NCBI RefSeq assembly: GCF_016595415.1
Contig: NZ_JAENIO010000029.1
Coordinates: 1-52,192, forward strand
Origin: Roseibacillus ishigakijimensis
GTDB taxonomy: Bacteria; Verrucomicrobiota; Verrucomicrobiia; Verrucomicrobiales; Akkermansiaceae
Length of the DNA: 52,192 bases
Direction of reading: 5' to 3'
The notes beneath the pieces are model-generated. The model saw only the letters and a list, made by a program, of their open reading frames with translations, searched no databases and was not told the origin of the DNA. The stretch's first letter is position 1; every line of letters starts with the position of its first letter. The translations under genes were made by a program, and so were the position numbers. Shown here one piece after another: positions 1 to 52,192 of the stretch.

Positions 1-95
1 TTATTGGTTATTGGTTATTGGTTATTGGTTATTGGTTATTGGTTATTGGTTATTGGTTATTGGTTATTGGTTATTGGTTATTGGTTATTGGTTAT
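1..95. repeat. 7-bp tandem repeat (TTATTGG)n, cut by window edge
   Basis: Thirteen exact copies of TTATTGG run from 1 to 91, followed by a partial TTAT. No interruption is seen, which suggests a young or slippage-prone array. It lies beyond the 3' end of imuB, so it is not in a coding region visible here. The true length is unknown because the array touches the window start. Confidence 0.97.
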
Positions 96-169
96 GAGGG
101 TTTTTCTTAGTTTTTAAGTTTTTAGAAATTAGTTTTTCCCAAAAAGAGGATTTTGCGGAGAGTGAGAAA
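96..169. other. T-tract spacer downstream of imuB
   Basis: This spacer between the tandem repeat and the imuB stop codon holds four GTTTTT tracts at roughly 10-bp spacing on the plus strand (A-tracts on the other). Such phasing can give intrinsic curvature. There is no classic hairpin plus U-tract for imuB on the minus strand. Confidence 0.5.
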
Positions 170-1624
170 CTAGTAGTAACCTTCGAGCTTCCATTCCCGG
201 GGAGGATGGTGGGTGAGGCGGCCCAGCGGACCCTGGTGGAGCTGCACATCCCATTCGTGAACGAAGACGAGCAGGTCCTTCTGCCACCAGTGGCTTTGGT
301 TGGGGTAGGGGCCGGCGACTTCGCGGAGGGGACCGGGGTAGGGCCCGTCGAGGAGGGCCCGGGGGGCTTTCTGCGGGGTGGAGAGCACTTGCACGGGGCG
401 GGGGGGGCGGAGGCGGCGCAAGGGCAGGGCGCTTTCCCAGCAAGTGTGGCCGTGGGCCGGATTCGGTGGGGCCGGGCGGCGCGCGAAGAGGGTCTCGGGG
501 GGATGGAGGATGAAGCGGTCGGCACGGTAATCGTCCAGGGCCTGGGGCACGCCGAGGGCTTCGCGGCCGAGAAGGGCGGAGAGCTGGTTGAGGGTGTGGG
601 CGAATTTGTTGGGGTCGCGCAGGGACTTTTGAAAAAGGTCGTGCTGGGCGCGGGAGGGGCGGGTGACGGTGGCATCCAGAGTCAAGGCCACCACCGGGGC
701 CGGGGCGGTGACTCCCTGCAGATGGGTCTCCAGCAAGCGGAGGAGAAAGTCGCTGTCGGTGGTGGGCTCGGGAATGCGCAGGGGGGCGTAATGTTGCTGG
801 CCGTCCTCGAAGTGCAGGGTGAGGAGCAGCTGATCGGGCACGCGTTGGTGGGCTTGCCAGCGGCTGGCGAGGGTGTGGAGAAAGCGCCGCAGGAGCAGGA
901 GAAGGGAGTCGAGAGTCTCCAGCGGGTGATCGAGATCGAGGTGCTGGCGATAGTCCTGGGGTGGGCGGTAGAGGGTGAGGAGACGCCGGTGGCGACCAGT
1001 GGCGAGGTCGTGCAAGCGGGCTCCCTCGGGACCAATGCGCTCCGGCAAATCCGCGTGGGGCAGGGCCATGAAATCGGCGATGCTGCGCAGTCCCCAGGAC
1101 GCGAGGGTATCGGTGAGATCCCGCCGGGTGGGTCCGGGGGGAAGAAAATTTTCTAGCAAGAGGGCGAGGGGCGCGCGAGAGAAGTCCGTCCCAGCCAGCA
1201 CGCGCAGATGGGCTAGATCGGGGGTGGGGCCGAGGGCTTGTCGCAGGGGCAAGGCGGTGAGTGGGCCCAGATCGGCGGGTTCGTCCTTTTGCCAAGCGAG
1301 AAGCACGGTGTCCGGCCGGGTTTGTTCGAGGTCGGGGGCAAGGGATTGTCCCACGGCGAGCAGTTCGGCACTCAGGCGGGCCTCGTTCTCGGGATGGCGG
1401 GCGAGAATGACGAGGTCCCGGCAGCGGGCGAGGGCCCGGGCGGTGGTCATGCCCGCGCAGACCCCTTGCCGCCGCGCGGTGGGATTGACGGCCTGGAGGC
1501 AGGCATTCTTCGCTCTCCGGGGAGAGCGTTCTTCTTCTCCCAAAGCCAGCGGGCTGAGCCACAAATCCGGCTGGTCCCGGGTGGCGGCCCGGAGAGCAAG
1601 ATAGGGAAGGTGAAGCGCGAGCAT
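170..1624 (-). CDS. imuB: ImuB-type Y-family DNA polymerase-like protein
   Basis: Encodes 484 residues starting MLALHLPYLALRAA, the short N-terminus typical of ImuB, where the metal-binding aspartates of active Y-family polymerases are not kept. ImuB is the adaptor of the ImuA/ImuB/DnaE2 mutasome used in damage-induced mutagenesis: it bridges the beta clamp and DnaE2 at stalled forks. The central part (LTDTLASWGLRSIADFMALP) fits a helix-hairpin-helix/thumb region, followed by a little-finger-like part with PPQDYRQHLDLDHPLE. Two LexA-like boxes lie just upstream, so SOS control is likely. imuA and dnaE2 are not in the window; they could lie beyond the left edge or elsewhere. Family call is from sequence recognition; lack of catalysis is inferred from the family. 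Confidence 0.85.
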   Translation of the reverse strand: MLALHLPYLALRAATRDQPDLWLSPLALGEEERSPRRAKNACLQAVNPTARRQGVCAGMTTARALARCRDLVILARHPENEARLSAELLAVGQSLAPDLEQTRPDTVLLAWQKDEPADLGPLTALPLRQALGPTPDLAHLRVLAGTDFSRAPLALLLENFLPPGPTRRDLTDTLASWGLRSIADFMALPHADLPERIGPEGARLHDLATGRHRRLLTLYRPPQDYRQHLDLDHPLETLDSLLLLLRRFLHTLASRWQAHQRVPDQLLLTLHFEDGQQHYAPLRIPEPTTDSDFLLRLLETHLQGVTAPAPVVALTLDATVTRPSRAQHDLFQKSLRDPNKFAHTLNQLSALLGREALGVPQALDDYRADRFILHPPETLFARRPAPPNPAHGHTCWESALPLRRLRPPRPVQVLSTPQKAPRALLDGPYPGPLREVAGPYPNQSHWWQKDLLVFVHEWDVQLHQGPLGRLTHHPPREWKLEGYY

Positions 1625-1628
1625 GAGG

Positions 1629-1642
1629 TGTTCTTGAGAATA
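1629..1642. promoter_or_regulatory. LexA-like box 1 upstream of imuB
   Basis: TGTTC-TTGA-GAATA, one mismatch from the TGTTC-N4-GAACA motif described for Verrucomicrobia LexA. It ends 5 bp from the imuB start codon, so a bound repressor would cover the ribosome-binding region and probably the transcription start. Confidence 0.65.
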
Positions 1643-1644
1643 GG

Positions 1645-1658
1645 TGTTCTCAAGAACT
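1645..1658. promoter_or_regulatory. LexA-like box 2 upstream of imuB
   Basis: TGTTC-TCAA-GAACT, matching the Verrucomicrobia LexA motif in nine of ten defined positions. Together with box 1 it forms a larger inverted repeat (10-bp arms at 1630-1639 and 1648-1657). A TAAAAT -10-like hexamer on the minus strand overlaps its outer edge, which is the geometry of a repressor site. Confidence 0.7.
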
Positions 1659-1744
1659 ATTTTAGGAAGGTGGGTCAGGCAAGAAAGAAGTTCGCTTTCC
1701 CGCCAAGACTGGCCTTCCTTGCTGGTGGGAAAAGCCGTCTTTCT

Positions 1745-4210
1745 TCAGACCAAGGTGCCTTCGGTGACGCCGAGGCGGGAGAGTGCGGGGAGGGTGGCGA
1801 GGAGCTGGGCGGAGGATTGTTCGCCGCGCAAGAAGGCTTGGTATTCGTCGATGAGTTCGCGGGCTTCCTCTTCCGATTGGTCGAGCAGTTCGATGCGGTA
1901 ATGGCTGAGGCCAGTGCGGCGCAGTTGCCCATAGAAGCCGGCTCCGGTTTGGGCCCGGCCATTAAAAAGCGTGTTGCGGCAGCCGACATCGGCGGCGAGG
2001 CGGTGCAACTGGCCCACCCGGTCACGCAGATGCACGGTGTGCTTCTCGCAGGGACGGCCGCAGTCCTTGTAGCTGGTGCCCTCGCTCATGAAGGTGCAAA
2101 AGACGCAGTGCTCCATATGAAAGAGCGGCATGTGCTGGTGCAGGGTCAGCTCCAGCCAGGCGGGAGGAGTTTTTTCCAAAAGGGCGAGCACCTGATTGAT
2201 ATTCAGATCGTAGGAAATGGTGAGGCGTTCCAAGTGAGCGGCTTCCTTCAGGAGGCGGGCCGTGATGGGGTTGGCGACATTGAGGGAAAAATCCCCGACT
2301 TTGTGCAAGGGACTGTCGCGGAAAAAATCGAGGGCGGCGAGGTTGCGAAGCAAGACGCCGTCGGGCCTCATGCCGGCGATGTGCTTGAGGTAGCCGACCT
2401 CGCCAGACTTGATGATGCGGGGAGTCGCGAGAAAAATCTGAGAGGACGTGGCGGCGGTCAAGGCGACGGCCTGCCGATAGCGGCGGGGGTCCTCGAAGTC
2501 GCAGTAGATGGTTTCCACACCGGCGGCGAGGGCCGCTTGCACTTGGGCTTCGCTGCGGCAAAGCACGGTCAGGGTGGGCGGGGCCGTCGGGGCTGGCTCG
2601 GTTGCCGGTGGTAAAAGGGGCTGGTGATCGCTCTTGGGAGCCGGGCGGGGGGCTTGCTCCTGCTCGCGGGCGGCATCGAGCTGGGCCACCAGTTCACGTC
2701 GCACCTGATTGAGCTGCGAGACCGGGAGGTGGCAGGCCCCTTGCAAGCGGTTCTCCAGTGCGGCCAGTTCATAGCCGGTATTGCCGAGGCGGCCGAGCTT
2801 GGCTTGCAGGGTCTCTTCGTCGAGCCCGCCCTTCTGGGCCAGTTGGAGAAGGGTCTCGGTGCGGGCTTGCACGGTGAGTTTGCCGAGGGTGCCCGTTACG
2901 GTAAGAGCTTCCCCGGGTTGGCCGCTCACGAGCAGATGCAGGCCGGATTTGGCAGCGGGCAATTTGCTCTTTTGCCAGAACTTGCGCAAATCCCGCTCCA
3001 AGGCAGGGTCGGCGGTCTTGTAAAGAGTGACCCCGGGGCGGATGCGGTCCCAGTTGATGCCACTGAGCTCGCGGTGGAAAATGATGCGGTCGTCCTGGAT
3101 GCGGAAGATGGTGGCCCCTTGCTCAAGGTCGCGATTCTCGCCCGCATCGAAGACCACACCATCCCCTGCCTTGAGCACGGGGACTTGGTCGGCAGGAGGG
3201 GTATCAAGCCGGATCCAGCTATTCTGGGCTTCGATGACGGTGCCGAGGAGAGGGCCGCGCTTTTTGCCAAAACGACCATGGGTGAGGTAGGGATGGTTGG
3301 TCCCGGCCAGCCACCCGGTGGTGAGGCCGCGCGAAAAGGTCATCTCGAGGGCATAGCGGTCCTGCGCTGTGACGGGTTCCCGCTGGGGTCGATTCATCGC
3401 TTCGTCGAGTGCCTTGCGATAAACGCGGGTGACGGCAGTGACGTATTCGGGCGATTTCAGGCGACCTTCGATTTTGAAGGACTTGACGCCTGCCTGCACC
3501 AGTTGCGGCACCAGATCGACGGCGGCGAGGTCCTGGGGAGAGAGCAGGTAGCGGTGTTCGCCCATTTCGCGCACCTCGCCATCAATGACCAGCTCATAGG
3601 GCATGCGGCAGGCTTGCGCGCATTCGCCGCGATTCGCCGAGCGTTGGCCGAGGGATTCCGAGGTCAGGCATTGTCCGGAGTAGGCCACGCAGAGGGCTCC
3701 GTGGACAAAGACCTCCAGAGGAGTGTGCTTTTCTTCGCGACTGAACTTTTCGATCTCCGGGAGGGAAAGCTCGCGGGCGAGGACCGCGCGCTCCAGGGGG
3801 AGAATTCGCTCCACGAAGCGCAGTCCCTCCGGCGCGGTGATGGTCATTTGGGTGGAAGCGTGGATCTCGACATCGGGGGCCAGTTCCTGAGCCATCTTGG
3901 CGAGGCCGAGGTCCTGGATGATGAAGGCATCGACTCCGGCTTCTTGGGCGAGCTTCAGTTGTCGCGCGGCCGCCGGGAGCTCATTGGTGAAGATGAGGGT
4001 GTTCATCGTCAGGAAGCCCTGCACCCCGTGCTTATGGAGAAAGGCCATCAGCTCGGGGAGGTCCTCCTCGGTAAAGTTGTCGGCGCGGAGGCGGGCATTG
4101 AAGGCGGGGAGCCCGAAAAAAATGGCATCGGCTCCCGCTGCGATGGCCGCGCGGGCGCAGTCCCAGTTGCCGGCAGGGGAGAGGAGTTCAGGTGTGAGGT
4201 CGGCTTGCAA
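1745..4210 (-). CDS. rlhA: U32-family protein, RlhA-like 23S rRNA hydroxylase
   Basis: An 821-residue U32 'peptidase' family protein. The N-terminal TIM-barrel-like part opens with LTPELLSPAGN and AGADAIFFGLPAFNAR, and the family cysteines are C174, C181, C197 and C201 (pattern ALCVAYSGQC...GECAQAC). E. coli RlhA (YdcP) makes 5-hydroxycytidine at 23S C2501; the family has hydroxylases, so 'peptidase' is historical. The protein is longer than E. coli RlhA (about 650) because of a second U32-like region with its own cysteines (MEHCVFC, KDCGRPCEKH). The start must be TTG at 4210: an in-frame TAA lies 5 codons upstream and the LLSPAG motif follows at once. It lies upstream of imuB but the 120-bp gap with LexA boxes suggests separate control. 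Confidence 0.8.
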   Translation of the reverse strand: MQADLTPELLSPAGNWDCARAAIAAGADAIFFGLPAFNARLRADNFTEEDLPELMAFLHKHGVQGFLTMNTLIFTNELPAAARQLKLAQEAGVDAFIIQDLGLAKMAQELAPDVEIHASTQMTITAPEGLRFVERILPLERAVLARELSLPEIEKFSREEKHTPLEVFVHGALCVAYSGQCLTSESLGQRSANRGECAQACRMPYELVIDGEVREMGEHRYLLSPQDLAAVDLVPQLVQAGVKSFKIEGRLKSPEYVTAVTRVYRKALDEAMNRPQREPVTAQDRYALEMTFSRGLTTGWLAGTNHPYLTHGRFGKKRGPLLGTVIEAQNSWIRLDTPPADQVPVLKAGDGVVFDAGENRDLEQGATIFRIQDDRIIFHRELSGINWDRIRPGVTLYKTADPALERDLRKFWQKSKLPAAKSGLHLLVSGQPGEALTVTGTLGKLTVQARTETLLQLAQKGGLDEETLQAKLGRLGNTGYELAALENRLQGACHLPVSQLNQVRRELVAQLDAAREQEQAPRPAPKSDHQPLLPPATEPAPTAPPTLTVLCRSEAQVQAALAAGVETIYCDFEDPRRYRQAVALTAATSSQIFLATPRIIKSGEVGYLKHIAGMRPDGVLLRNLAALDFFRDSPLHKVGDFSLNVANPITARLLKEAAHLERLTISYDLNINQVLALLEKTPPAWLELTLHQHMPLFHMEHCVFCTFMSEGTSYKDCGRPCEKHTVHLRDRVGQLHRLAADVGCRNTLFNGRAQTGAGFYGQLRRTGLSHYRIELLDQSEEEARELIDEYQAFLRGEQSSAQLLATLPALSRLGVTEGTLV

Positions 4211-4392
4211 AGTCGGGACACTTTACGCGCGAAAGGGGGCGGGGGGAAGAGTGAGTTCTCTGGGGCTGGGTTTCTTCCCCTGGTTTCGCTGGGGCGGGCA
4301 CTCGGCAGTGGGTGCGAACGGGGCGGGCTGTGTTACTGTGTTGATACAAGAAAGATGTTGTCTTTTTGGGGGTGCCCGCATCCTATGGGATC

Positions 4393-5361
4393 ATGTCCTT
4401 TTGGAGTCAGGTCTTTACATTCGTGGGGGTTGCGCTCTTTTCCTTTCTAGCTGGAACGTGGAGCAGGTCTTCAAAAGGAGAGCAGCGGGGGCCTGATACG
4501 CCAGCTCCCGTCGTTCGCTCTCTTCCTGCCGACAATCGGGGAGCGACAAGGAGGCGGGAATCGCCTTCGAAAGATGATCCCTTGCGAGCGGTGTTGCACT
4601 CCTTGTCCTCGACGGTTGGCCGGGAAGAGCGTTTGGCCCTTTTTCAGCGGTCGGCTTTGCTGGGGGATATCGGTCGACAGGCAACGGTGCTGTGCGAGTT
4701 GATCGAGACCGCAGATTCTGCCGAGTTGGAGGAGATGACCCGGTTGTTGAAGCAGGCTCAAGACCGGGGCAATGCCTGGGATCAAGAAGTCTGGAACGAA
4801 CTCTGGAAGCAATGGGGGCGAATGGACCCGGTCCGGTGTCTCGAGCTGGCGGGGGACGGTCAGGGGATGTCGCACGGTGGCGACTATGAGCAAATGATGG
4901 CAGGCTGGATTGAGGTGGACCGCTTGGCGGCGAAAGAGTGGGTGGACAGTCTTCCGAGAGGCTATGCCGAGACCGGAGTGGCCGCGTATTTCGTGGCCGA
5001 AGGCGACTTCAAGAATCCGGAGGAAATGGGGGCGGCGATTCTGGAGGCGACCGGGGATTTGCGAATCCGGGCGGCCAGTATCCACCGCTATCTGGATTTC
5101 TGCGTCTCGCAACCCGAATTGTCTTTGGTGGAGGCCTACGAGCGCACCCCGGAGGAGCTGAGGCCCCTCGTGGCGGGGAAGTTGGCCGAGCGGATTTCTT
5201 ATCAAGACCCCGAGGCTGCGGCCCAATGGTTGCTGGCTCATTCTGACGAAGGAGGTCTGGGCTCCCAAACTTTCATCATCGTCGCCGGGAAGTTGCCGGC
5301 TTCCTCTGGTTTGCGCTCCAAATTGCTCTCAATCCATCAACAAAAAGCCTTCCATGAATAA
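4393..5361 (+). CDS. Membrane-anchored protein of unknown function, paralogue 1
   Basis: About 322 residues from ATG 4393, giving MSFWSQVFTFVGVALFSFLAG, a signal anchor or signal peptide; a TTG at 4366 in frame is a less likely start. The rest is soluble and helical, with a block ERLALFQRSALL...QATVLCELIE and VWNELWKQWGRMDPVRCLELA. The same blocks recur in the next gene, so the two arose by duplication. Proteins with repeated 'W..WGRxDP' helical units are common and uncharacterised in Verrucomicrobia. I assign no function. It overlaps the next gene by 8 bp, so they are probably cotranslated. Confidence 0.75.
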   Translation: MSFWSQVFTFVGVALFSFLAGTWSRSSKGEQRGPDTPAPVVRSLPADNRGATRRRESPSKDDPLRAVLHSLSSTVGREERLALFQRSALLGDIGRQATVLCELIETADSAELEEMTRLLKQAQDRGNAWDQEVWNELWKQWGRMDPVRCLELAGDGQGMSHGGDYEQMMAGWIEVDRLAAKEWVDSLPRGYAETGVAAYFVAEGDFKNPEEMGAAILEATGDLRIRAASIHRYLDFCVSQPELSLVEAYERTPEELRPLVAGKLAERISYQDPEAAAQWLLAHSDEGGLGSQTFIIVAGKLPASSGLRSKLLSIHQQKAFHE

Positions 5362-6532
5362 TCGTCTCTTTCCTATTGGAGTTCTCGCCGCGATCCCGCT
5401 TTTCTTTCTTTTGGGTCGTATGAGCAATGGTGGCGAGAGCCAGGATACCTCTGCCAGGCCGGAAAAGACAAAAATGAGGGCGACAAAGACCAACCGGCCT
5501 CTTCAGGGGGCTGCGGCAACCCGGCGCGAAAGTGATCCGGCCCACGTCACCCAGGCCGAGCGCGAGGCGGCGGTGGTTGGCGTGTTGGGAGTGGCGGAAG
5601 CCCGTCACATGACGAGCGCCGAACGAATGGCACGCTTCGAGAAAGCCATGCTCCTTTATGAACCGAGTGAGCAGGCAGCCGTGGTGTGCGGTTTGATCGG
5701 CGGCCTGGAGAAGGGGGAAATTCGCGAGGCGGTTGATTTTCTCACGAGGACGGAGAGCCGGGGCAACTACTTTCCGCCCACCGTTTGGAAGGCTCTCTGG
5801 AATCGTTGGGGCCGCTTGGATGGGGAGGAGTGTTTTGCCTACTTGCAGGGTGGGGAGGCCCTCAGAACTCGCAATATGCGGATGAAAAATGGGGTTCGAG
5901 AGGTGGGGCGCACCGTGATGCAGGGTTGGTTGGCCGCCGATCCGGAGGGTGCCATGAGTTGGGCGGCGACTACCAAGCACTCGACCTTGGAGGCTGCGGC
6001 GGCCGCGATGGCCCTCACCGAGTCTGCCGGAGGTGACCTGGCAGAAATCGGTCGCATCTTGGTCGATCATCGCGCCGATAGTGCGCTGCTGACCGAAGGA
6101 TTGGTCGACTATTTTGACTATGCCCTGCTGGAATCTCCTGAACAATCGGCGGCGGATATCTATCAGGCCCTGCCCCCGGAGCTCCAGGCTCACGCGGTGA
6201 GAGAAACCTACCATCGCTTGCTCTTCGCCAATGCCGGGGAGGCGATGACCTGGTTGGCGGAGAACGGACCCGGAGGACAAGAAACCTATCAACTGGCGAC
6301 CGGCTACGTGCATTCTGCTCTTCATAAGCACCAGTATGCCGAGGGCACAAAAGCCCTGGCGCGGCTACCCTACCAACAGCAGGCCGTGAGCAATCATCCG
6401 GTGATGGAGCCTCTCAAGCGCTGGCTGCAAACTGAACCCGAGGTCGCAAAAGCATGGTTGGAACAACAGCCCGAAGACTCTCCGTGGTTCCAGTATTACC
6501 AGGCGACGCCTCTTGGCGAAGAGCCGAGCTGA
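5354..6532 (+). CDS. Membrane-anchored protein of unknown function, paralogue 2
   Basis: 392 residues, start MNNRLFPIGVLAAIPLFFLLG, an N-terminal membrane anchor. It shares with the preceding gene the blocks ERMARFEKAMLL...QAAVVCGLIGG and VWKALWNRWGRLDGEECFAYL, followed by AADPEGAMSWAATT and PGGQETYQLATGY. The array of short amphipathic helices suggests an alpha-solenoid, possibly HEAT/TPR-like, outside the cytoplasm. No catalytic motif is evident. It overlaps the upstream paralogue by 8 bp and lies directly before the ribosomal promoter region, but a separate promoter drives rpsL. Confidence 0.75.
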   Translation: MNNRLFPIGVLAAIPLFFLLGRMSNGGESQDTSARPEKTKMRATKTNRPLQGAAATRRESDPAHVTQAEREAAVVGVLGVAEARHMTSAERMARFEKAMLLYEPSEQAAVVCGLIGGLEKGEIREAVDFLTRTESRGNYFPPTVWKALWNRWGRLDGEECFAYLQGGEALRTRNMRMKNGVREVGRTVMQGWLAADPEGAMSWAATTKHSTLEAAAAAMALTESAGGDLAEIGRILVDHRADSALLTEGLVDYFDYALLESPEQSAADIYQALPPELQAHAVRETYHRLLFANAGEAMTWLAENGPGGQETYQLATGYVHSALHKHQYAEGTKALARLPYQQQAVSNHPVMEPLKRWLQTEPEVAKAWLEQQPEDSPWFQYYQATPLGEEPS

Positions 6533-6546
6533 GCGAAATCGACTCG

Positions 6547-6564
6547 AAAAAGGTTAACCTTTTT
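6547..6564. promoter_or_regulatory. Perfect 18-bp palindrome
   Basis: AAAAAGGTT/AACCTTTTT is a perfect palindrome without loop, 14 bp after the stop of the preceding gene and about 40 bp before the putative rpsL -35. It could be a dimer-binding operator or part of a weak bidirectional terminator; a loop-free palindrome fits an operator better. Confidence 0.4.
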
Positions 6565-6604
6565 GAAGGAAGTCAATTTATTTCACATTTTCTCAACTTT
6601 GGTC

Positions 6605-6632
6605 TTGCCAGGTTGGTCGCGATTCGTATAGT
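6605..6632 (+). promoter_or_regulatory. Predicted sigma-70 type promoter for rpsL operon
   Basis: TTGCCA (6605-6610) and TATAGT (6627-6632) with a 16-bp spacer. Transcription would start near 6639, giving a leader of about 195 nt before rpsL. Confidence 0.55.
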
Positions 6633-6647
6633 CCGCGCCCCGCCAGT

Positions 6648-6688
6648 CGCAGCTGGAGGACGAAAAGACTTCAGTTGCTGCGTTTTTT
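6648..6688 (+). terminator. Leader hairpin with T6: possible attenuator before rpsL
   Basis: CGCAGCTGGAG (6648-6658) can pair with CTTCAG (6669-6674) and CTGCG (6678-6682) around a small TTG bulge, followed by TTTTTT at 6683-6688. It lies between the predicted promoter and rpsL, so it would act as an intrinsic attenuator and not as the end of the upstream operon only. Upstream termination remains an alternative. Confidence 0.5.
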
Positions 6689-6723
6689 GAAACCTATCGG
6701 GTGGCTCCGGACAAGAAGGCTGA

Positions 6724-6742
6724 TGCGAGTGAGATTCTCGCA
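6724..6742 (+). other. Leader hairpin 2 upstream of rpsL
   Basis: TGCGAG (6724-6729) and CTCGCA (6737-6742) are exact complements around a 7-nt loop, followed by CGTTTTC. It would form in the 5' leader of the rpsL transcript. Role unknown. Confidence 0.4.
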
Positions 6743-6764
6743 CGTTTTCTGGTCGCATAAGCCC

Positions 6765-6808
6765 AAGGTTTTTGAAGAGGCGGGGAGAGTGATATCCTCA
6801 AAAACTTT
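6765..6808 (+). other. Leader hairpin 3 upstream of rpsL
   Basis: GTTTTTGA (6768-6775) pairs exactly with TCAAAAAC (6798-6805), extendable by AAG with TTT. It ends about 25 nt before the rpsL start, a position where a bound ribosomal protein could control translation. Confidence 0.45.
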
Positions 6809-6833
6809 AACCAAAAGCTGAGAAGCAGAGATT

Positions 6834-7208
6834 ATGCCGACCATTAACCAACTCGTGCGAAAGGGCCGTAAGAAGATTACTGTCGCTTCCAAGTCACGCG
6901 CCTTGACGAATTGCCCGCAACGTCGTGGCGTGTGTTTGCAGGTATACACCCGCACACCCAAGAAGCCGAACTCCGCCCTTCGTAAAGTTGCGAAAGTCCG
7001 CCTCACCAATGGCTACGAAGTCATCGCCTACATCGGTGGTGAGGGTCACAACCTTCAGGAGCACTCCATCGTGCTCGTCCGCGGTGGCCGGGTGAAAGAC
7101 CTTCCTGGTGTCCGTTACCACATCGTCCGCGGTGCTCTCGATACCCTCGGCGTGGACAAGCGCATGCAGTCCCGCTCCAAGTATGGCGCCAAGAAGCCCA
7201 AGAACTAA
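6834..7208 (+). CDS. rpsL: 30S ribosomal protein S12
   Basis: 124 residues, full length. S12 sits at the decoding centre of the 30S subunit. The segment [11 protein letters not shown] and the loop [13 protein letters not shown] are intact, including the aspartate that is often methylthiolated and the lysines whose changes give streptomycin resistance, so this is the sensitive-type sequence. It opens the str-type cluster, 20 bp before rpsG, behind a long structured leader. No strong Shine-Dalgarno is seen (AGAAG at best). Confidence 0.98.
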
Positions 7209-7228
7209 TTTTAACCATTTTTTGAACC

Positions 7229-7702
7229 ATGGCTCGCAGAACACGCAAGTATAAGAAGGACCCCGTCCACGACTCCAAGTTCGACAGTCCTCTCGTCGGC
7301 AAATTCATCAGTATGGTGATGAAGGAAGGCAAGCGTTCCCTCGCGGAGCGGATTGTCTACGCTGCCATTGATAAGGCCAATGACGGCACCGACACTGTTG
7401 ATCCTCTTGAGGTCGTCAACCGCGCTATCGAGAACGCCAAACCTCGCGTTGAGGTGAAGAGCCGTCGCGTGGGTGGAGCAACTTACCAGGTCCCTCTTGA
7501 GGTGGATGCCGACCGCTCCGAGGCTCTCGCCATGCGCTGGATTGTGGGCTATGCCCGCGGCCGCAAAGGCACGCCCATGCACCTTGCCTTGGCCAACGAA
7601 ATCAAGGACGCCGCCAACAACACCGGTAGCTCCGTCCGCAAGCGTGACGACGTGCACAAGATGGCCCAGGCCAACCGTGCGTTCGCTCACTTCCGCTTCT
7701 AA
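7229..7702 (+). CDS. rpsG: 30S ribosomal protein S7
   Basis: 157 residues (MARRTRKYKKDPVHDSKF), the primary 16S 3'-domain binding protein that nucleates the 30S head. The conserved VGGATYQVPLEV and MRWIVGYARGRKG regions are present. It lies between rpsL and fusA as in most bacteria. In E. coli S7 is the translational regulator of this operon; whether that holds here is unknown. There is no Shine-Dalgarno upstream of the ATG. Confidence 0.98.
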   Translation: MARRTRKYKKDPVHDSKFDSPLVGKFISMVMKEGKRSLAERIVYAAIDKANDGTDTVDPLEVVNRAIENAKPRVEVKSRRVGGATYQVPLEVDADRSEALAMRWIVGYARGRKGTPMHLALANEIKDAANNTGSSVRKRDDVHKMAQANRAFAHFRF

Positions 7703-7747
7703 TCCCGCTCCCTGACGCCCACTCGCGAAGAAGAAAGACCGACTCCC

Positions 7748-9898
7748 ATGTCAGCCAACCCGAACAGTCAAAACCGAGCTTACCCGTTGCAGCGCACGCG
7801 CAACATCGGGATCGCGGCTCATATTGACGCGGGGAAGACCACGTTGACGGAGCGGATTCTTTTCTACACGGGGATGATCCACCGGGTGGGCGAGGTCCAT
7901 GATGGCTCGGCAACCACCGACTACATGGAGCAGGAGCGCGAGCGTGGAATCACCATTCAATCGGCGGCTGTCACCTGCGCCTGGGTGCAGAAGCCGGAAG
8001 AAGGGGTCAACAAGCTTTTCCAAGGCGAAGAACAGCGGGTCAACATCATCGATACCCCCGGTCACGTGGACTTCACCGCCGAGGTGGAGCGCTCTCTCCG
8101 GGTGCTCGATGGTGCCATCGTTGTTTTCTGCGGGGTGGCCGGAGTGCAACCCCAAACCGAGACTGTCTGGCGTCAAGCCAACAAGTACCGGGTCCCGCGG
8201 ATCATCTTCGTGAACAAGATGGACCGGGTGGGTGCCGACTTCGATGCCGTTGTCACCGAGGTGCGCGAAAAGCTCGGCGCCAATGCTTTGCCCATTCTCA
8301 TTCCGCTCGGCTGCGAGGATTCCCTACGTGGCCAGCTGGATGTCATCAATCAAAAGGCGGTCATCTATACCGAAGACGACCTTCACGGTTCCACCTTCAC
8401 GGTGCGCGATCTGGAAGGGGATGAGGTTGAGATGGGGCAGGCCGCCTACGACTACCTCGTCGAGACTGTGGCCGGCGCCAATGATGCCTTGGGTGAAAAG
8501 TTTCTCCTCGAGGAGGAAATCACCGCTACCGAGCTCAAGCAGGCCCTGCGGGAAGCCACCATCGGCAACGAAATCGTGCCGGTCGCAGGAGGCTCCGCTT
8601 TCAAGAACAAGGGAGTGCAATTTCTCCTCGATGCCGTGGTCGACTACTTGCCCAGCCCGCTGGATATCCCGGCTGCCAAGGGCATGCATCCCGACGATGA
8701 GAGCAAGGAAGTCCTCGTGGAAACCGATGACGCGGCCAAATTCTGTGCCCTCGCTTTCAAAATCACCAACGACAAGCACTTCGGAAAATTCGTTTTCTTC
8801 CGCGTCTATTCCGGCTCTGTTTCCAAGGGAGATCAAATTTTCAATCCCCGCACGGGTAAGAAAGAGCGTGTGGGTCGTCTTATTCAAATTCAGGCCGATC
8901 GCTACGAAGACATCGAGACCTGTTATTCCGGAGATATTGCGGGAGTGGTCGGCCTCAAGAATGCGGCCACCGGCGACACCCTTTCCGATCCTTCTTTCAA
9001 GGTGGCTCTCGAGCCTCCCGTTTTCCCCGAGCCCGTCATCGGGATGGCGGTCGAGCCCCGCTCCACTGCCGATTCCGACAAGATGAGCATTGCTCTCGCC
9101 CGTCTCGCTGATGAGGACCCGACTTTCGTGGTGTCTACCAACGAAGAGACCGGCCAAACCATCATTTCCGGAATGGGAGAACTCCACTTGGAGGTCATCA
9201 TCGACCGGCTCCTGCGCGAGTCCAAAGTGGATGCCCGCGTTGGCAAGCCCCAGATTTCCTACCGCGAAACCATCTCCAAGAATGCGCAGGGAGAAGGCAA
9301 GCTCGAAAAGCAAACCGGGGGCACGGGCCAATATGGTCACGTCATCCTCGAAGTGAGCCGCAACGAAAAAGGAGCGGGCAACACCATCGAGAATACCGTC
9401 CGGGGTGGGGCCATCCCCAAAGAGTTCTTTGGAGCCATCGAGCGCGGACTGCGGGAAGCGATGACGACTGGCATCGTCGCCGGTTATCCTGTCGTCGATG
9501 TCCACGTGAATGTCAAAGACGGCACCTTCCACGAGGTTGACTCCAACGACAACGCCTTCCGCATGGCCGCCATCTTCGCCATTCGTGATGCCTTCCAAAA
9601 GGCGGACTCCATTTTGTTGGAGCCAGTGATGGATGTCGAAGTGAGCACCCCGCCCGACTACCAGGGCGATGTCATGGGCGACCTCAATCGCCGCCGCGCC
9701 CAACTGGGCAGCATGGAGACCAAGGGAGCCATCTGCACTCTGCAGGCCCAGGTCCCGCTCTCCGAGATGTTTGGTTACATGACCGATCTCCGCACCCTTT
9801 CCTCCGGCCGGGCTTCCTTCACCATGGAGCCCAGCAGCTTTGAACCCGTCCCCGACAAACTGGTGGACATCCTGACGGGCCGACGTCCCGCCGCCTGA
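7748..9898 (+). CDS. fusA: Elongation factor G
   Basis: 716 residues. EF-G is the translocation GTPase. G motifs are visible: G1 AHIDAGKTT near residue 25, G3 DTPGHVDF, G4 NKMD; the C-terminal domains IV-V end in [23 protein letters not shown]. Length is normal. It follows rpsG by 45 bp and precedes rpsJ by 33 bp; the tuf gene that often sits between fusA and rpsJ is absent. A weak purine stretch AAGAAGAAAG lies ahead of the start. Confidence 0.98.
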
Positions 9899-9931
9899 AC
9901 CTGAACGAACCGATCATTTTTCAATAAACTG

Positions 9932-10237
9932 ATGAACCAGAAAATCCGCATCCGACTCCGGGCCTTCGACCACCGTGCGATCGACCGCTCGTCCGACGAA
10001 ATCGTGGAGACTGCGAAGCGCACAGGCGCTCGCATCGCCGGCCCGATTCCTCTTCCAACCCGGATTGAGAAGTTTTCCGTGAACTCTTCTGTCCACGTAA
10101 ACAAGAAGTCGGCTGACCAGTTCGAGATTCGGACTCATCGTCGCCTCCTCGATATCGTAGACCCGACCGCTCGCACGGTTGATGAACTCAAGAAGTTGAA
10201 CCTTCCCGCTGGTGTGGACATCACCATTCAAATCTGA
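9932..10237 (+). CDS. rpsJ: 30S ribosomal protein S10
   Basis: 101 residues ([20 protein letters not shown]), normal length. S10 is a 30S head protein and also NusE in antitermination complexes. First gene of the classical S10 order, here joined directly to the str genes, so no separate S10 promoter is obvious in the 33-bp gap. The start has no visible Shine-Dalgarno. Confidence 0.98.
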
Positions 10238-10251
10238 CCCACCTTAGAACA

Positions 10252-10890
10252 ATGGCTTTAGGACTTATTGGTAAAAAATTGGGCATGACCCGCGTCTTTG
10301 ACAAAGAGGCCGGATCCATGATCGCGGTCACCGTGGTCGATGTCGCAGGAAACGAGTTTGTGCAGACCCGCACTCCTGAGAAGGACGGCTACTCCGCCAT
10401 CCAGGTGGGCTACGACGACCAGAAGGAGCACCGCCTCACCGCGGCCGCGAAGGGTCACTTGGAAAAGAACGGCGTTTCTCCCAAGAAGAAGTTGGTGGAA
10501 TTCCGCTTTGAAGAAGGGGAAGAGCTTCCCAACACCGAAGACGGGCACCCTGGTGCAGCGCTCTTCGAAGCTGGTGCCTGGGTCGACATCATCGGCACCA
10601 CCAAGGGCAAAGGTTTCCAAGGTGTCATGCGTCGTTACAACTTTGGTGGTCAGCCCGCCGCGCACGGTCACATGATGCACCGTCGGACGGGTGCGGTTGG
10701 TGCCGGTTCTTGGCCCGCTCGTATTTGGAAAGGCCAGAAGATGCCCGGTCGCCACGGTAACTACCGTCGCACAACCCAGAACTTGAAAGTGGTGCAGAGC
10801 CGCCCCGAAGACAACGTGGTCCTCATCTCCGGCGCCGTGCCCGGACCCAAGGGCAGCTACGTCGTGATCCGCCCCGCGCTGAAGAAGTAA
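10252..10890 (+). CDS. rplC: 50S ribosomal protein L3
   Basis: 212 residues (MALGLIGKKLGMTRVFD). L3 binds near the peptidyl transferase centre and starts 50S assembly. The long loop FGGQPAAHGHMMHRRTGAVG includes the HG(S/H) glutamine-type loop region that reaches the A-site. It starts 14 bp after rpsJ. Confidence 0.98.
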   Translation: MALGLIGKKLGMTRVFDKEAGSMIAVTVVDVAGNEFVQTRTPEKDGYSAIQVGYDDQKEHRLTAAAKGHLEKNGVSPKKKLVEFRFEEGEELPNTEDGHPGAALFEAGAWVDIIGTTKGKGFQGVMRRYNFGGQPAAHGHMMHRRTGAVGAGSWPARIWKGQKMPGRHGNYRRTTQNLKVVQSRPEDNVVLISGAVPGPKGSYVVIRPALKK

Positions 10891-10923
10891 GCGCAAGTAG
10901 AAAGAATTTAGAAAGGAACGAAG

Positions 10924-11529
10924 ATGGCTAAGACATTGAGTATTGAAGAGGCGAAAGCCGCAAACCTGACCTTGGAAGAAGAGGGTCGGGGCAGCCAGGC
11001 CGTGCACGACCTCGTGGTCGCCTACCAGGCCAACCGCCGCAGCGGAACCGCATGTGCCAAGACCCGGGGCGAAGTGTCCGGGAACAACAAGAAGATGTTC
11101 CGTCAGAAAGGAACTGGTAACGCCCGTCACGGCACGAGCAAAGCTCCCATCTTCGTGGGTGGGGGAGTGGTCTTCGGGCCCCGTCCCCGCAGCTATGCGA
11201 AGACCGTGCCCCGCAAGGTGCGCAAGCTCGCCCTCCGCCGCGTGCTCAATGACGCCATTGCCGAGGGCAAGGTCGTCACCGTCGACAGCTTTTCCATCGC
11301 CAGTGGCAAGACCAAGGACTTCATCCAGGCGGTGAGCGAAGCAAGCAGCGCGAACACCGTTCTCATCGTCGCCAAGTCCTTCGAAGAAAAGACTTACCTC
11401 GCCGGCCGCAACGTCGCTTGGGCCCAGCTCGAGACGGCTGCCAATGTGAACATTGAGCAACTTCTCAAGTATCAGGGCGTCGTCATCGTGGAAGACGCTT
11501 TCGAGACCCTCGCCGCCCGCACCGCCTAA
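10924..11529 (+). CDS. rplD: 50S ribosomal protein L4
   Basis: 201 residues. L4 forms part of the exit tunnel constriction; the extended loop GEVSGNNKKMFRQKGTGNARHGTSKAPIF is conserved in type but cited here only by its position at about residues 45-75. In E. coli L4 autoregulates the S10 operon; no leader of that kind is seen here because the S10 genes are fused to the str genes. It has one of the better ribosome-binding sites of the cluster (AAAGGAACGAAG). Confidence 0.97.
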   Translation: MAKTLSIEEAKAANLTLEEEGRGSQAVHDLVVAYQANRRSGTACAKTRGEVSGNNKKMFRQKGTGNARHGTSKAPIFVGGGVVFGPRPRSYAKTVPRKVRKLALRRVLNDAIAEGKVVTVDSFSIASGKTKDFIQAVSEASSANTVLIVAKSFEEKTYLAGRNVAWAQLETAANVNIEQLLKYQGVVIVEDAFETLAARTA

Positions 11530-11553
11530 CCCCGCAGTAGAACTACCCGGAAA

Positions 11554-11838
11554 ATGAAAGACATTTACCAAGTCATCGACACCATCCAGATGTCGGAAAA
11601 GTCCGCTCTCCTGCAGGAGACCAACAACGAATACGTCTTCAAAGTGGCTCGCGCCGCCAACAAGATCGAGATCAAGAAAGCGGTCGAAAAGATGTTCGCT
11701 GTCAAAGTGGAAGACGTCCGCACCTGCAACTACGAAGGCAAAATCAAGCGCAAGCGCCGCGCCGACCAAGGCCGCACCGCGCGTTGGAAGAAAGCCTTCG
11801 TCCGCCTGAAGGAAGGGGATTCCCTCGACCTGGTGTGA
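11554..11838 (+). CDS. rplW: 50S ribosomal protein L23
   Basis: 94 residues (MKDIYQVIDTIQMSEKSALL). L23 lies at the tunnel exit and is the docking site for trigger factor and SRP. The conserved NKIEIKKAVEKMFAVKVEDVRT core is present from about residue 35. Order rplD-rplW-rplB is standard. Confidence 0.97.
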   Translation: MKDIYQVIDTIQMSEKSALLQETNNEYVFKVARAANKIEIKKAVEKMFAVKVEDVRTCNYEGKIKRKRRADQGRTARWKKAFVRLKEGDSLDLV

Positions 11839-11888
11839 GGAACCTCGCACCCGCCTAACTACCTAATCAATTTTCAACCCGTATCGAG

Positions 11889-12728
11889 ATGTCTCTGAAA
11901 ACATTCAAGCCCATCACTCCGACCAACCGGTATAAGGAACACCCCGATTTTGCGGAGGTGACCAAGTCCACTCCGGAAAAAAGCCTGACCCGTCCTCTCA
12001 AGAAGTCGGGCGGCCGCAACAATCAGGGTCGCATCACCTGCCGTCACATCGGTGGAGGTCATAAGCGCAAGTATCGCGTGATCGACTTCAAGCGCTCCAA
12101 GCGCGACATCGCTGCGACCGTGGTGGGCATCGAGTATGATCCCAACCGCACCTGCCGCATCGCTCTCCTGGAATATAGCGACGGTGAAAAAGCCTACATT
12201 CTGGCCCCCGTGGGTTTGACCGACGGTGCCAAGGTGGAAGCTGGTGAAAACGCCGCGCCCAAGCCCGGCAACGCTATGCCCCTGAGCAAAGTGCCCCTTG
12301 GAACCGCTGTTCACAACATCGAGCTTCAGCCCGGTGGCGGTGGCAAAGTGGCCCGCTCCGCTGGCCAGCAAGCGATTCTTTCCAACCGGGAAGGGGATTC
12401 CGCCCTTGTGCGCATGCCTTCCGGCGAGATCCGCCGCTTCAATGCCAACTGCTACTGCACCATTGGCCAAGTCGGCAACCGCGACCACATGAACGAAGTG
12501 TCCGGGAAAGCGGGCCGCAGCCGCTGGCAGGGCGTTCGCCCCACCGTCCGCGGGATGTGCATGAACCCCGTCGACCACCCCAACGGTGGTGGTGAGGGTA
12601 AGTCCAAGTCCGGTGGTGGTCGTCAGCACTTGAAGTCTCCCTGGGGTCACACCAAGGGTCAAAAGACTCGCAAGAAGAAGAAGCCTTCCAACACCTTCAT
12701 CGTGGAAAGCCGCAAGAAGAAGCGCTAA
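11889..12728 (+). CDS. rplB: 50S ribosomal protein L2
   Basis: 279 residues, near the usual 275. L2 is needed for subunit joining and peptidyl transfer. The C-terminal [18 protein letters not shown] motif contains the conserved histidine. The tail ends in a lysine-rich segment. A possible GAG lies only 2 bp ahead of the ATG, so initiation is probably not Shine-Dalgarno driven. Confidence 0.98.
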
Positions 12729-12758
12729 TCCCCGCAACCACCCGAATACCTGTTTACT

Positions 12759-13028
12759 ATGCCACGTTCACTGAAAAAAGGACCCTTCGTTGACCAAAAG
12801 CTGCTCGCCAAAATCGATGCTGCGGTTGAGAAAAACGACAAGAAGCCGATCAAGACCTGGAGCCGTCGCTCCATGATCACACCCGACTTCGTCGGCCTCA
12901 CCTTCTCGGTCCACAATGGAAAAACCTTCCTGCCCGTTCTCGTCACCGAAAACATGGTGGGTCACAAGTTGGGGGAATTCGCCCCCTCCAAGAACTTCAA
13001 GGCCCACGGTGGGGTCGGGAAGAAGTAA
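12759..13028 (+). CDS. rpsS: 30S ribosomal protein S19
   Basis: 89 residues ([19 protein letters not shown]), normal length; 30S head protein that contacts S13 and the A-site tRNA. The next gene should be rplV, but an unrelated exported protein gene is placed in between, 41 bp downstream. Confidence 0.98.
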
Positions 13029-13069
13029 GAACTGACTCCGCACTGACTCGTCTCCAACCGCTTTCAGCA

Positions 13070-13771
13070 ATGATTACTCTCGCTCGTTCATCCTTTCTCG
13101 CCGCCGCCCTCTTCGGGTCGGCGCTGGGTGCGGGTGCGCAGAGCGGAGATTTGCGAAGCGAGCTCCTCCGCCTTCGCCGCGAGAACGCCAACCTGAACGA
13201 AAGTCTGGTGGCCGCCAATCGCCGGGCGGATGAGAGCGAGGCCAAACTCAAGGATATCAAGCTCCGCCTTGAAGCCATGGGATCCGGCCTCCTCGACGGG
13301 GGAGAAGAGCGCCTGGTGAAGGCAGTCGCCGATCTGGAAGTGATGTCCCGCAAGTTGAGGGAGATGGAGGCCACCGCGCTCTCTCTTTCCTCCAGTGTGC
13401 AGAACTACCTCGCCACCGCCATCGCCGCCGATCCGGAAGCCCGCCTCGAAGTGGAAACCCGTTTGCGCGACCTCGATACCGCCATTGGCTTGCGGGAAGC
13501 TCCCCGGCAAGATCGTCAGCTGGGCAATCTCCAGCAAGCGGCCGTGGTCAGCGTCGATAGCGAATCGGGAATCGTCGTAGTCAATGTGGGAAATAAGGAA
13601 GACGCAGTGACCGGAATGGCCTTCGAGGTCTTTCGCAACGAGGTGAAAGTGGCCGATGCCCTCATCGCCGATACCCGCGAAGATGTCAGTGCCCTGGTAA
13701 TTACAAATTTAGAAAACGAAGAGAATCCCGTGCGCAGAGGCGACCGGGTCTCATTTAAACGCAGCAATTAA
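13070..13771 (+). CDS. Exported coiled-coil protein inserted between rpsS and rplV
   Basis: 233 residues. Residues 1-23 (MITLARSSFLAAALFGSALG...AQ) form a signal peptide with a likely cleavage at AGA-QS. Residues about 25-115 are heptad-rich (LRRENANLNESLVAANRRADE), a coiled coil. The C-terminal part (about 155-231: AAVVSVDSESGIVVVNVGN...VRRGDRVSF) is beta-rich and resembles small barrel domains such as the FlgT C-terminal type. It is on the ribosomal strand, 41 bp after rpsS and 12 bp before rplV, so it is surely cotranscribed. It is no ribosomal protein: the leader sends it out of the cytoplasm. Function unknown; an envelope role is inferred. Confidence 0.88.
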   Translation: MITLARSSFLAAALFGSALGAGAQSGDLRSELLRLRRENANLNESLVAANRRADESEAKLKDIKLRLEAMGSGLLDGGEERLVKAVADLEVMSRKLREMEATALSLSSSVQNYLATAIAADPEARLEVETRLRDLDTAIGLREAPRQDRQLGNLQQAAVVSVDSESGIVVVNVGNKEDAVTGMAFEVFRNEVKVADALIADTREDVSALVITNLENEENPVRRGDRVSFKRSN

Positions 13772-13783
13772 GGAAGAAGAATC

Positions 13784-14470
13784 ATGGAAGTCCGCGCGAT
13801 ACATAAATATGCGAGAATCTCGGCCAAGAAGGCCCGGGACGTGGCTCGGGAAATTCAGGGTCTCCCTGTCTCCGACGCTCTCGACACCTTGGCCTACACG
13901 CCCAAGAAGGCTGCTTTCCTCATTGGAAAGACCCTCAAAAGCGCCGTCGCCAATGCCGAAAACAATCACGAAATGGTCGCTGAGACCATGGTGGTGAAGG
14001 AAGCCCACGTCACAGACGGGCCCACCTCCCGCCGCTTCAAGCCCCGCGCCCGTGGTTCTGCTGCCGCGATTCGCAAGCGCACCAGCCACATCTACATCAC
14101 CCTCGCCGAGAGCGAGGAAGAAGAAGTCGCGCCTAAGCCCCGCCGCGCCGCCAAGAAGGCCGCTCCCCAGCAGCCCGCTGCGGAAGAAGCAGCCCCCGCT
14201 GCTGCCGAGGTGGACAAGGAAAAGCTGGGTCTCGTCTATGACGAAGCGCCCGCCGAAAGCGACGACCTCAAGAAAATCTCCGGTGTGGGCCCCGCTTTGG
14301 AAGCTAAATTGCACGGCTTTGGGGTTTACACTTACCAGCAAATCATCGATTGGACGCCCGAGAACATCGCGGCCTTCGATGAATTGCTTTCCTTCAAGGG
14401 TCGCATCGAGCGCGACAACTGGCAGGACCAAGCCAAGACATTGCAATCCGAAAAAGGAGGCGAAGCCTAA
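13784..14470 (+). CDS. rplV: 50S ribosomal protein L22 with C-terminal helix-hairpin-helix extension
   Basis: 228 residues against the usual 110-120. Residues 1-110 are normal L22 (MEVRAIHKYARISAKKARDV; the tunnel beta-hairpin near RRFKPRARGSAAAIRKRT). Residues about 112-160 are an Ala/Pro/Glu/Lys linker, and about 162-222 form a helix-hairpin-helix domain (DDLKKISGVGPALEAKLHGF...FKGRIERDNW) of the kind fused to L21 in some Alphaproteobacteria. The L22 C-terminus faces the outside of the 50S near the tunnel exit side, so the HhH could project from the ribosome. The start has AAGGAAGAAG upstream. Confidence 0.96.
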   Translation: MEVRAIHKYARISAKKARDVAREIQGLPVSDALDTLAYTPKKAAFLIGKTLKSAVANAENNHEMVAETMVVKEAHVTDGPTSRRFKPRARGSAAAIRKRTSHIYITLAESEEEEVAPKPRRAAKKAAPQQPAAEEAAPAAAEVDKEKLGLVYDEAPAESDDLKKISGVGPALEAKLHGFGVYTYQQIIDWTPENIAAFDELLSFKGRIERDNWQDQAKTLQSEKGGEA

Positions 14471-14512
14471 TCCGCTTTTCCCCAGAACACTCAACTTTAT
14501 TTAACGAACGAT

Positions 14513-15289
14513 ATGGGACAGAAAGTCAATCCAGTGGGTTTCCGACTCGCTTTCAACCGCGACTGGCGGTCGAAGTGGTATGCCGAAGGTGACGATTACA
14601 CCAAGAAGCTTCACGAAGACATCCGCGTGCGCAAATACATCAAAGATCGCCTTCAGTTTGCCGCCATTTCCAAGGTGGTCATTGAGCGCGCCTGGAACAG
14701 CGTGCGGGTCACCATCCACACCTCTCGCCCTGGCCTCGTCATTGGCAAGCGTGGTTCCGAGATCGAAACCATGACCAAGGACATCACCAAGATTTGCAAA
14801 GGTGCCCAGGTCAAGATTGACATCGTCGAGATCCGCCAGCCGGAGCTTGATGCCCAGCTCGTCTGCGAAAATATCGCCGTGCAATTGGAGCGCCGGATCA
14901 GCTTCCGCCGGGCCATGAAGCGCGCGGTGCAAACAGCGATGGACTTCGGTGCCGACGGCATTCGCGTCCGTTGTGGTGGTCGTCTCGGCGGAGCGGATAT
15001 TGCCCGCGCCGAGCAGTACCGCCAGGGCAAGGTGCCCCTTCAGACCCTGCGGGTGCCTATCGACTACGGCTTTGCAGAAGCCAGCACCGTTTACGGCATC
15101 ATCGGTGTCAAGTGCTGGCTCAACGTGAAAGAAGAGAAGCTGAAAGGCGGCGGAGGCGGCCAACAGCGTCGTGGAGGTGGTCGTCGCGACAACCGGGGCG
15201 GGGGAGACCGTCGCGGTGGCGGTGACCGTCGTGGAGGCGGTGACAACCGGGGTGGTGGCGACAATCGCGGCGGCGGTAATCGCGGCTAA
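14513..15289 (+). CDS. rpsC: 30S ribosomal protein S3 with RGG-rich C-terminal tail
   Basis: 258 residues. Residues 1-210 are normal S3 ([20 protein letters not shown] domain with [12 protein letters not shown]). Residues about 211-258 are a low-complexity tail of GGG-DRR and GGG-DNR repeats. S3 lines the mRNA entry channel and has helicase activity with S4 and S5. RGG/GGR tails bind RNA without strict sequence and can phase separate; here the function is inferred. A similar tract occurs at the N-terminus of S5 in the same cluster. Confidence 0.97.
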
Positions 15290-15361
15290 GCCCGATGGGG
15301 CGAGCCCCCATTCCCAATTTACTTGAACAGATAAACCATTTTACTCAGGAGGACCTAAGAT

Positions 15362-15778
15362 ATGCCACTCATGCCCAAGCGGACCAAGTTCCGCAAATCA
15401 CATCGCGGAAACCGCGGCGGTAACGCCCAGCGCGGCACCGACGTCAGCTTCGGAGACTTCGGTCTCCAGTCCCTCGGACGCGGCTGGATGACCAACCGCC
15501 AAATCGAGGCCTGCCGGATTTCCATCAACCGTTACCTCAAGCGTAAAGGGAAGGTTTGGATTCGGATTTTCCCTCACAAATCGACCACCGCCCGCCCGCC
15601 GGAGACCCGGATGGGTAAAGGTAAGGGTCCCGTCGATGCTTGGGTGGCCGTCATCCGCCCCGGTGCCATGCTCTTTGAGGTTTCTGGCGTCCCCGAGTCC
15701 CAGGCCCGCGAGGCCATGCGCCTGGCTTCCAACAAGCTCGGCATCCGCACCCGCTTCGTGGTGCGTGACAACCACTAA
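15362..15778 (+). CDS. rplP: 50S ribosomal protein L16
   Basis: 138 residues ([17 protein letters not shown]). L16 helps position A- and P-site tRNA on the 50S. This gene has a canonical AGGAGG at 15347-15352, 9 nt before the ATG at 15362, which favours this start over the internal ATG at 15371. The 72-bp gap after rpsC is the longest among the S10 genes. Confidence 0.97.
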
Positions 15779-15816
15779 GCGAACGCACGAACACATTTAC
15801 AAGAAAGACAGTTATT

Positions 15817-16020
15817 ATGGCAGCGACAAAAGCAAAAGACCTCCGCGAGCTCGGCAGTGAAGAACTGACCAAGCGTTTGCAGGATCTCAAGACCGAAGGG
15901 GTCACCCTCCGGATTCAACAAGCAACCGGACAGTTGGAGAACACTGCCCGCATCCGCTCGGTGCGCCGCGAGGTGGCCCAAGTGATGACGATTTTGAACG
16001 AGCGTCGCGGCCAAGCGTAA
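15817..16020 (+). CDS. rpmC: 50S ribosomal protein L29
   Basis: 67 residues (MAATKAKDLRELGSEELTKRL), two long helices, normal length. L29 lies near the tunnel exit beside L23. The conserved ENTARIRSVRREVAQV helix is present. It sits between rplP and rpsQ in standard order. Confidence 0.96.
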   Translation: MAATKAKDLRELGSEELTKRLQDLKTEGVTLRIQQATGQLENTARIRSVRREVAQVMTILNERRGQA

Positions 16021-16047
16021 CCGACCTACCAGAAGATTAAGAAGGAA

Positions 16048-16326
16048 ATGAGCGAAGAAACCAACACCTCAGCAGAGCGCAAGCCCGGCCTGCGCAAACA
16101 GCGCGTCGGCATCGTCCGTTCGGCCTCCATGGACAAGACCATTGTGGTGGAATACACCAACCGAGTGCCCCACCCCCAGTTCAAGAAAATCGTCAAGCGT
16201 TCGAAGAAGTTCTACGCCCACGACGAGAACCAGGAAGCTGTTGTCGGGGACAAGGTCCGAATCGAAGAGTGTCGCCCACTCTCCAAGAAGAAGTGCTGGA
16301 AGCTGGTTAAGGTCCTCTCGCACTAA
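16048..16326 (+). CDS. rpsQ: 30S ribosomal protein S17
   Basis: 92 residues. The OB-fold core [29 protein letters not shown] and [20 protein letters not shown] are typical of S17, a primary 16S-binding protein. A short acidic N-terminal addition of about 12 residues ([12 protein letters not shown]) precedes the core. Confidence 0.97.
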
Positions 16327-16379
16327 TCTTCCCAACCCTATTTTTAGCAAACCTATTTTATACCGAAAGGAACGAAGCG

Positions 16380-16745
16380 ATGATTCAGATGGAGTCCAAA
16401 ATCGAGGTGGCCGACAATACCGGCGCCCGGCAGGCAAAAATGATTGGCGTAATGGGCAAGCGTTCGCGCTCTGCGGACGTGGGTGACATCATCACCGCGC
16501 ACATCCGCGAGTCGATTCCGACTGCGGCCGTCAAGAAGGGGACCGTGGTCAAGGCCGTGGTCGTTCGCACCGCTGCTCCCATCCGTCGGCCCGATGGTTC
16601 CATCCTGCGCTTCGACAGCAACGCGGTGGTTATCATCGACAAGGACGGCAATCCCAAAGGCACCCGTATCTTTGGCCCGGTGGCCCGCGAGTTGCGCGAG
16701 AAAAACTTCATGAAGATTGTTTCTCTTGCTCCCGAGGTCCTCTAA
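16380..16745 (+). CDS. rplN: 50S ribosomal protein L14
   Basis: 121 residues ([19 protein letters not shown]), normal length. L14 forms an intersubunit bridge and the docking site of ribosome silencing factor RsfS. GAAAGGAACGAAGCG ahead of the ATG contains a usable AAGGA. Confidence 0.97.
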
Positions 16746-16768
16746 CCCCAGTCAGAACCCTGCAGAAG

Positions 16769-17002
16769 ATGTCCCGTATCAAAACACACGTGAAAGCTGG
16801 TGACCAAGTTGAGGTCATTGCCGGCAACCATCGCGGCAAAAAGGGCAAGGTCCTTTCCGTCGATGCCAAGAAGAATCAAGTGGTCGTCGAAGGCGTCCGC
16901 GTGATGAAAAAGACCGTCCGTCGTTCCGAGGAAAACCCCGAAGGCGGAATTTTGGACAAAGATGGTCCGATTCATCTTTCCAATGTCAAAAAAGTGGGCT
17001 AA
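16769..17002 (+). CDS. rplX: 50S ribosomal protein L24
   Basis: 77 residues with the KOW motif ([20 protein letters not shown]). L24 is an assembly initiator. It is shorter than the E. coli protein (104) at the C-terminus but ends within the family range. Confidence 0.97.
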
Positions 17003-17065
17003 GCCCCGCGTCCCGCAGTGGAAACTGCTCCGAGCGCTTAAGCGAAATTAAGCTGACCCGCGAAT

Positions 17066-17638
17066 ATGAAAAACGAACTCAAAGAAAGCTACCGTAGCCA
17101 GGTCGTTCCTCAGTTGAAGGAACGCTTCGGCCTCAAGAACCCCAATGAGGTGCCCATGCTCGAGAAAATCGTGCTGAACACACACATTGGTAAATTCGTC
17201 AACGACCGCAAAGTCGCCGTGGAAGACGCGGTGGAGGATCTCTCCAAGATCACCGGTCAGAAGCCCAGCGTGGTCTATGCCCGCAAGAGTGTGGCCAACT
17301 TCAAGGTCCGCGAAGGCGAGGCCGTCGGGGCCCGCGTCACCCTGCGAGGGGAGCGCATGTGGGAATTCCTCGACCGCTTCATCAACATCACCGCACCCAA
17401 CGTGCGTGACTTCCGGGGCTTTCCCTTCAAGAGCTTTGATGGCCGGGGCAACTACGCCATGGGCATCACCGACCAATCCATTTTCCCTGAGATTGAACTC
17501 GACCAGGTGAAACGTCAGCTCGGTTTCGACCTCATCGTGGTCACCACCACCGACAGCGACGAGCAAGCAAAGGCTCTCCTTGAGCTCCTCGGCTTCCCGT
17601 TCCGCAAGCCTGCCGATAAATCCGAAGCCGCCGCCTAA
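17066..17638 (+). CDS. rplE: 50S ribosomal protein L5
   Basis: 190 residues. L5 binds 5S rRNA. Conserved QKPSVVYARKSVANFKVREG and DFRGFPFKSFDGRGNYAMGI regions are present. rpsN (S14), which normally follows rplE, is absent; rpsH comes next after 27 bp, so S14 must be encoded elsewhere. Confidence 0.97.
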   Translation: MKNELKESYRSQVVPQLKERFGLKNPNEVPMLEKIVLNTHIGKFVNDRKVAVEDAVEDLSKITGQKPSVVYARKSVANFKVREGEAVGARVTLRGERMWEFLDRFINITAPNVRDFRGFPFKSFDGRGNYAMGITDQSIFPEIELDQVKRQLGFDLIVVTTTDSDEQAKALLELLGFPFRKPADKSEAAA

Positions 17639-17665
17639 CCCAGAACAATTAACGAGGACAATATT

Positions 17666-18064
17666 ATGGGAGTCATTAGTGATCCAATTTCCGATTTTTT
17701 GATTCGTCTGAAAAACGCCTCCCGGGCGCAGAACGAACATTTCACCGCCCCTTCCTCCAAGATGAAGGTCGAAATCGCCCGCATCTTGAAAGAAGAAGGC
17801 TACATCTGGAACTACGAGGTGGATACCACCGGCCAGTTTCCAGTCATCAAGGTGACCGCCAAATACGTGGACGGCACCCCAGCTTTGACTGACGTCAAGC
17901 GCGTTTCGCGCCCCGGTCGTCGTCACTACGTCGGTGCGGGCGATATGCCCCGCGTGTTGAATGGTCTCGGTATTTCCATCATCTCCACCTCCCGGGGCGT
18001 GATGACGGGAATGCAGGCGAAGCGTGAGAACGTGGGCGGCGAATTGTTGGCCAAAGTTTGGTAA
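17666..18064 (+). CDS. rpsH: 30S ribosomal protein S8
   Basis: 132 residues (MGVISDPISDFLIRLKNAS). The C-terminal STSRGVMTGMQAKRENVGGE motif binds 16S helix 21. In E. coli S8 represses the spc operon by binding near rplE; no test of that is possible here. ACGAGGA precedes the start. Confidence 0.97.
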   Translation: MGVISDPISDFLIRLKNASRAQNEHFTAPSSKMKVEIARILKEEGYIWNYEVDTTGQFPVIKVTAKYVDGTPALTDVKRVSRPGRRHYVGAGDMPRVLNGLGISIISTSRGVMTGMQAKRENVGGELLAKVW

Positions 18065-18088
18065 CCCTCAGACAGAAAGAAGAAACAG

Positions 18089-18628
18089 ATGTCACGAGTA
18101 GGAAACAAGTCCATCGCGCTTCCCGACAAGGTGAAAGTCGCCAACGATGGTCCCCACGTCACCGTTGAAGGCCCCAAGGGCAAACTGGAGTGGACCCTTC
18201 CCAAGGGAATCACTCTGCAAGTCGAGGAAGGCCAATTGGTGGTCAGCCGCGAGAATGACAAGCGGGAAAACCGCGCGCTCCACGGAACTTCCCGGAGCCT
18301 TATCCAAAACATGGTCATTGGCGTCTCCGAAGGCTTCGTCAAGGATCTCGAAATCCAGGGCGTTGGTCTCCGGGCTGCCCTGAAGGGTTCGGATTTGGAC
18401 CTCAGCCTGGGGAAATCCCACCCCATCTTGCACCCCATCCCGGAAGGTCTGACCGTTACCGTCACCGATAACACCAAGATCAAGGTCGAGGGGATCGACA
18501 AGCAGCTGGTTGGTCAGTTCGCCGCCGAAGTGCGCCGCTACTACCCGCCGGAGCCCTTCAAAGGAAAAGGTGTCCGCTATGTGGGCGAATATGTCCGTCG
18601 CAAGGCTGGTAAGAGCGTGAGCAAGTAA
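18089..18628 (+). CDS. rplF: 50S ribosomal protein L6
   Basis: 179 residues ([17 protein letters not shown]), two-domain L6 near the factor-binding site. The signature [22 protein letters not shown] is present near the C-terminus. Normal length and place. Confidence 0.97.
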
Positions 18629-18642
18629 GGAGGAATAACGAA

Positions 18643-18999
18643 ATGAGTATTTTGAATCGAAAGAAAGTCCGCCAGCGTGTCCATCAGCGGATCCGCAAGA
18701 AAGTGGTTGGAACTCCCGAGCGTCCCCGCATGGCCGTTCATTGCTCCAACAAGAATCTCTACGTGCAAATCATTGACGACGCCGCCGGCAAGACCTTGTG
18801 TGCCGCTTCCAGCCTCGACAAAGAAGTCGAAAACGGAAGCGCCAACAAGGCTAGCGCCGAGAAGGTGGGCAAGCTCATCGCCGAGCGGGCCCAGGCAGCG
18901 AATGTCTCCGCCGTGGTCTTCGACCGGGGCGGCCATCTCTATCACGGAAAAATCAAATCATTGGCTGATGCCGCCCGCGAAGGTGGGTTGAAATTCTAA
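18643..18999 (+). CDS. rplR: 50S ribosomal protein L18
   Basis: 118 residues. L18 binds 5S rRNA. Motifs [26 protein letters not shown] and [20 protein letters not shown] are typical. A clear AAGGAGG is positioned ahead of the start (end of rplF), so coupling with rplF is likely. Confidence 0.97.
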
Positions 19000-19009
19000 T
19001 TGAAAAACG

Positions 19010-19696
19010 ATGTCAGAAGATAACGACAAAAAAACAGAAGCCGCATCGAAGGAGGTCACCTCGTCGCAAGGCGGGACCCCAGCCGCACCCCGCGGTGATC
19101 GACGCGCCCCTGAACGTCGCGATGACAATCGTGGAGGCGGAAACCGAGGCGGTGGAGATCGCCGGGGAGGTGGACGCCGTGACGACCGCGGAGGCCGTGG
19201 TCGCCGCCAGGAAGAAGAGGATGATGGCTTGACCGAAAAAGTGGTCTTCATCAACCGTTGTGCCAAGGTGGTCAAGGGTGGTCGCCGCTTCAGCTTCTCT
19301 GCCCTCGTGGTCTGTGGTGATACCGCCGGTCAAGTCGGTTACGGCTTCGGTAAGGCCAATGAGGTCGCCGAGTGCATCAAGAAGGCCAGCGAAAGCGCCA
19401 AGAAGAATTTGCAGAAGGTGAAGCTCGATGGGGATTCCATTCCTCACGAAAGCTACGCGGAATTCAGCGGAGGCAAAGTGTTGTTGCGTCCTGCTTCTCC
19501 CGGAACCGGCGTCATCGCGGGTGGGGGAGTGCGTGCCGTCTGCGAAGCGGTCGGCATCAAGGATGTCCTTGGCAAGTCCCTTGGCTCCAATAACCACGCC
19601 AACGTGGTGAAAGCCACTCTGAAGGCTCTTTCCCAGCTCCGGAATCGCGACGAGGTCTATGCTTTGCGCGGCAAGAAGAAGGCAAAGGCCATTTAA
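19010..19696 (+). CDS. rpsE: 30S ribosomal protein S5 with RGG-rich N-terminal extension
   Basis: 228 residues against the usual 165. Residues 1-27 are polar, residues about 28-66 are an RGG/DRRGGG low-complexity tract, then a short acidic QEEEDDG. The normal S5 core starts near residue 75 ([21 protein letters not shown]), with the fidelity loop and the C-terminal ribosomal S5 D2-like fold. S5 is next to S3 at the mRNA entry site, and S3 here has a matching tail. Downstream, rpmD (L30) is missing; rplO follows directly. Confidence 0.97.
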
Positions 19697-19722
19697 CCCC
19701 AGTTTAGAAAGCCCCAGGCGAA

Positions 19723-20169
19723 ATGAATTTGCACAATTTAAAACCAAATCCCGGCGCCAAGCACCGCACCAAGCGGCTTGGTAAAGGGGAGAGCTCCGGT
19801 CTTGGTAAAACTTCCGGTAAAGGTCACAAAGGCCAGAAAGCCCGTTCCGGTGGCACTATCCGCCCCGGTTTCGAGGGTGGTCAGATGCCCCTTCACCGTC
19901 GTTTGCCCAAGCGTGGTTTCAACAACTACAACTTCCGCGACAAGATCGCTCCCGTAAACTTGGCACGGATCGAAGAGAAATTTGAGGACGGGGAAACCGT
20001 CAACGAGGAGTCCCTTCGCGCCCGCCGCCTTGTCAAAGGCGTTTACGACGGCGTTAAAGTTCTCGGCACCGGCGAAATCACCAAGAAGCTGACTTTCCAG
20101 GTCGATGCTGTGAGCGCCAGCGCTCGCGAAAAGATCGAAAAAGCAGGCGGAACGGTTGACCTCGGTTAA
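19723..20169 (+). CDS. rplO: 50S ribosomal protein L15
   Basis: 148 residues (MNLHNLKPNPGAKHRTKRLGKG). The glycine-rich N-terminal half GKTSGKGHKGQKARSG and the GGQMPLHRRLPKRGF motif are typical. Last ribosomal gene of the cluster; a hairpin with T-run follows before secY. Confidence 0.97.
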   Translation: MNLHNLKPNPGAKHRTKRLGKGESSGLGKTSGKGHKGQKARSGGTIRPGFEGGQMPLHRRLPKRGFNNYNFRDKIAPVNLARIEEKFEDGETVNEESLRARRLVKGVYDGVKVLGTGEITKKLTFQVDAVSASAREKIEKAGGTVDLG

Positions 20170-20187
20170 ATCTCGTATTCACTCACT

Positions 20188-20229
20188 CCCAAGCTGCACC
20201 CGGATTCGTCCGGGGGCCTTGGGATTTTT
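20188..20229 (+). terminator. Hairpin with T-run between rplO and secY (attenuator)
   Basis: CCCAAG (20188-20193) pairs with CTTGGG (20218-20223), and inside it CCCGGA (20199-20204) pairs with TCCGGG (20209-20214) around a TTCG tetraloop; ATTTTT follows (20224-20229). It has the form of an intrinsic terminator but sits inside the operon, so partial termination lowering secY expression is the likely role. Confidence 0.65.
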
Positions 20230-20246
20230 ACATAAACACACTATTC

Positions 20247-21746
20247 ATGATTTCGGCTTTTGCTAACACGTGGCGGGTTCCCGAATTGCGGGATCGCATT
20301 ATCTTTACCCTCGTGATGATTGTCATCGTCCGCCTGGGGGTGAATATCTCTCTTCCCGGTGTCGATTCCACGGTCATCAAGGAATGGCTGGATATCCGTG
20401 CCAATGAGGAAGGAACCGGAGCAGGGGCCCACCTTGGGGCCCTCTTGAACGTGTTTTCGGGGGGAGCGCTCCAGAATGCCGCTCTCTTTGCTCTCGGCAT
20501 CATGCCCTACATCTCGGCGTCGATTATGATGCAGCTGATGTCGGCCGTTGTGCCCAAGCTCGCGAAACTTCGTCGCGAAGAAGGGGGACAGCAAAAGATC
20601 AATCAATACACTCGCATTCTGACCATTCTCATCGCGGGGGTGCAGGGCTTCCTGTTGGCCAAGTCTCTGGAAAATCCGGCCTCCATCATCTACATGGATG
20701 GCATCGAGAAAGTGGGCCGTCCTCTCGTGCCCGATTATGGCTGGCATTTCGTTTTCATGGCCATTCTCACCATCATCGCGGGCACGATGTTCCTGATGTG
20801 GATTGGTGACCAAATCACCGAGCGAGGCATCGGCAACGGGATCTCCCTCATTATTTCGGTCAACATCATCGCGGCCTTGCCCGGGGGCTTGACCCAAGCA
20901 TGGCAGACCTTCATCGGCACCGATGGCAATTCCAGCCCCTTCCAAGCGATGACTCTGGTGGGCTTGGTCGCCTTCCTGCTCTTTATCACCGCCGCCATTA
21001 TTGCCATCACCCAGGCGCAGCGCCGCATTGCGGTGCAGTATGCCAAGCGGGCGAGCAATCGTAGCGCCAAGCAGATGACCGGGCACACCCAGTATCTGCC
21101 CCTCAAGGTGAACTACGCAGGGGTGATGCCCATCATCTTCGCCAGTGCCGTGCTTAACTTGCCCCTTTTGCTCGTGAGCCAGATGTTCCCCAACGCGAGC
21201 TGGGTGGCTGATTTCCAGCAGTGGTTCAATCCGGCTGCCTGGCCCTATTACATCATTGCGGGCGTCATGATTTTTTTCTTCAGCTACTTTTGGGTGGCGA
21301 CCATGTTCCAGCCCAGCGAGATTGCGGAGAACTTGAAAAAGGGCGGCGGCTACATTCCCGGGGTGCGTCCCGGCAAGCCCACTGCCGAGTTCCTGGACTT
21401 CACCATGACCCGTCTGACTTTTGCGGGTTCCATCTTCCTGACCGTTATTTTCATCCTTCCGGCTCTGGTGACTGAGACTTTCAACCTTCCTGGTCTCGTG
21501 GCCCAGTTCTTCGGCGGCACCAGTCTTCTCATTCTGGTGGGTGTGCTTTTGGATATGATGCGTCAGATTGAGACTCATCTTCTGCAGCGCAACTACGATG
21601 GTTTCCTGCGCAAGGGCAAACTGAAGGGCCGCATCGAGCGCCGCCAAGCCAGTGGGCAATCCGCCTCCGGAGGTCTCATCCTTTGGTTGCTGGTCTTCGC
21701 TTCGGTGATGGTGGTCCTTGGGATTGCTGCGTGGATTGCGCAATAA
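20247..21746 (+). CDS. secY: Preprotein translocase subunit SecY
   Basis: 499 residues, longer than E. coli SecY (443). Typical SecY features: LRDRIIFTLVMIVIVRLG first membrane helix, plug region, FALGIMPYISASIMMQL, and the ribosome-contacting loop AQRRIAVQYAKRA. The usual end (LLQRNYDGFLRKGKLKGR) is followed by about 40 more residues with a further hydrophobic segment (GGLILWLLVFASVMVVLG), suggesting an eleventh membrane helix. It acts in the inner membrane with SecE and SecG. adk starts 4 bp downstream. Confidence 0.97.
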   Translation: MISAFANTWRVPELRDRIIFTLVMIVIVRLGVNISLPGVDSTVIKEWLDIRANEEGTGAGAHLGALLNVFSGGALQNAALFALGIMPYISASIMMQLMSAVVPKLAKLRREEGGQQKINQYTRILTILIAGVQGFLLAKSLENPASIIYMDGIEKVGRPLVPDYGWHFVFMAILTIIAGTMFLMWIGDQITERGIGNGISLIISVNIIAALPGGLTQAWQTFIGTDGNSSPFQAMTLVGLVAFLLFITAAIIAITQAQRRIAVQYAKRASNRSAKQMTGHTQYLPLKVNYAGVMPIIFASAVLNLPLLLVSQMFPNASWVADFQQWFNPAAWPYYIIAGVMIFFFSYFWVATMFQPSEIAENLKKGGGYIPGVRPGKPTAEFLDFTMTRLTFAGSIFLTVIFILPALVTETFNLPGLVAQFFGGTSLLILVGVLLDMMRQIETHLLQRNYDGFLRKGKLKGRIERRQASGQSASGGLILWLLVFASVMVVLGIAAWIAQ

Positions 21747-21750
21747 AGTC

Positions 21751-22368
21751 ATGGCTAGTCACGACCGGTGCTTTGCGATGCTGGGAGCACCTGCTTCCGG
21801 CAAAGGCACCCAGGGTCGTCTCCTCGCCGATCGGCTGGGCTTGCCCTATCTGAGCACCGGGGCCCAGCTGCGGCGGGAAATCGAAGAGGGCTCATCCCTC
21901 GGTCGGGAGGCTAAGACTTATCTGGACCGCAATCAATATGTGCCCGACGCCTTGGCGACCGAGATGGTGAGACAGTGGATTGCCCGGCACGATGAGGGAT
22001 GGGTGCTGGATGGCTTCCCCCGCAGTGTGCCGCAGGCCGAGGTCTTGTTACAAGTTGCTCCGGGATTTCACCTCATCGTTCTCGACGTGGAGAAAGACGT
22101 TCTCCGCCAGCGAGTGACGAGTCGCCGGGAATGTCTCGCCTGTGGGGTGGTGACCACCGATGCCGCCGCCGCCTGCCCGCGCTGTGGGGGGGAGATCGAG
22201 AGCCGGGACGATGATTCGGCGGAGGGTTTTGCCAAGCGTTATGCAGCCTACGAGGAATGGACCGTTCCGGCCTTACGCTTTTTGGAAGAAAGAATTCCAG
22301 TAGTGACGGTGGCGGGAAAGGGCACCCGGGAAGAAATTGCCCGCGAAATCGAAAGAAAGTTGAGCTGA
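21751..22368 (+). CDS. adk: Adenylate kinase
   Basis: 205 residues from ATG 21751 (MASHDRCFAMLGAPASGKGT). Interconverts ATP + AMP and 2 ADP. P-loop GAPASGKGTQ near residue 12; AMP-binding LSTGAQLRREI; a LID domain with four cysteines (CLACG...CPRCG) that should bind zinc, as in Gram-positive enzymes. An in-frame start inside secY exists but the P-loop fits the 21751 start. Its stop overlaps the map start (TGATG). secY-adk-map is a classical order. Confidence 0.96.
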   Translation: MASHDRCFAMLGAPASGKGTQGRLLADRLGLPYLSTGAQLRREIEEGSSLGREAKTYLDRNQYVPDALATEMVRQWIARHDEGWVLDGFPRSVPQAEVLLQVAPGFHLIVLDVEKDVLRQRVTSRRECLACGVVTTDAAAACPRCGGEIESRDDDSAEGFAKRYAAYEEWTVPALRFLEERIPVVTVAGKGTREEIAREIERKLS

Positions 22369-23186
22369 TGGCCAAGAAGAAAAAGAACCGTATTCCGATC
22401 AAAGGACCGGAGGAGATCAAAGGCATGCGCGAGGCGGGCAAGACCGCTTCCGAGATTCTGCAAGCCACCGCCGCTTTTATTGAAGCCGGAAAGAGCACGG
22501 CAGAGATTGATGCCTTCGCCGCCGCCGAGATCAAACGCCACGGTTGCACCAGCGCTTTTCTCGGCTATCGGGGGTTTCCCGGGAATGTCTGCGTGGGCCT
22601 GAATGAGTGTGTGGTTCACGGCATCGGGCGCGAGGATCAGATCGTCCAAGATGGAGACATCGTCAAAATCGACGTGGGTATTTTCAAAAATGGGTGGGTT
22701 GGTGACAACGCCACGACGGTGCCTGTAGGGAAGATCGATGAAGGCACGAAGACTCTTCTCGCCGCCACCGAGCAGTCTTTGTTCAATGCCATCGAGTATG
22801 CGGTGGAAGGAAACCGGCTCTGGGACCTCTGTGGCAGTGTGAATACCTACGTGCGGCAGTTCAAATTCACGGTCGTGCGGGATTTGGTTGGCCATGGAGT
22901 GGGGCGTGATTTGCATGAAGAGCCACAAGTTCCCAATTATCGTCCCATGGGGCGGCGTTCGCCGATCTTGAAGGCCGGAATGGTGCTGGCCATTGAGCCT
23001 ATGGTTAATGCCGGCACTCAGCATGTCGAAACTCTTGAGGATGGCTGGACCCTAGTCACGGAAGACCGCGCCAATTCCGCGCATTTCGAGCACACCGTTC
23101 TGGTGGGTAAAGAAGCTCCCGAGATTCTCACCTGGCGCCCCCGCACGGCCCTGCCCGAGCAGCTGGGGATTGCCGCGCTGACCTAA
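22368..23186 (+). CDS. map: Methionine aminopeptidase, type I
   Basis: 272 residues from ATG 22368, coupled to adk by TGATG. Removes N-terminal methionine from nascent proteins. Catalytic and metal ligands are visible: VVHGIG (His), VKIDVG and VGDNATT (Asp, Asp), VGHGVGRDLHEEP (His), AIEPMV (Glu) and FEHTVLV (Glu). A lysine-rich N-terminus (MAKKKKNRIPIKG) may help ribosome contact. The genes that usually follow (infA, rpmJ, rpsM, rpsK, rpoA) are not here. Confidence 0.96.
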   Translation: MAKKKKNRIPIKGPEEIKGMREAGKTASEILQATAAFIEAGKSTAEIDAFAAAEIKRHGCTSAFLGYRGFPGNVCVGLNECVVHGIGREDQIVQDGDIVKIDVGIFKNGWVGDNATTVPVGKIDEGTKTLLAATEQSLFNAIEYAVEGNRLWDLCGSVNTYVRQFKFTVVRDLVGHGVGRDLHEEPQVPNYRPMGRRSPILKAGMVLAIEPMVNAGTQHVETLEDGWTLVTEDRANSAHFEHTVLVGKEAPEILTWRPRTALPEQLGIAALT

Positions 23187-23260
23187 TCTTTGGAAGCCTT
23201 TCCCCGGTGACGAGATGCCTTTTTGGCCGGGGGATGGAAAGGGCAATCCCGGCGCTGCGT

Positions 23261-24808
23261 ATGCTGGGGATGATCCGTCTTTTCTTGGTTTTTGCGGTTC
23301 TCCTTGGCTACGCCCGGGGCGAGAAGCCGAATATTGTTTTCATTTTGGCCGACGATCTCGGTTACTCGGACCTCGGGTGTTACGGAGGACCGGTCGCCAC
23401 TCCTCACTTGGACGGGCTGGCGGTGAACGGGGTGCGCTTCACCCAATTTTACAACACGGCCCGGTGTTGGCCGACGCGTGCCGCCTTGATGACCGGGTAT
23501 CACTTCGTCCAGGTCGGGAAACAGGCGCGTGGCTATCGGATGCTCCCCCATTTTCTCGCTGAGCAGGGCTACCGCAGTTATCACAGTGGCAAGTGGCATG
23601 TGATGGGAGCCAAGCCGGTGGCGGATGCGGGTTTTGACCGCTCATTCTGGACGAACAATTACGATCGCTTTTTTGACCAGCGGGACAATCTTCTTGATGA
23701 CAAGCCGTTGCCGGACCGGGGACGGGTGCCGGGGTATTATGTCACTCGCGAGATTGCCAGTCGAGCAGAGGTTTTTTTGCGGGAGCATGAAGAAAACCAT
23801 GGCGGGCAACCCTTCTTTCTCTATTTGGCTTTCACGAGTCCCCACTTTCCTCTGCAAGCCCTTCCAGAGGACATCGCGAGGTATCGGGGGCGCTTTTCCC
23901 ATGGTTGGGACGAGGAGCGGCAAAAGCGGCTCGCCCGTCTTGCCGAGCTGGGTTTCCCGGCGGTTGAGCCGGCACCCCGTGATGAGGAAGTGGCTCCCAA
24001 GTGGTCGCTGCCGGAGGGCACTCTCAAGGAACAAGTCCATCCCGGGGAGCGTCGTTATGCCGTCCCCTGGGAGAGCTTGAGCAAGGAAGAGAAGGATTAT
24101 CACGCGACCAAGATGGCCATTCATTGCGCCATGATCGATCGCATGGACCAAGAGATTGGCCGTTTGCTTGCGCAGTTGCGCGAGAGCGGGCGCTTGGCGA
24201 ATACGCTCATTCTCTTTTGCTCGGACAATGGGGCCAGCGGGGAACAGCTCAACCGGGGGGACCAACACACTGCCGGGGCGGAGCTGGGTTCTGCCGAGAG
24301 CTACCTCTGTCTCGGACCCGGATGGTCCATGGCTGCGAACACTCCTTTTCGGCTTCACAAGCACTGGACCCATGAGGGGGGCATTGCCACCCCCCTCATT
24401 GCCCACTGGCCACAGGGATTGGCCGGGAAGGGGAGCCTGCAGGCGACTCCCGGCCATGTCGTTGACCTGTTGCCCACCTTGGTTGAAGTGGCCGGCGGGA
24501 AGGTGCCGGAGTCTGCCCAGGCCCCCTATCCGGGGGTGAGCTGGGGCAAGCACCTGCGGGGAGAGCAAATCTCCGACGAACGAGAGATCTACTGGAATCA
24601 TCAGGAAAATCATGCCCTCCGGGTCGGCGACTGGAAAGTAGTGCGCACCCCCTACCTGGGTGGGGAGTGGCAGCTCTATTATCTTGCGGAGGACCGGGGA
24701 GAGACCACTGACCTGGCCGCCCGGGAGCCGGAGCGGGTCGAGCGCTTGGTCGCCCGCTGGGAAACTCTCACCGCACAGTATCAGCGGGCGGGCCGGAGAG
24801 AGGATTAA
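23261..24808 (+). CDS. Secreted formylglycine-dependent sulfatase
   Basis: About 515 residues from ATG 23261 (MLGMIRLFLVFAVLLGYARG, signal peptide); in-frame ATGs at 23234 and 23270 are alternatives. Alkaline-phosphatase superfamily. Metal-binding FILADDLGYSDLGCYGG; C-type active-site motif CWPTRAALMTG, whose Cys would be turned into formylglycine; GKWH; LFCSDNGASGEQ; THEGGIATPLIAHWP. It should release sulfate from a sulfated glycan outside the cytoplasm; substrate unknown. It converges on the carbohydrate-binding-like gene, with stop codons overlapping. Confidence 0.93.
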   Translation: MLGMIRLFLVFAVLLGYARGEKPNIVFILADDLGYSDLGCYGGPVATPHLDGLAVNGVRFTQFYNTARCWPTRAALMTGYHFVQVGKQARGYRMLPHFLAEQGYRSYHSGKWHVMGAKPVADAGFDRSFWTNNYDRFFDQRDNLLDDKPLPDRGRVPGYYVTREIASRAEVFLREHEENHGGQPFFLYLAFTSPHFPLQALPEDIARYRGRFSHGWDEERQKRLARLAELGFPAVEPAPRDEEVAPKWSLPEGTLKEQVHPGERRYAVPWESLSKEEKDYHATKMAIHCAMIDRMDQEIGRLLAQLRESGRLANTLILFCSDNGASGEQLNRGDQHTAGAELGSAESYLCLGPGWSMAANTPFRLHKHWTHEGGIATPLIAHWPQGLAGKGSLQATPGHVVDLLPTLVEVAGGKVPESAQAPYPGVSWGKHLRGEQISDEREIYWNHQENHALRVGDWKVVRTPYLGGEWQLYYLAEDRGETTDLAAREPERVERLVARWETLTAQYQRAGRRED

Positions 24809-25455
24809 TCGGCCTTCTCTCCCTTTTCGCCCTTTTTGGTTTTGCTGGTCCGGGGATTCTTCTTCCAGGCTTTCTCTAGGCCATAGTCCTCATGGACAAA
24901 GAGAATGCGATCGATGTTGAAGTTCTTGGAGCGCCCTTGAATGATGAGTTCGTAGGTTTCCCCTTTTTTCAAGAGATACTTCGCTTCGTGCTTCTTGTGA
25001 TTCACGTCGAGCATCTTGGTCCAGCCCCATTCTTCGGCATTTCCCCCATACATTTTGGTCGGGGTGGTGAGGATTTCTTTGCCCGCCGAGCCTCCCGCTG
25101 CGAAGTCACCACTCAACGAGACAAAGCAGTCGTTGGAGAGATCCTCGCGCTCACTTTCCAAGCGTTTTCTGCCGCGGAGAGTGAGATTGTAAACGCCTTC
25201 CTTCTTGATGGTGAAGCGATAGCTCAAGGGAGAAGAGGGCGGGCCGTTGGTGATGGTGTTGCCGGTGAATTCGAGGTGTCCTTCGCCCTTGTAGTCGGCA
25301 ACGTCGGTCTTGAGAATCCATTCGCCCAAGGGCGAGGCCGTGGCTTCGGCTTCCATCGCCACGATACCGCCCCGTTCTTGATAGACTTCGTCGGCCAAGG
25401 TGGGGAGGGAAGCGAGTAGAAACGGTAATAGAAAAAGAGTTTGGTTATGCATCAT
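24805..25455 (-). CDS. Secreted protein with carbohydrate-binding-like beta-sandwich
   Basis: 216 residues with signal peptide MMHNQTLFLLPFLLASLPTLA. The body IVAMEAEATAS...EWILKTDVADYKGEGHLEF...KEGVYNLTLRGRKR...NFNIDRILFVHED has the layout of a CBM6/CBM35-type beta-sandwich (EAE start, YxFxxxxxGxYxLxxR middle, IDxIxF end). Such proteins bind glycans or accompany glycan hydrolysis. The lysine-rich tail is unstructured. Its 3' end overlaps the sulfatase 3' end by 4 bp. Function is inferred from fold pattern only. Confidence 0.7.
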   Translation of the reverse strand: MMHNQTLFLLPFLLASLPTLADEVYQERGGIVAMEAEATASPLGEWILKTDVADYKGEGHLEFTGNTITNGPPSSPLSYRFTIKKEGVYNLTLRGRKRLESEREDLSNDCFVSLSGDFAAGGSAGKEILTTPTKMYGGNAEEWGWTKMLDVNHKKHEAKYLLKKGETYELIIQGRSKNFNIDRILFVHEDYGLEKAWKKNPRTSKTKKGEKGEKAD

Positions 25456-25543
25456 GGGATCATGTCTCTACGAATCCGCTTGTGCACTTTTTCCATCTTC
25501 CTCATTGAGCCGATGGTGGGTGGAGGGCGGCCGACCCCGCTCG

Positions 25544-27199
<1,656 letters not shown>

Positions 27200-27312
27200 G
27201 GTGAACAGTGTGGTGAAGCAGAGAAAGGGATCCTACTTCCCAGCCCGGGCCATTCTCTCAATCTGTCAACTTGGCAACCAAAAGAGGCCAGGGGGAGATG
27301 CCGGAAAGAGAG

Positions 27313-27347
27313 CGGTCGGCAGCATTCCGGAGAAACACTGCCGACCG
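27313..27347. other. Inverted repeat, 10-bp arms
   Basis: CGGTCGGCAG (27313-27322) and CTGCCGACCG (27338-27347) are exact complements with a 15-bp spacer. No T-run follows on either strand, so a structured RNA or a protein-binding site is more likely than a terminator. Confidence 0.6.
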
Positions 27348-27483
27348 ACTACGCACACACCAGTTGAATGAAAGGCGCGAAGGAATCATGGGTTTGAAAG
27401 CATTCCCTCCCGCACCTCTATGCAACACGAAAAAGGGGACATTGTCATTACAAAAAAGGGCGAATGTAGCCCGAAAGCGTCAG

Positions 27484-27507
27484 ATTTTCCGTGGCCTTTC
27501 GGAAAAT
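27484..27507. other. Inverted repeat, 8-bp arms
   Basis: ATTTTCCG (27484-27491) and CGGAAAAT (27500-27507), exact, with an 8-bp spacer. It may be a hairpin in the leader of the gene at 27708. Confidence 0.5.
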
Positions 27508-27584
27508 TTCCCCGAAGTCGCTGGCGAAGAGGGCACTGATTGCGGGTCAGCAGAAAAAACTTTTTTGGTCAGCCAGCTGCGATT

Positions 27585-27602
27585 TTGCGCACTCATGCGC
27601 AA
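27585..27602. promoter_or_regulatory. Operator-like inverted repeat
   Basis: TTGCGCA (27585-27591) and TGCGCAA (27596-27602), exact 7-bp arms with a CTCA spacer, about 105 bp before the 27708 start. The size and position suit a dimeric regulator site. Confidence 0.45.
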
Positions 27603-27707
27603 TGGACTTTAAAAATTACTTTTTTATGGGGGAAAGGTCATAAAATCCGTCCCGCGGGGTCTTTCCCATTGCTCAAATTTGTTCCCAAGGTTAGTCAAGG
27701 GAGACTT

Positions 27708-29918
27708 ATGAAGACAAATAAATGGTGTCAGGTCTTGGTGGTCGGTTCCCTGACTTGGGCGGGGCTTGCGTCAACTACTTTTGGGGAACAGCTCGTCGGG
27801 GCAGGAGCCGCTGCCGAGGTCGACAAGGCGCTGACTGCGGCGGCGGGGAAAGTGCTTTCCGGCGAGGCTTTGGCCAAGCGGGTGGAGGCCCTTGGTTTGC
27901 TTGCTACGGTCAGCAAGAACGCGGCTGCGGTATCCACGCTGAAAGACGGGTCCGCGCTTTGGAAAGAAATCGAAGAATCGGCTCTGGGCGGATTGCTGGT
28001 GGATACCCTCGCCGAGAACGATCTCGATCTGCGCGACGCGGAGAGCCCGGGCGCCCAGGTGGCTGCCCTCTTCGCCGAAGAATTCATCGTCGCCATGGGA
28101 GCGGATACTCCCCGGCAGGCTAAGAACTTGATGACGCTCGGGAATCTGGGCAATGAATATCAAATGGCCATGATGGTTTCCCTGATGTTCGGAAACCCCG
28201 AGATGCTCCTGGGGGGCAATCCCTTTGCTTCCTGGGTGGAAGCCTTGCAAGAGAATCCCGATTTTCTCGTCAACTTGGCCGCTTCCGCAGAAATGCCACC
28301 CATCCTCATGGCCGCCCGCATCTCTGATGACGAAACGCGCAATCAACTCGCGGCCATGATGGCCGGGGGCACCCAGCAAGTGCTCGCTATGGCAGAAGAT
28401 GCCGCGCCCTTCCTTAGTGCGGCCAAGGCCGAGCAGGGAGGGGTGAATTTCGAGGGCTTGTCCATCGATGGGAATCAGCTCATCACCATGTTGGAGGAGG
28501 AAGATGACCTCCATGGCAACCTGCAGCAAATCGTCGACCCGGCCGCTGCGCAGGACATCATCGATTCGTTGAAGAAAAAGGACCTCTGCCTGATGGGCGG
28601 AGTGAGCGAGGAGGCCATCTATCTCTATTTGGGCAGCCGCCCGGGGGACATGCCTTTTGCGGCAGACCCCGCCGATAGTGTCATCGCCAACGCTGATTTC
28701 GACTTTGTGGATGAGTATCTCGACGAGAAATTGGTCAGCGTCACTTGGGCCAATCAGGCGCTGGTGGAGGGCTCCTATCGGGATCAGCCCCTGCTTGCCA
28801 ACTATGTCAAAGGTATTCGCATGGGCTTGGGGAGCGCGGAAAGCATTGGCGATACCAGCAAATTGGAAGCCCAGCTCGACAAGTTGCTGGAGGTTGAGAA
28901 GTCCTACTACGAGCTCTACAGTGCCCAGCCCGTCGGGGCGGTGACCTTTATGCGTGGAGATGGTCTTCATACCGAATCCTATGGAGGGGTGATCGATGGC
29001 TCCTACGATTTGAGCAGTGAGCACCAGCTGGGGAATCTCGCCAGTGAGGGATTCTTGACCTTGCAAGCGGTTTCCAGTGAAGAGGGTTTGGAAGTGGAAG
29101 GGGCCTTTGCCGAGGCCATTTTCCAGACGGCTTACCAAGCACTTTTGACCATCAGTGAGATGGAGGAGCCTCCCGGAGAGATGGCAGAGCTGGCGGAAGG
29201 GGTTTCCCTCTTCGAGTCCAAGATGAAAGACGACGCCCTCGGGCTTTGGAAGGGGCTGCGCATGACGGAGGAAGGTCTCGGCCGCGAAGCAATCCTCGAA
29301 GTGGACCTCGCCGGAGCTTGGCCCACCGTTCCAGGAGTGCCGGATGAGGTCCTCGAAAACACCAAGGTTCCCCGCCTCAGTTTTGTTTCTCCCATCACTG
29401 ATGGCGAGAAATTGGCTGAATCCTGGAAAACTATGGATGATGCCGCCCGCAAATTGCTCAAAACCGTGAGCGAAATGACTGGGGAGAAGATTCCCATGCA
29501 AAAGCCCATGAGTTCGCAGAACGACGGGCTCAAAACCTGGTTCTTTCCCATCCCGATGCAGAACGATGACTTCGTGCCTTCCGTCACCCTGAACGAGGAA
29601 GTGATGATCATGAGCAGTTCCAAGCAGCGGGCGGTGGCCCTGGCCGAGGCCGCTCAAGCTGGCAAGCCGGGGACCAGTGGATTGGTTATGACGATGAACT
29701 TCGCGCCGCTGCAAGCCTTTCTCAGCGAATGGCTGCAAGTGATTGAAGAGTCGCCGACCGAGGTTCTTCCTGATCGGGATGCCGCCGACTTCTTCCTGAT
29801 CTATCAGGAGGAAATCAAGCGCGCGGTCGAGGCCCTGGAGGAGTTCGACAGCTGGCAAGTTCACTCTCGTCTGGAGGACGGGGTTTTACGCACCAGCTCC
29901 CACTTCAAAACCAAGTAA
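27708..29918 (+). CDS. Large secreted protein of unknown function
   Basis: 736 residues from ATG 27708, chosen for the signal peptide (MKTNKWCQVLVVGSLTWAGL) and a GGGAG 6 bp upstream. The body is mostly helical and acidic, with repeated alanine-rich stretches, no cysteine pairs and no catalytic motif that I recognise. The last third (VPRLSFVSPITDGEKLAESWKTM, VTLNEEVMIMSSSKQRAVALAEA) has the pattern of periplasmic DUF3352-like proteins. It is monocistronic: a strong terminator follows at 29945. Confidence 0.75.
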   Translation: MKTNKWCQVLVVGSLTWAGLASTTFGEQLVGAGAAAEVDKALTAAAGKVLSGEALAKRVEALGLLATVSKNAAAVSTLKDGSALWKEIEESALGGLLVDTLAENDLDLRDAESPGAQVAALFAEEFIVAMGADTPRQAKNLMTLGNLGNEYQMAMMVSLMFGNPEMLLGGNPFASWVEALQENPDFLVNLAASAEMPPILMAARISDDETRNQLAAMMAGGTQQVLAMAEDAAPFLSAAKAEQGGVNFEGLSIDGNQLITMLEEEDDLHGNLQQIVDPAAAQDIIDSLKKKDLCLMGGVSEEAIYLYLGSRPGDMPFAADPADSVIANADFDFVDEYLDEKLVSVTWANQALVEGSYRDQPLLANYVKGIRMGLGSAESIGDTSKLEAQLDKLLEVEKSYYELYSAQPVGAVTFMRGDGLHTESYGGVIDGSYDLSSEHQLGNLASEGFLTLQAVSSEEGLEVEGAFAEAIFQTAYQALLTISEMEEPPGEMAELAEGVSLFESKMKDDALGLWKGLRMTEEGLGREAILEVDLAGAWPTVPGVPDEVLENTKVPRLSFVSPITDGEKLAESWKTMDDAARKLLKTVSEMTGEKIPMQKPMSSQNDGLKTWFFPIPMQNDDFVPSVTLNEEVMIMSSSKQRAVALAEAAQAGKPGTSGLVMTMNFAPLQAFLSEWLQVIEESPTEVLPDRDAADFFLIYQEEIKRAVEALEEFDSWQVHSRLEDGVLRTSSHFKTK

Positions 29919-29944
29919 GCTTTTCGTAAAATTGGCTTTAGAAT

Positions 29945-29975
29945 CAGGTCGGACTGCGGTCCGGCCTGTTTTATT
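29945..29975 (+). terminator. Intrinsic terminator
   Basis: CAGGTCGGAC (29945-29954) pairs with GTCCGGCCTG (29959-29968), with one G-U pair and a TGCG loop, followed by TTTTATT. It ends the transcript of the large secreted protein and separates it from rex. Confidence 0.9.
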
Positions 29976-30040
29976 ATGTCAAGCTGCCGTCACTACCCCG
30001 ATGGCCAACCCTTGACAGCAGAAGGTTTCAAGGGCTCTTT

Positions 30041-30724
30041 GTGGGTGTGGAAGTTGAACGCGAAAAGGCGGGTATCCCCAAGAAAACCATTTATCGGCTC
30101 TCCCTCTACCACCGCTGTTTGTCCAAGTTGACCGAGAACGGAATCAAGACCGTCAGTTCATCAGCTTTGGCGAAAGCGGCCGGGGTGAAGGCCTCGCAGC
30201 TGCGCCGGGATATCTCGCACGTGGGTCAATTTGGCACGCGGGGCTTGGGCTATCAGGTCGAGGAATTGCGTCTCGTCATTCGAGAGGCCTTGGGTCGCGA
30301 GCATTTGCAACCGGTCATTCTGGTGGGGGCGGGGAATCTGGGAAGCGCTCTCCTCCGCTATGGGGGGTTTCAAAAAGAAGGCTTCGAGGTGGTGGCGGCT
30401 TTCGATGCCGTCCCCGAAGCCGTGGTCAAGCGCGAGATCGGAGTCCCGGTCTTGGGCACGGACAAGATGGACCAGTTTATCAGCCAAAACGCGGTCAAAC
30501 TCGCGATTCTTTGCGTGCCGGGCGAGAATGCCCAGGAAGTGGCCAATGAACTCGTTCTTTCGGGAGTTCAGGGCATTTTGAACTTTTCGCCTACTGTGCT
30601 GCAGGTTCCTGACAGTGTGACGGTCAATAACGTCGACCTCGCTCTGGAGCTGGAAAACGTCAGCTTTTTCATCGGGCGGGAGAGCGAGCCCGAAAGTGAG
30701 GAGCCGCCTCTGGAAGAACTTTAG
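30041..30724 (+). CDS. rex: Redox-sensing transcriptional repressor Rex
   Basis: 227 residues from GTG 30041, preceded by AAGGG at 6 bp. N-terminal winged helix (IPKKTIYRLSLYHRCL...SSSALAKAAGVKASQLRRDISHVG) and a Rossmann NAD(H) domain (PVILVGAGNLGSALLRYGGF...VVAAFD). Rex represses fermentation and respiration genes when NADH is low and leaves DNA when NADH rises. The C-terminus ends in an acidic ESEPESEEPPLEEL tail. No Rex box (TTGTGAA..TTCACAA) is seen in the window, so targets lie elsewhere. A TTGACA stands at 30012-30017 but I see no matching -10. Confidence 0.93.
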   Translation: MGVEVEREKAGIPKKTIYRLSLYHRCLSKLTENGIKTVSSSALAKAAGVKASQLRRDISHVGQFGTRGLGYQVEELRLVIREALGREHLQPVILVGAGNLGSALLRYGGFQKEGFEVVAAFDAVPEAVVKREIGVPVLGTDKMDQFISQNAVKLAILCVPGENAQEVANELVLSGVQGILNFSPTVLQVPDSVTVNNVDLALELENVSFFIGRESEPESEEPPLEEL

Positions 30725-30842
30725 GGCGGTTTGCGAGGAGAGAGAAAAAAAGGAAATCCGGAATTTCGTTCGACAAGCGAAGCCTCCTGACAAACAGTAA
30801 GCGGAACCAAGATACTCCTTGGATTCGATTATTTTACTCCTC

Positions 30843-33098
30843 ATGAAGATTTCCACTCCTATTATGGCGCTGGTGGCCTTCGCCAGTTGCTCGCTCGGCA
30901 AGGTGAGCGGCGAAACCGATTTCAACGACGTCGGCAAGGTCATGGTCGGGATGCTCGAGAATAAGCATTTCGCTGAAATTAAGTTCGATGAGGAGATGAG
31001 TGATCGGATTTTGTCCGATTTCCTCAAGGACCTCGATCCGGCCCGCCTTTATTTCACCCAAGACGATGTCGATGGCTTCGAGGCCCGGTTTGGCGGGCAA
31101 GCGGAGGCGCCCATTCATCAGCTCCTCGTGCAGGAGAGAGCGATGGAGCCCGCTGGGGAAATCTACAGCCGGTATGTCGAGCGCGTTCGCGAACGCATCG
31201 ACTTTGCCAAGAAAATCGCCGAGGAGGGAGAATTTGATTTCGGGAAGGACGAGACGGTCATGCGGTCGCGTCGCGAGGCTCCGTGGCCCGCTGATGACTT
31301 TGAAGCCCAGGAGCTGTGGCGGAAGCAAATTAAAGAGGAGATTTTGAGTGAAGAGATGCGGCGTGAGACCATTCGGCGCATCGCGGAGGAGCAGGGGAAG
31401 GAAGATCCCCTCAAGGATGACAAAAGCCCGCGCGAGGCGGTCAAACAACGCTACGAGCGCTTCTTGAAAGACATTGAGGGAGCGGACGAGGAGGATGTGG
31501 CTTCCTATTTCTTCAGCGCGGTCGCGCAGGCGCACGATCCGCATACCGACTATCTCAGCGTGCGCCAGATGGAGCGCTTCCGGGCCGGTTTGGAAAACCA
31601 GCTCATCGGCATCGGAGCCCTCCTGCAACGGGAGGACGATGGCGCCACCAAGATCATTGGTCTCGTGGTCAATGGTCCGGCCGATAAGCAGGGGGAATTG
31701 CAGTTGAACGATCGCATCGTGGCGGTTGATTCCCTCAATGATGGCGAGTTCACCGATACCCTTTACATGAAGATTGATCATGTCGTGGAGCTGATTCGCG
31801 GTCAGCAGGATACCGAGGTCCGGCTCAAGGTCGAGCCCGCCGGGGGGGCTCCCGGCGAGGTGAAGGAAATCATTATCAAGCGCGATAAAGTGGAGCTGAA
31901 AGACGAGGCTGCGGCTGCGGAGATTATTGAAATGGTGCAGGAAGATGGCAGCACCAAGTCCATTGGTTGGATCACTTTGCCGAGCTTCTACCTCAATTTC
32001 AATACCGGGGTTCCCAGTGTTTACCGTGATGTGCAGGTTCTTCTGACCCGCTTGATGAAAGAGGGGGTCGATGGTGTCGCCCTAGATTTGCGCGGCAATG
32101 GAGGGGGTGCCTTGGAAGAAGTGCGTCGCATGACCGGGCTCTTTGTGGGCCGTGGTCCCGTGGTGCAGGTCAAGGAAGGTTGGGGTGCAGTGCGCGTCAA
32201 GGAGTCGACCTTGCGCAAGCCGCTCTACGAAGGTCCTCTCCTGGTGGTCACCGACAAGACCAGCGCTTCGGCCAGTGAGATTTTGGCGGGAGCCTTGCAG
32301 GATTACAATCGCGCCATCGTGGTGGGCGAGTCCTCCACTTACGGAAAAGGCACCGTCCAGCAGCCCATGGATATCGGGCGTTTCTTCAAGTTTTTCCAGG
32401 ATTCCGACCGGGCGGGCACGCTGAAGGCGACCGTGCAGAAATTCTACCGGGTGACGGGTAGTTCCACTCAGCTCGATGGCGTGGTGCCCGACATCGTGTT
32501 GCCTTCCCTCACTGACGCTCTCGAAATTGGAGAAGAGTTTCAGGACCACGCTCTCCCCCACGATCTCATTGAGCCGGCCAAGGGCTTCGCCCCGTTGGAA
32601 CGCGATGGTCTTTTCCTTCCCGAAATCGCTGCCCGCAGCAATGAGCGGGTGGCCAATTCCAAGGATTTCCAATATGTTCAGGAAGATGTGGCTCGCACCA
32701 AAAAGCGCATTGAGGAAAATGTGGTGAGTCTGAATCGCAAGGTGCGGGAGCAGGAACTGCAGGAAGCCGAAGAGCGGCGGGATGCTCGCAACGAAGAACG
32801 CCGGGAGCGCTTCAGCAAAATCGAGCAGCGGGATAGTGAAAAGTTCAATTTCTATCGCTTGACCTTGGATGACTTGGAGCGCGAGGCCTTGGAAGAGGTC
32901 GATCGCAAGCGTGATGCCGAGGCCAATATGCGGGTGGCCAAGGATGAAGTCGCCGATTTGGACGATACTCCGGAATGGCCCAGCGGCTTGGATGTGGTCA
33001 AACGTGAGAGCATTCACATTCTCACCGATCTCATCGAGCTGACTGAGAAGGCTGCCGTTGCGAATCTGGACGAGAAGGCGGAAGCACAAGCGCAGTAA
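30843..33098 (+). CDS. prc: Tail-specific protease, Prc/CtpA-type S41 peptidase
   Basis: 751 residues from ATG 30843. The N-terminus MKISTPIMALVAFASCS is a signal peptide, possibly a lipoprotein signal (FAS-C). Then the Prc N-terminal domain (DPARLYFTQDDVDGFE), a PDZ domain (about residues 250-345, IGIGALLQRED... GPADKQGELQLNDRIVAVD), and the S41 core: LDLRGNGGGALEEV, catalytic Ser within SASASE (474-479) and Lys502 in YGKGTVQQ. The C-terminal part is helical and charged, like DUF3340. It should degrade or trim periplasmic proteins from the C-terminus. 22 bp later yggS starts. Confidence 0.92.
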   Translation: MKISTPIMALVAFASCSLGKVSGETDFNDVGKVMVGMLENKHFAEIKFDEEMSDRILSDFLKDLDPARLYFTQDDVDGFEARFGGQAEAPIHQLLVQERAMEPAGEIYSRYVERVRERIDFAKKIAEEGEFDFGKDETVMRSRREAPWPADDFEAQELWRKQIKEEILSEEMRRETIRRIAEEQGKEDPLKDDKSPREAVKQRYERFLKDIEGADEEDVASYFFSAVAQAHDPHTDYLSVRQMERFRAGLENQLIGIGALLQREDDGATKIIGLVVNGPADKQGELQLNDRIVAVDSLNDGEFTDTLYMKIDHVVELIRGQQDTEVRLKVEPAGGAPGEVKEIIIKRDKVELKDEAAAAEIIEMVQEDGSTKSIGWITLPSFYLNFNTGVPSVYRDVQVLLTRLMKEGVDGVALDLRGNGGGALEEVRRMTGLFVGRGPVVQVKEGWGAVRVKESTLRKPLYEGPLLVVTDKTSASASEILAGALQDYNRAIVVGESSTYGKGTVQQPMDIGRFFKFFQDSDRAGTLKATVQKFYRVTGSSTQLDGVVPDIVLPSLTDALEIGEEFQDHALPHDLIEPAKGFAPLERDGLFLPEIAARSNERVANSKDFQYVQEDVARTKKRIEENVVSLNRKVREQELQEAEERRDARNEERRERFSKIEQRDSEKFNFYRLTLDDLEREALEEVDRKRDAEANMRVAKDEVADLDDTPEWPSGLDVVKRESIHILTDLIELTEKAAVANLDEKAEAQAQ

Positions 33099-33120
33099 GG
33101 AGCGGCTGATTGCAGATTTT

Positions 33121-33810
33121 ATGTCGGTCGCACAACGTCTCAACGAGGTCCGGTCGCGCATCGCCACGGCGGCCACGGCGGCGGGTCGGGACCCCGGAGA
33201 GGTTGCTCTCCTGGCGGTGAGCAAGACTTTCCCTGCCCCGGTGGTCGCGGAAGCGGTAGCGGCAGGTCAGCGCGCCTTGGGGGAGAACCGGGTGCAGGAG
33301 GCTTTGGAGAAGCAGCCGCTCTTGGCGAGAGAAGCCGGGGACCTCGCTTGGCACCTCATTGGCCCTCTGCAGCGGAACAAGGTGCGCAAAGTGGTCGGTC
33401 ACTTCACCTGTCTGCAGGGGATTGATTCACTGAAGTTGGCTCGGGCCGTGGATCGGGTGGCGGGGGAACTGGCCGTGCGGCAGACCATCCTGCTACAGGT
33501 CAAAATCGGGGGAGAGGAGAGCAAAAGTGGATTTGAGCCTGCTCGTTTGCGCGAAGAAATCGATGAGCTGGCTGCCTTGTCCCATCTTCAGATTGATGGC
33601 TTGATGACGATTCCTCCTCCCGTTGAGGCGGCGGAAGAGGCCCGTCCCTATTTCGCCAGGTTACGCGAATTGCGTGATGCGTTAGCGGTTTCCAGTGGTC
33701 TGCCTCTGAGGGAGTTGAGTATGGGGATGAGTAACGATTACCCGGCAGCCATTGCGGAGGGGGCGACTTTGGTGCGGGTGGGGTCGGCCATTTTCGGTTC
33801 GCGGGAGTAA
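33121..33810 (+). CDS. yggS: YggS-family PLP-binding protein
   Basis: 229 residues from ATG 33121. PLP homeostasis protein with a single-domain alanine-racemase-like barrel. The PLP lysine lies in LLAVSKTFPA, followed by LGENRVQEAL, WHLIGPLQRNKVRKV, LLQVKIGGEESKSGF, IDGLMTIPPP and the phosphate-binding LSMGMSNDYPAAIAEGATLVRVG. Length normal. The longer reading frame upstream overlaps prc and is not needed. Confidence 0.94.
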   Translation: MSVAQRLNEVRSRIATAATAAGRDPGEVALLAVSKTFPAPVVAEAVAAGQRALGENRVQEALEKQPLLAREAGDLAWHLIGPLQRNKVRKVVGHFTCLQGIDSLKLARAVDRVAGELAVRQTILLQVKIGGEESKSGFEPARLREEIDELAALSHLQIDGLMTIPPPVEAAEEARPYFARLRELRDALAVSSGLPLRELSMGMSNDYPAAIAEGATLVRVGSAIFGSRE

Positions 33811-33860
33811 GGCCATTTTTTTGCACGGAAGAGGCTTGGGATGCGATTCCTTGCCTACAG

Positions 33861-34745
33861 ATGACCACTGCAACGACAACAAGCCTTTTGCTGGCAAGCG
33901 CCCTTCTTCTCTCCGCGCAAGCCCCCTCCGGCCCGACTTTTCTGGCAGGGATGGACCCGAAACCGGAGGGTAAGAAGTGGGTGCCGGTGGAAGAGATGAG
34001 CGACGAATTCCAAGGAACGAAGTTGGATCTGACTAAATGGCAAAGCGAGCCCGTGGGTGATGGCTGGAACTGGATTGGCCGCCCGCCCGGGCTTTTTCGC
34101 GCTGAGAATGTGGTGGTCAAGGACGGCCGGATGAACGTCACGGTGAGCAAATTGCCCGAAGCCATGACCCTGAAAGGGAGCACCTACACTCATCAGGGCG
34201 CGATTGTGCGCTCCCGTCATCCCGGGCAGAAGGGCTGGTATTTCGAAGCACGCATGAAGGCCAACCAAACGGCAATGTCCTCCACTTTTTGGCTAATGAG
34301 CAAGGGGAACCTGCCCAAGCGGCTGGAGCTGGATATTCAGGAATGTGTCGGGCGGACGTCGGAATTGACTCATGGCTTCGCCAAGAAGTGGGACCAGATT
34401 TTCCACTCCAATCTGATTCACCGCACCAGCCGCAACAATCCAGAGCAGGTTCAGCGGCAAGGGAGTGTGCCCACGGAAACCAAGAATTGGGAACGCTTTT
34501 ACGTCTATGGAGCCTGGTGGAAGTCCGAGGAGGAGGTGCAGTTTTTCCTCGATGGCAAGTATGTTTACTCCATCACTCCCAGTGTTTCCTGGGACGTGCC
34601 CGGTTACATTCAAATGGCCATTGAAACCTACGATTGGAACCCCATTCCTCCGGACGGAGGGCTGGTGGAAAGTGGTAATTGGGAGCAACGGACCACCAAA
34701 TATGACTGGGTGCGGGTCTGGCGTCTGCAAGCGGAGGCCCGGTAG
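33861..34745 (+). CDS. Secreted glycoside hydrolase family 16 enzyme
   Basis: 294 residues with signal peptide MTTATTTSLLLASALLLSAQ. GH16 beta-jelly-roll: EMSDEFQGTKLDLTKW, FEARMKANQTAMSSTFWLM, and the catalytic motif ELDIQE (E-x-D-x-x-E, the beta-bulge type found in agarases, porphyranases and carrageenases), then FYVYGAWWKSEEEVQFFLDGKYV and YDWVRVWRL at the end. It should cut a beta-linked, probably marine, polysaccharide. The exact substrate cannot be read from sequence. A small lipoprotein and an M29 peptidase follow. Confidence 0.9.
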   Translation: MTTATTTSLLLASALLLSAQAPSGPTFLAGMDPKPEGKKWVPVEEMSDEFQGTKLDLTKWQSEPVGDGWNWIGRPPGLFRAENVVVKDGRMNVTVSKLPEAMTLKGSTYTHQGAIVRSRHPGQKGWYFEARMKANQTAMSSTFWLMSKGNLPKRLELDIQECVGRTSELTHGFAKKWDQIFHSNLIHRTSRNNPEQVQRQGSVPTETKNWERFYVYGAWWKSEEEVQFFLDGKYVYSITPSVSWDVPGYIQMAIETYDWNPIPPDGGLVESGNWEQRTTKYDWVRVWRLQAEAR

Positions 34746-34781
34746 CGCACTCGCAAATTGTCGCTTACGCTTGTCATGGGG

Positions 34782-34997
34782 ATGGGAAAAGGGCATCACT
34801 TTGGCGTGAAGTTTATTCTATCCCTTCTCGCTCTTTCGTTCTGCTTCCTTTCTTGCGCGCCGGTCCACAAGTATCAGGCCGGGGGAGGGGCTTTCGACGA
34901 CTCGGAAGTCGGGCAAGCACTGGACGCCAATGCTCCATTGCCCGAAGACGACATCAATGGTCCCCGTAGCTTCGAAGAATTCCGCGCGCGCGATTGA
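34782..34997 (+). CDS. Small putative lipoprotein
   Basis: About 71 residues from ATG 34782 (63 if GTG 34806 is used). The hydrophobic stretch [15 protein letters not shown] ends in a lipobox-like FLSC, then [16 protein letters not shown] and an acidic, proline-containing tail. Only the anchor and about 40 residues would remain. Its stop overlaps the next start (TGATG), so it is coupled to the M29 aminopeptidase. Function unknown. Confidence 0.65.
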
Positions 34998-36100
34998 TGA
35001 AGGACCCGCGATACACTGAGCTGGCCCGGCAACTGACGTCGTATTCGACCCAGTTGAAGCGGGGGGAGTCGATTCTCCTCGACCTCTATGATGTCCCCGA
35101 AGCTTTCGCGGTGGAGCTGATTCGGGAAGTGCGGCGGCGCGGGGCAGCGCCTCTCATTCGCCAGCATTCAGCCCCAATCACCCGCGAGCTCCTGCGGGGA
35201 GCGAGCGAGGGGCAGTATGAAATCATGGCCAAGCATCTCTTGGCGGAAATGGAGGACATGGATGCCTACATCGCGGTGCGGGGCTCGCACAACATCGCGG
35301 AGCAGAGCGATGTTCCTCCCAAGAAGATGGAGTTGGCGATGAGCCATCTGCGCAAGGTCATCGACCATCGGGTCAAAAAGACGAAGTGGTGTGTCTTGCG
35401 CTGGCCTCACCCGGCGATGGCCCAGCAGGCGGGGATGAGCACGGAGGCTTTTGAGGATTTCTATTTCCGCGTTTGTCTTCTTGATTACAAGGCGCTCCTG
35501 CCCGGGATGCGCGCGCTCAAGCGCCTGATGGACAAGACGGAACAGGTGCAGTTGAAAGGGCCGGGCACCGATTTGAGCTTTTCCATCAAGGGGCTCGAAG
35601 CCATTGTCTGTGGCGGAAATTTCAATATCCCGGATGGAGAGGTGTTTACCGCGCCGGTGAAGGATTCGGTAGAGGGGGTCATTGCTTACAATGCTCCTAG
35701 TATCTATCGGGGCATTCCCTTCGATGGGGTGCGTTTTGAATTTTCCAAGGGCAAGATTGTCAAAGCCACCGCAGCGGGTGGAAAAACGCGGGAACTCAAC
35801 AAAATCCTCGATTCCGACGAAGGGGCCCGCTTCATCGGGGAGTTTGCCCTCGGCTTCAATCCTGAGATCAAGGAGCCCATGCGCGACATTCTCTTTGATG
35901 AAAAAATCGCGGGCTCATTCCACTTCACTCCCGGTCAGGCTTACGAGGAGGCTGATAATGGCAATCGCTCCCAAGTGCACTGGGATCTGGTGAATATCCA
36001 GCGGCCCGATTATGGGGGAGGAGAAGTGATTTTCGATGGCAAAGTGATCCGCCGGGATGGCCAGTTTTTGCCCAAGTCGTTGGAAAAGCTGAATTGGTAA
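34997..36100 (+). CDS. M29-family aminopeptidase
   Basis: 367 residues from ATG 34997. Thermophilic-type metallo-aminopeptidase (AmpS/AmpT family, two metal ions). Visible metal or active-site segments: [56 protein letters not shown]. No signal peptide, so cytoplasmic peptide turnover is likely. A slightly earlier TTG (34994) is not needed given the TGATG overlap with the lipoprotein gene. Confidence 0.9.
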
Positions 36101-36134
36101 CTGGCTCCTCAAGTCAGTGACCGATCCTCGCTTG

Positions 36135-36169
36135 TTCCTTCCCTGCGCGGATTTGCGCGGGGAAAGGAA
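36135..36169. terminator. Hairpin between convergent genes
   Basis: TTCCTTCCCTGCGC and GCGCGGGGAAAGGAA pair with one bulge around GGATTT. It lies in the 97-bp gap between two convergent genes and could stop both transcripts, though neither strand has a proper U-tract after it. Confidence 0.5.
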
Positions 36170-36197
36170 AAAAGCAGGTCCACCTTAGTGGGGATGA

Positions 36198-36686
36198 TCA
36201 ACGGCGCCGGAAGGCCATTCCGCAAAGGGCCAGTCCCGCCAGGAGAGCGGTCGAGGGCTCCGGGACTAGGGTGGCAGCCACCTGTCCACGGATTTCGCCA
36301 GCTCCGAAGTCTTCGGTGTGGACGTTGACATACCAGAGACCGCCCAAGAGGTTGTCCTCATGAGCCTGAGACAGGGTCGCGGTGCCATTCTGCGGTGAAG
36401 ACCATGGGCCGGGAACGGCTACCTCGACCCCACCTGCAGTCCCGGGTGCGCCGAGATGGAAGTGCATATTGGTCACTGCCGAGGTTAGATCCTGGAAGGT
36501 GATGGAGTAAGACAGCAGTTTGGTGTCGCTATCGTAAGTTCCTCCGATAGTTCCGCTTCCGTTGCCTGTGTTGGCCGGATTGGTGGTCGCCTGCACGGGG
36601 TCCATCAAGCCGCTGAGATTATAGAGCGCTCCCTGAGCGGTGAGGGGAAAAAGGGAGAGGAGAGAGAGAATGAGTGATGTTTTCAT
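36198..36686 (-). CDS. CHRD-domain protein with PEP-CTERM sorting signal
   Basis: 162 residues. Signal peptide MKTSLILSLLSLFPLTAQG, CHRD-type domain (about 20-135: YNLSGLMDPVQATTNPANTG, NMHFHLGAPGTAGGV, LLGGLWYVNVHTEDFGAGEI), and a C-terminal PEP-CTERM tripartite signal at about 141-162: VPEPST, a hydrophobic helix, and a final RRR. The protein should be exported and processed by an exosortase, which must be encoded elsewhere. CHRD domains were named from chordin and occur in many bacterial surface proteins; ligand unknown. Confidence 0.9.
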   Translation of the reverse strand: MKTSLILSLLSLFPLTAQGALYNLSGLMDPVQATTNPANTGNGSGTIGGTYDSDTKLLSYSITFQDLTSAVTNMHFHLGAPGTAGGVEVAVPGPWSSPQNGTATLSQAHEDNLLGGLWYVNVHTEDFGAGEIRGQVAATLVPEPSTALLAGLALCGMAFRRR

Positions 36687-36797
36687 GGCATGATTTTTTG
36701 AAGCACTTTCCAGTGAGAATTATTTTCGCTCGGAAGTCGAGAGGATTCGAGATTTTCCCGCTTGGACTGGGGGGCGCTTTCCGCTGAATTGGAGGCA

Positions 36798-37646
36798 ATG
36801 GACGCGGCTGTCTCTCAACTCATCGATCTTGCCCTGGCTGAAGATATTGGCCCGGGTGATGTCACTTCAGAATATTTTGTGCCTGCCGATCGGGTTTCCC
36901 GGGCCTTCATCAAGGCTCGCGAGAACGGGGTATTGGCGGGGACTGCCGTTGCGGCCGAGGTTTTTCGGCGGGTGAGTAAGGAGATCGCCGTGCGGACGCT
37001 TCTCGAGGATGGGGCGCGCGTGTCTCCCGGCGCTCTCGTGCTGGAGGTGGCCGGTCCTTCGCAGGCGCTGCTCACTGCCGAGCGCACGGCCTTGAACTTT
37101 CTGCAGCGGCTCAGCGGGGTGGCCACCCTCACCAGCCAGTTTGTTGCCGCCGTGAAGGGAACCGGGGCGCGCATTTTGGACACTCGCAAGACCACTCCGG
37201 GTTGGCGATTGCTGGAAAAGGAGGCGGTCGCGGCAGGAGGTGGAACCAATCACCGCATGGGACTCTACGACCGGGCGATGGTGAAAGACAATCACCTCGC
37301 GGCTGAAGGAAAGTTGTCTTTTTTGCAGAAGGCCATCGACCAGCTGAAGCGGGACAAGCCTGCAGTGGAGGTCGAGCTGGAAGCTGATACTCTGGCGCAG
37401 GTGCGGGATTTCCTCACCCTCCGGGGAGTGGACTTTATCTTGCTCGATAACATGAGCCTGGCGGAACTTCGTGAGGCTGTGGCTCTGCGGGAGGGGAGTC
37501 GCCCGGCTCTGGAGGCCAGTGGGGGGGTGAATCTGGATACGGTGCGGGGGATTGCGGAGACGGGGGTCGACTTTATTTCGGTCGGGGCGGTGACCCACTC
37601 GGCGATCGGGCTCGACCTCGGGCTGGACTTCGTGGATGGCGTGTGA
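36798..37646 (+). CDS. nadC: Nicotinate-nucleotide pyrophosphorylase (carboxylating)
   Basis: 282 residues from ATG 36798 with GGAGG just before it; a TTG at 36762 would add 12 residues. Converts quinolinate and PRPP to nicotinate mononucleotide in NAD synthesis. Typical segments: LALAEDIGPGDVTSEYF, TAERTALNFLQRLSGVAT, RILDTRKTTPGWRLLEKEAV, GGGTNHRMGLYD, MVKDNHLA, VEVELEA, ILLDNMS, ASGGVNLDTVRGIAETGVDFISVG. birA overlaps or abuts its end, a pairing also seen in other phyla. Confidence 0.95.
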   Translation: MDAAVSQLIDLALAEDIGPGDVTSEYFVPADRVSRAFIKARENGVLAGTAVAAEVFRRVSKEIAVRTLLEDGARVSPGALVLEVAGPSQALLTAERTALNFLQRLSGVATLTSQFVAAVKGTGARILDTRKTTPGWRLLEKEAVAAGGGTNHRMGLYDRAMVKDNHLAAEGKLSFLQKAIDQLKRDKPAVEVELEADTLAQVRDFLTLRGVDFILLDNMSLAELREAVALREGSRPALEASGGVNLDTVRGIAETGVDFISVGAVTHSAIGLDLGLDFVDGV

Positions 37647-37650
37647 GGGG

Positions 37651-38397
37651 ATGACCGCGTTCGACCGCCAGCGGCTGCAAGCGGAGTGGGGAGAGCGTCT
37701 CCATTTCTTCGCGGAGACCGATTCGACCAATGAGCAAGCCCTGGCCTTGGGGCGGGCCGGTGCGGTCCAGGGGACGGTGGTGCTGGCCGAGCGGCAAACG
37801 GCGGGTCGCGGTCGGCGGGGAGCGGCCTGGTTTTGCGGTGAAGGCACGGGCTTGGCCTTCTCCCTCCTGTTGCGTCCCTCCTTTGCGCGGGTGCTTTGGC
37901 CTCGCCTTTCTCTCGTGGCCGGTTTGGCCGTTGCGCAAGCCATCGAGAAGGAAGGCCTTTTCCCTGAAATTAAGTGGCCCAACGATCTTCTCCTCCGGGG
38001 GCGGAAGGTTTGCGGCATTCTCGTGGAATCGGAGAGCGATTTCGTGGTGGTCGGGATTGGGCTCAACGTGGGCCACGGCCCGTTTCCTCCGGAGGTCGCC
38101 AACCTCGCCACTTCTCTGGCCGCAGAAGGAGGCGGGCAAGGGGGGCGCGAGGATTACCTGAGTGCCATCGTGTGCAAGGTGCTCTCCTTGCTCAATTGGG
38201 TGCCTCGTGATTTTTCCCAAGTGATTGCTCCCGTGCGCGAGCGCTGCGCCTTGCAAGGACGGGAAATCGACTTTCTCTTGGGCGGGGAAAGTCATCGGGG
38301 CTTCTGTGAGGGAATCGGGCCGGGCGGCGAACTCCTTGTCCGCGAAGGGGAGGAACTCAAGCGTCACTTCGCCGCAGACCAGATTCGGGTGCGGTGA
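37651..38397 (+). CDS. birA: Biotin-[acetyl-CoA-carboxylase] ligase, no DNA-binding domain
   Basis: 248 residues from ATG 37651 (an ATG at 37636 would overlap nadC by 11 bp). Joins biotin to the carboxylase carrier protein. FAETDSTNEQAL, biotinyl-AMP loop RQTAGRGRRGAAW, KWPNDLLLRGRKVCGILVE and IGLNV are present. There is no N-terminal HTH, so this is a group I enzyme that cannot repress biotin genes. bioA lies about 9 kb downstream. Confidence 0.93.
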   Translation: MTAFDRQRLQAEWGERLHFFAETDSTNEQALALGRAGAVQGTVVLAERQTAGRGRRGAAWFCGEGTGLAFSLLLRPSFARVLWPRLSLVAGLAVAQAIEKEGLFPEIKWPNDLLLRGRKVCGILVESESDFVVVGIGLNVGHGPFPPEVANLATSLAAEGGGQGGREDYLSAIVCKVLSLLNWVPRDFSQVIAPVRERCALQGREIDFLLGGESHRGFCEGIGPGGELLVREGEELKRHFAADQIRVR

Positions 38398-38439
38398 TGG
38401 TCGATTGATTGATGAGAGCAAAAAAATCTTGCGTCCCAG

Positions 38440-38463
38440 GTGTAACAGGAATTAGTGTTACAC
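38440..38463. promoter_or_regulatory. Putative operator for the GntR/YtrA regulator
   Basis: GTGTAAC (38440-38446) and GTTACAC (38457-38463) are exact inverted repeats with a 10-bp spacer, 14 bp before the regulator start. The position fits autorepression of the ABC operon by its own first gene. Confidence 0.7.
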
Positions 38464-38477
38464 AGATAACGCGAGTG

Positions 38478-38852
38478 ATGCTTCCATTTCGTTTACAGAT
38501 TCAAGATGGTCTGCCCGCTTCCGAGCAACTGTTTCGGGCGGCGGTGAGGGCGGTTTTGAGCGAAGAGCTGCCGGGAGGGGCGATTTTTCCTTCGGTCCGG
38601 GTTTTGGCCCAGGAATTGAAGGTGAGCCCGACCACGGTGCACAAAGCGATTTTGCAACTGAAGGAAGGGGGCTTTCTCGTTTCCCGACCGGGGGTGGGCA
38701 TGGTCGTGGTCGGTAAAGAGAAGTTGGGCAAAGATGTTTTACGGGAGCAACTGCGGGAACCTTGTCGGGAGCTTTTGCGCGAAGCCCGTTTGCTGGGGCT
38801 CAAGGCCAGTGATGTGAATGACCTGATGCAAGAATTGGAAAACGATGAATGA
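38478..38852 (+). CDS. YtrA-subfamily GntR transcriptional regulator
   Basis: 124 residues from ATG 38478. Only a winged helix-turn-helix (LPASEQLFRAAVRAVL...FPSVRVLAQELKVSPTTVHKAILQLKEGGFLVSRPGVGMVVV) plus a short helical dimerisation tail, as in YtrA, which lacks a large ligand domain. YtrA-type regulators repress the ABC transporter operon they head and are often induced by cell-wall stress. It overlaps the ATPase gene by 8 bp, and a matching inverted repeat lies just upstream. Confidence 0.92.
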   Translation: MLPFRLQIQDGLPASEQLFRAAVRAVLSEELPGGAIFPSVRVLAQELKVSPTTVHKAILQLKEGGFLVSRPGVGMVVVGKEKLGKDVLREQLREPCRELLREARLLGLKASDVNDLMQELENDE

Positions 38853-39756
38853 GCTAGTGAAATTTGAAGAGGTGGGCGTGTCCTTCGGGCGAGTGCCCGC
38901 TTTGTCGGGAGCGACTTTTTCCGTGCCCAAGGGCTCGGTCACGACTCTCCTGGGGGCCAACGGAGCGGGGAAATCCACTGCCATGCGTGCGGCTCTGAAT
39001 CTGGTGAAGGCGAACAGGGGACAAGTGACGGTGCTCGGGCAGCCGGCCCGCCGCATTGGTCCCCGCGAGCTGCGCAAAATCGGTTACGTGGCCGAGGGCA
39101 TGGAGATGCCCGGCTGGATGTCGGTGCGCGCTTATCTCGACTGGTGCCGACCGATGTATCCCGGTTGGGATCTCGCTTTGGAGAAAAAGCTCGCGGCGAT
39201 GTTTGCCCTCCCCAGTGATCGCCTGCTCAAGAATCTTTCGCGCGGGCAGCGAATGAAAGCGGCACTGCTCAGTGTCCTGCCTTATCGCCCGGAGCTGTTG
39301 CTCCTCGACGAACCGTTTTCGGGGCTGGATCCCTTGGTGCGCGATGACCTCACCCGCAGCATCCTGGAGCTCTGTGAACAGGAATCGTGGGGCGTCCTGA
39401 TCTCGACCCATGACATTGCCGAAGTCGAGCAATTGGCTGACCGGGTGGTCATTATGAAGCTGGGAAGAGTGATTTTGGAAGACGATCGCGAAGCACTTCT
39501 GGAGCGCTGGCGTCGGGTGGAGCTGCTCGTTGGGGATGACTGGGAAGCACCGGCTAGGTATCCCGTAGAGTGGCTGGGTTTGAGCCGCATGGGACTGGTG
39601 GTGCGTTTTTATGAATCGGACTACGAGGCGGGTCGCTTTGCGGAAAAGTTGAGCCAATATTTTCCGGGCGGTGCCGATGTGGCCACTCAGCGGGTCAGTT
39701 TGCGCGAGGTTTTGGCGACTTTGGCGAAATCTGGACAAGTGGAGGTGGGGCCATGA
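38845..39756 (+). CDS. ABC transporter ATP-binding protein
   Basis: 303 residues. Walker A LLGANGAGKST (about 35-45), Q-loop region, signature LSRGQRMKAAL, Walker B LLLLDEPFSGLDP, H-loop ISTHDIAEVEQL. The C-terminal 90 residues form an extra domain as in exporter ATPases of the YtrB/EcsA type. It should power the two downstream membrane proteins. Overlaps the regulator by 8 bp and the first permease by 4 bp (ATGA). Confidence 0.94.
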   Translation: MNELVKFEEVGVSFGRVPALSGATFSVPKGSVTTLLGANGAGKSTAMRAALNLVKANRGQVTVLGQPARRIGPRELRKIGYVAEGMEMPGWMSVRAYLDWCRPMYPGWDLALEKKLAAMFALPSDRLLKNLSRGQRMKAALLSVLPYRPELLLLDEPFSGLDPLVRDDLTRSILELCEQESWGVLISTHDIAEVEQLADRVVIMKLGRVILEDDREALLERWRRVELLVGDDWEAPARYPVEWLGLSRMGLVVRFYESDYEAGRFAEKLSQYFPGGADVATQRVSLREVLATLAKSGQVEVGP

Positions 39757-42191
39757 GAACGGGTTGGAAACAAGTGTGGCTCTGTGAGTGGCATCTCGCC
39801 CGTTGGTTTTTCGGGTCCAGCTTTCTCGTGCTCGCGGCGACTTTCTTTTTCGCTGCCGATGTAGAAGGGATGTCCCTCCTTTTTCTTCTACTCGGGTTTT
39901 CTCTTTTGTGTTGGCAGCGCTTTCAGGGAGAGAGCCTTTTGTTGGGACGACCGCTGGCGAAGGGAATGCTTTTTACCGTTCGGGGTTTGCTCTTTTTCGC
40001 TCTTGCCATTCTTCCGGTGGCATTGCTCGCCGGGTGGTTTCATCTTTCGGCCGGTTTTGCTCCTGCCGCAGTGGCCGAGCGCATCGCCTGGCTCTTGCTG
40101 GTGACGCTAACGATGTGGAGTTTTCTCGCCGCCTGGGTCTTTTCCGTGCGGGGGATGGCCACCCTCATCGCCTGCTTCCTTGTTCTTTCCCTGATGCAAA
40201 TGACATGGGATCAAATGGGGCTACGGGCCTTGGCTTATCCTTGGTTGGATCCTTACGGTCGCCAGATGGACAGGGCTTCCTTCGTGGCTTTGCTCACTGC
40301 GACTGTGCTGATGGTGGGGGCCGCCGGGTGGATGCGGCGGCGCAGTTCCCCGATCCAAGTGGTGAGCTGGACCTTGATTGTGCTCTGCGGTTGGGTAGCG
40401 GAAGCCCTCTTTCTTGAGTGGAGACCATTCTTCCGCTTTCCCGAAAAGGAGGTTCAGGCGCTTCGGATTGAGGTGGAGGAGCGCGAAAGTCCGGGTTTTG
40501 GGAGCGAGACTCTGGTGCGTGGTCGCTTCGTCCTTGAGGAGCCGCTCGCCCCTGGGGAGGTGCTGGGCTGGACTCTCTATCGGGAGCCCCGGCTGGAGCA
40601 CGGCTCGCGTGTTCTGGAGGAGACGAGGCTACCACTGTTGAGTCAGGGTCTGCTCACTTCTCTCGAGCGGAATCCAGCGCGTTTCCTCGTTGCTTCCGGA
40701 ACCCCTTCCTTTCGGTGGCTTCTGGCTCAAAATGAGGAAACACTGGGAGCAGGCTCTTTTCTTCCCCAGCAGAATCCTTCTTATTTTCCTGGAAATGAGC
40801 GATTTGACAGCCGGGTCATTTTTACTGGAGCCTTGCCCGAGGGGGCGGAGCAGGCCCGGTTCTCGGGGGATTACTTGGTTTCCGCCTTTTCCTATCGCGA
40901 AGTGGCCCGGTGGTCAGCCTGGCAGAGCCATCAGGAGGTCAGTGATGATTTTCAGCTGAAGTATCGTCCCGACGCGTCCCTGGAAAAAAGGCTCCACGGA
41001 GGAAAGTTGCACCTCCAAGTTCTTTTGCGAGGGCCCCATCGCCTGAACTTTGGGGAGGGCGAATGGCAACTGATGCTTCATTTCCCGGAACAAAAGAAGA
41101 ATCTGCCCGCAGAGATCACTCATAGCATGTCCAGTGGTGCCGGCCTCACCGCCGGAGTGGTGCGAAGAGAAATGAAGATTTCTTTCCCTCTCAATTGGAG
41201 GTTGCAAGAGCTGCTGGAGCAAAAAAATCTCGAGCTTTCTCTGCATCGCCTGCACGCGCGCCCAGTGGGGCGGGTGCGGGTGGAGGGGACAGGGGCCTTG
41301 GAGCGATCCCGTCGAGCGGAGGTGTTGGCCGTCGCGTCAAAGCCGAATGCCCAGCTTGCGCAATTACTCTGGGAAAACCGGCCTTCGCGAAAGAGAAGCT
41401 CATGGCGCGAAACCGCTCATTGGCTTTTCCAAAGCAATCTGAGCACCGGACATTATTGGTTTCGGGAGGATTCCCCCCGCGTTCAGGAGGGGCAGCGGGC
41501 CTTTGCCAGATTCCCTGAACGCATGATGCAGGCCGATGAGGTGTTTCCGCATGCCTTTGAGTTTGCGGCGGCCTTGAAGGAAGGTCTTCCTGAGGAAAAT
41601 CGTTCTTTGCTCTGGGAACGGCTGGCCGACCTCGAAGAGGCACCCGGAATTGCGATGGAGCGAGGGTGGGGCGAGGAGGCTCTTCCTGAGGTGGAACGAT
41701 TGATTGCAGCGGGGCACACCACCGATGAACTTCTGCGTTTGGGGGTGACTTTGGGGAGTGAGTTGGCGCTCGAGGCTGCGCTCAAGCAGATAGAAATCGG
41801 TGCTTCCGAGGCCTTGTTGGTGGCTCTGGGCCGTGCGGAAGGCCGCTCCGAACGCCTCTGGCAGGCGATCGAGGCCTCCATTCCGGGGGCGGTGGCACGC
41901 ACGGAAGAGCGGGTTCTCGCTCGCGCTTTTCTGGAGTTTGATCCCGCTTTTGCCGGGGCTTTGTTCTTGGGTCACGAGGCCATGTTCGCGGCCCTTTGCG
42001 AGCTCTGCCAGTCGGCGCGAGAAGTGGGAATCGGCGGAGTGATGACGCTGTCGGATCGCTCAGTCTCCACCGCGTTTTCTTACCCCGAGGAGATGAGCTT
42101 TGACCAGTTTCAGGAAGCACTCGTGCCGGGGAATTTCCGTTGGGATGAGGTGCGTGAACTTTGGATTTATCAGAAAGGAGAAATGAAATGA
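39753..42191 (+). CDS. Large ABC permease-like membrane protein 1
   Basis: 812 residues. About seven hydrophobic helices lie within residues 15-225 (WFFGSSFLVLAATFFF; LLFLLLGFSLLCW; GLLFFALAILPVALLAGW; AWLLLVTLTMWSFLAAWVF; ATLIACFLVLSLMQM; ALLTATVLMVGAAGW; WTLIVLCGWVAEALF). The remaining 590 residues are soluble: a beta-rich part, then a helical repeat part with MERGWGEEALPEVERL. It lacks FtsX/MacB signatures. It is paralogous to the next gene (shared RGWGxEALPxxE block and overall plan). Function inferred from the operon: export or envelope stress. Ends in an ATGA overlap. Confidence 0.85.
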   Translation: MRTGWKQVWLCEWHLARWFFGSSFLVLAATFFFAADVEGMSLLFLLLGFSLLCWQRFQGESLLLGRPLAKGMLFTVRGLLFFALAILPVALLAGWFHLSAGFAPAAVAERIAWLLLVTLTMWSFLAAWVFSVRGMATLIACFLVLSLMQMTWDQMGLRALAYPWLDPYGRQMDRASFVALLTATVLMVGAAGWMRRRSSPIQVVSWTLIVLCGWVAEALFLEWRPFFRFPEKEVQALRIEVEERESPGFGSETLVRGRFVLEEPLAPGEVLGWTLYREPRLEHGSRVLEETRLPLLSQGLLTSLERNPARFLVASGTPSFRWLLAQNEETLGAGSFLPQQNPSYFPGNERFDSRVIFTGALPEGAEQARFSGDYLVSAFSYREVARWSAWQSHQEVSDDFQLKYRPDASLEKRLHGGKLHLQVLLRGPHRLNFGEGEWQLMLHFPEQKKNLPAEITHSMSSGAGLTAGVVRREMKISFPLNWRLQELLEQKNLELSLHRLHARPVGRVRVEGTGALERSRRAEVLAVASKPNAQLAQLLWENRPSRKRSSWRETAHWLFQSNLSTGHYWFREDSPRVQEGQRAFARFPERMMQADEVFPHAFEFAAALKEGLPEENRSLLWERLADLEEAPGIAMERGWGEEALPEVERLIAAGHTTDELLRLGVTLGSELALEAALKQIEIGASEALLVALGRAEGRSERLWQAIEASIPGAVARTEERVLARAFLEFDPAFAGALFLGHEAMFAALCELCQSAREVGIGGVMTLSDRSVSTAFSYPEEMSFDQFQEALVPGNFRWDEVRELWIYQKGEMK

Positions 42192-44026
42192 AAGTGGGGG
42201 CTTTGCTTCGGATTCACGGGAAACGCCATCGCTGGCAGGTGCTCTCTTTGGTTTCTATCTCGCTCACCATCAGTTGGCTTTGCGGGAGTTTGGCATTCGA
42301 GACGAGAAGAGAACAGGGTTTGCTGGAGGCCTTGGCCTTTCTGGAGGTGTTCGTTCTGATTGTTCTGACGGCGCGGGTTTTTCTGAGCGAGACAGTCTTT
42401 GCGACCTTCGGTACTTGGCGGGCTCGTCCAGTGACCTCGCGCCAGCTCCTGATCGGAGCCGGGGTTTTCCTCGCCTTGGTTCTCTTTCCTCTCGCCTTGG
42501 TGCGACTGGAGGTGGTCCATCGTGTTTTGCTGCCGGATTCCGCCGGGTGGCGGGCTTTGAGCTCGAGTCTCCTCGTCCTCTGGTCGGGCATCGCTCTTGC
42601 CCTCGCGCTGGTGATTGGGGTTCTCGCTCGGTTTACGGCGGGTATGGAGCCCCAAGTGCGCCCCCGGGTGGCTTGGATCGTGATCGCAGTGGTGGTTCTC
42701 ATCATCTTTTCCGTCCTCGGGGGATATTCCGGACCGCATGGCTTTTTGCAGAAAAGCACGCGCCGTCAGGGTGACGCCGCCCGTCTCTTGCTTCCGGAGA
42801 ATTTTGAGGAAGTGTGGCGCGAAAATCGCTGGTGGGGGGATGGCGACTGGCTGAAGCAACCCGTAGTCCTGACAGACGATCCCGCAGTCTTGCGCGTTCC
42901 TTTGCGAGGGCAGTCGGCCGCCTCTCTGGGAGGAGTTCGGCTTGAAGTGCGGGAAGTCGAGAATAGTGGTCAGCAGTGCCAGATCCAATTTGCGCTTTGG
43001 CCTACTGGTTCGCTGCAGAGGCGGATCGTGCCCCAAGACGCCGTTCTTTTGCGTTGGAGTGACGGGAGCTTTTCCGAGGCTTTTGCCCAGAATCGTTTCG
43101 AGCACATTCTGCAGGTGGCGGGACTGCCGATGTGGCAAGTCAGGCGGCAGGCCACTTTCCTCACGCCCCGCTGGCAGTTTTCCGAGCAGGACGGGCAAGA
43201 GGCCCTTCCGCAACCTGAGGAGTTGTTTGTCTTGATCGGAGAGCCGCAGCGCACGACGACCTTTCAGCAGTCGGACTTTCGCGCGGAGGAAGAAGAGTGG
43301 GAGCAGCGGTTGACTCTCATGGAAGCCCGCCTGCGGGAGGAACGAGGTGAGGGATTTTCGCGGGAGGAGTTTCGCGCGGAGCTTTGGAAAGAGGGAAGTC
43401 CGCGCGCGGTGACCCGCCTTCTGGAGCGGGGAGTCTTGCTCAACCGGACATCGCGGGATGTCTACTTGGATTACTTCATCACCTTCGCCGATGAGTCCCA
43501 TTTGCCGCAGCTGAGGGCAGGGGCGGAGGAAGAGCCTTTCTACGGCGAGGTGATGGTTCGTCGAGGATGGGGGCAGGAGGCTTTGCCATCGCTGGAGGCC
43601 CATTTGTTGAGCGGACGCCAGCTTTACCCTGAGTCGGTTTCGGCCCTTTTACAGGAAAAGCAGGAGGAGTGGGCCCCTATGATGGCGAAGCAATTGTTGC
43701 GACAGCTGGGGAAAGGGGAGGTGTTCTCCGAACTCGTCGAGCAAGCCGAGACCTATCCGGGGCTGGATGGGGACGCTCTGCGGGCGGAAGCCTGGCAGCG
43801 GGTCAAGTTTCGTTATGCTCACGAGTGGCTGCCTCTCAAATGGGGGGCCGAAGCCGGTGACAAAGAGGCCCTGCGGCGCTTGCTGAAGGGCGCCCTCGAA
43901 GAGCAAGAATGGGAGCAAAAGATTCTGGAGGAATGGTTTCCAAAGTCGGAATTCTCCCGTCTCTCCCGAGAATGGTCGCAGGTCAGTTTTCAATCGGGCC
44001 GCTGGATTCTAGGCGAGGAGAACTAA
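42188..44026 (+). CDS. Large ABC permease-like membrane protein 2
   Basis: 612 residues from ATG 42188 with AGGAG 7 nt upstream. Five hydrophobic helices in the first 190 residues (VLSLVSISLTISWLCGSLAF; LAFLEVFVLIVLTARVFL; LIGAGVFLALVLFPLALV; LLVLWSGIALALALVIGVL; AWIVIAVVVLIIFSVLGG), then a soluble region with beta-rich and helical-repeat parts, including VRRGWGQEALPSLEAHL. Probably forms a heterodimer with permease 1, with the ATPase as a shared subunit. Substrate unknown. Confidence 0.85.
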   Translation: MKVGALLRIHGKRHRWQVLSLVSISLTISWLCGSLAFETRREQGLLEALAFLEVFVLIVLTARVFLSETVFATFGTWRARPVTSRQLLIGAGVFLALVLFPLALVRLEVVHRVLLPDSAGWRALSSSLLVLWSGIALALALVIGVLARFTAGMEPQVRPRVAWIVIAVVVLIIFSVLGGYSGPHGFLQKSTRRQGDAARLLLPENFEEVWRENRWWGDGDWLKQPVVLTDDPAVLRVPLRGQSAASLGGVRLEVREVENSGQQCQIQFALWPTGSLQRRIVPQDAVLLRWSDGSFSEAFAQNRFEHILQVAGLPMWQVRRQATFLTPRWQFSEQDGQEALPQPEELFVLIGEPQRTTTFQQSDFRAEEEEWEQRLTLMEARLREERGEGFSREEFRAELWKEGSPRAVTRLLERGVLLNRTSRDVYLDYFITFADESHLPQLRAGAEEEPFYGEVMVRRGWGQEALPSLEAHLLSGRQLYPESVSALLQEKQEEWAPMMAKQLLRQLGKGEVFSELVEQAETYPGLDGDALRAEAWQRVKFRYAHEWLPLKWGAEAGDKEALRRLLKGALEEQEWEQKILEEWFPKSEFSRLSREWSQVSFQSGRWILGEEN

Positions 44027-44113
44027 TTGCGGGGAAGTGGATCGCTTATCCTCTTTTGGACTCGCAGCGGGAGTGAGCGGGCGGCATAAAGGGGCTCTTG
44101 CAGCAATCTGGCT

Positions 44114-44626
44114 ATGAAAATTCTCCTCATCTCTTGGCTCGCCGCTGGCAGCCTGTGGGCCCAAAAGGCGACTTCCTTCTATTCCACCACTGAAGTGAAG
44201 TCGGTGGCCGTGCTCAGCAGCTCGAGGTGGGAAAAAGAACCCGAGATCGATCACTTTGTGCATCTGTGTCCCGGCTATGGGGGGTATGAGCTACTGCATC
44301 GCAGTGGGGATTCCCGCAGTTGGCTCGATGTGCGATTTGGAGGCGTGACCAGTGAGCTGGCCGACGAGACCATGCAGCAGGCGCAGGGGGCTTTTCCCTT
44401 CAAGGAGAACGATGTCGTCGAGTGGCGGGGCTACGTCACCGACGATATGTTCACGCCCTACGCCATCATTTACCGCCTCACCGTGCAGGATTTGGAAGAC
44501 CCCGGGAAAAACCATTCGCGGCTGGTTGTCATCGCCTTGAATGAGGGCAAGGCCCGCCTCATGGGGGTGTTTTCCGGAGCCCGGGCCTCGGAACAGGCAA
44601 GGGCCCGGGCCGATACGTTGCTCTAA
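44114..44626 (+). CDS. Small secreted protein of unknown function
   Basis: 170 residues with signal peptide MKILLISWLAAGSLWA. The mature part VAVLSSSRWEKEPEIDHFVHLCPGYGGYELLHRSGDSRSWLDVRFG...VVEWRGYVTDDMFTPYAIIYRLTV looks like one compact alpha/beta domain. I do not recognise the family, though similar small exported proteins are frequent in Planctomycetes and Verrucomicrobia. It lies 87 bp after permease 2 and 74 bp before the HtrA-like gene. Confidence 0.65.
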   Translation: MKILLISWLAAGSLWAQKATSFYSTTEVKSVAVLSSSRWEKEPEIDHFVHLCPGYGGYELLHRSGDSRSWLDVRFGGVTSELADETMQQAQGAFPFKENDVVEWRGYVTDDMFTPYAIIYRLTVQDLEDPGKNHSRLVVIALNEGKARLMGVFSGARASEQARARADTLL

Positions 44627-44665
44627 CAAAAAGCTGGCGAAGTGGCCTCGGAAGCATCTTGTCGA

Positions 44666-44693
44666 TTGAATCGGCCTGAATCTTGCGTAGGAT
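44666..44693 (+). promoter_or_regulatory. Possible promoter of the HtrA-like gene
   Basis: TTGAAT (44666-44671), 16-bp spacer, TAGGAT (44688-44693). Transcription would begin at about 44700, at the start codon, implying a leaderless or nearly leaderless mRNA. This is a weak match. Confidence 0.3.
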
Positions 44694-44700
44694 AGTCAGG

Positions 44701-45699
44701 ATGATGAAAGTTTTTTCTGGTGGCAGCCTTCTGGCCGTCTTCCTGGCTACGGTCTGGTCCGTGGGGGCTGCCGAGCGCGAGCGGCATTATTTCAATGATC
44801 TGGAGGCTCCCGGGTCGGTGGAGGATTTACTCAATATCCAGACCACCCTGCAGTCCATTCTGCCGCAGACCCGGGCAGCCACGGTTTGCCTGGAACTGGG
44901 GGAGGAGAAGGGTTCGGGCAGTGGCGTGATCGTCAGTCCGGAGGGGCTCATCCTGACCGCGGCGCACGTCAGTGGGGGGGTGAATCGCAGCATTGAGGCG
45001 GTGATGGAGGATGGCACCCGCTACCCGGTGCGCACTCTGGGGCTGCTCTCCAATACCGATGCCGCGATGGCCCAAATCGAGGGAGAAGGGCCTTTTCCCT
45101 ATGTGGAAATCGACCGCGCGGAGACCACGCGGCTGGGCGATTGGGTGATGTCGCTGGGGCACTCGGGCGGGTTCGACCTCGAACGCGGGGTGGTGGTGCG
45201 TCTGGGGCGGCTGGTGCGCATGGCCAATCACTCCTGGCAGACCGATGGCACTCTCATTGGCGGGGATTCCGGCGGGCCCTTGTTCGACCTGCATGGCCGT
45301 CTCGTTGGCATTCATAGCCGGGTGGGCAAGGTGAAGCTGGAGAATCTCCATGTGCCGATGGCGGAATTCGTGCGGAACTGGGAGACGATGCTGGCGGAGG
45401 AGTTTGTGGGCGAGGGGCCCTTTGCGCAACCTTTGCCCGGTTACTTGGGGGTCAATCTGGAGACTAATGAAGAGTCGGGCGAGGTGAGCATCAGCGAGGT
45501 CCTCAGTGGACAGGCTGCGGAAAAGGGAGGCCTGCAGGCGGGTGATGTTTTTTTGCAAGTCGATGGCCAGCCGGTCGCGGGCGTGGAGTCGCTCAAGGAG
45601 CTCCTGGCAGGCACGATCGAGGGACAGGCGGTCGCCCTGACCGTGCGGCGGGACGGGAAGGAAGAAACCATCGAAGTGAAAGTGGGGGGGCGTGAATAA
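44701..45699 (+). CDS. HtrA/DegP-like serine protease with one PDZ domain
   Basis: 332 residues from ATG 44701 (ATG 44704 also possible). Signal peptide MMKVFSGGSLLAVFLATVWSVGAAE. Trypsin-like fold with a full triad: His89 in LTAAHV, Asp120 in LSNTDAAMAQ, Ser190 in GGDSGGPLF. A PDZ domain occupies about 245-330 (LGVNLETNEESGEVSISEVL...GLQAGDVFLQVDGQPV). Acts in the periplasm or at the surface in protein quality control. Overlaps the following pseudoprotease gene by 8 bp. Confidence 0.92.
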   Translation: MMKVFSGGSLLAVFLATVWSVGAAERERHYFNDLEAPGSVEDLLNIQTTLQSILPQTRAATVCLELGEEKGSGSGVIVSPEGLILTAAHVSGGVNRSIEAVMEDGTRYPVRTLGLLSNTDAAMAQIEGEGPFPYVEIDRAETTRLGDWVMSLGHSGGFDLERGVVVRLGRLVRMANHSWQTDGTLIGGDSGGPLFDLHGRLVGIHSRVGKVKLENLHVPMAEFVRNWETMLAEEFVGEGPFAQPLPGYLGVNLETNEESGEVSISEVLSGQAAEKGGLQAGDVFLQVDGQPVAGVESLKELLAGTIEGQAVALTVRRDGKEETIEVKVGGRE

Positions 45700-46786
45700 G
45701 GTTGTTCTCTCTCTTACCTTGGGCGCTTGGGCTGTGGCCGGAGCGCTCTCTGCGCAAAGCTTGCCCGGGGAACTGCGCAAGGAAGGCTCTTTGGTGCGGG
45801 CCGCCTACGAGCCCGTCACTCAGGTTTTTCAGGAGAGCTGCGCCGTCATTTACGACACAATTCCTCTGGCCTACGGGGTAGTGGTTTCACCCGACGGCTT
45901 GATTTTGGTCAAGGCGAGCGAGTTTTCCGCCATCGAGTCTCCTTCGGTGATTGTCGGCAAAAAGCGCTACCGCGAGTTCGAGCTGCTGGCGACCAGTCCG
46001 GAATGGGATGTTTCCCTGCTCAAGATTCCCGCCGAGGGACTTCTTCCGGTTCGGTTCGCCGAGTCCGAGCCCTCCCACGGCACCATGGTCCTGTCCAATA
46101 GTGGATCATCCCGCTTTCGCCGCCGGGCCCAGCTGGGCATTATCGCCGCCAATGCCCGGCCAGTGGGCGAGGGCTCTCTCGCGGTCCTGGGAATCGCGAT
46201 GAGTTCTCCGGAAGAGGAAGAACTGCAAGTGCGCGGAGTGGCTGAGGAAAGTGGGGCCAAGGCCGCTGGCTTGCAGGCCGGCGATATCATCCTTTCGGTG
46301 GAGGGTCAGCCCGTGGCTTCCTCTGCTGAAATGCCCGATCTGCTTGCGGGAAAAGAGCCCGGAGAGTTCGTGAACCTGCGTATTCGCCGTGAGATTGTGC
46401 CCGAAGAGCCGGAAAAAGTTGAGGATCCCTTTGCCGAGGTTGCGGACTATGAGCCGGAGTTCGAGGAGTTGGAACTGTCGGTCGAGCTGCGGGAACGGCA
46501 GGAAGTGTTTCCCGAGCAAATGACGCGCAACGACATGATGTCGGGGGAGTTCTCCAAGCGCCGCACGAATTTTCCCCGCGTCCTGCAGCACGATACCTCC
46601 TTGGCCGAGCGCACCGTGGGGGGGCCCTTGCTCAATCTGAACGGTGAGTGTGTGGGCATGAATATCGCCTATGCCAGCCGGGAGAGTTCCTATGCCATTC
46701 CGGCTCAGGAATTGCAGGACCTGATCCTCGATTTGCAGGTTCGGGCGGGTCTAGAGCCGCAAGCGGTCGGTGCCGTGGAGAAGTAA
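45692..46786 (+). CDS. HtrA-like pseudoprotease with an internal PDZ domain
   Basis: 364 residues, signal peptide MNKVVLSLTLGAWAVAGALSA. The first barrel aligns with HtrA: SPDGLILVKASE, where Ser76 takes the place of the catalytic His, and EWDVSLLKI, which keeps Asp106. A PDZ domain follows at about 165-235 (VRGVAEESGAKAAGLQAGDI). The catalytic-serine region comes only after it: ERTVGGPLLNLNGECVGMNIA at about 306-326, with Val309 where Ser is expected. So the protein is catalytically dead and the PDZ lies inside the protease fold. It could scaffold or regulate the active protease encoded just before. Confidence 0.85.
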   Translation: MNKVVLSLTLGAWAVAGALSAQSLPGELRKEGSLVRAAYEPVTQVFQESCAVIYDTIPLAYGVVVSPDGLILVKASEFSAIESPSVIVGKKRYREFELLATSPEWDVSLLKIPAEGLLPVRFAESEPSHGTMVLSNSGSSRFRRRAQLGIIAANARPVGEGSLAVLGIAMSSPEEEELQVRGVAEESGAKAAGLQAGDIILSVEGQPVASSAEMPDLLAGKEPGEFVNLRIRREIVPEEPEKVEDPFAEVADYEPEFEELELSVELRERQEVFPEQMTRNDMMSGEFSKRRTNFPRVLQHDTSLAERTVGGPLLNLNGECVGMNIAYASRESSYAIPAQELQDLILDLQVRAGLEPQAVGAVEK

Positions 46787-46826
46787 AGGGCTTGCCGCTG
46801 CGGCGGGGATTGGCAATGGTCGCGCC

Positions 46827-47084
46827 ATGAGAGATCACACCTGGCGCGAACGCGATGAGGAGGGGCTGACTTTTTACAAGGCCACCCACCACGGCGGGCG
46901 GTGGACCCTGGCCAGTCAGCGCAAAGGGGACGATGAGTGGACCCGTTACGATCCCATTCCCGAAGAGCTGCTGGAGAAATTGCGCGAGAATCTTTTCAAT
47001 AAATATCAACGCGGGCGTTGTGCCTGGAAGGTGGTGGTGAGCGTGGACAAACTGTTGGGCCGGGAGTCCTCGGAGCCAAAATGA
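46827..47084 (+). CDS. Small protein of unknown function, coupled to bioA
   Basis: 85 residues from ATG 46827 (MRDHTWRERDEEGLTFYKATHHGGRWTL). Charged, with no signal peptide; pattern of a small alpha/beta domain ending in WKVVVSVDKLLG. Its stop overlaps the bioA start (ATGA). No family is recognised. Confidence 0.6.
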   Translation: MRDHTWRERDEEGLTFYKATHHGGRWTLASQRKGDDEWTRYDPIPEELLEKLRENLFNKYQRGRCAWKVVVSVDKLLGRESSEPK

Positions 47085-48322
47085 CCAGCGAAACGCAAAG
47101 GTGGCTGCAGGCGGACTGGGCGCACGCCTGGCACCCTTTCACCGACCACGCGCTCTGGGAAGGCGAGGTCGGCCCCGTCATCGTGCGGGGGGAGGGAGTG
47201 TATCTCGAGGACTCGGAAGGGCGGCGCTACTTCGATGCCAATTCGAGCATTTGGACCAATATCCACGGTCACAGTCACCCTCGCCTGGTGGCCGCATTGC
47301 AGGAGCAAGCCGCCACCCTTTGCCACAGCTCTTATCTTGGGTTGGCCAATGCCCGGGCCAGTGAGCTCTCGGCCCGTCTTTGTGAAGTCGCGGACCTGGA
47401 CCGCTGTTTTTTCTCTGACAATGGCAGCACTGCCATCGAGGCCGCCCTGCGCATGGAATTGCAGTGGCGCCACCTGCGGGGTGAGAAGGAGCGGCGGGGC
47501 TTCGTGGCCTTCGAAAACGCATACCATGGCGATACCCTTGGCGCGGCTAGCCTCGGGGGGGTGGGGCGCTTTTTTACCAGTATCGCCGGATTGGGTCCGC
47601 AGGTGAGCTGGGCCCGCGATCTGACGGACCTTGAGCATCTCGACCCCTCCAAAATCGCTGCCGTGGTCATCGAGCCCCTCATCCAGGGCGTCAATCAGAT
47701 GCGACCCTGGCCAACGGGGCTGCTTCGCGAGCTGCGAGCCTGGTGCGATGCTCATGGCGTTCACCTCATCTTGGACGAGGTGATGACTGGTTTTGGTCGC
47801 ACCGGGGAACTTTTTGCCTGCCAGCGGGAAGCGGTGCGGCCGGATTATCTCTGCCTCGCCAAGGCCATCACCGGAGGGACCATGCCCCTGGCCGCGACCC
47901 TGACCACGGGGGAAATTTACGAGGAGTTCAAGGGACCGGGGAAGACTTTTTACTACGGTCATAGTTACACCGCCAATCCCCTGGGGTGTGCGGTGGCCTT
48001 GGCCAGTCTCGCGCTCTGTCTGGAGCCCGGTTTTCTGCCCGGGGTGAGGAAGAAGGCCCGCCAGATGGAGGGGATTCTCGCCGACTTGGCGGCCAGGCCC
48101 GGGGTGCACGAGGTCCGCCAGTGTGGTCTGGTGGCTGGCATCGAGCTCGCCAGCGAGGGCGGGGGCGCGGAAGGGCGGCGCCTTTGTCAGCTGCTGCGGG
48201 GGAGAGGGCTGCTCACCCGGCCCATCCTCGATACCCTCGTCTGGATGCCTCCGCTGGCGAGCACAGCGGGGGAAATTGCCCGCATGGGAGCACTCTTTGC
48301 AGAGGTTCTTGGCGGGGATTGA
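47081..48322 (+). CDS. bioA: Adenosylmethionine-8-amino-7-oxononanoate aminotransferase
   Basis: 413 residues from ATG 47081. Class III PLP aminotransferase of biotin synthesis (KAPA to DAPA, S-adenosylmethionine as donor). HPFTDHALWE, YFDANSSIWTNIHGHSHP, FFSDNGSTAIEAALRM, VFENAYHGDT-type segment at about 150, LILDEVMTGFGRTG, and the PLP lysine in LCLAKAITGGTMPLA are present. bioB, bioD and bioF are not in the window. Other class III aminotransferases are an alternative, but the substrate-side motifs fit BioA. Confidence 0.9.
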   Translation: MTSETQRWLQADWAHAWHPFTDHALWEGEVGPVIVRGEGVYLEDSEGRRYFDANSSIWTNIHGHSHPRLVAALQEQAATLCHSSYLGLANARASELSARLCEVADLDRCFFSDNGSTAIEAALRMELQWRHLRGEKERRGFVAFENAYHGDTLGAASLGGVGRFFTSIAGLGPQVSWARDLTDLEHLDPSKIAAVVIEPLIQGVNQMRPWPTGLLRELRAWCDAHGVHLILDEVMTGFGRTGELFACQREAVRPDYLCLAKAITGGTMPLAATLTTGEIYEEFKGPGKTFYYGHSYTANPLGCAVALASLALCLEPGFLPGVRKKARQMEGILADLAARPGVHEVRQCGLVAGIELASEGGGAEGRRLCQLLRGRGLLTRPILDTLVWMPPLASTAGEIARMGALFAEVLGGD

Positions 48323-48416
48323 CTTCTCCCTCCTGCGAAATCCCTGTTCTGACGGCATCTTTCGCGCTTCGCGCTTGCCAGACGGGCAGGGGTTTGTCTT
48401 TCTCGCCGCCAGCAAC

Positions 48417-50297
48417 ATGGCAGACGAAAAACAGCGGAAGACTTTGGAAGAACGGCATGGCATGTCGGACTTGGAGCGATTGCGGCACTCCTGCGCCCAC
48501 GTGTTGGCCACGGCCATTGCCCGTCTCTGGCCCGATGTCCAGTTCGCCGCCGGTCCGCCCGTGGAGGGAGGCTTCTACTACGACATGGAGCTGGAGCACC
48601 GCATTTCCCCTGATGACTTCGAAGCCATTGAGGCCGAGATGAAGAAGGTGGTGAAGGCCAATGACAAGTTCGAGCGCCTGGTGGTCTCCCGCGACGAAGC
48701 GATGGCCATGGCTAAAAGCGGTCGTCTGGCCGCTCTGGGCGAGCGGGAAATGGAGAGCACGTTCAAGGTCGATTTGCTGAACAGCATCCCTGAAGACGAG
48801 GAGATTTCCATTTTCAAAAATGGCGACTTCTGGGACCTCTGCGCCGGCCCCCACGTCGGCCGCACCGGCAATTGCAAGGCCTACAAACTGATGAGCGTGG
48901 CCAGTGCTTTTTACAAGGGCGACAAGAACAATCCCCAGCTGCAGCGCGTCTACGGCACCTGTTTTCCCAACAAAACCCAGCTCAACGAGCACCTCGAGCG
49001 CCTGGAGGAAGCCCGCAAGCGCGACCACCGCAAGCTGGGCCGCGAGATGGGCCTTTTCACTTTCGACGAAATGGTCGGCCAAGGCCTGCCGCTGTGGAAG
49101 CCCAAGGGCGGGCTGGTCCGCCGCGAACTGCAGAACTTCATCACTGCCGAGCTCGACAAGCAGGGCTACTCGCAGGTCTTCACTCCGCACATTGGCAAGC
49201 TGGACCTCTACCGCACCAGCGGTCACTTTCCCTATTACGAGGACAGTCAGTTCCCCCCCATGGCCGATCGCGAGGTCTGGCACAAGCTGGCGGAAGAAGG
49301 TTCCGACTGCGGAGCACTTCTCAACGGTCTCCGTGATGGCGAGATCGATGGCTTCATGTTGAAGCCCATGAACTGCCCGCACCACATCAAGATTTTCGCC
49401 AGCGAGCGCCACAGCTACCGCGACCTGCCCATTCGCCTCGCGGAGTTTGGCACCGTTTATCGCTGGGAGCAAAGTGGCGAGCTCGGTGGCCTCACCCGCG
49501 TGCGCAGCTTCACCCAGGACGACGCCCACCTCTTCTGCACCCCCGATCAGGTGGCGGAAGAAATCCAAGGCTGCCTCGGCCTCGTCAAAACCGTGCTCGG
49601 CACCCTGGGCATGGAGGATTACACCGTCCGCCTCTCCCTGCGCGACCCCGATTCCGACAAATACATCGGCGAGTCCGAGAACTGGGACAAAGCCGAGGAC
49701 GCCCTGCGCGAAGCGGTCAAGGTGATGGGCGTGGACGCCATCGAGGAGCCCGGCGAGGCCGCCTTCTACGGCCCCAAGATTGACTTCGTGGTCAAGGACG
49801 TCATCGGGCGCGAGTGGCAGCTGGGCACCGTGCAGGTGGACTACAATCTGCCCGAGCGCTTCGACCTCTCCTACATTGGCAGCGACAACAAGCCGCACCG
49901 CCCGGTCATGATTCACCGTGCCCCCTTCGGCTCGCTGGAGCGCTTCACCGGACTTCTCATTGAGCACTTTGAGGGCAAGTTCCCGACGTGGCTCGCGCCG
50001 GAGCAGGTGCGCGTTCTTCCCATCTCGCAACAGTTCAACGACGAGGCCGAAAAAATCGTCGCCCAGCTGGCCGAGGTCGGAGTGCGGGTGAAGCTTGATG
50101 GCAGTGGCGACAAGGTGGGGGCCAAAATTCGCCTTGCCCGCTTGGATCGGGTGCCTTATATGTTGGTCCTAGGTGCACGCGAGGTTGAGAACAATCAAGT
50201 GAGTGTGCGCCACCGGGATCGCGAAGATCTCGGAACCCAGTCGGTGGATGATTTTGTTAACCAAATTCAAAAAGAAATCGCAGAGCGCTCCCTCTGA
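48417..50297 (+). CDS. thrS: Threonyl-tRNA synthetase lacking the TGS domain
   Basis: 626 residues from ATG 48417. Charges tRNA-Thr. The editing domain begins at once: H24-x3-H28 in RLRHSCAHVLATAI, and the CxGxH-type DLCAGPHVGRTG. Catalytic motifs follow: GLPLWKPKGGLVRRELQ (motif 1), MLKPMNCPHHIKIF, RWEQSGELGGLTRVRSFTQDDAHLFC (motif 2), PVMIHRAPFGSLERFTGLLIEHFEG (motif 3), then the anticodon-binding domain. The roughly 60-residue N-terminal TGS domain of E. coli ThrRS is missing, and about 30 residues are inserted before the MNCP motif (around REVWHKLAEEG). thrS-infC order is conserved. Confidence 0.95.
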   Translation: MADEKQRKTLEERHGMSDLERLRHSCAHVLATAIARLWPDVQFAAGPPVEGGFYYDMELEHRISPDDFEAIEAEMKKVVKANDKFERLVVSRDEAMAMAKSGRLAALGEREMESTFKVDLLNSIPEDEEISIFKNGDFWDLCAGPHVGRTGNCKAYKLMSVASAFYKGDKNNPQLQRVYGTCFPNKTQLNEHLERLEEARKRDHRKLGREMGLFTFDEMVGQGLPLWKPKGGLVRRELQNFITAELDKQGYSQVFTPHIGKLDLYRTSGHFPYYEDSQFPPMADREVWHKLAEEGSDCGALLNGLRDGEIDGFMLKPMNCPHHIKIFASERHSYRDLPIRLAEFGTVYRWEQSGELGGLTRVRSFTQDDAHLFCTPDQVAEEIQGCLGLVKTVLGTLGMEDYTVRLSLRDPDSDKYIGESENWDKAEDALREAVKVMGVDAIEEPGEAAFYGPKIDFVVKDVIGREWQLGTVQVDYNLPERFDLSYIGSDNKPHRPVMIHRAPFGSLERFTGLLIEHFEGKFPTWLAPEQVRVLPISQQFNDEAEKIVAQLAEVGVRVKLDGSGDKVGAKIRLARLDRVPYMLVLGAREVENNQVSVRHRDREDLGTQSVDDFVNQIQKEIAERSL

Positions 50298-50350
50298 GCG
50301 CTCCGTCCACCCGTCCGCGTGTATGAAAAGCTGATGCTTGCCAACGCGAC

Positions 50351-50372
50351 CCTTTCGAAGCCGTTCGAAAGG
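50351..50372 (+). promoter_or_regulatory. Hairpin in the infC leader
   Basis: CCTTTCGAA (50351-50359) and TTCGAAAGG (50364-50372) are exact complements around GCCG. No T-run follows. It lies 30 bp before the infC start region and may affect infC translation or mRNA processing after thrS. Confidence 0.55.
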
Positions 50373-50401
50373 ACTTACTTTGTGAAAGCAGGGGAGTCCT
50401 T

Positions 50402-51112
50402 TTGCGGTTTCAACACCTGAACCCAGACCCCAAAACAGCCATAGCTAAGAAAAAGAGACCGAGAAGGCAACGCCGGGAAATTATCCGCGTGAACGACAAG
50501 ATCCGCGCCAGTCGCGTGCGGGTGCTTGCCCCGGACGGAGCCCAGTTAGGAGTGATGGACCTGCGTGATGCCGTCAAGGCCGCGAAATCAGTGGGCCTCA
50601 CCCTCGTGGAAGTAGCCGGTAATGTCGATCCCCCCGTCTGCCAAATTGTCGATTACGGCAAATGGCGCTACGACCAATCCAAGCGCAAGAAAAACAAGGA
50701 CAAGACTACCACCAAGATGAAGGAGGTCAAGTTCCGCGTGCGCACCGAGGAGCACGACTACAACATCAAGATGGGTCGCCTCGAAGAATTCCTCGACGCC
50801 GGGCACAAGGTCCGGGTGCAGCTCCAATTCCGCGGTCGTGAAAATGCCCACAAAGAACTGGGCGTCGAAGTCCTCAAACGGGTGAAGGAAGACGTCAAGC
50901 AGATGGGTCATTGCGACCAGGAGCCCCGCATCGCTGGCCGCGCCGTTAATATGGTTCTCTCTCCCTTGCCCAAGGGCCAGCGTAAGCGCCGCTTCAAGCT
51001 CATCCACGGCGATCTGATCGACCCCGATGAAGATTACGAGGACGACGACGAAGACTACGAGGACGATGATCATCACGAGGATGATGAGCATGATTCCTCC
51101 GACGATGATTGA
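50402..51112 (+). CDS. infC: Translation initiation factor IF-3 with acidic C-terminal tail
   Basis: 236 residues if started at TTG 50402, which has AGGGGAG 5 nt upstream; an ATA at 50441 would give the more usual MAKKKRPRRQRRE start. No ATG exists in frame before conserved sequence. IF-3 keeps subunits apart and rejects non-AUG starts, so a non-AUG start fits autoregulation as known for E. coli infC (AUU). N-domain IIRVNDKIRASRVRVLAP, linker, C-domain KEVKFRVRTEEHDYNIKMGRLEEFL. The last 30 residues are almost only Asp, Glu, His, Tyr and Ser, an unusual acidic tail. Confidence 0.94.
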   Translation: MRFQHLNPDPKTAIAKKKRPRRQRREIIRVNDKIRASRVRVLAPDGAQLGVMDLRDAVKAAKSVGLTLVEVAGNVDPPVCQIVDYGKWRYDQSKRKKNKDKTTTKMKEVKFRVRTEEHDYNIKMGRLEEFLDAGHKVRVQLQFRGRENAHKELGVEVLKRVKEDVKQMGHCDQEPRIAGRAVNMVLSPLPKGQRKRRFKLIHGDLIDPDEDYEDDDEDYEDDDHHEDDEHDSSDDD

Positions 51113-51123
51113 GGGCCGCCCCC

Positions 51124-51813
51124 ATGCCTGAATCTCCCCGGCTCCTTCTCTTCGATATCGACGGCACCCTGGTGGATACCGGGGGAGCCGGTCTGGCGTC
51201 CTTACTGGAGGCCACCCGGGAGATTTTCGGTGATGATGGCCCCGCCCTCGATTTGGCCGGGGCCACCGATACCGGGCTGCTCAAGAATATCTACCGCACC
51301 TTCGCCCGCGAGGAAGAGGAAGCCACCACTGCCCGCTTCTTTGATTGCTATCTCGCCCGGCTGGAAGTGAATTTGCAAGACCCCTGCTTTGGCGGGCGGG
51401 CTCTGGACGGAGTCGCTACCCTTTTGCAGGAAATCGAGGCCGCCCAAGTCACCAAAGGCCTCCTCACCGGCAACATCACCGCCGGTGCCGAGATCAAGAT
51501 GCGGCACTATGGTTTCGAGGGACTTTTTCCCTTTGGCGCTTTTGGCGACGATCATCACGATCGCAACGAGCTTGGCCCCATCGCTTTGCAACGTGCGGGA
51601 GAGAATGCCGGGCAGACCTTCGAGCCCGCGCAAACCCTCGTCATAGGCGACACTCCCAAGGACATTTGGTGTGCCCAAGCCCTCGGGGCTCGCTCGATCT
51701 GCGTCGCCACCGGAGCCTTTACCGCTGACCAACTGCGGGACCACGGCGCCGACCTCGTCTTCGAAGACTTCTCAGAGACCGAGGCGGTCCTGCAGGCCCT
51801 TCTGCCATCCTGA
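51124..51813 (+). CDS. HAD-family hydrolase, phosphoglycolate-phosphatase-like
   Basis: 229 residues from ATG 51124. HAD motif 1 LFDIDGTLVDTGG, motif 2 GLLTGN, the Lys in the KMRHYGFE region, motif 4 LVIGDTPKDIWCA. A helical C1 cap lies between motifs 1 and 2. The protein should dephosphorylate a small molecule; Gph-like activity is the usual annotation but not proven by the motifs. It starts 11 bp after infC, so cotranscription is likely; rpmI and rplT, which often follow infC, are absent. Confidence 0.85.
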   Translation: MPESPRLLLFDIDGTLVDTGGAGLASLLEATREIFGDDGPALDLAGATDTGLLKNIYRTFAREEEEATTARFFDCYLARLEVNLQDPCFGGRALDGVATLLQEIEAAQVTKGLLTGNITAGAEIKMRHYGFEGLFPFGAFGDDHHDRNELGPIALQRAGENAGQTFEPAQTLVIGDTPKDIWCAQALGARSICVATGAFTADQLRDHGADLVFEDFSETEAVLQALLPS

Positions 51814-51841
51814 GCAGGAATGACAAAAGGTGAACCGGAAG

Positions 51842-51862
51842 GGATGCCTCGCCGAGGCATCC
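51842..51862. terminator. Strong hairpin after the HAD gene
   Basis: GGATGCCTC (51842-51850) and GAGGCATCC (51854-51862) pair exactly around GCC. No U-tract follows. It probably ends or stabilises the thrS-infC-HAD transcript. Confidence 0.5.
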
Positions 51863-52040
51863 GCTGGTAACTGGCAATTGGTAACCAACAGCGATAAATG
51901 GGCCCTTAGTTCTATTTCGCAATCGAAGTCGCTGCTTGAAGAACGATCCGCATTGTTTCTGTTCAGGATTTGACGCTACGGCATTATATTTGTCAGCTTC
52001 CTCCGGTGTCTATCCGCATGGTGCTTCTGTTTCTCTGCTT
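51863..52040. other. Non-coding stretch before the IS element
   Basis: No gene, RNA or regulatory site is seen. It is less GC-rich than the genes on the left, which fits a junction between chromosome and mobile DNA. Confidence 0.4.
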
Positions 52041-52192
52041 TGAGGTGGACCCCGAAAATCGGGCCAGGGGTTAAGCGATAATTTTGGTGGTGAGGAACGG
52101 CGAAAAACGCCAAACCCAACCAAATAAAATGAAAGCCAAAAGAAGACGACATGACCCGGAGTTCAAAGCCCGGGTGGCCATCGAAGCCCTCA
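52041..52192 (+). mobile_element. Left part of an IS3-family insertion sequence, cut by window end
   Basis: The element probably begins near 52041-52046 with TGAGGTGGACCCC, a TG-starting end as in IS3-family terminal repeats. A CCCGA/TCGGG hairpin (52051-52063) lies inside. The first transposase frame starts at 52129. The right end is outside the window, so size and target duplication cannot be read. Confidence 0.7.
52129..52192 (+). CDS. IS3-family transposase OrfA, N-terminal fragment (runs off window)
   Basis: ATG 52129 opens a frame reading MKAKRRRHDPEFKARVAIEA, the standard start of the helix-turn-helix OrfA protein of IS3-family elements. Only about 21 residues are in the window. OrfA binds the terminal repeats; the DDE catalytic part would be in OrfB, made by frameshifting. 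Confidence 0.8.
   Translation, partial: MKAKRRRHDPEFKARVAIEAL

Follow-up and report, generated by a model that had tools for sequence, protein, structure and literature searches.

The S10-type operon of Roseibacillus ishigakijimensis holds, between rpsS and rplV, a gene whose product carries an export signal and is predicted to fold into a helical rod and a small beta-barrel, and this gene is retained next to rplV throughout the order, in many genomes of the class and beyond it in the phylum Verrucomicrobiota. Few strings of genes are as well conserved among bacteria as the S10 operon, and rpsS-rplV is a highly conserved pair within it. The observation, first made on a single strain, is hereby confirmed and widened to the phylum. 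The analysis further revealed a point that the preliminary description had missed, namely that rplV is a closer link of the inserted gene than rpsS, because the gene often stays by rplV where the two ribosomal genes are separated. The reading that we favour, to which we give a probability of about 45%, is that the gene encodes a secreted coiled-coil/barrel scaffold of the envelope and that the rplV half of the operon dictates its synthesis.

The inserted gene and its conservation in the order

The window, by which we mean the whole analysed stretch of 52,192 nucleotides, contains an S10-type operon in the order fusA, rpsJ, rplC, rplD, rplW, rplB, rpsS, inserted gene, rplV, rpsC, rplP, rpmC and on; most of these names were read from the sequence, and those of rpsS and rplV come from family matches. 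The inserted open reading frame runs on the forward strand from an ATG at position 13070 to a TAA ending at 13771 and encodes 233 amino acids. It is preceded on the same strand by rpsS, encoding ribosomal protein S19 (12759-13028; TIGR01050, 137.9 bits, and PF00203), and followed by its usual downstream partner rplV, which encodes a ribosomal protein L22 extended at its C terminus (13784-14470, forward strand; TIGR01044, 122.1 bits). The spacers are 41 bp (13029-13069) and 12 bp (13772-13783) long, as the preliminary description had it. A scan of positions 12600 to 14000, the 41-bp spacer included, revealed nothing that resembles a promoter or terminator; the scan is weak, since shuffled sequences led us to expect 0.2 promoters and 2.1 terminators. 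The protein has no fitting family in Pfam (best E 0.13), no match in NCBIfam at E ≤ 10 and no match to a ribosomal-protein family in either collection, and an Rfam search of the window gave 0 matches at the gathering threshold.

The long C-terminal extension of the window RplV (13784-14470) gives a weak match to a helix-hairpin-helix family (PF14520, E 1.7e-4, below the cut-off), and RplV exceeds 150 amino acids from the match start in 25 of 56 loci of the order, a tally in which one locus (L043) was miscounted. By eye, RpsC (14513-15289) has a Gly/Arg-rich C-terminal tail with GGGDRR-type repeats, and RpsE (19010-19696) has a stretch similar to that tail in its N-terminal part.

A match to the inserted gene is present in 57 of the 58 genomes sampled from the order, Verrucomicrobiales, our own included, and in 32 of 32 genera; none of the listed matches has an internal stop. 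The sole genome with no match (G030) has an assembly that also lacks rplV. For the 56 other genomes with a match we retrieved some 2 kb of flanking DNA to either side. In all 57 genomes rplV follows the gene directly and in the same orientation, and rpsS directly precedes the gene in 56 of them (55 of 56 when our own is set aside); in the remaining locus (L064) the contig extends only 230 bp upstream and no rpsS is visible there. The distance from the rpsS stop to the start of the inserted gene has a median of 25 nt (n = 55, range 11 to 88), and the stop of the inserted gene is a median of 19 nt away from the start of rplV (n = 55, range 4 to 89).

Identities to the window protein in the alignment of the 57 orthologues (A1) range from 76% down to 19%. 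A pattern search with an alignment of five sequences found 6 loci in named genomes, the nearest being that of Roseibacillus persicicus, 80% identical in its best segment. Distances between the proteins follow those between the RplB and RpsC proteins of the same loci (Spearman 0.62 over 55 loci; none of 2000 permutations was as high), and the inserted gene has therefore been inherited with the operon. It is under purifying selection, with dN/dS values against three congeners of 0.184, 0.109 and 0.204; the part encoding the signal changes fastest (pN 0.44-0.49). The occurrence in 57 of 58 genomes, the intact frames and the dN/dS values of 0.109-0.204 rule out a chance open reading frame. They likewise refute a strain-specific or decaying insertion, in favour of which nothing was found and to which we assign practically no probability.

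Distribution in the phylum and linkage to rplV

With a profile built from the 57 sequences, 149 of 188 genomes of the class gave a match at E ≤ 0.001, paralogues included. The 150 listed match rows come from 123 genomes, 29 of them with no listed place for rpsS; among the 94 genomes with both places listed, 89 have a match no more than 700 bp past rpsS and on the same strand, one of them (G212) being counted through its second-best row. These 89 genomes span at least 29 of the 53 sampled families. In the other five (G087, G105, G127, G139 and G147) the listed match lies only elsewhere. In the 118 class genomes that have both rpsS and rplV on one contig (61 genomes with one listed place were left out), the gap between them measures at least 550 bp in 71, 250-550 bp in 17 and less than 250 bp in 30.

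Twenty class loci were scanned for what the gap contains, which was a long form of the gene in 5, a short form in 10 and no match in 5. The short forms, of 111-127 amino acids, consist of a signal-like N terminus and the barrel and have no helical rod; some families carry the short form and some have no gene. Three of the loci with no match (L150-L152) have small gaps. The gaps of the other two, 579 bp in L146 (genome G114) and 331 bp in L149 (genome G081), have no match to the first profile and may hold a diverged form or another gene.

In the phylum, the first profile matched 97 of 194 genomes at E ≤ 1e-6 and a wider profile (A4) 152 of 194 at E ≤ 0.01, with paralogues included in both counts. 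Eighteen of the best-scoring matches from other classes were fetched; 16 lie directly before rplV, 12 of these with rpsS directly upstream; the other two lie elsewhere, as do two further matches from class genomes G139 and G212. Outside the class, 34 genomes have no listed rplV and 12 no listed rpsS, and matches were listed down to about E 3e-12, so that weaker ones are possible (G240 has such a weaker match beside rplV). With that reach, 37 of these genomes have rpsS and rplV together, at least 16 with the gene and 21 with no listed gene and gaps below 250 bp; one of the 21 has a match elsewhere.

In 45 sampled genomes outside the class rpsS and rplV are apart, some possibly through contig breaks where the two genes are on different contigs. 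At least 25 of the 45 have the gene immediately ahead of rplV, a listed match lies elsewhere in 8, and none is listed in 12. In five genomes (G235, G262, G286, G309 and G331) rpsS and rplV are far apart on one contig, and in three of these (G286, G309 and G331) the gene precedes rplV; G312 is alike, with rpsS apart and the gene adjoining rplV. The DNA upstream of the inserted gene varies among the split operons, and since the gene often stays by rplV there, its usual partner is rplV. The tie is strong in the order and is often seen outside it as well. Because the match lies away from rplV in 8 of these 45 genomes and only elsewhere in 5 of the 94 class genomes, the linkage is not universal, or else paralogues blur the count. 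The function is, moreover, dispensable or replaceable in genomes that do not have the gene, namely 30 of the 118 class genomes and, among the matches listed, 21 of the 37 linked genomes outside the class, all with gaps below 250 bp.

Two genes resembling tatA and tatC upstream of the inserted gene were considered as a general feature of the split operons and rejected: they were recognised by eye in only 5 of 24 loci, all of one genus (L167, L174, L175, L179 and L180), and two loci (L169 and L186) reach little upstream. The window genome itself contains two tandem matches to paralogues in another locus (L158, on contig G000:C55, at about 10.3-11.8 kb of the locus; E 4.4e-6 and 0.0047), near genes that by eye resemble nusA, infB and rbfA; pairs of neighbouring matches are present in G245 and G267 as well.

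Export signal, predicted fold and codon use

A simple hydropathy score found a hydrophobic, signal-like N terminus in 56 of the 57 orthologues of the order, the window protein included, compared with 1 of 277 N termini of ribosomal proteins encoded in the same loci, which supports the export signal that had been proposed for this protein. In the window protein the signal-like part covers residues 1-23 (13070-13138); its hydrophobic 12-mer has a mean of 1.88 with one net positive charge up to it, and judged by its sequence it resembles a cleavable signal peptide. In the phylum set, 41 of 47 sequences pass. Among the six that fail, L028, the same sequence as the failure in the order, is borderline with a weaker core, L123, L124, L153 and L157 were scored from late starts and their upstream frames read by eye as signals or anchors, and L130 has no signal-like N terminus. 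The kind of anchor differs by eye between relatives, with signal peptides, membrane anchors (L118, L123 and L124) and lipobox-like sites (L131 and L133; L052 also scores lipobox-like). What the relatives share is that the barrel is delivered across the inner membrane.

The AlphaFold2 model of the whole chain, computed with the 57 sequences of A1, has a mean pLDDT of 86.6 and a pTM of 0.50. It predicts helices at residues 24-71 (13139-13282), 78-115 (13301-13414) and 122-139 (13433-13486), followed by strands at residues 157-229 (13538-13756) with a pLDDT of about 93-97. The first helix ends at a conserved LEALG-type motif, the glycine of which (G71) is kept in 90% or more of A1; G174 and G182 are invariant in the 57 orthologues and again in A4. 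The coiled coil and small beta domain proposed earlier thus take the form, in the model, of a helical rod and a small beta-barrel. In a Foldseek search the closest structures were 8z5n (E 6.5e-5) and 3w1e, which is FlgT (E 2.2e-4). VIA-align superposed the two with Z 11.9 (rmsd 1.7 over 75 residues) and Z 11.3 (rmsd 1.8 over 77), respectively, and barrels of F1/V1-ATPases came next among the rows listed, nearly as high with Z 10.5 to 10.1. The model of a short form has the same barrel (mean pLDDT 80.9), with Z 10.3 for 8z5n, Z 10.0 for 3w1e and the F1 rows tied; Foldseek found nothing for it at E 0.001, with 3w1e at E 3.2e-3 and the MreC structure 7eft at E 5.5e-3. Sequence matches in the PDB were weak (best E 0.0032) and lay for the most part in the helices. 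The likeness of the predicted barrels would mark a shared fold and is no proof of a shared function. The rod cannot be the core function, because the short forms of 111-127 amino acids do not have it.

The level of this protein may track ribosome production, as the preliminary description also expected. The codon adaptation index (CAI) of the inserted gene is 0.607, the leave-one-out mean of the ribosomal genes is 0.686 (minimum 0.572), and the mean of a background of the 66 longest open reading frames of the window and of loci L158, L194 and L195, which may hold antisense frames, is 0.568, placing the inserted gene at the 67th percentile. Its codon use therefore does not mark it as a very highly expressed gene; a ribosome-like codon bias was rejected, the value being near the background average, and this average bias counts against strong expression.

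In genome G154, which we take for the type strain of A. muciniphila, the inserted gene sits in the same place. The available parts of an A. muciniphila transcriptome article report the ribosomal cluster Amuc_0294-0308 as up together on GlcNAc versus mucin (PMC11480725), and those of another give some tags of this cluster as up-regulated ribosomal genes (PMC13335675). Going by its position, the inserted gene would be one of these tags. Among the open-licence papers listed, judged by titles and the beginnings of abstracts, we found no earlier report of a gene inserted at the rpsS-rplV junction in the phylum.

Possible role and comparison with known systems

In the reading that we favour, the product of the inserted gene would be an exported envelope protein, held by a signal peptide here and by a membrane anchor or lipoprotein signal in some relatives. 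A helical rod, which probably oligomerises, would carry a barrel head of the FlgT-C/MreC type beyond the inner membrane, and the protein may serve in the periplasm as a scaffold or connector, much as MreC or FlgT do. The gene would be an old one in Verrucomicrobiota, vertically inherited in its place before rplV, and would be transcribed with the S10 operon or with its rplV-rpsC half. This place may tie the dose of the protein to the output of ribosomes and hence to the rate of envelope growth. Points against this reading, besides the near-average codon use, the genomes that do not have the gene, the matches away from rplV and the short forms with no rod, are that the predicted barrel is of a widespread kind, F1-ATPase barrels scoring little below FlgT, and that the genome encodes a separate MreC (contig C88, 128.5 bits), the sole match over the PF04085 cut-off in a search of our own genome, which gave none over the cut-off at the inserted gene.

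The place of the gene might also have no regulatory meaning. An envelope gene with a role unrelated to ribosomes could have landed before rplV in an ancestor and have been retained as a frozen accident, most excisions being harmful to rplV. The average codon bias, the many genomes of the phylum that do not have the gene and the related barrel proteins elsewhere in the genome agree with this. Against it speaks a position directly before rplV in 57 of 57 order genomes with a match and in at least 25 of the 45 genomes in which rpsS and rplV are apart; moreover, the losses indicate that excision is tolerated, and retention therefore needs a reason. We regard such an accident as rather unlikely, at somewhat better than one chance in four. 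A cytoplasmic ribosomal protein or assembly factor, for which only the place in the operon speaks, is highly improbable given the export signal in 56 of 57 orthologues, the lipobox-like and membrane-anchor N termini of relatives and a best fold match to the periplasmic FlgT.

A different use of the position would be that of a leader or sensor cistron, the translation and export of which link the production of L22 and S3 with Sec capacity, or anchor the operon mRNA at the membrane, in a SecM-like or transertion-like way. The exported product is encoded immediately before rplV (median 19 nt, 55 loci), in some split operons no ribosomal gene precedes the inserted gene, and Shine-Dalgarno (SD)-like motifs are found before rplV in 5 of 55 loci compared with 44 of 55 before rplP, which would suit coupling. 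However, such motifs are equally rare before rpsC (0 of 56) and rpsS (1 of 55), so that rplV is not special and its lack of a motif was rejected as a sign of coupling. The C termini of the orthologues, moreover, have no conserved arrest-like sequence; their tails vary and the end belongs to a folded barrel, and short forms and losses are tolerated. We consider this leader function improbable. Slightly less so, and still doubtful, is the broader idea that Verrucomicrobiota have a built-in link between ribosome and envelope, in which L22 and S3 synthesis goes with an exported protein that either scales a scaffold or reports export capacity.

It is unexpected to meet a gene for an exported protein within the S10 operon in at least 29 of the 53 families sampled from the class, and again beside rplV in other classes, and in many genomes the gene keeps its place by rplV even after the operon has split. 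It can serve as a marker for the evolution of the S10 operon. The place beside rplV may mean that supply of the protein is tied to ribosome production, and if its dose does follow ribosome synthesis, this would be a simple genetic means of matching part of the envelope to growth rate. According to the parts of the article available, the essential genome of Verrucomicrobium spinosum has been determined by TraDIS, with 100 of 618 essential proteins being of unknown function; those parts make no mention of a gene inserted at the rpsS-rplV junction. Targeted mutagenesis is at hand in this species, which makes the role of the gene testable now (PMC12283558).

The closest structural match is the C-terminal domain of FlgT (PF16538; 3w1e and 8z5n), the barrel of which superposes on that of the window protein. 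FlgT is periplasmic and the window protein is predicted to lie beyond the inner membrane. PF16538 gave no match to the window protein at E ≤ 10 and weak matches to 8 of the 57 orthologues (best E 0.0089). FlgT has further N-terminal and middle globular domains besides this barrel; these are absent from the window protein, in which residues 24-139 are mostly predicted helix, and the S10 operon is a context unlike that of FlgT. According to the part of the source available, FlgT belongs to the H ring of Vibrio flagellar motors (PMC7693769).

The window protein resembles MreC (PF04085) in its layout of an N-terminal membrane-targeting segment, a coiled coil and a beta domain on the outer side. 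Weak Foldseek matches connect MreC with the window protein (2j5u, E 6.1e-3) and with the short form (7eft, E 5.5e-3), and two NCBIfam MreC models each match 5 of the 57 orthologues (best E 0.0012). MreC consists of a membrane-targeting segment, a coiled coil and two beta domains, whereas the window protein has one (residues 157-229), and mreC is usually found in an mreB-mreC-mreD context instead of the S10 operon. The N-terminal beta-barrel of F1/V1-ATPases has the same arrangement of strands (Z about 10). That barrel is a domain of a cytoplasmic ATPase, and the window protein has no nucleotide-binding domain.

Monitors of the SecM type are similar in that an exported product is encoded just upstream of the gene concerned, here 12 bp before rplV (median 19 nt over 55 loci); they differ in the C-terminal arrest sequence, which is not conserved among the variable tails of the orthologues. 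Lastly, the accessible part of a study of the PVC group describes CT421.2 as a conserved signature protein of the group, of about 53 to more than 80 amino acids and present in all four phyla (PMC3444138). Like it, the window protein is a conserved PVC protein of unassigned function, and it differs in having 233 amino acids and an export signal. The family described here is, by these comparisons, a new one of exported rod-and-barrel proteins that contain a known kind of domain.
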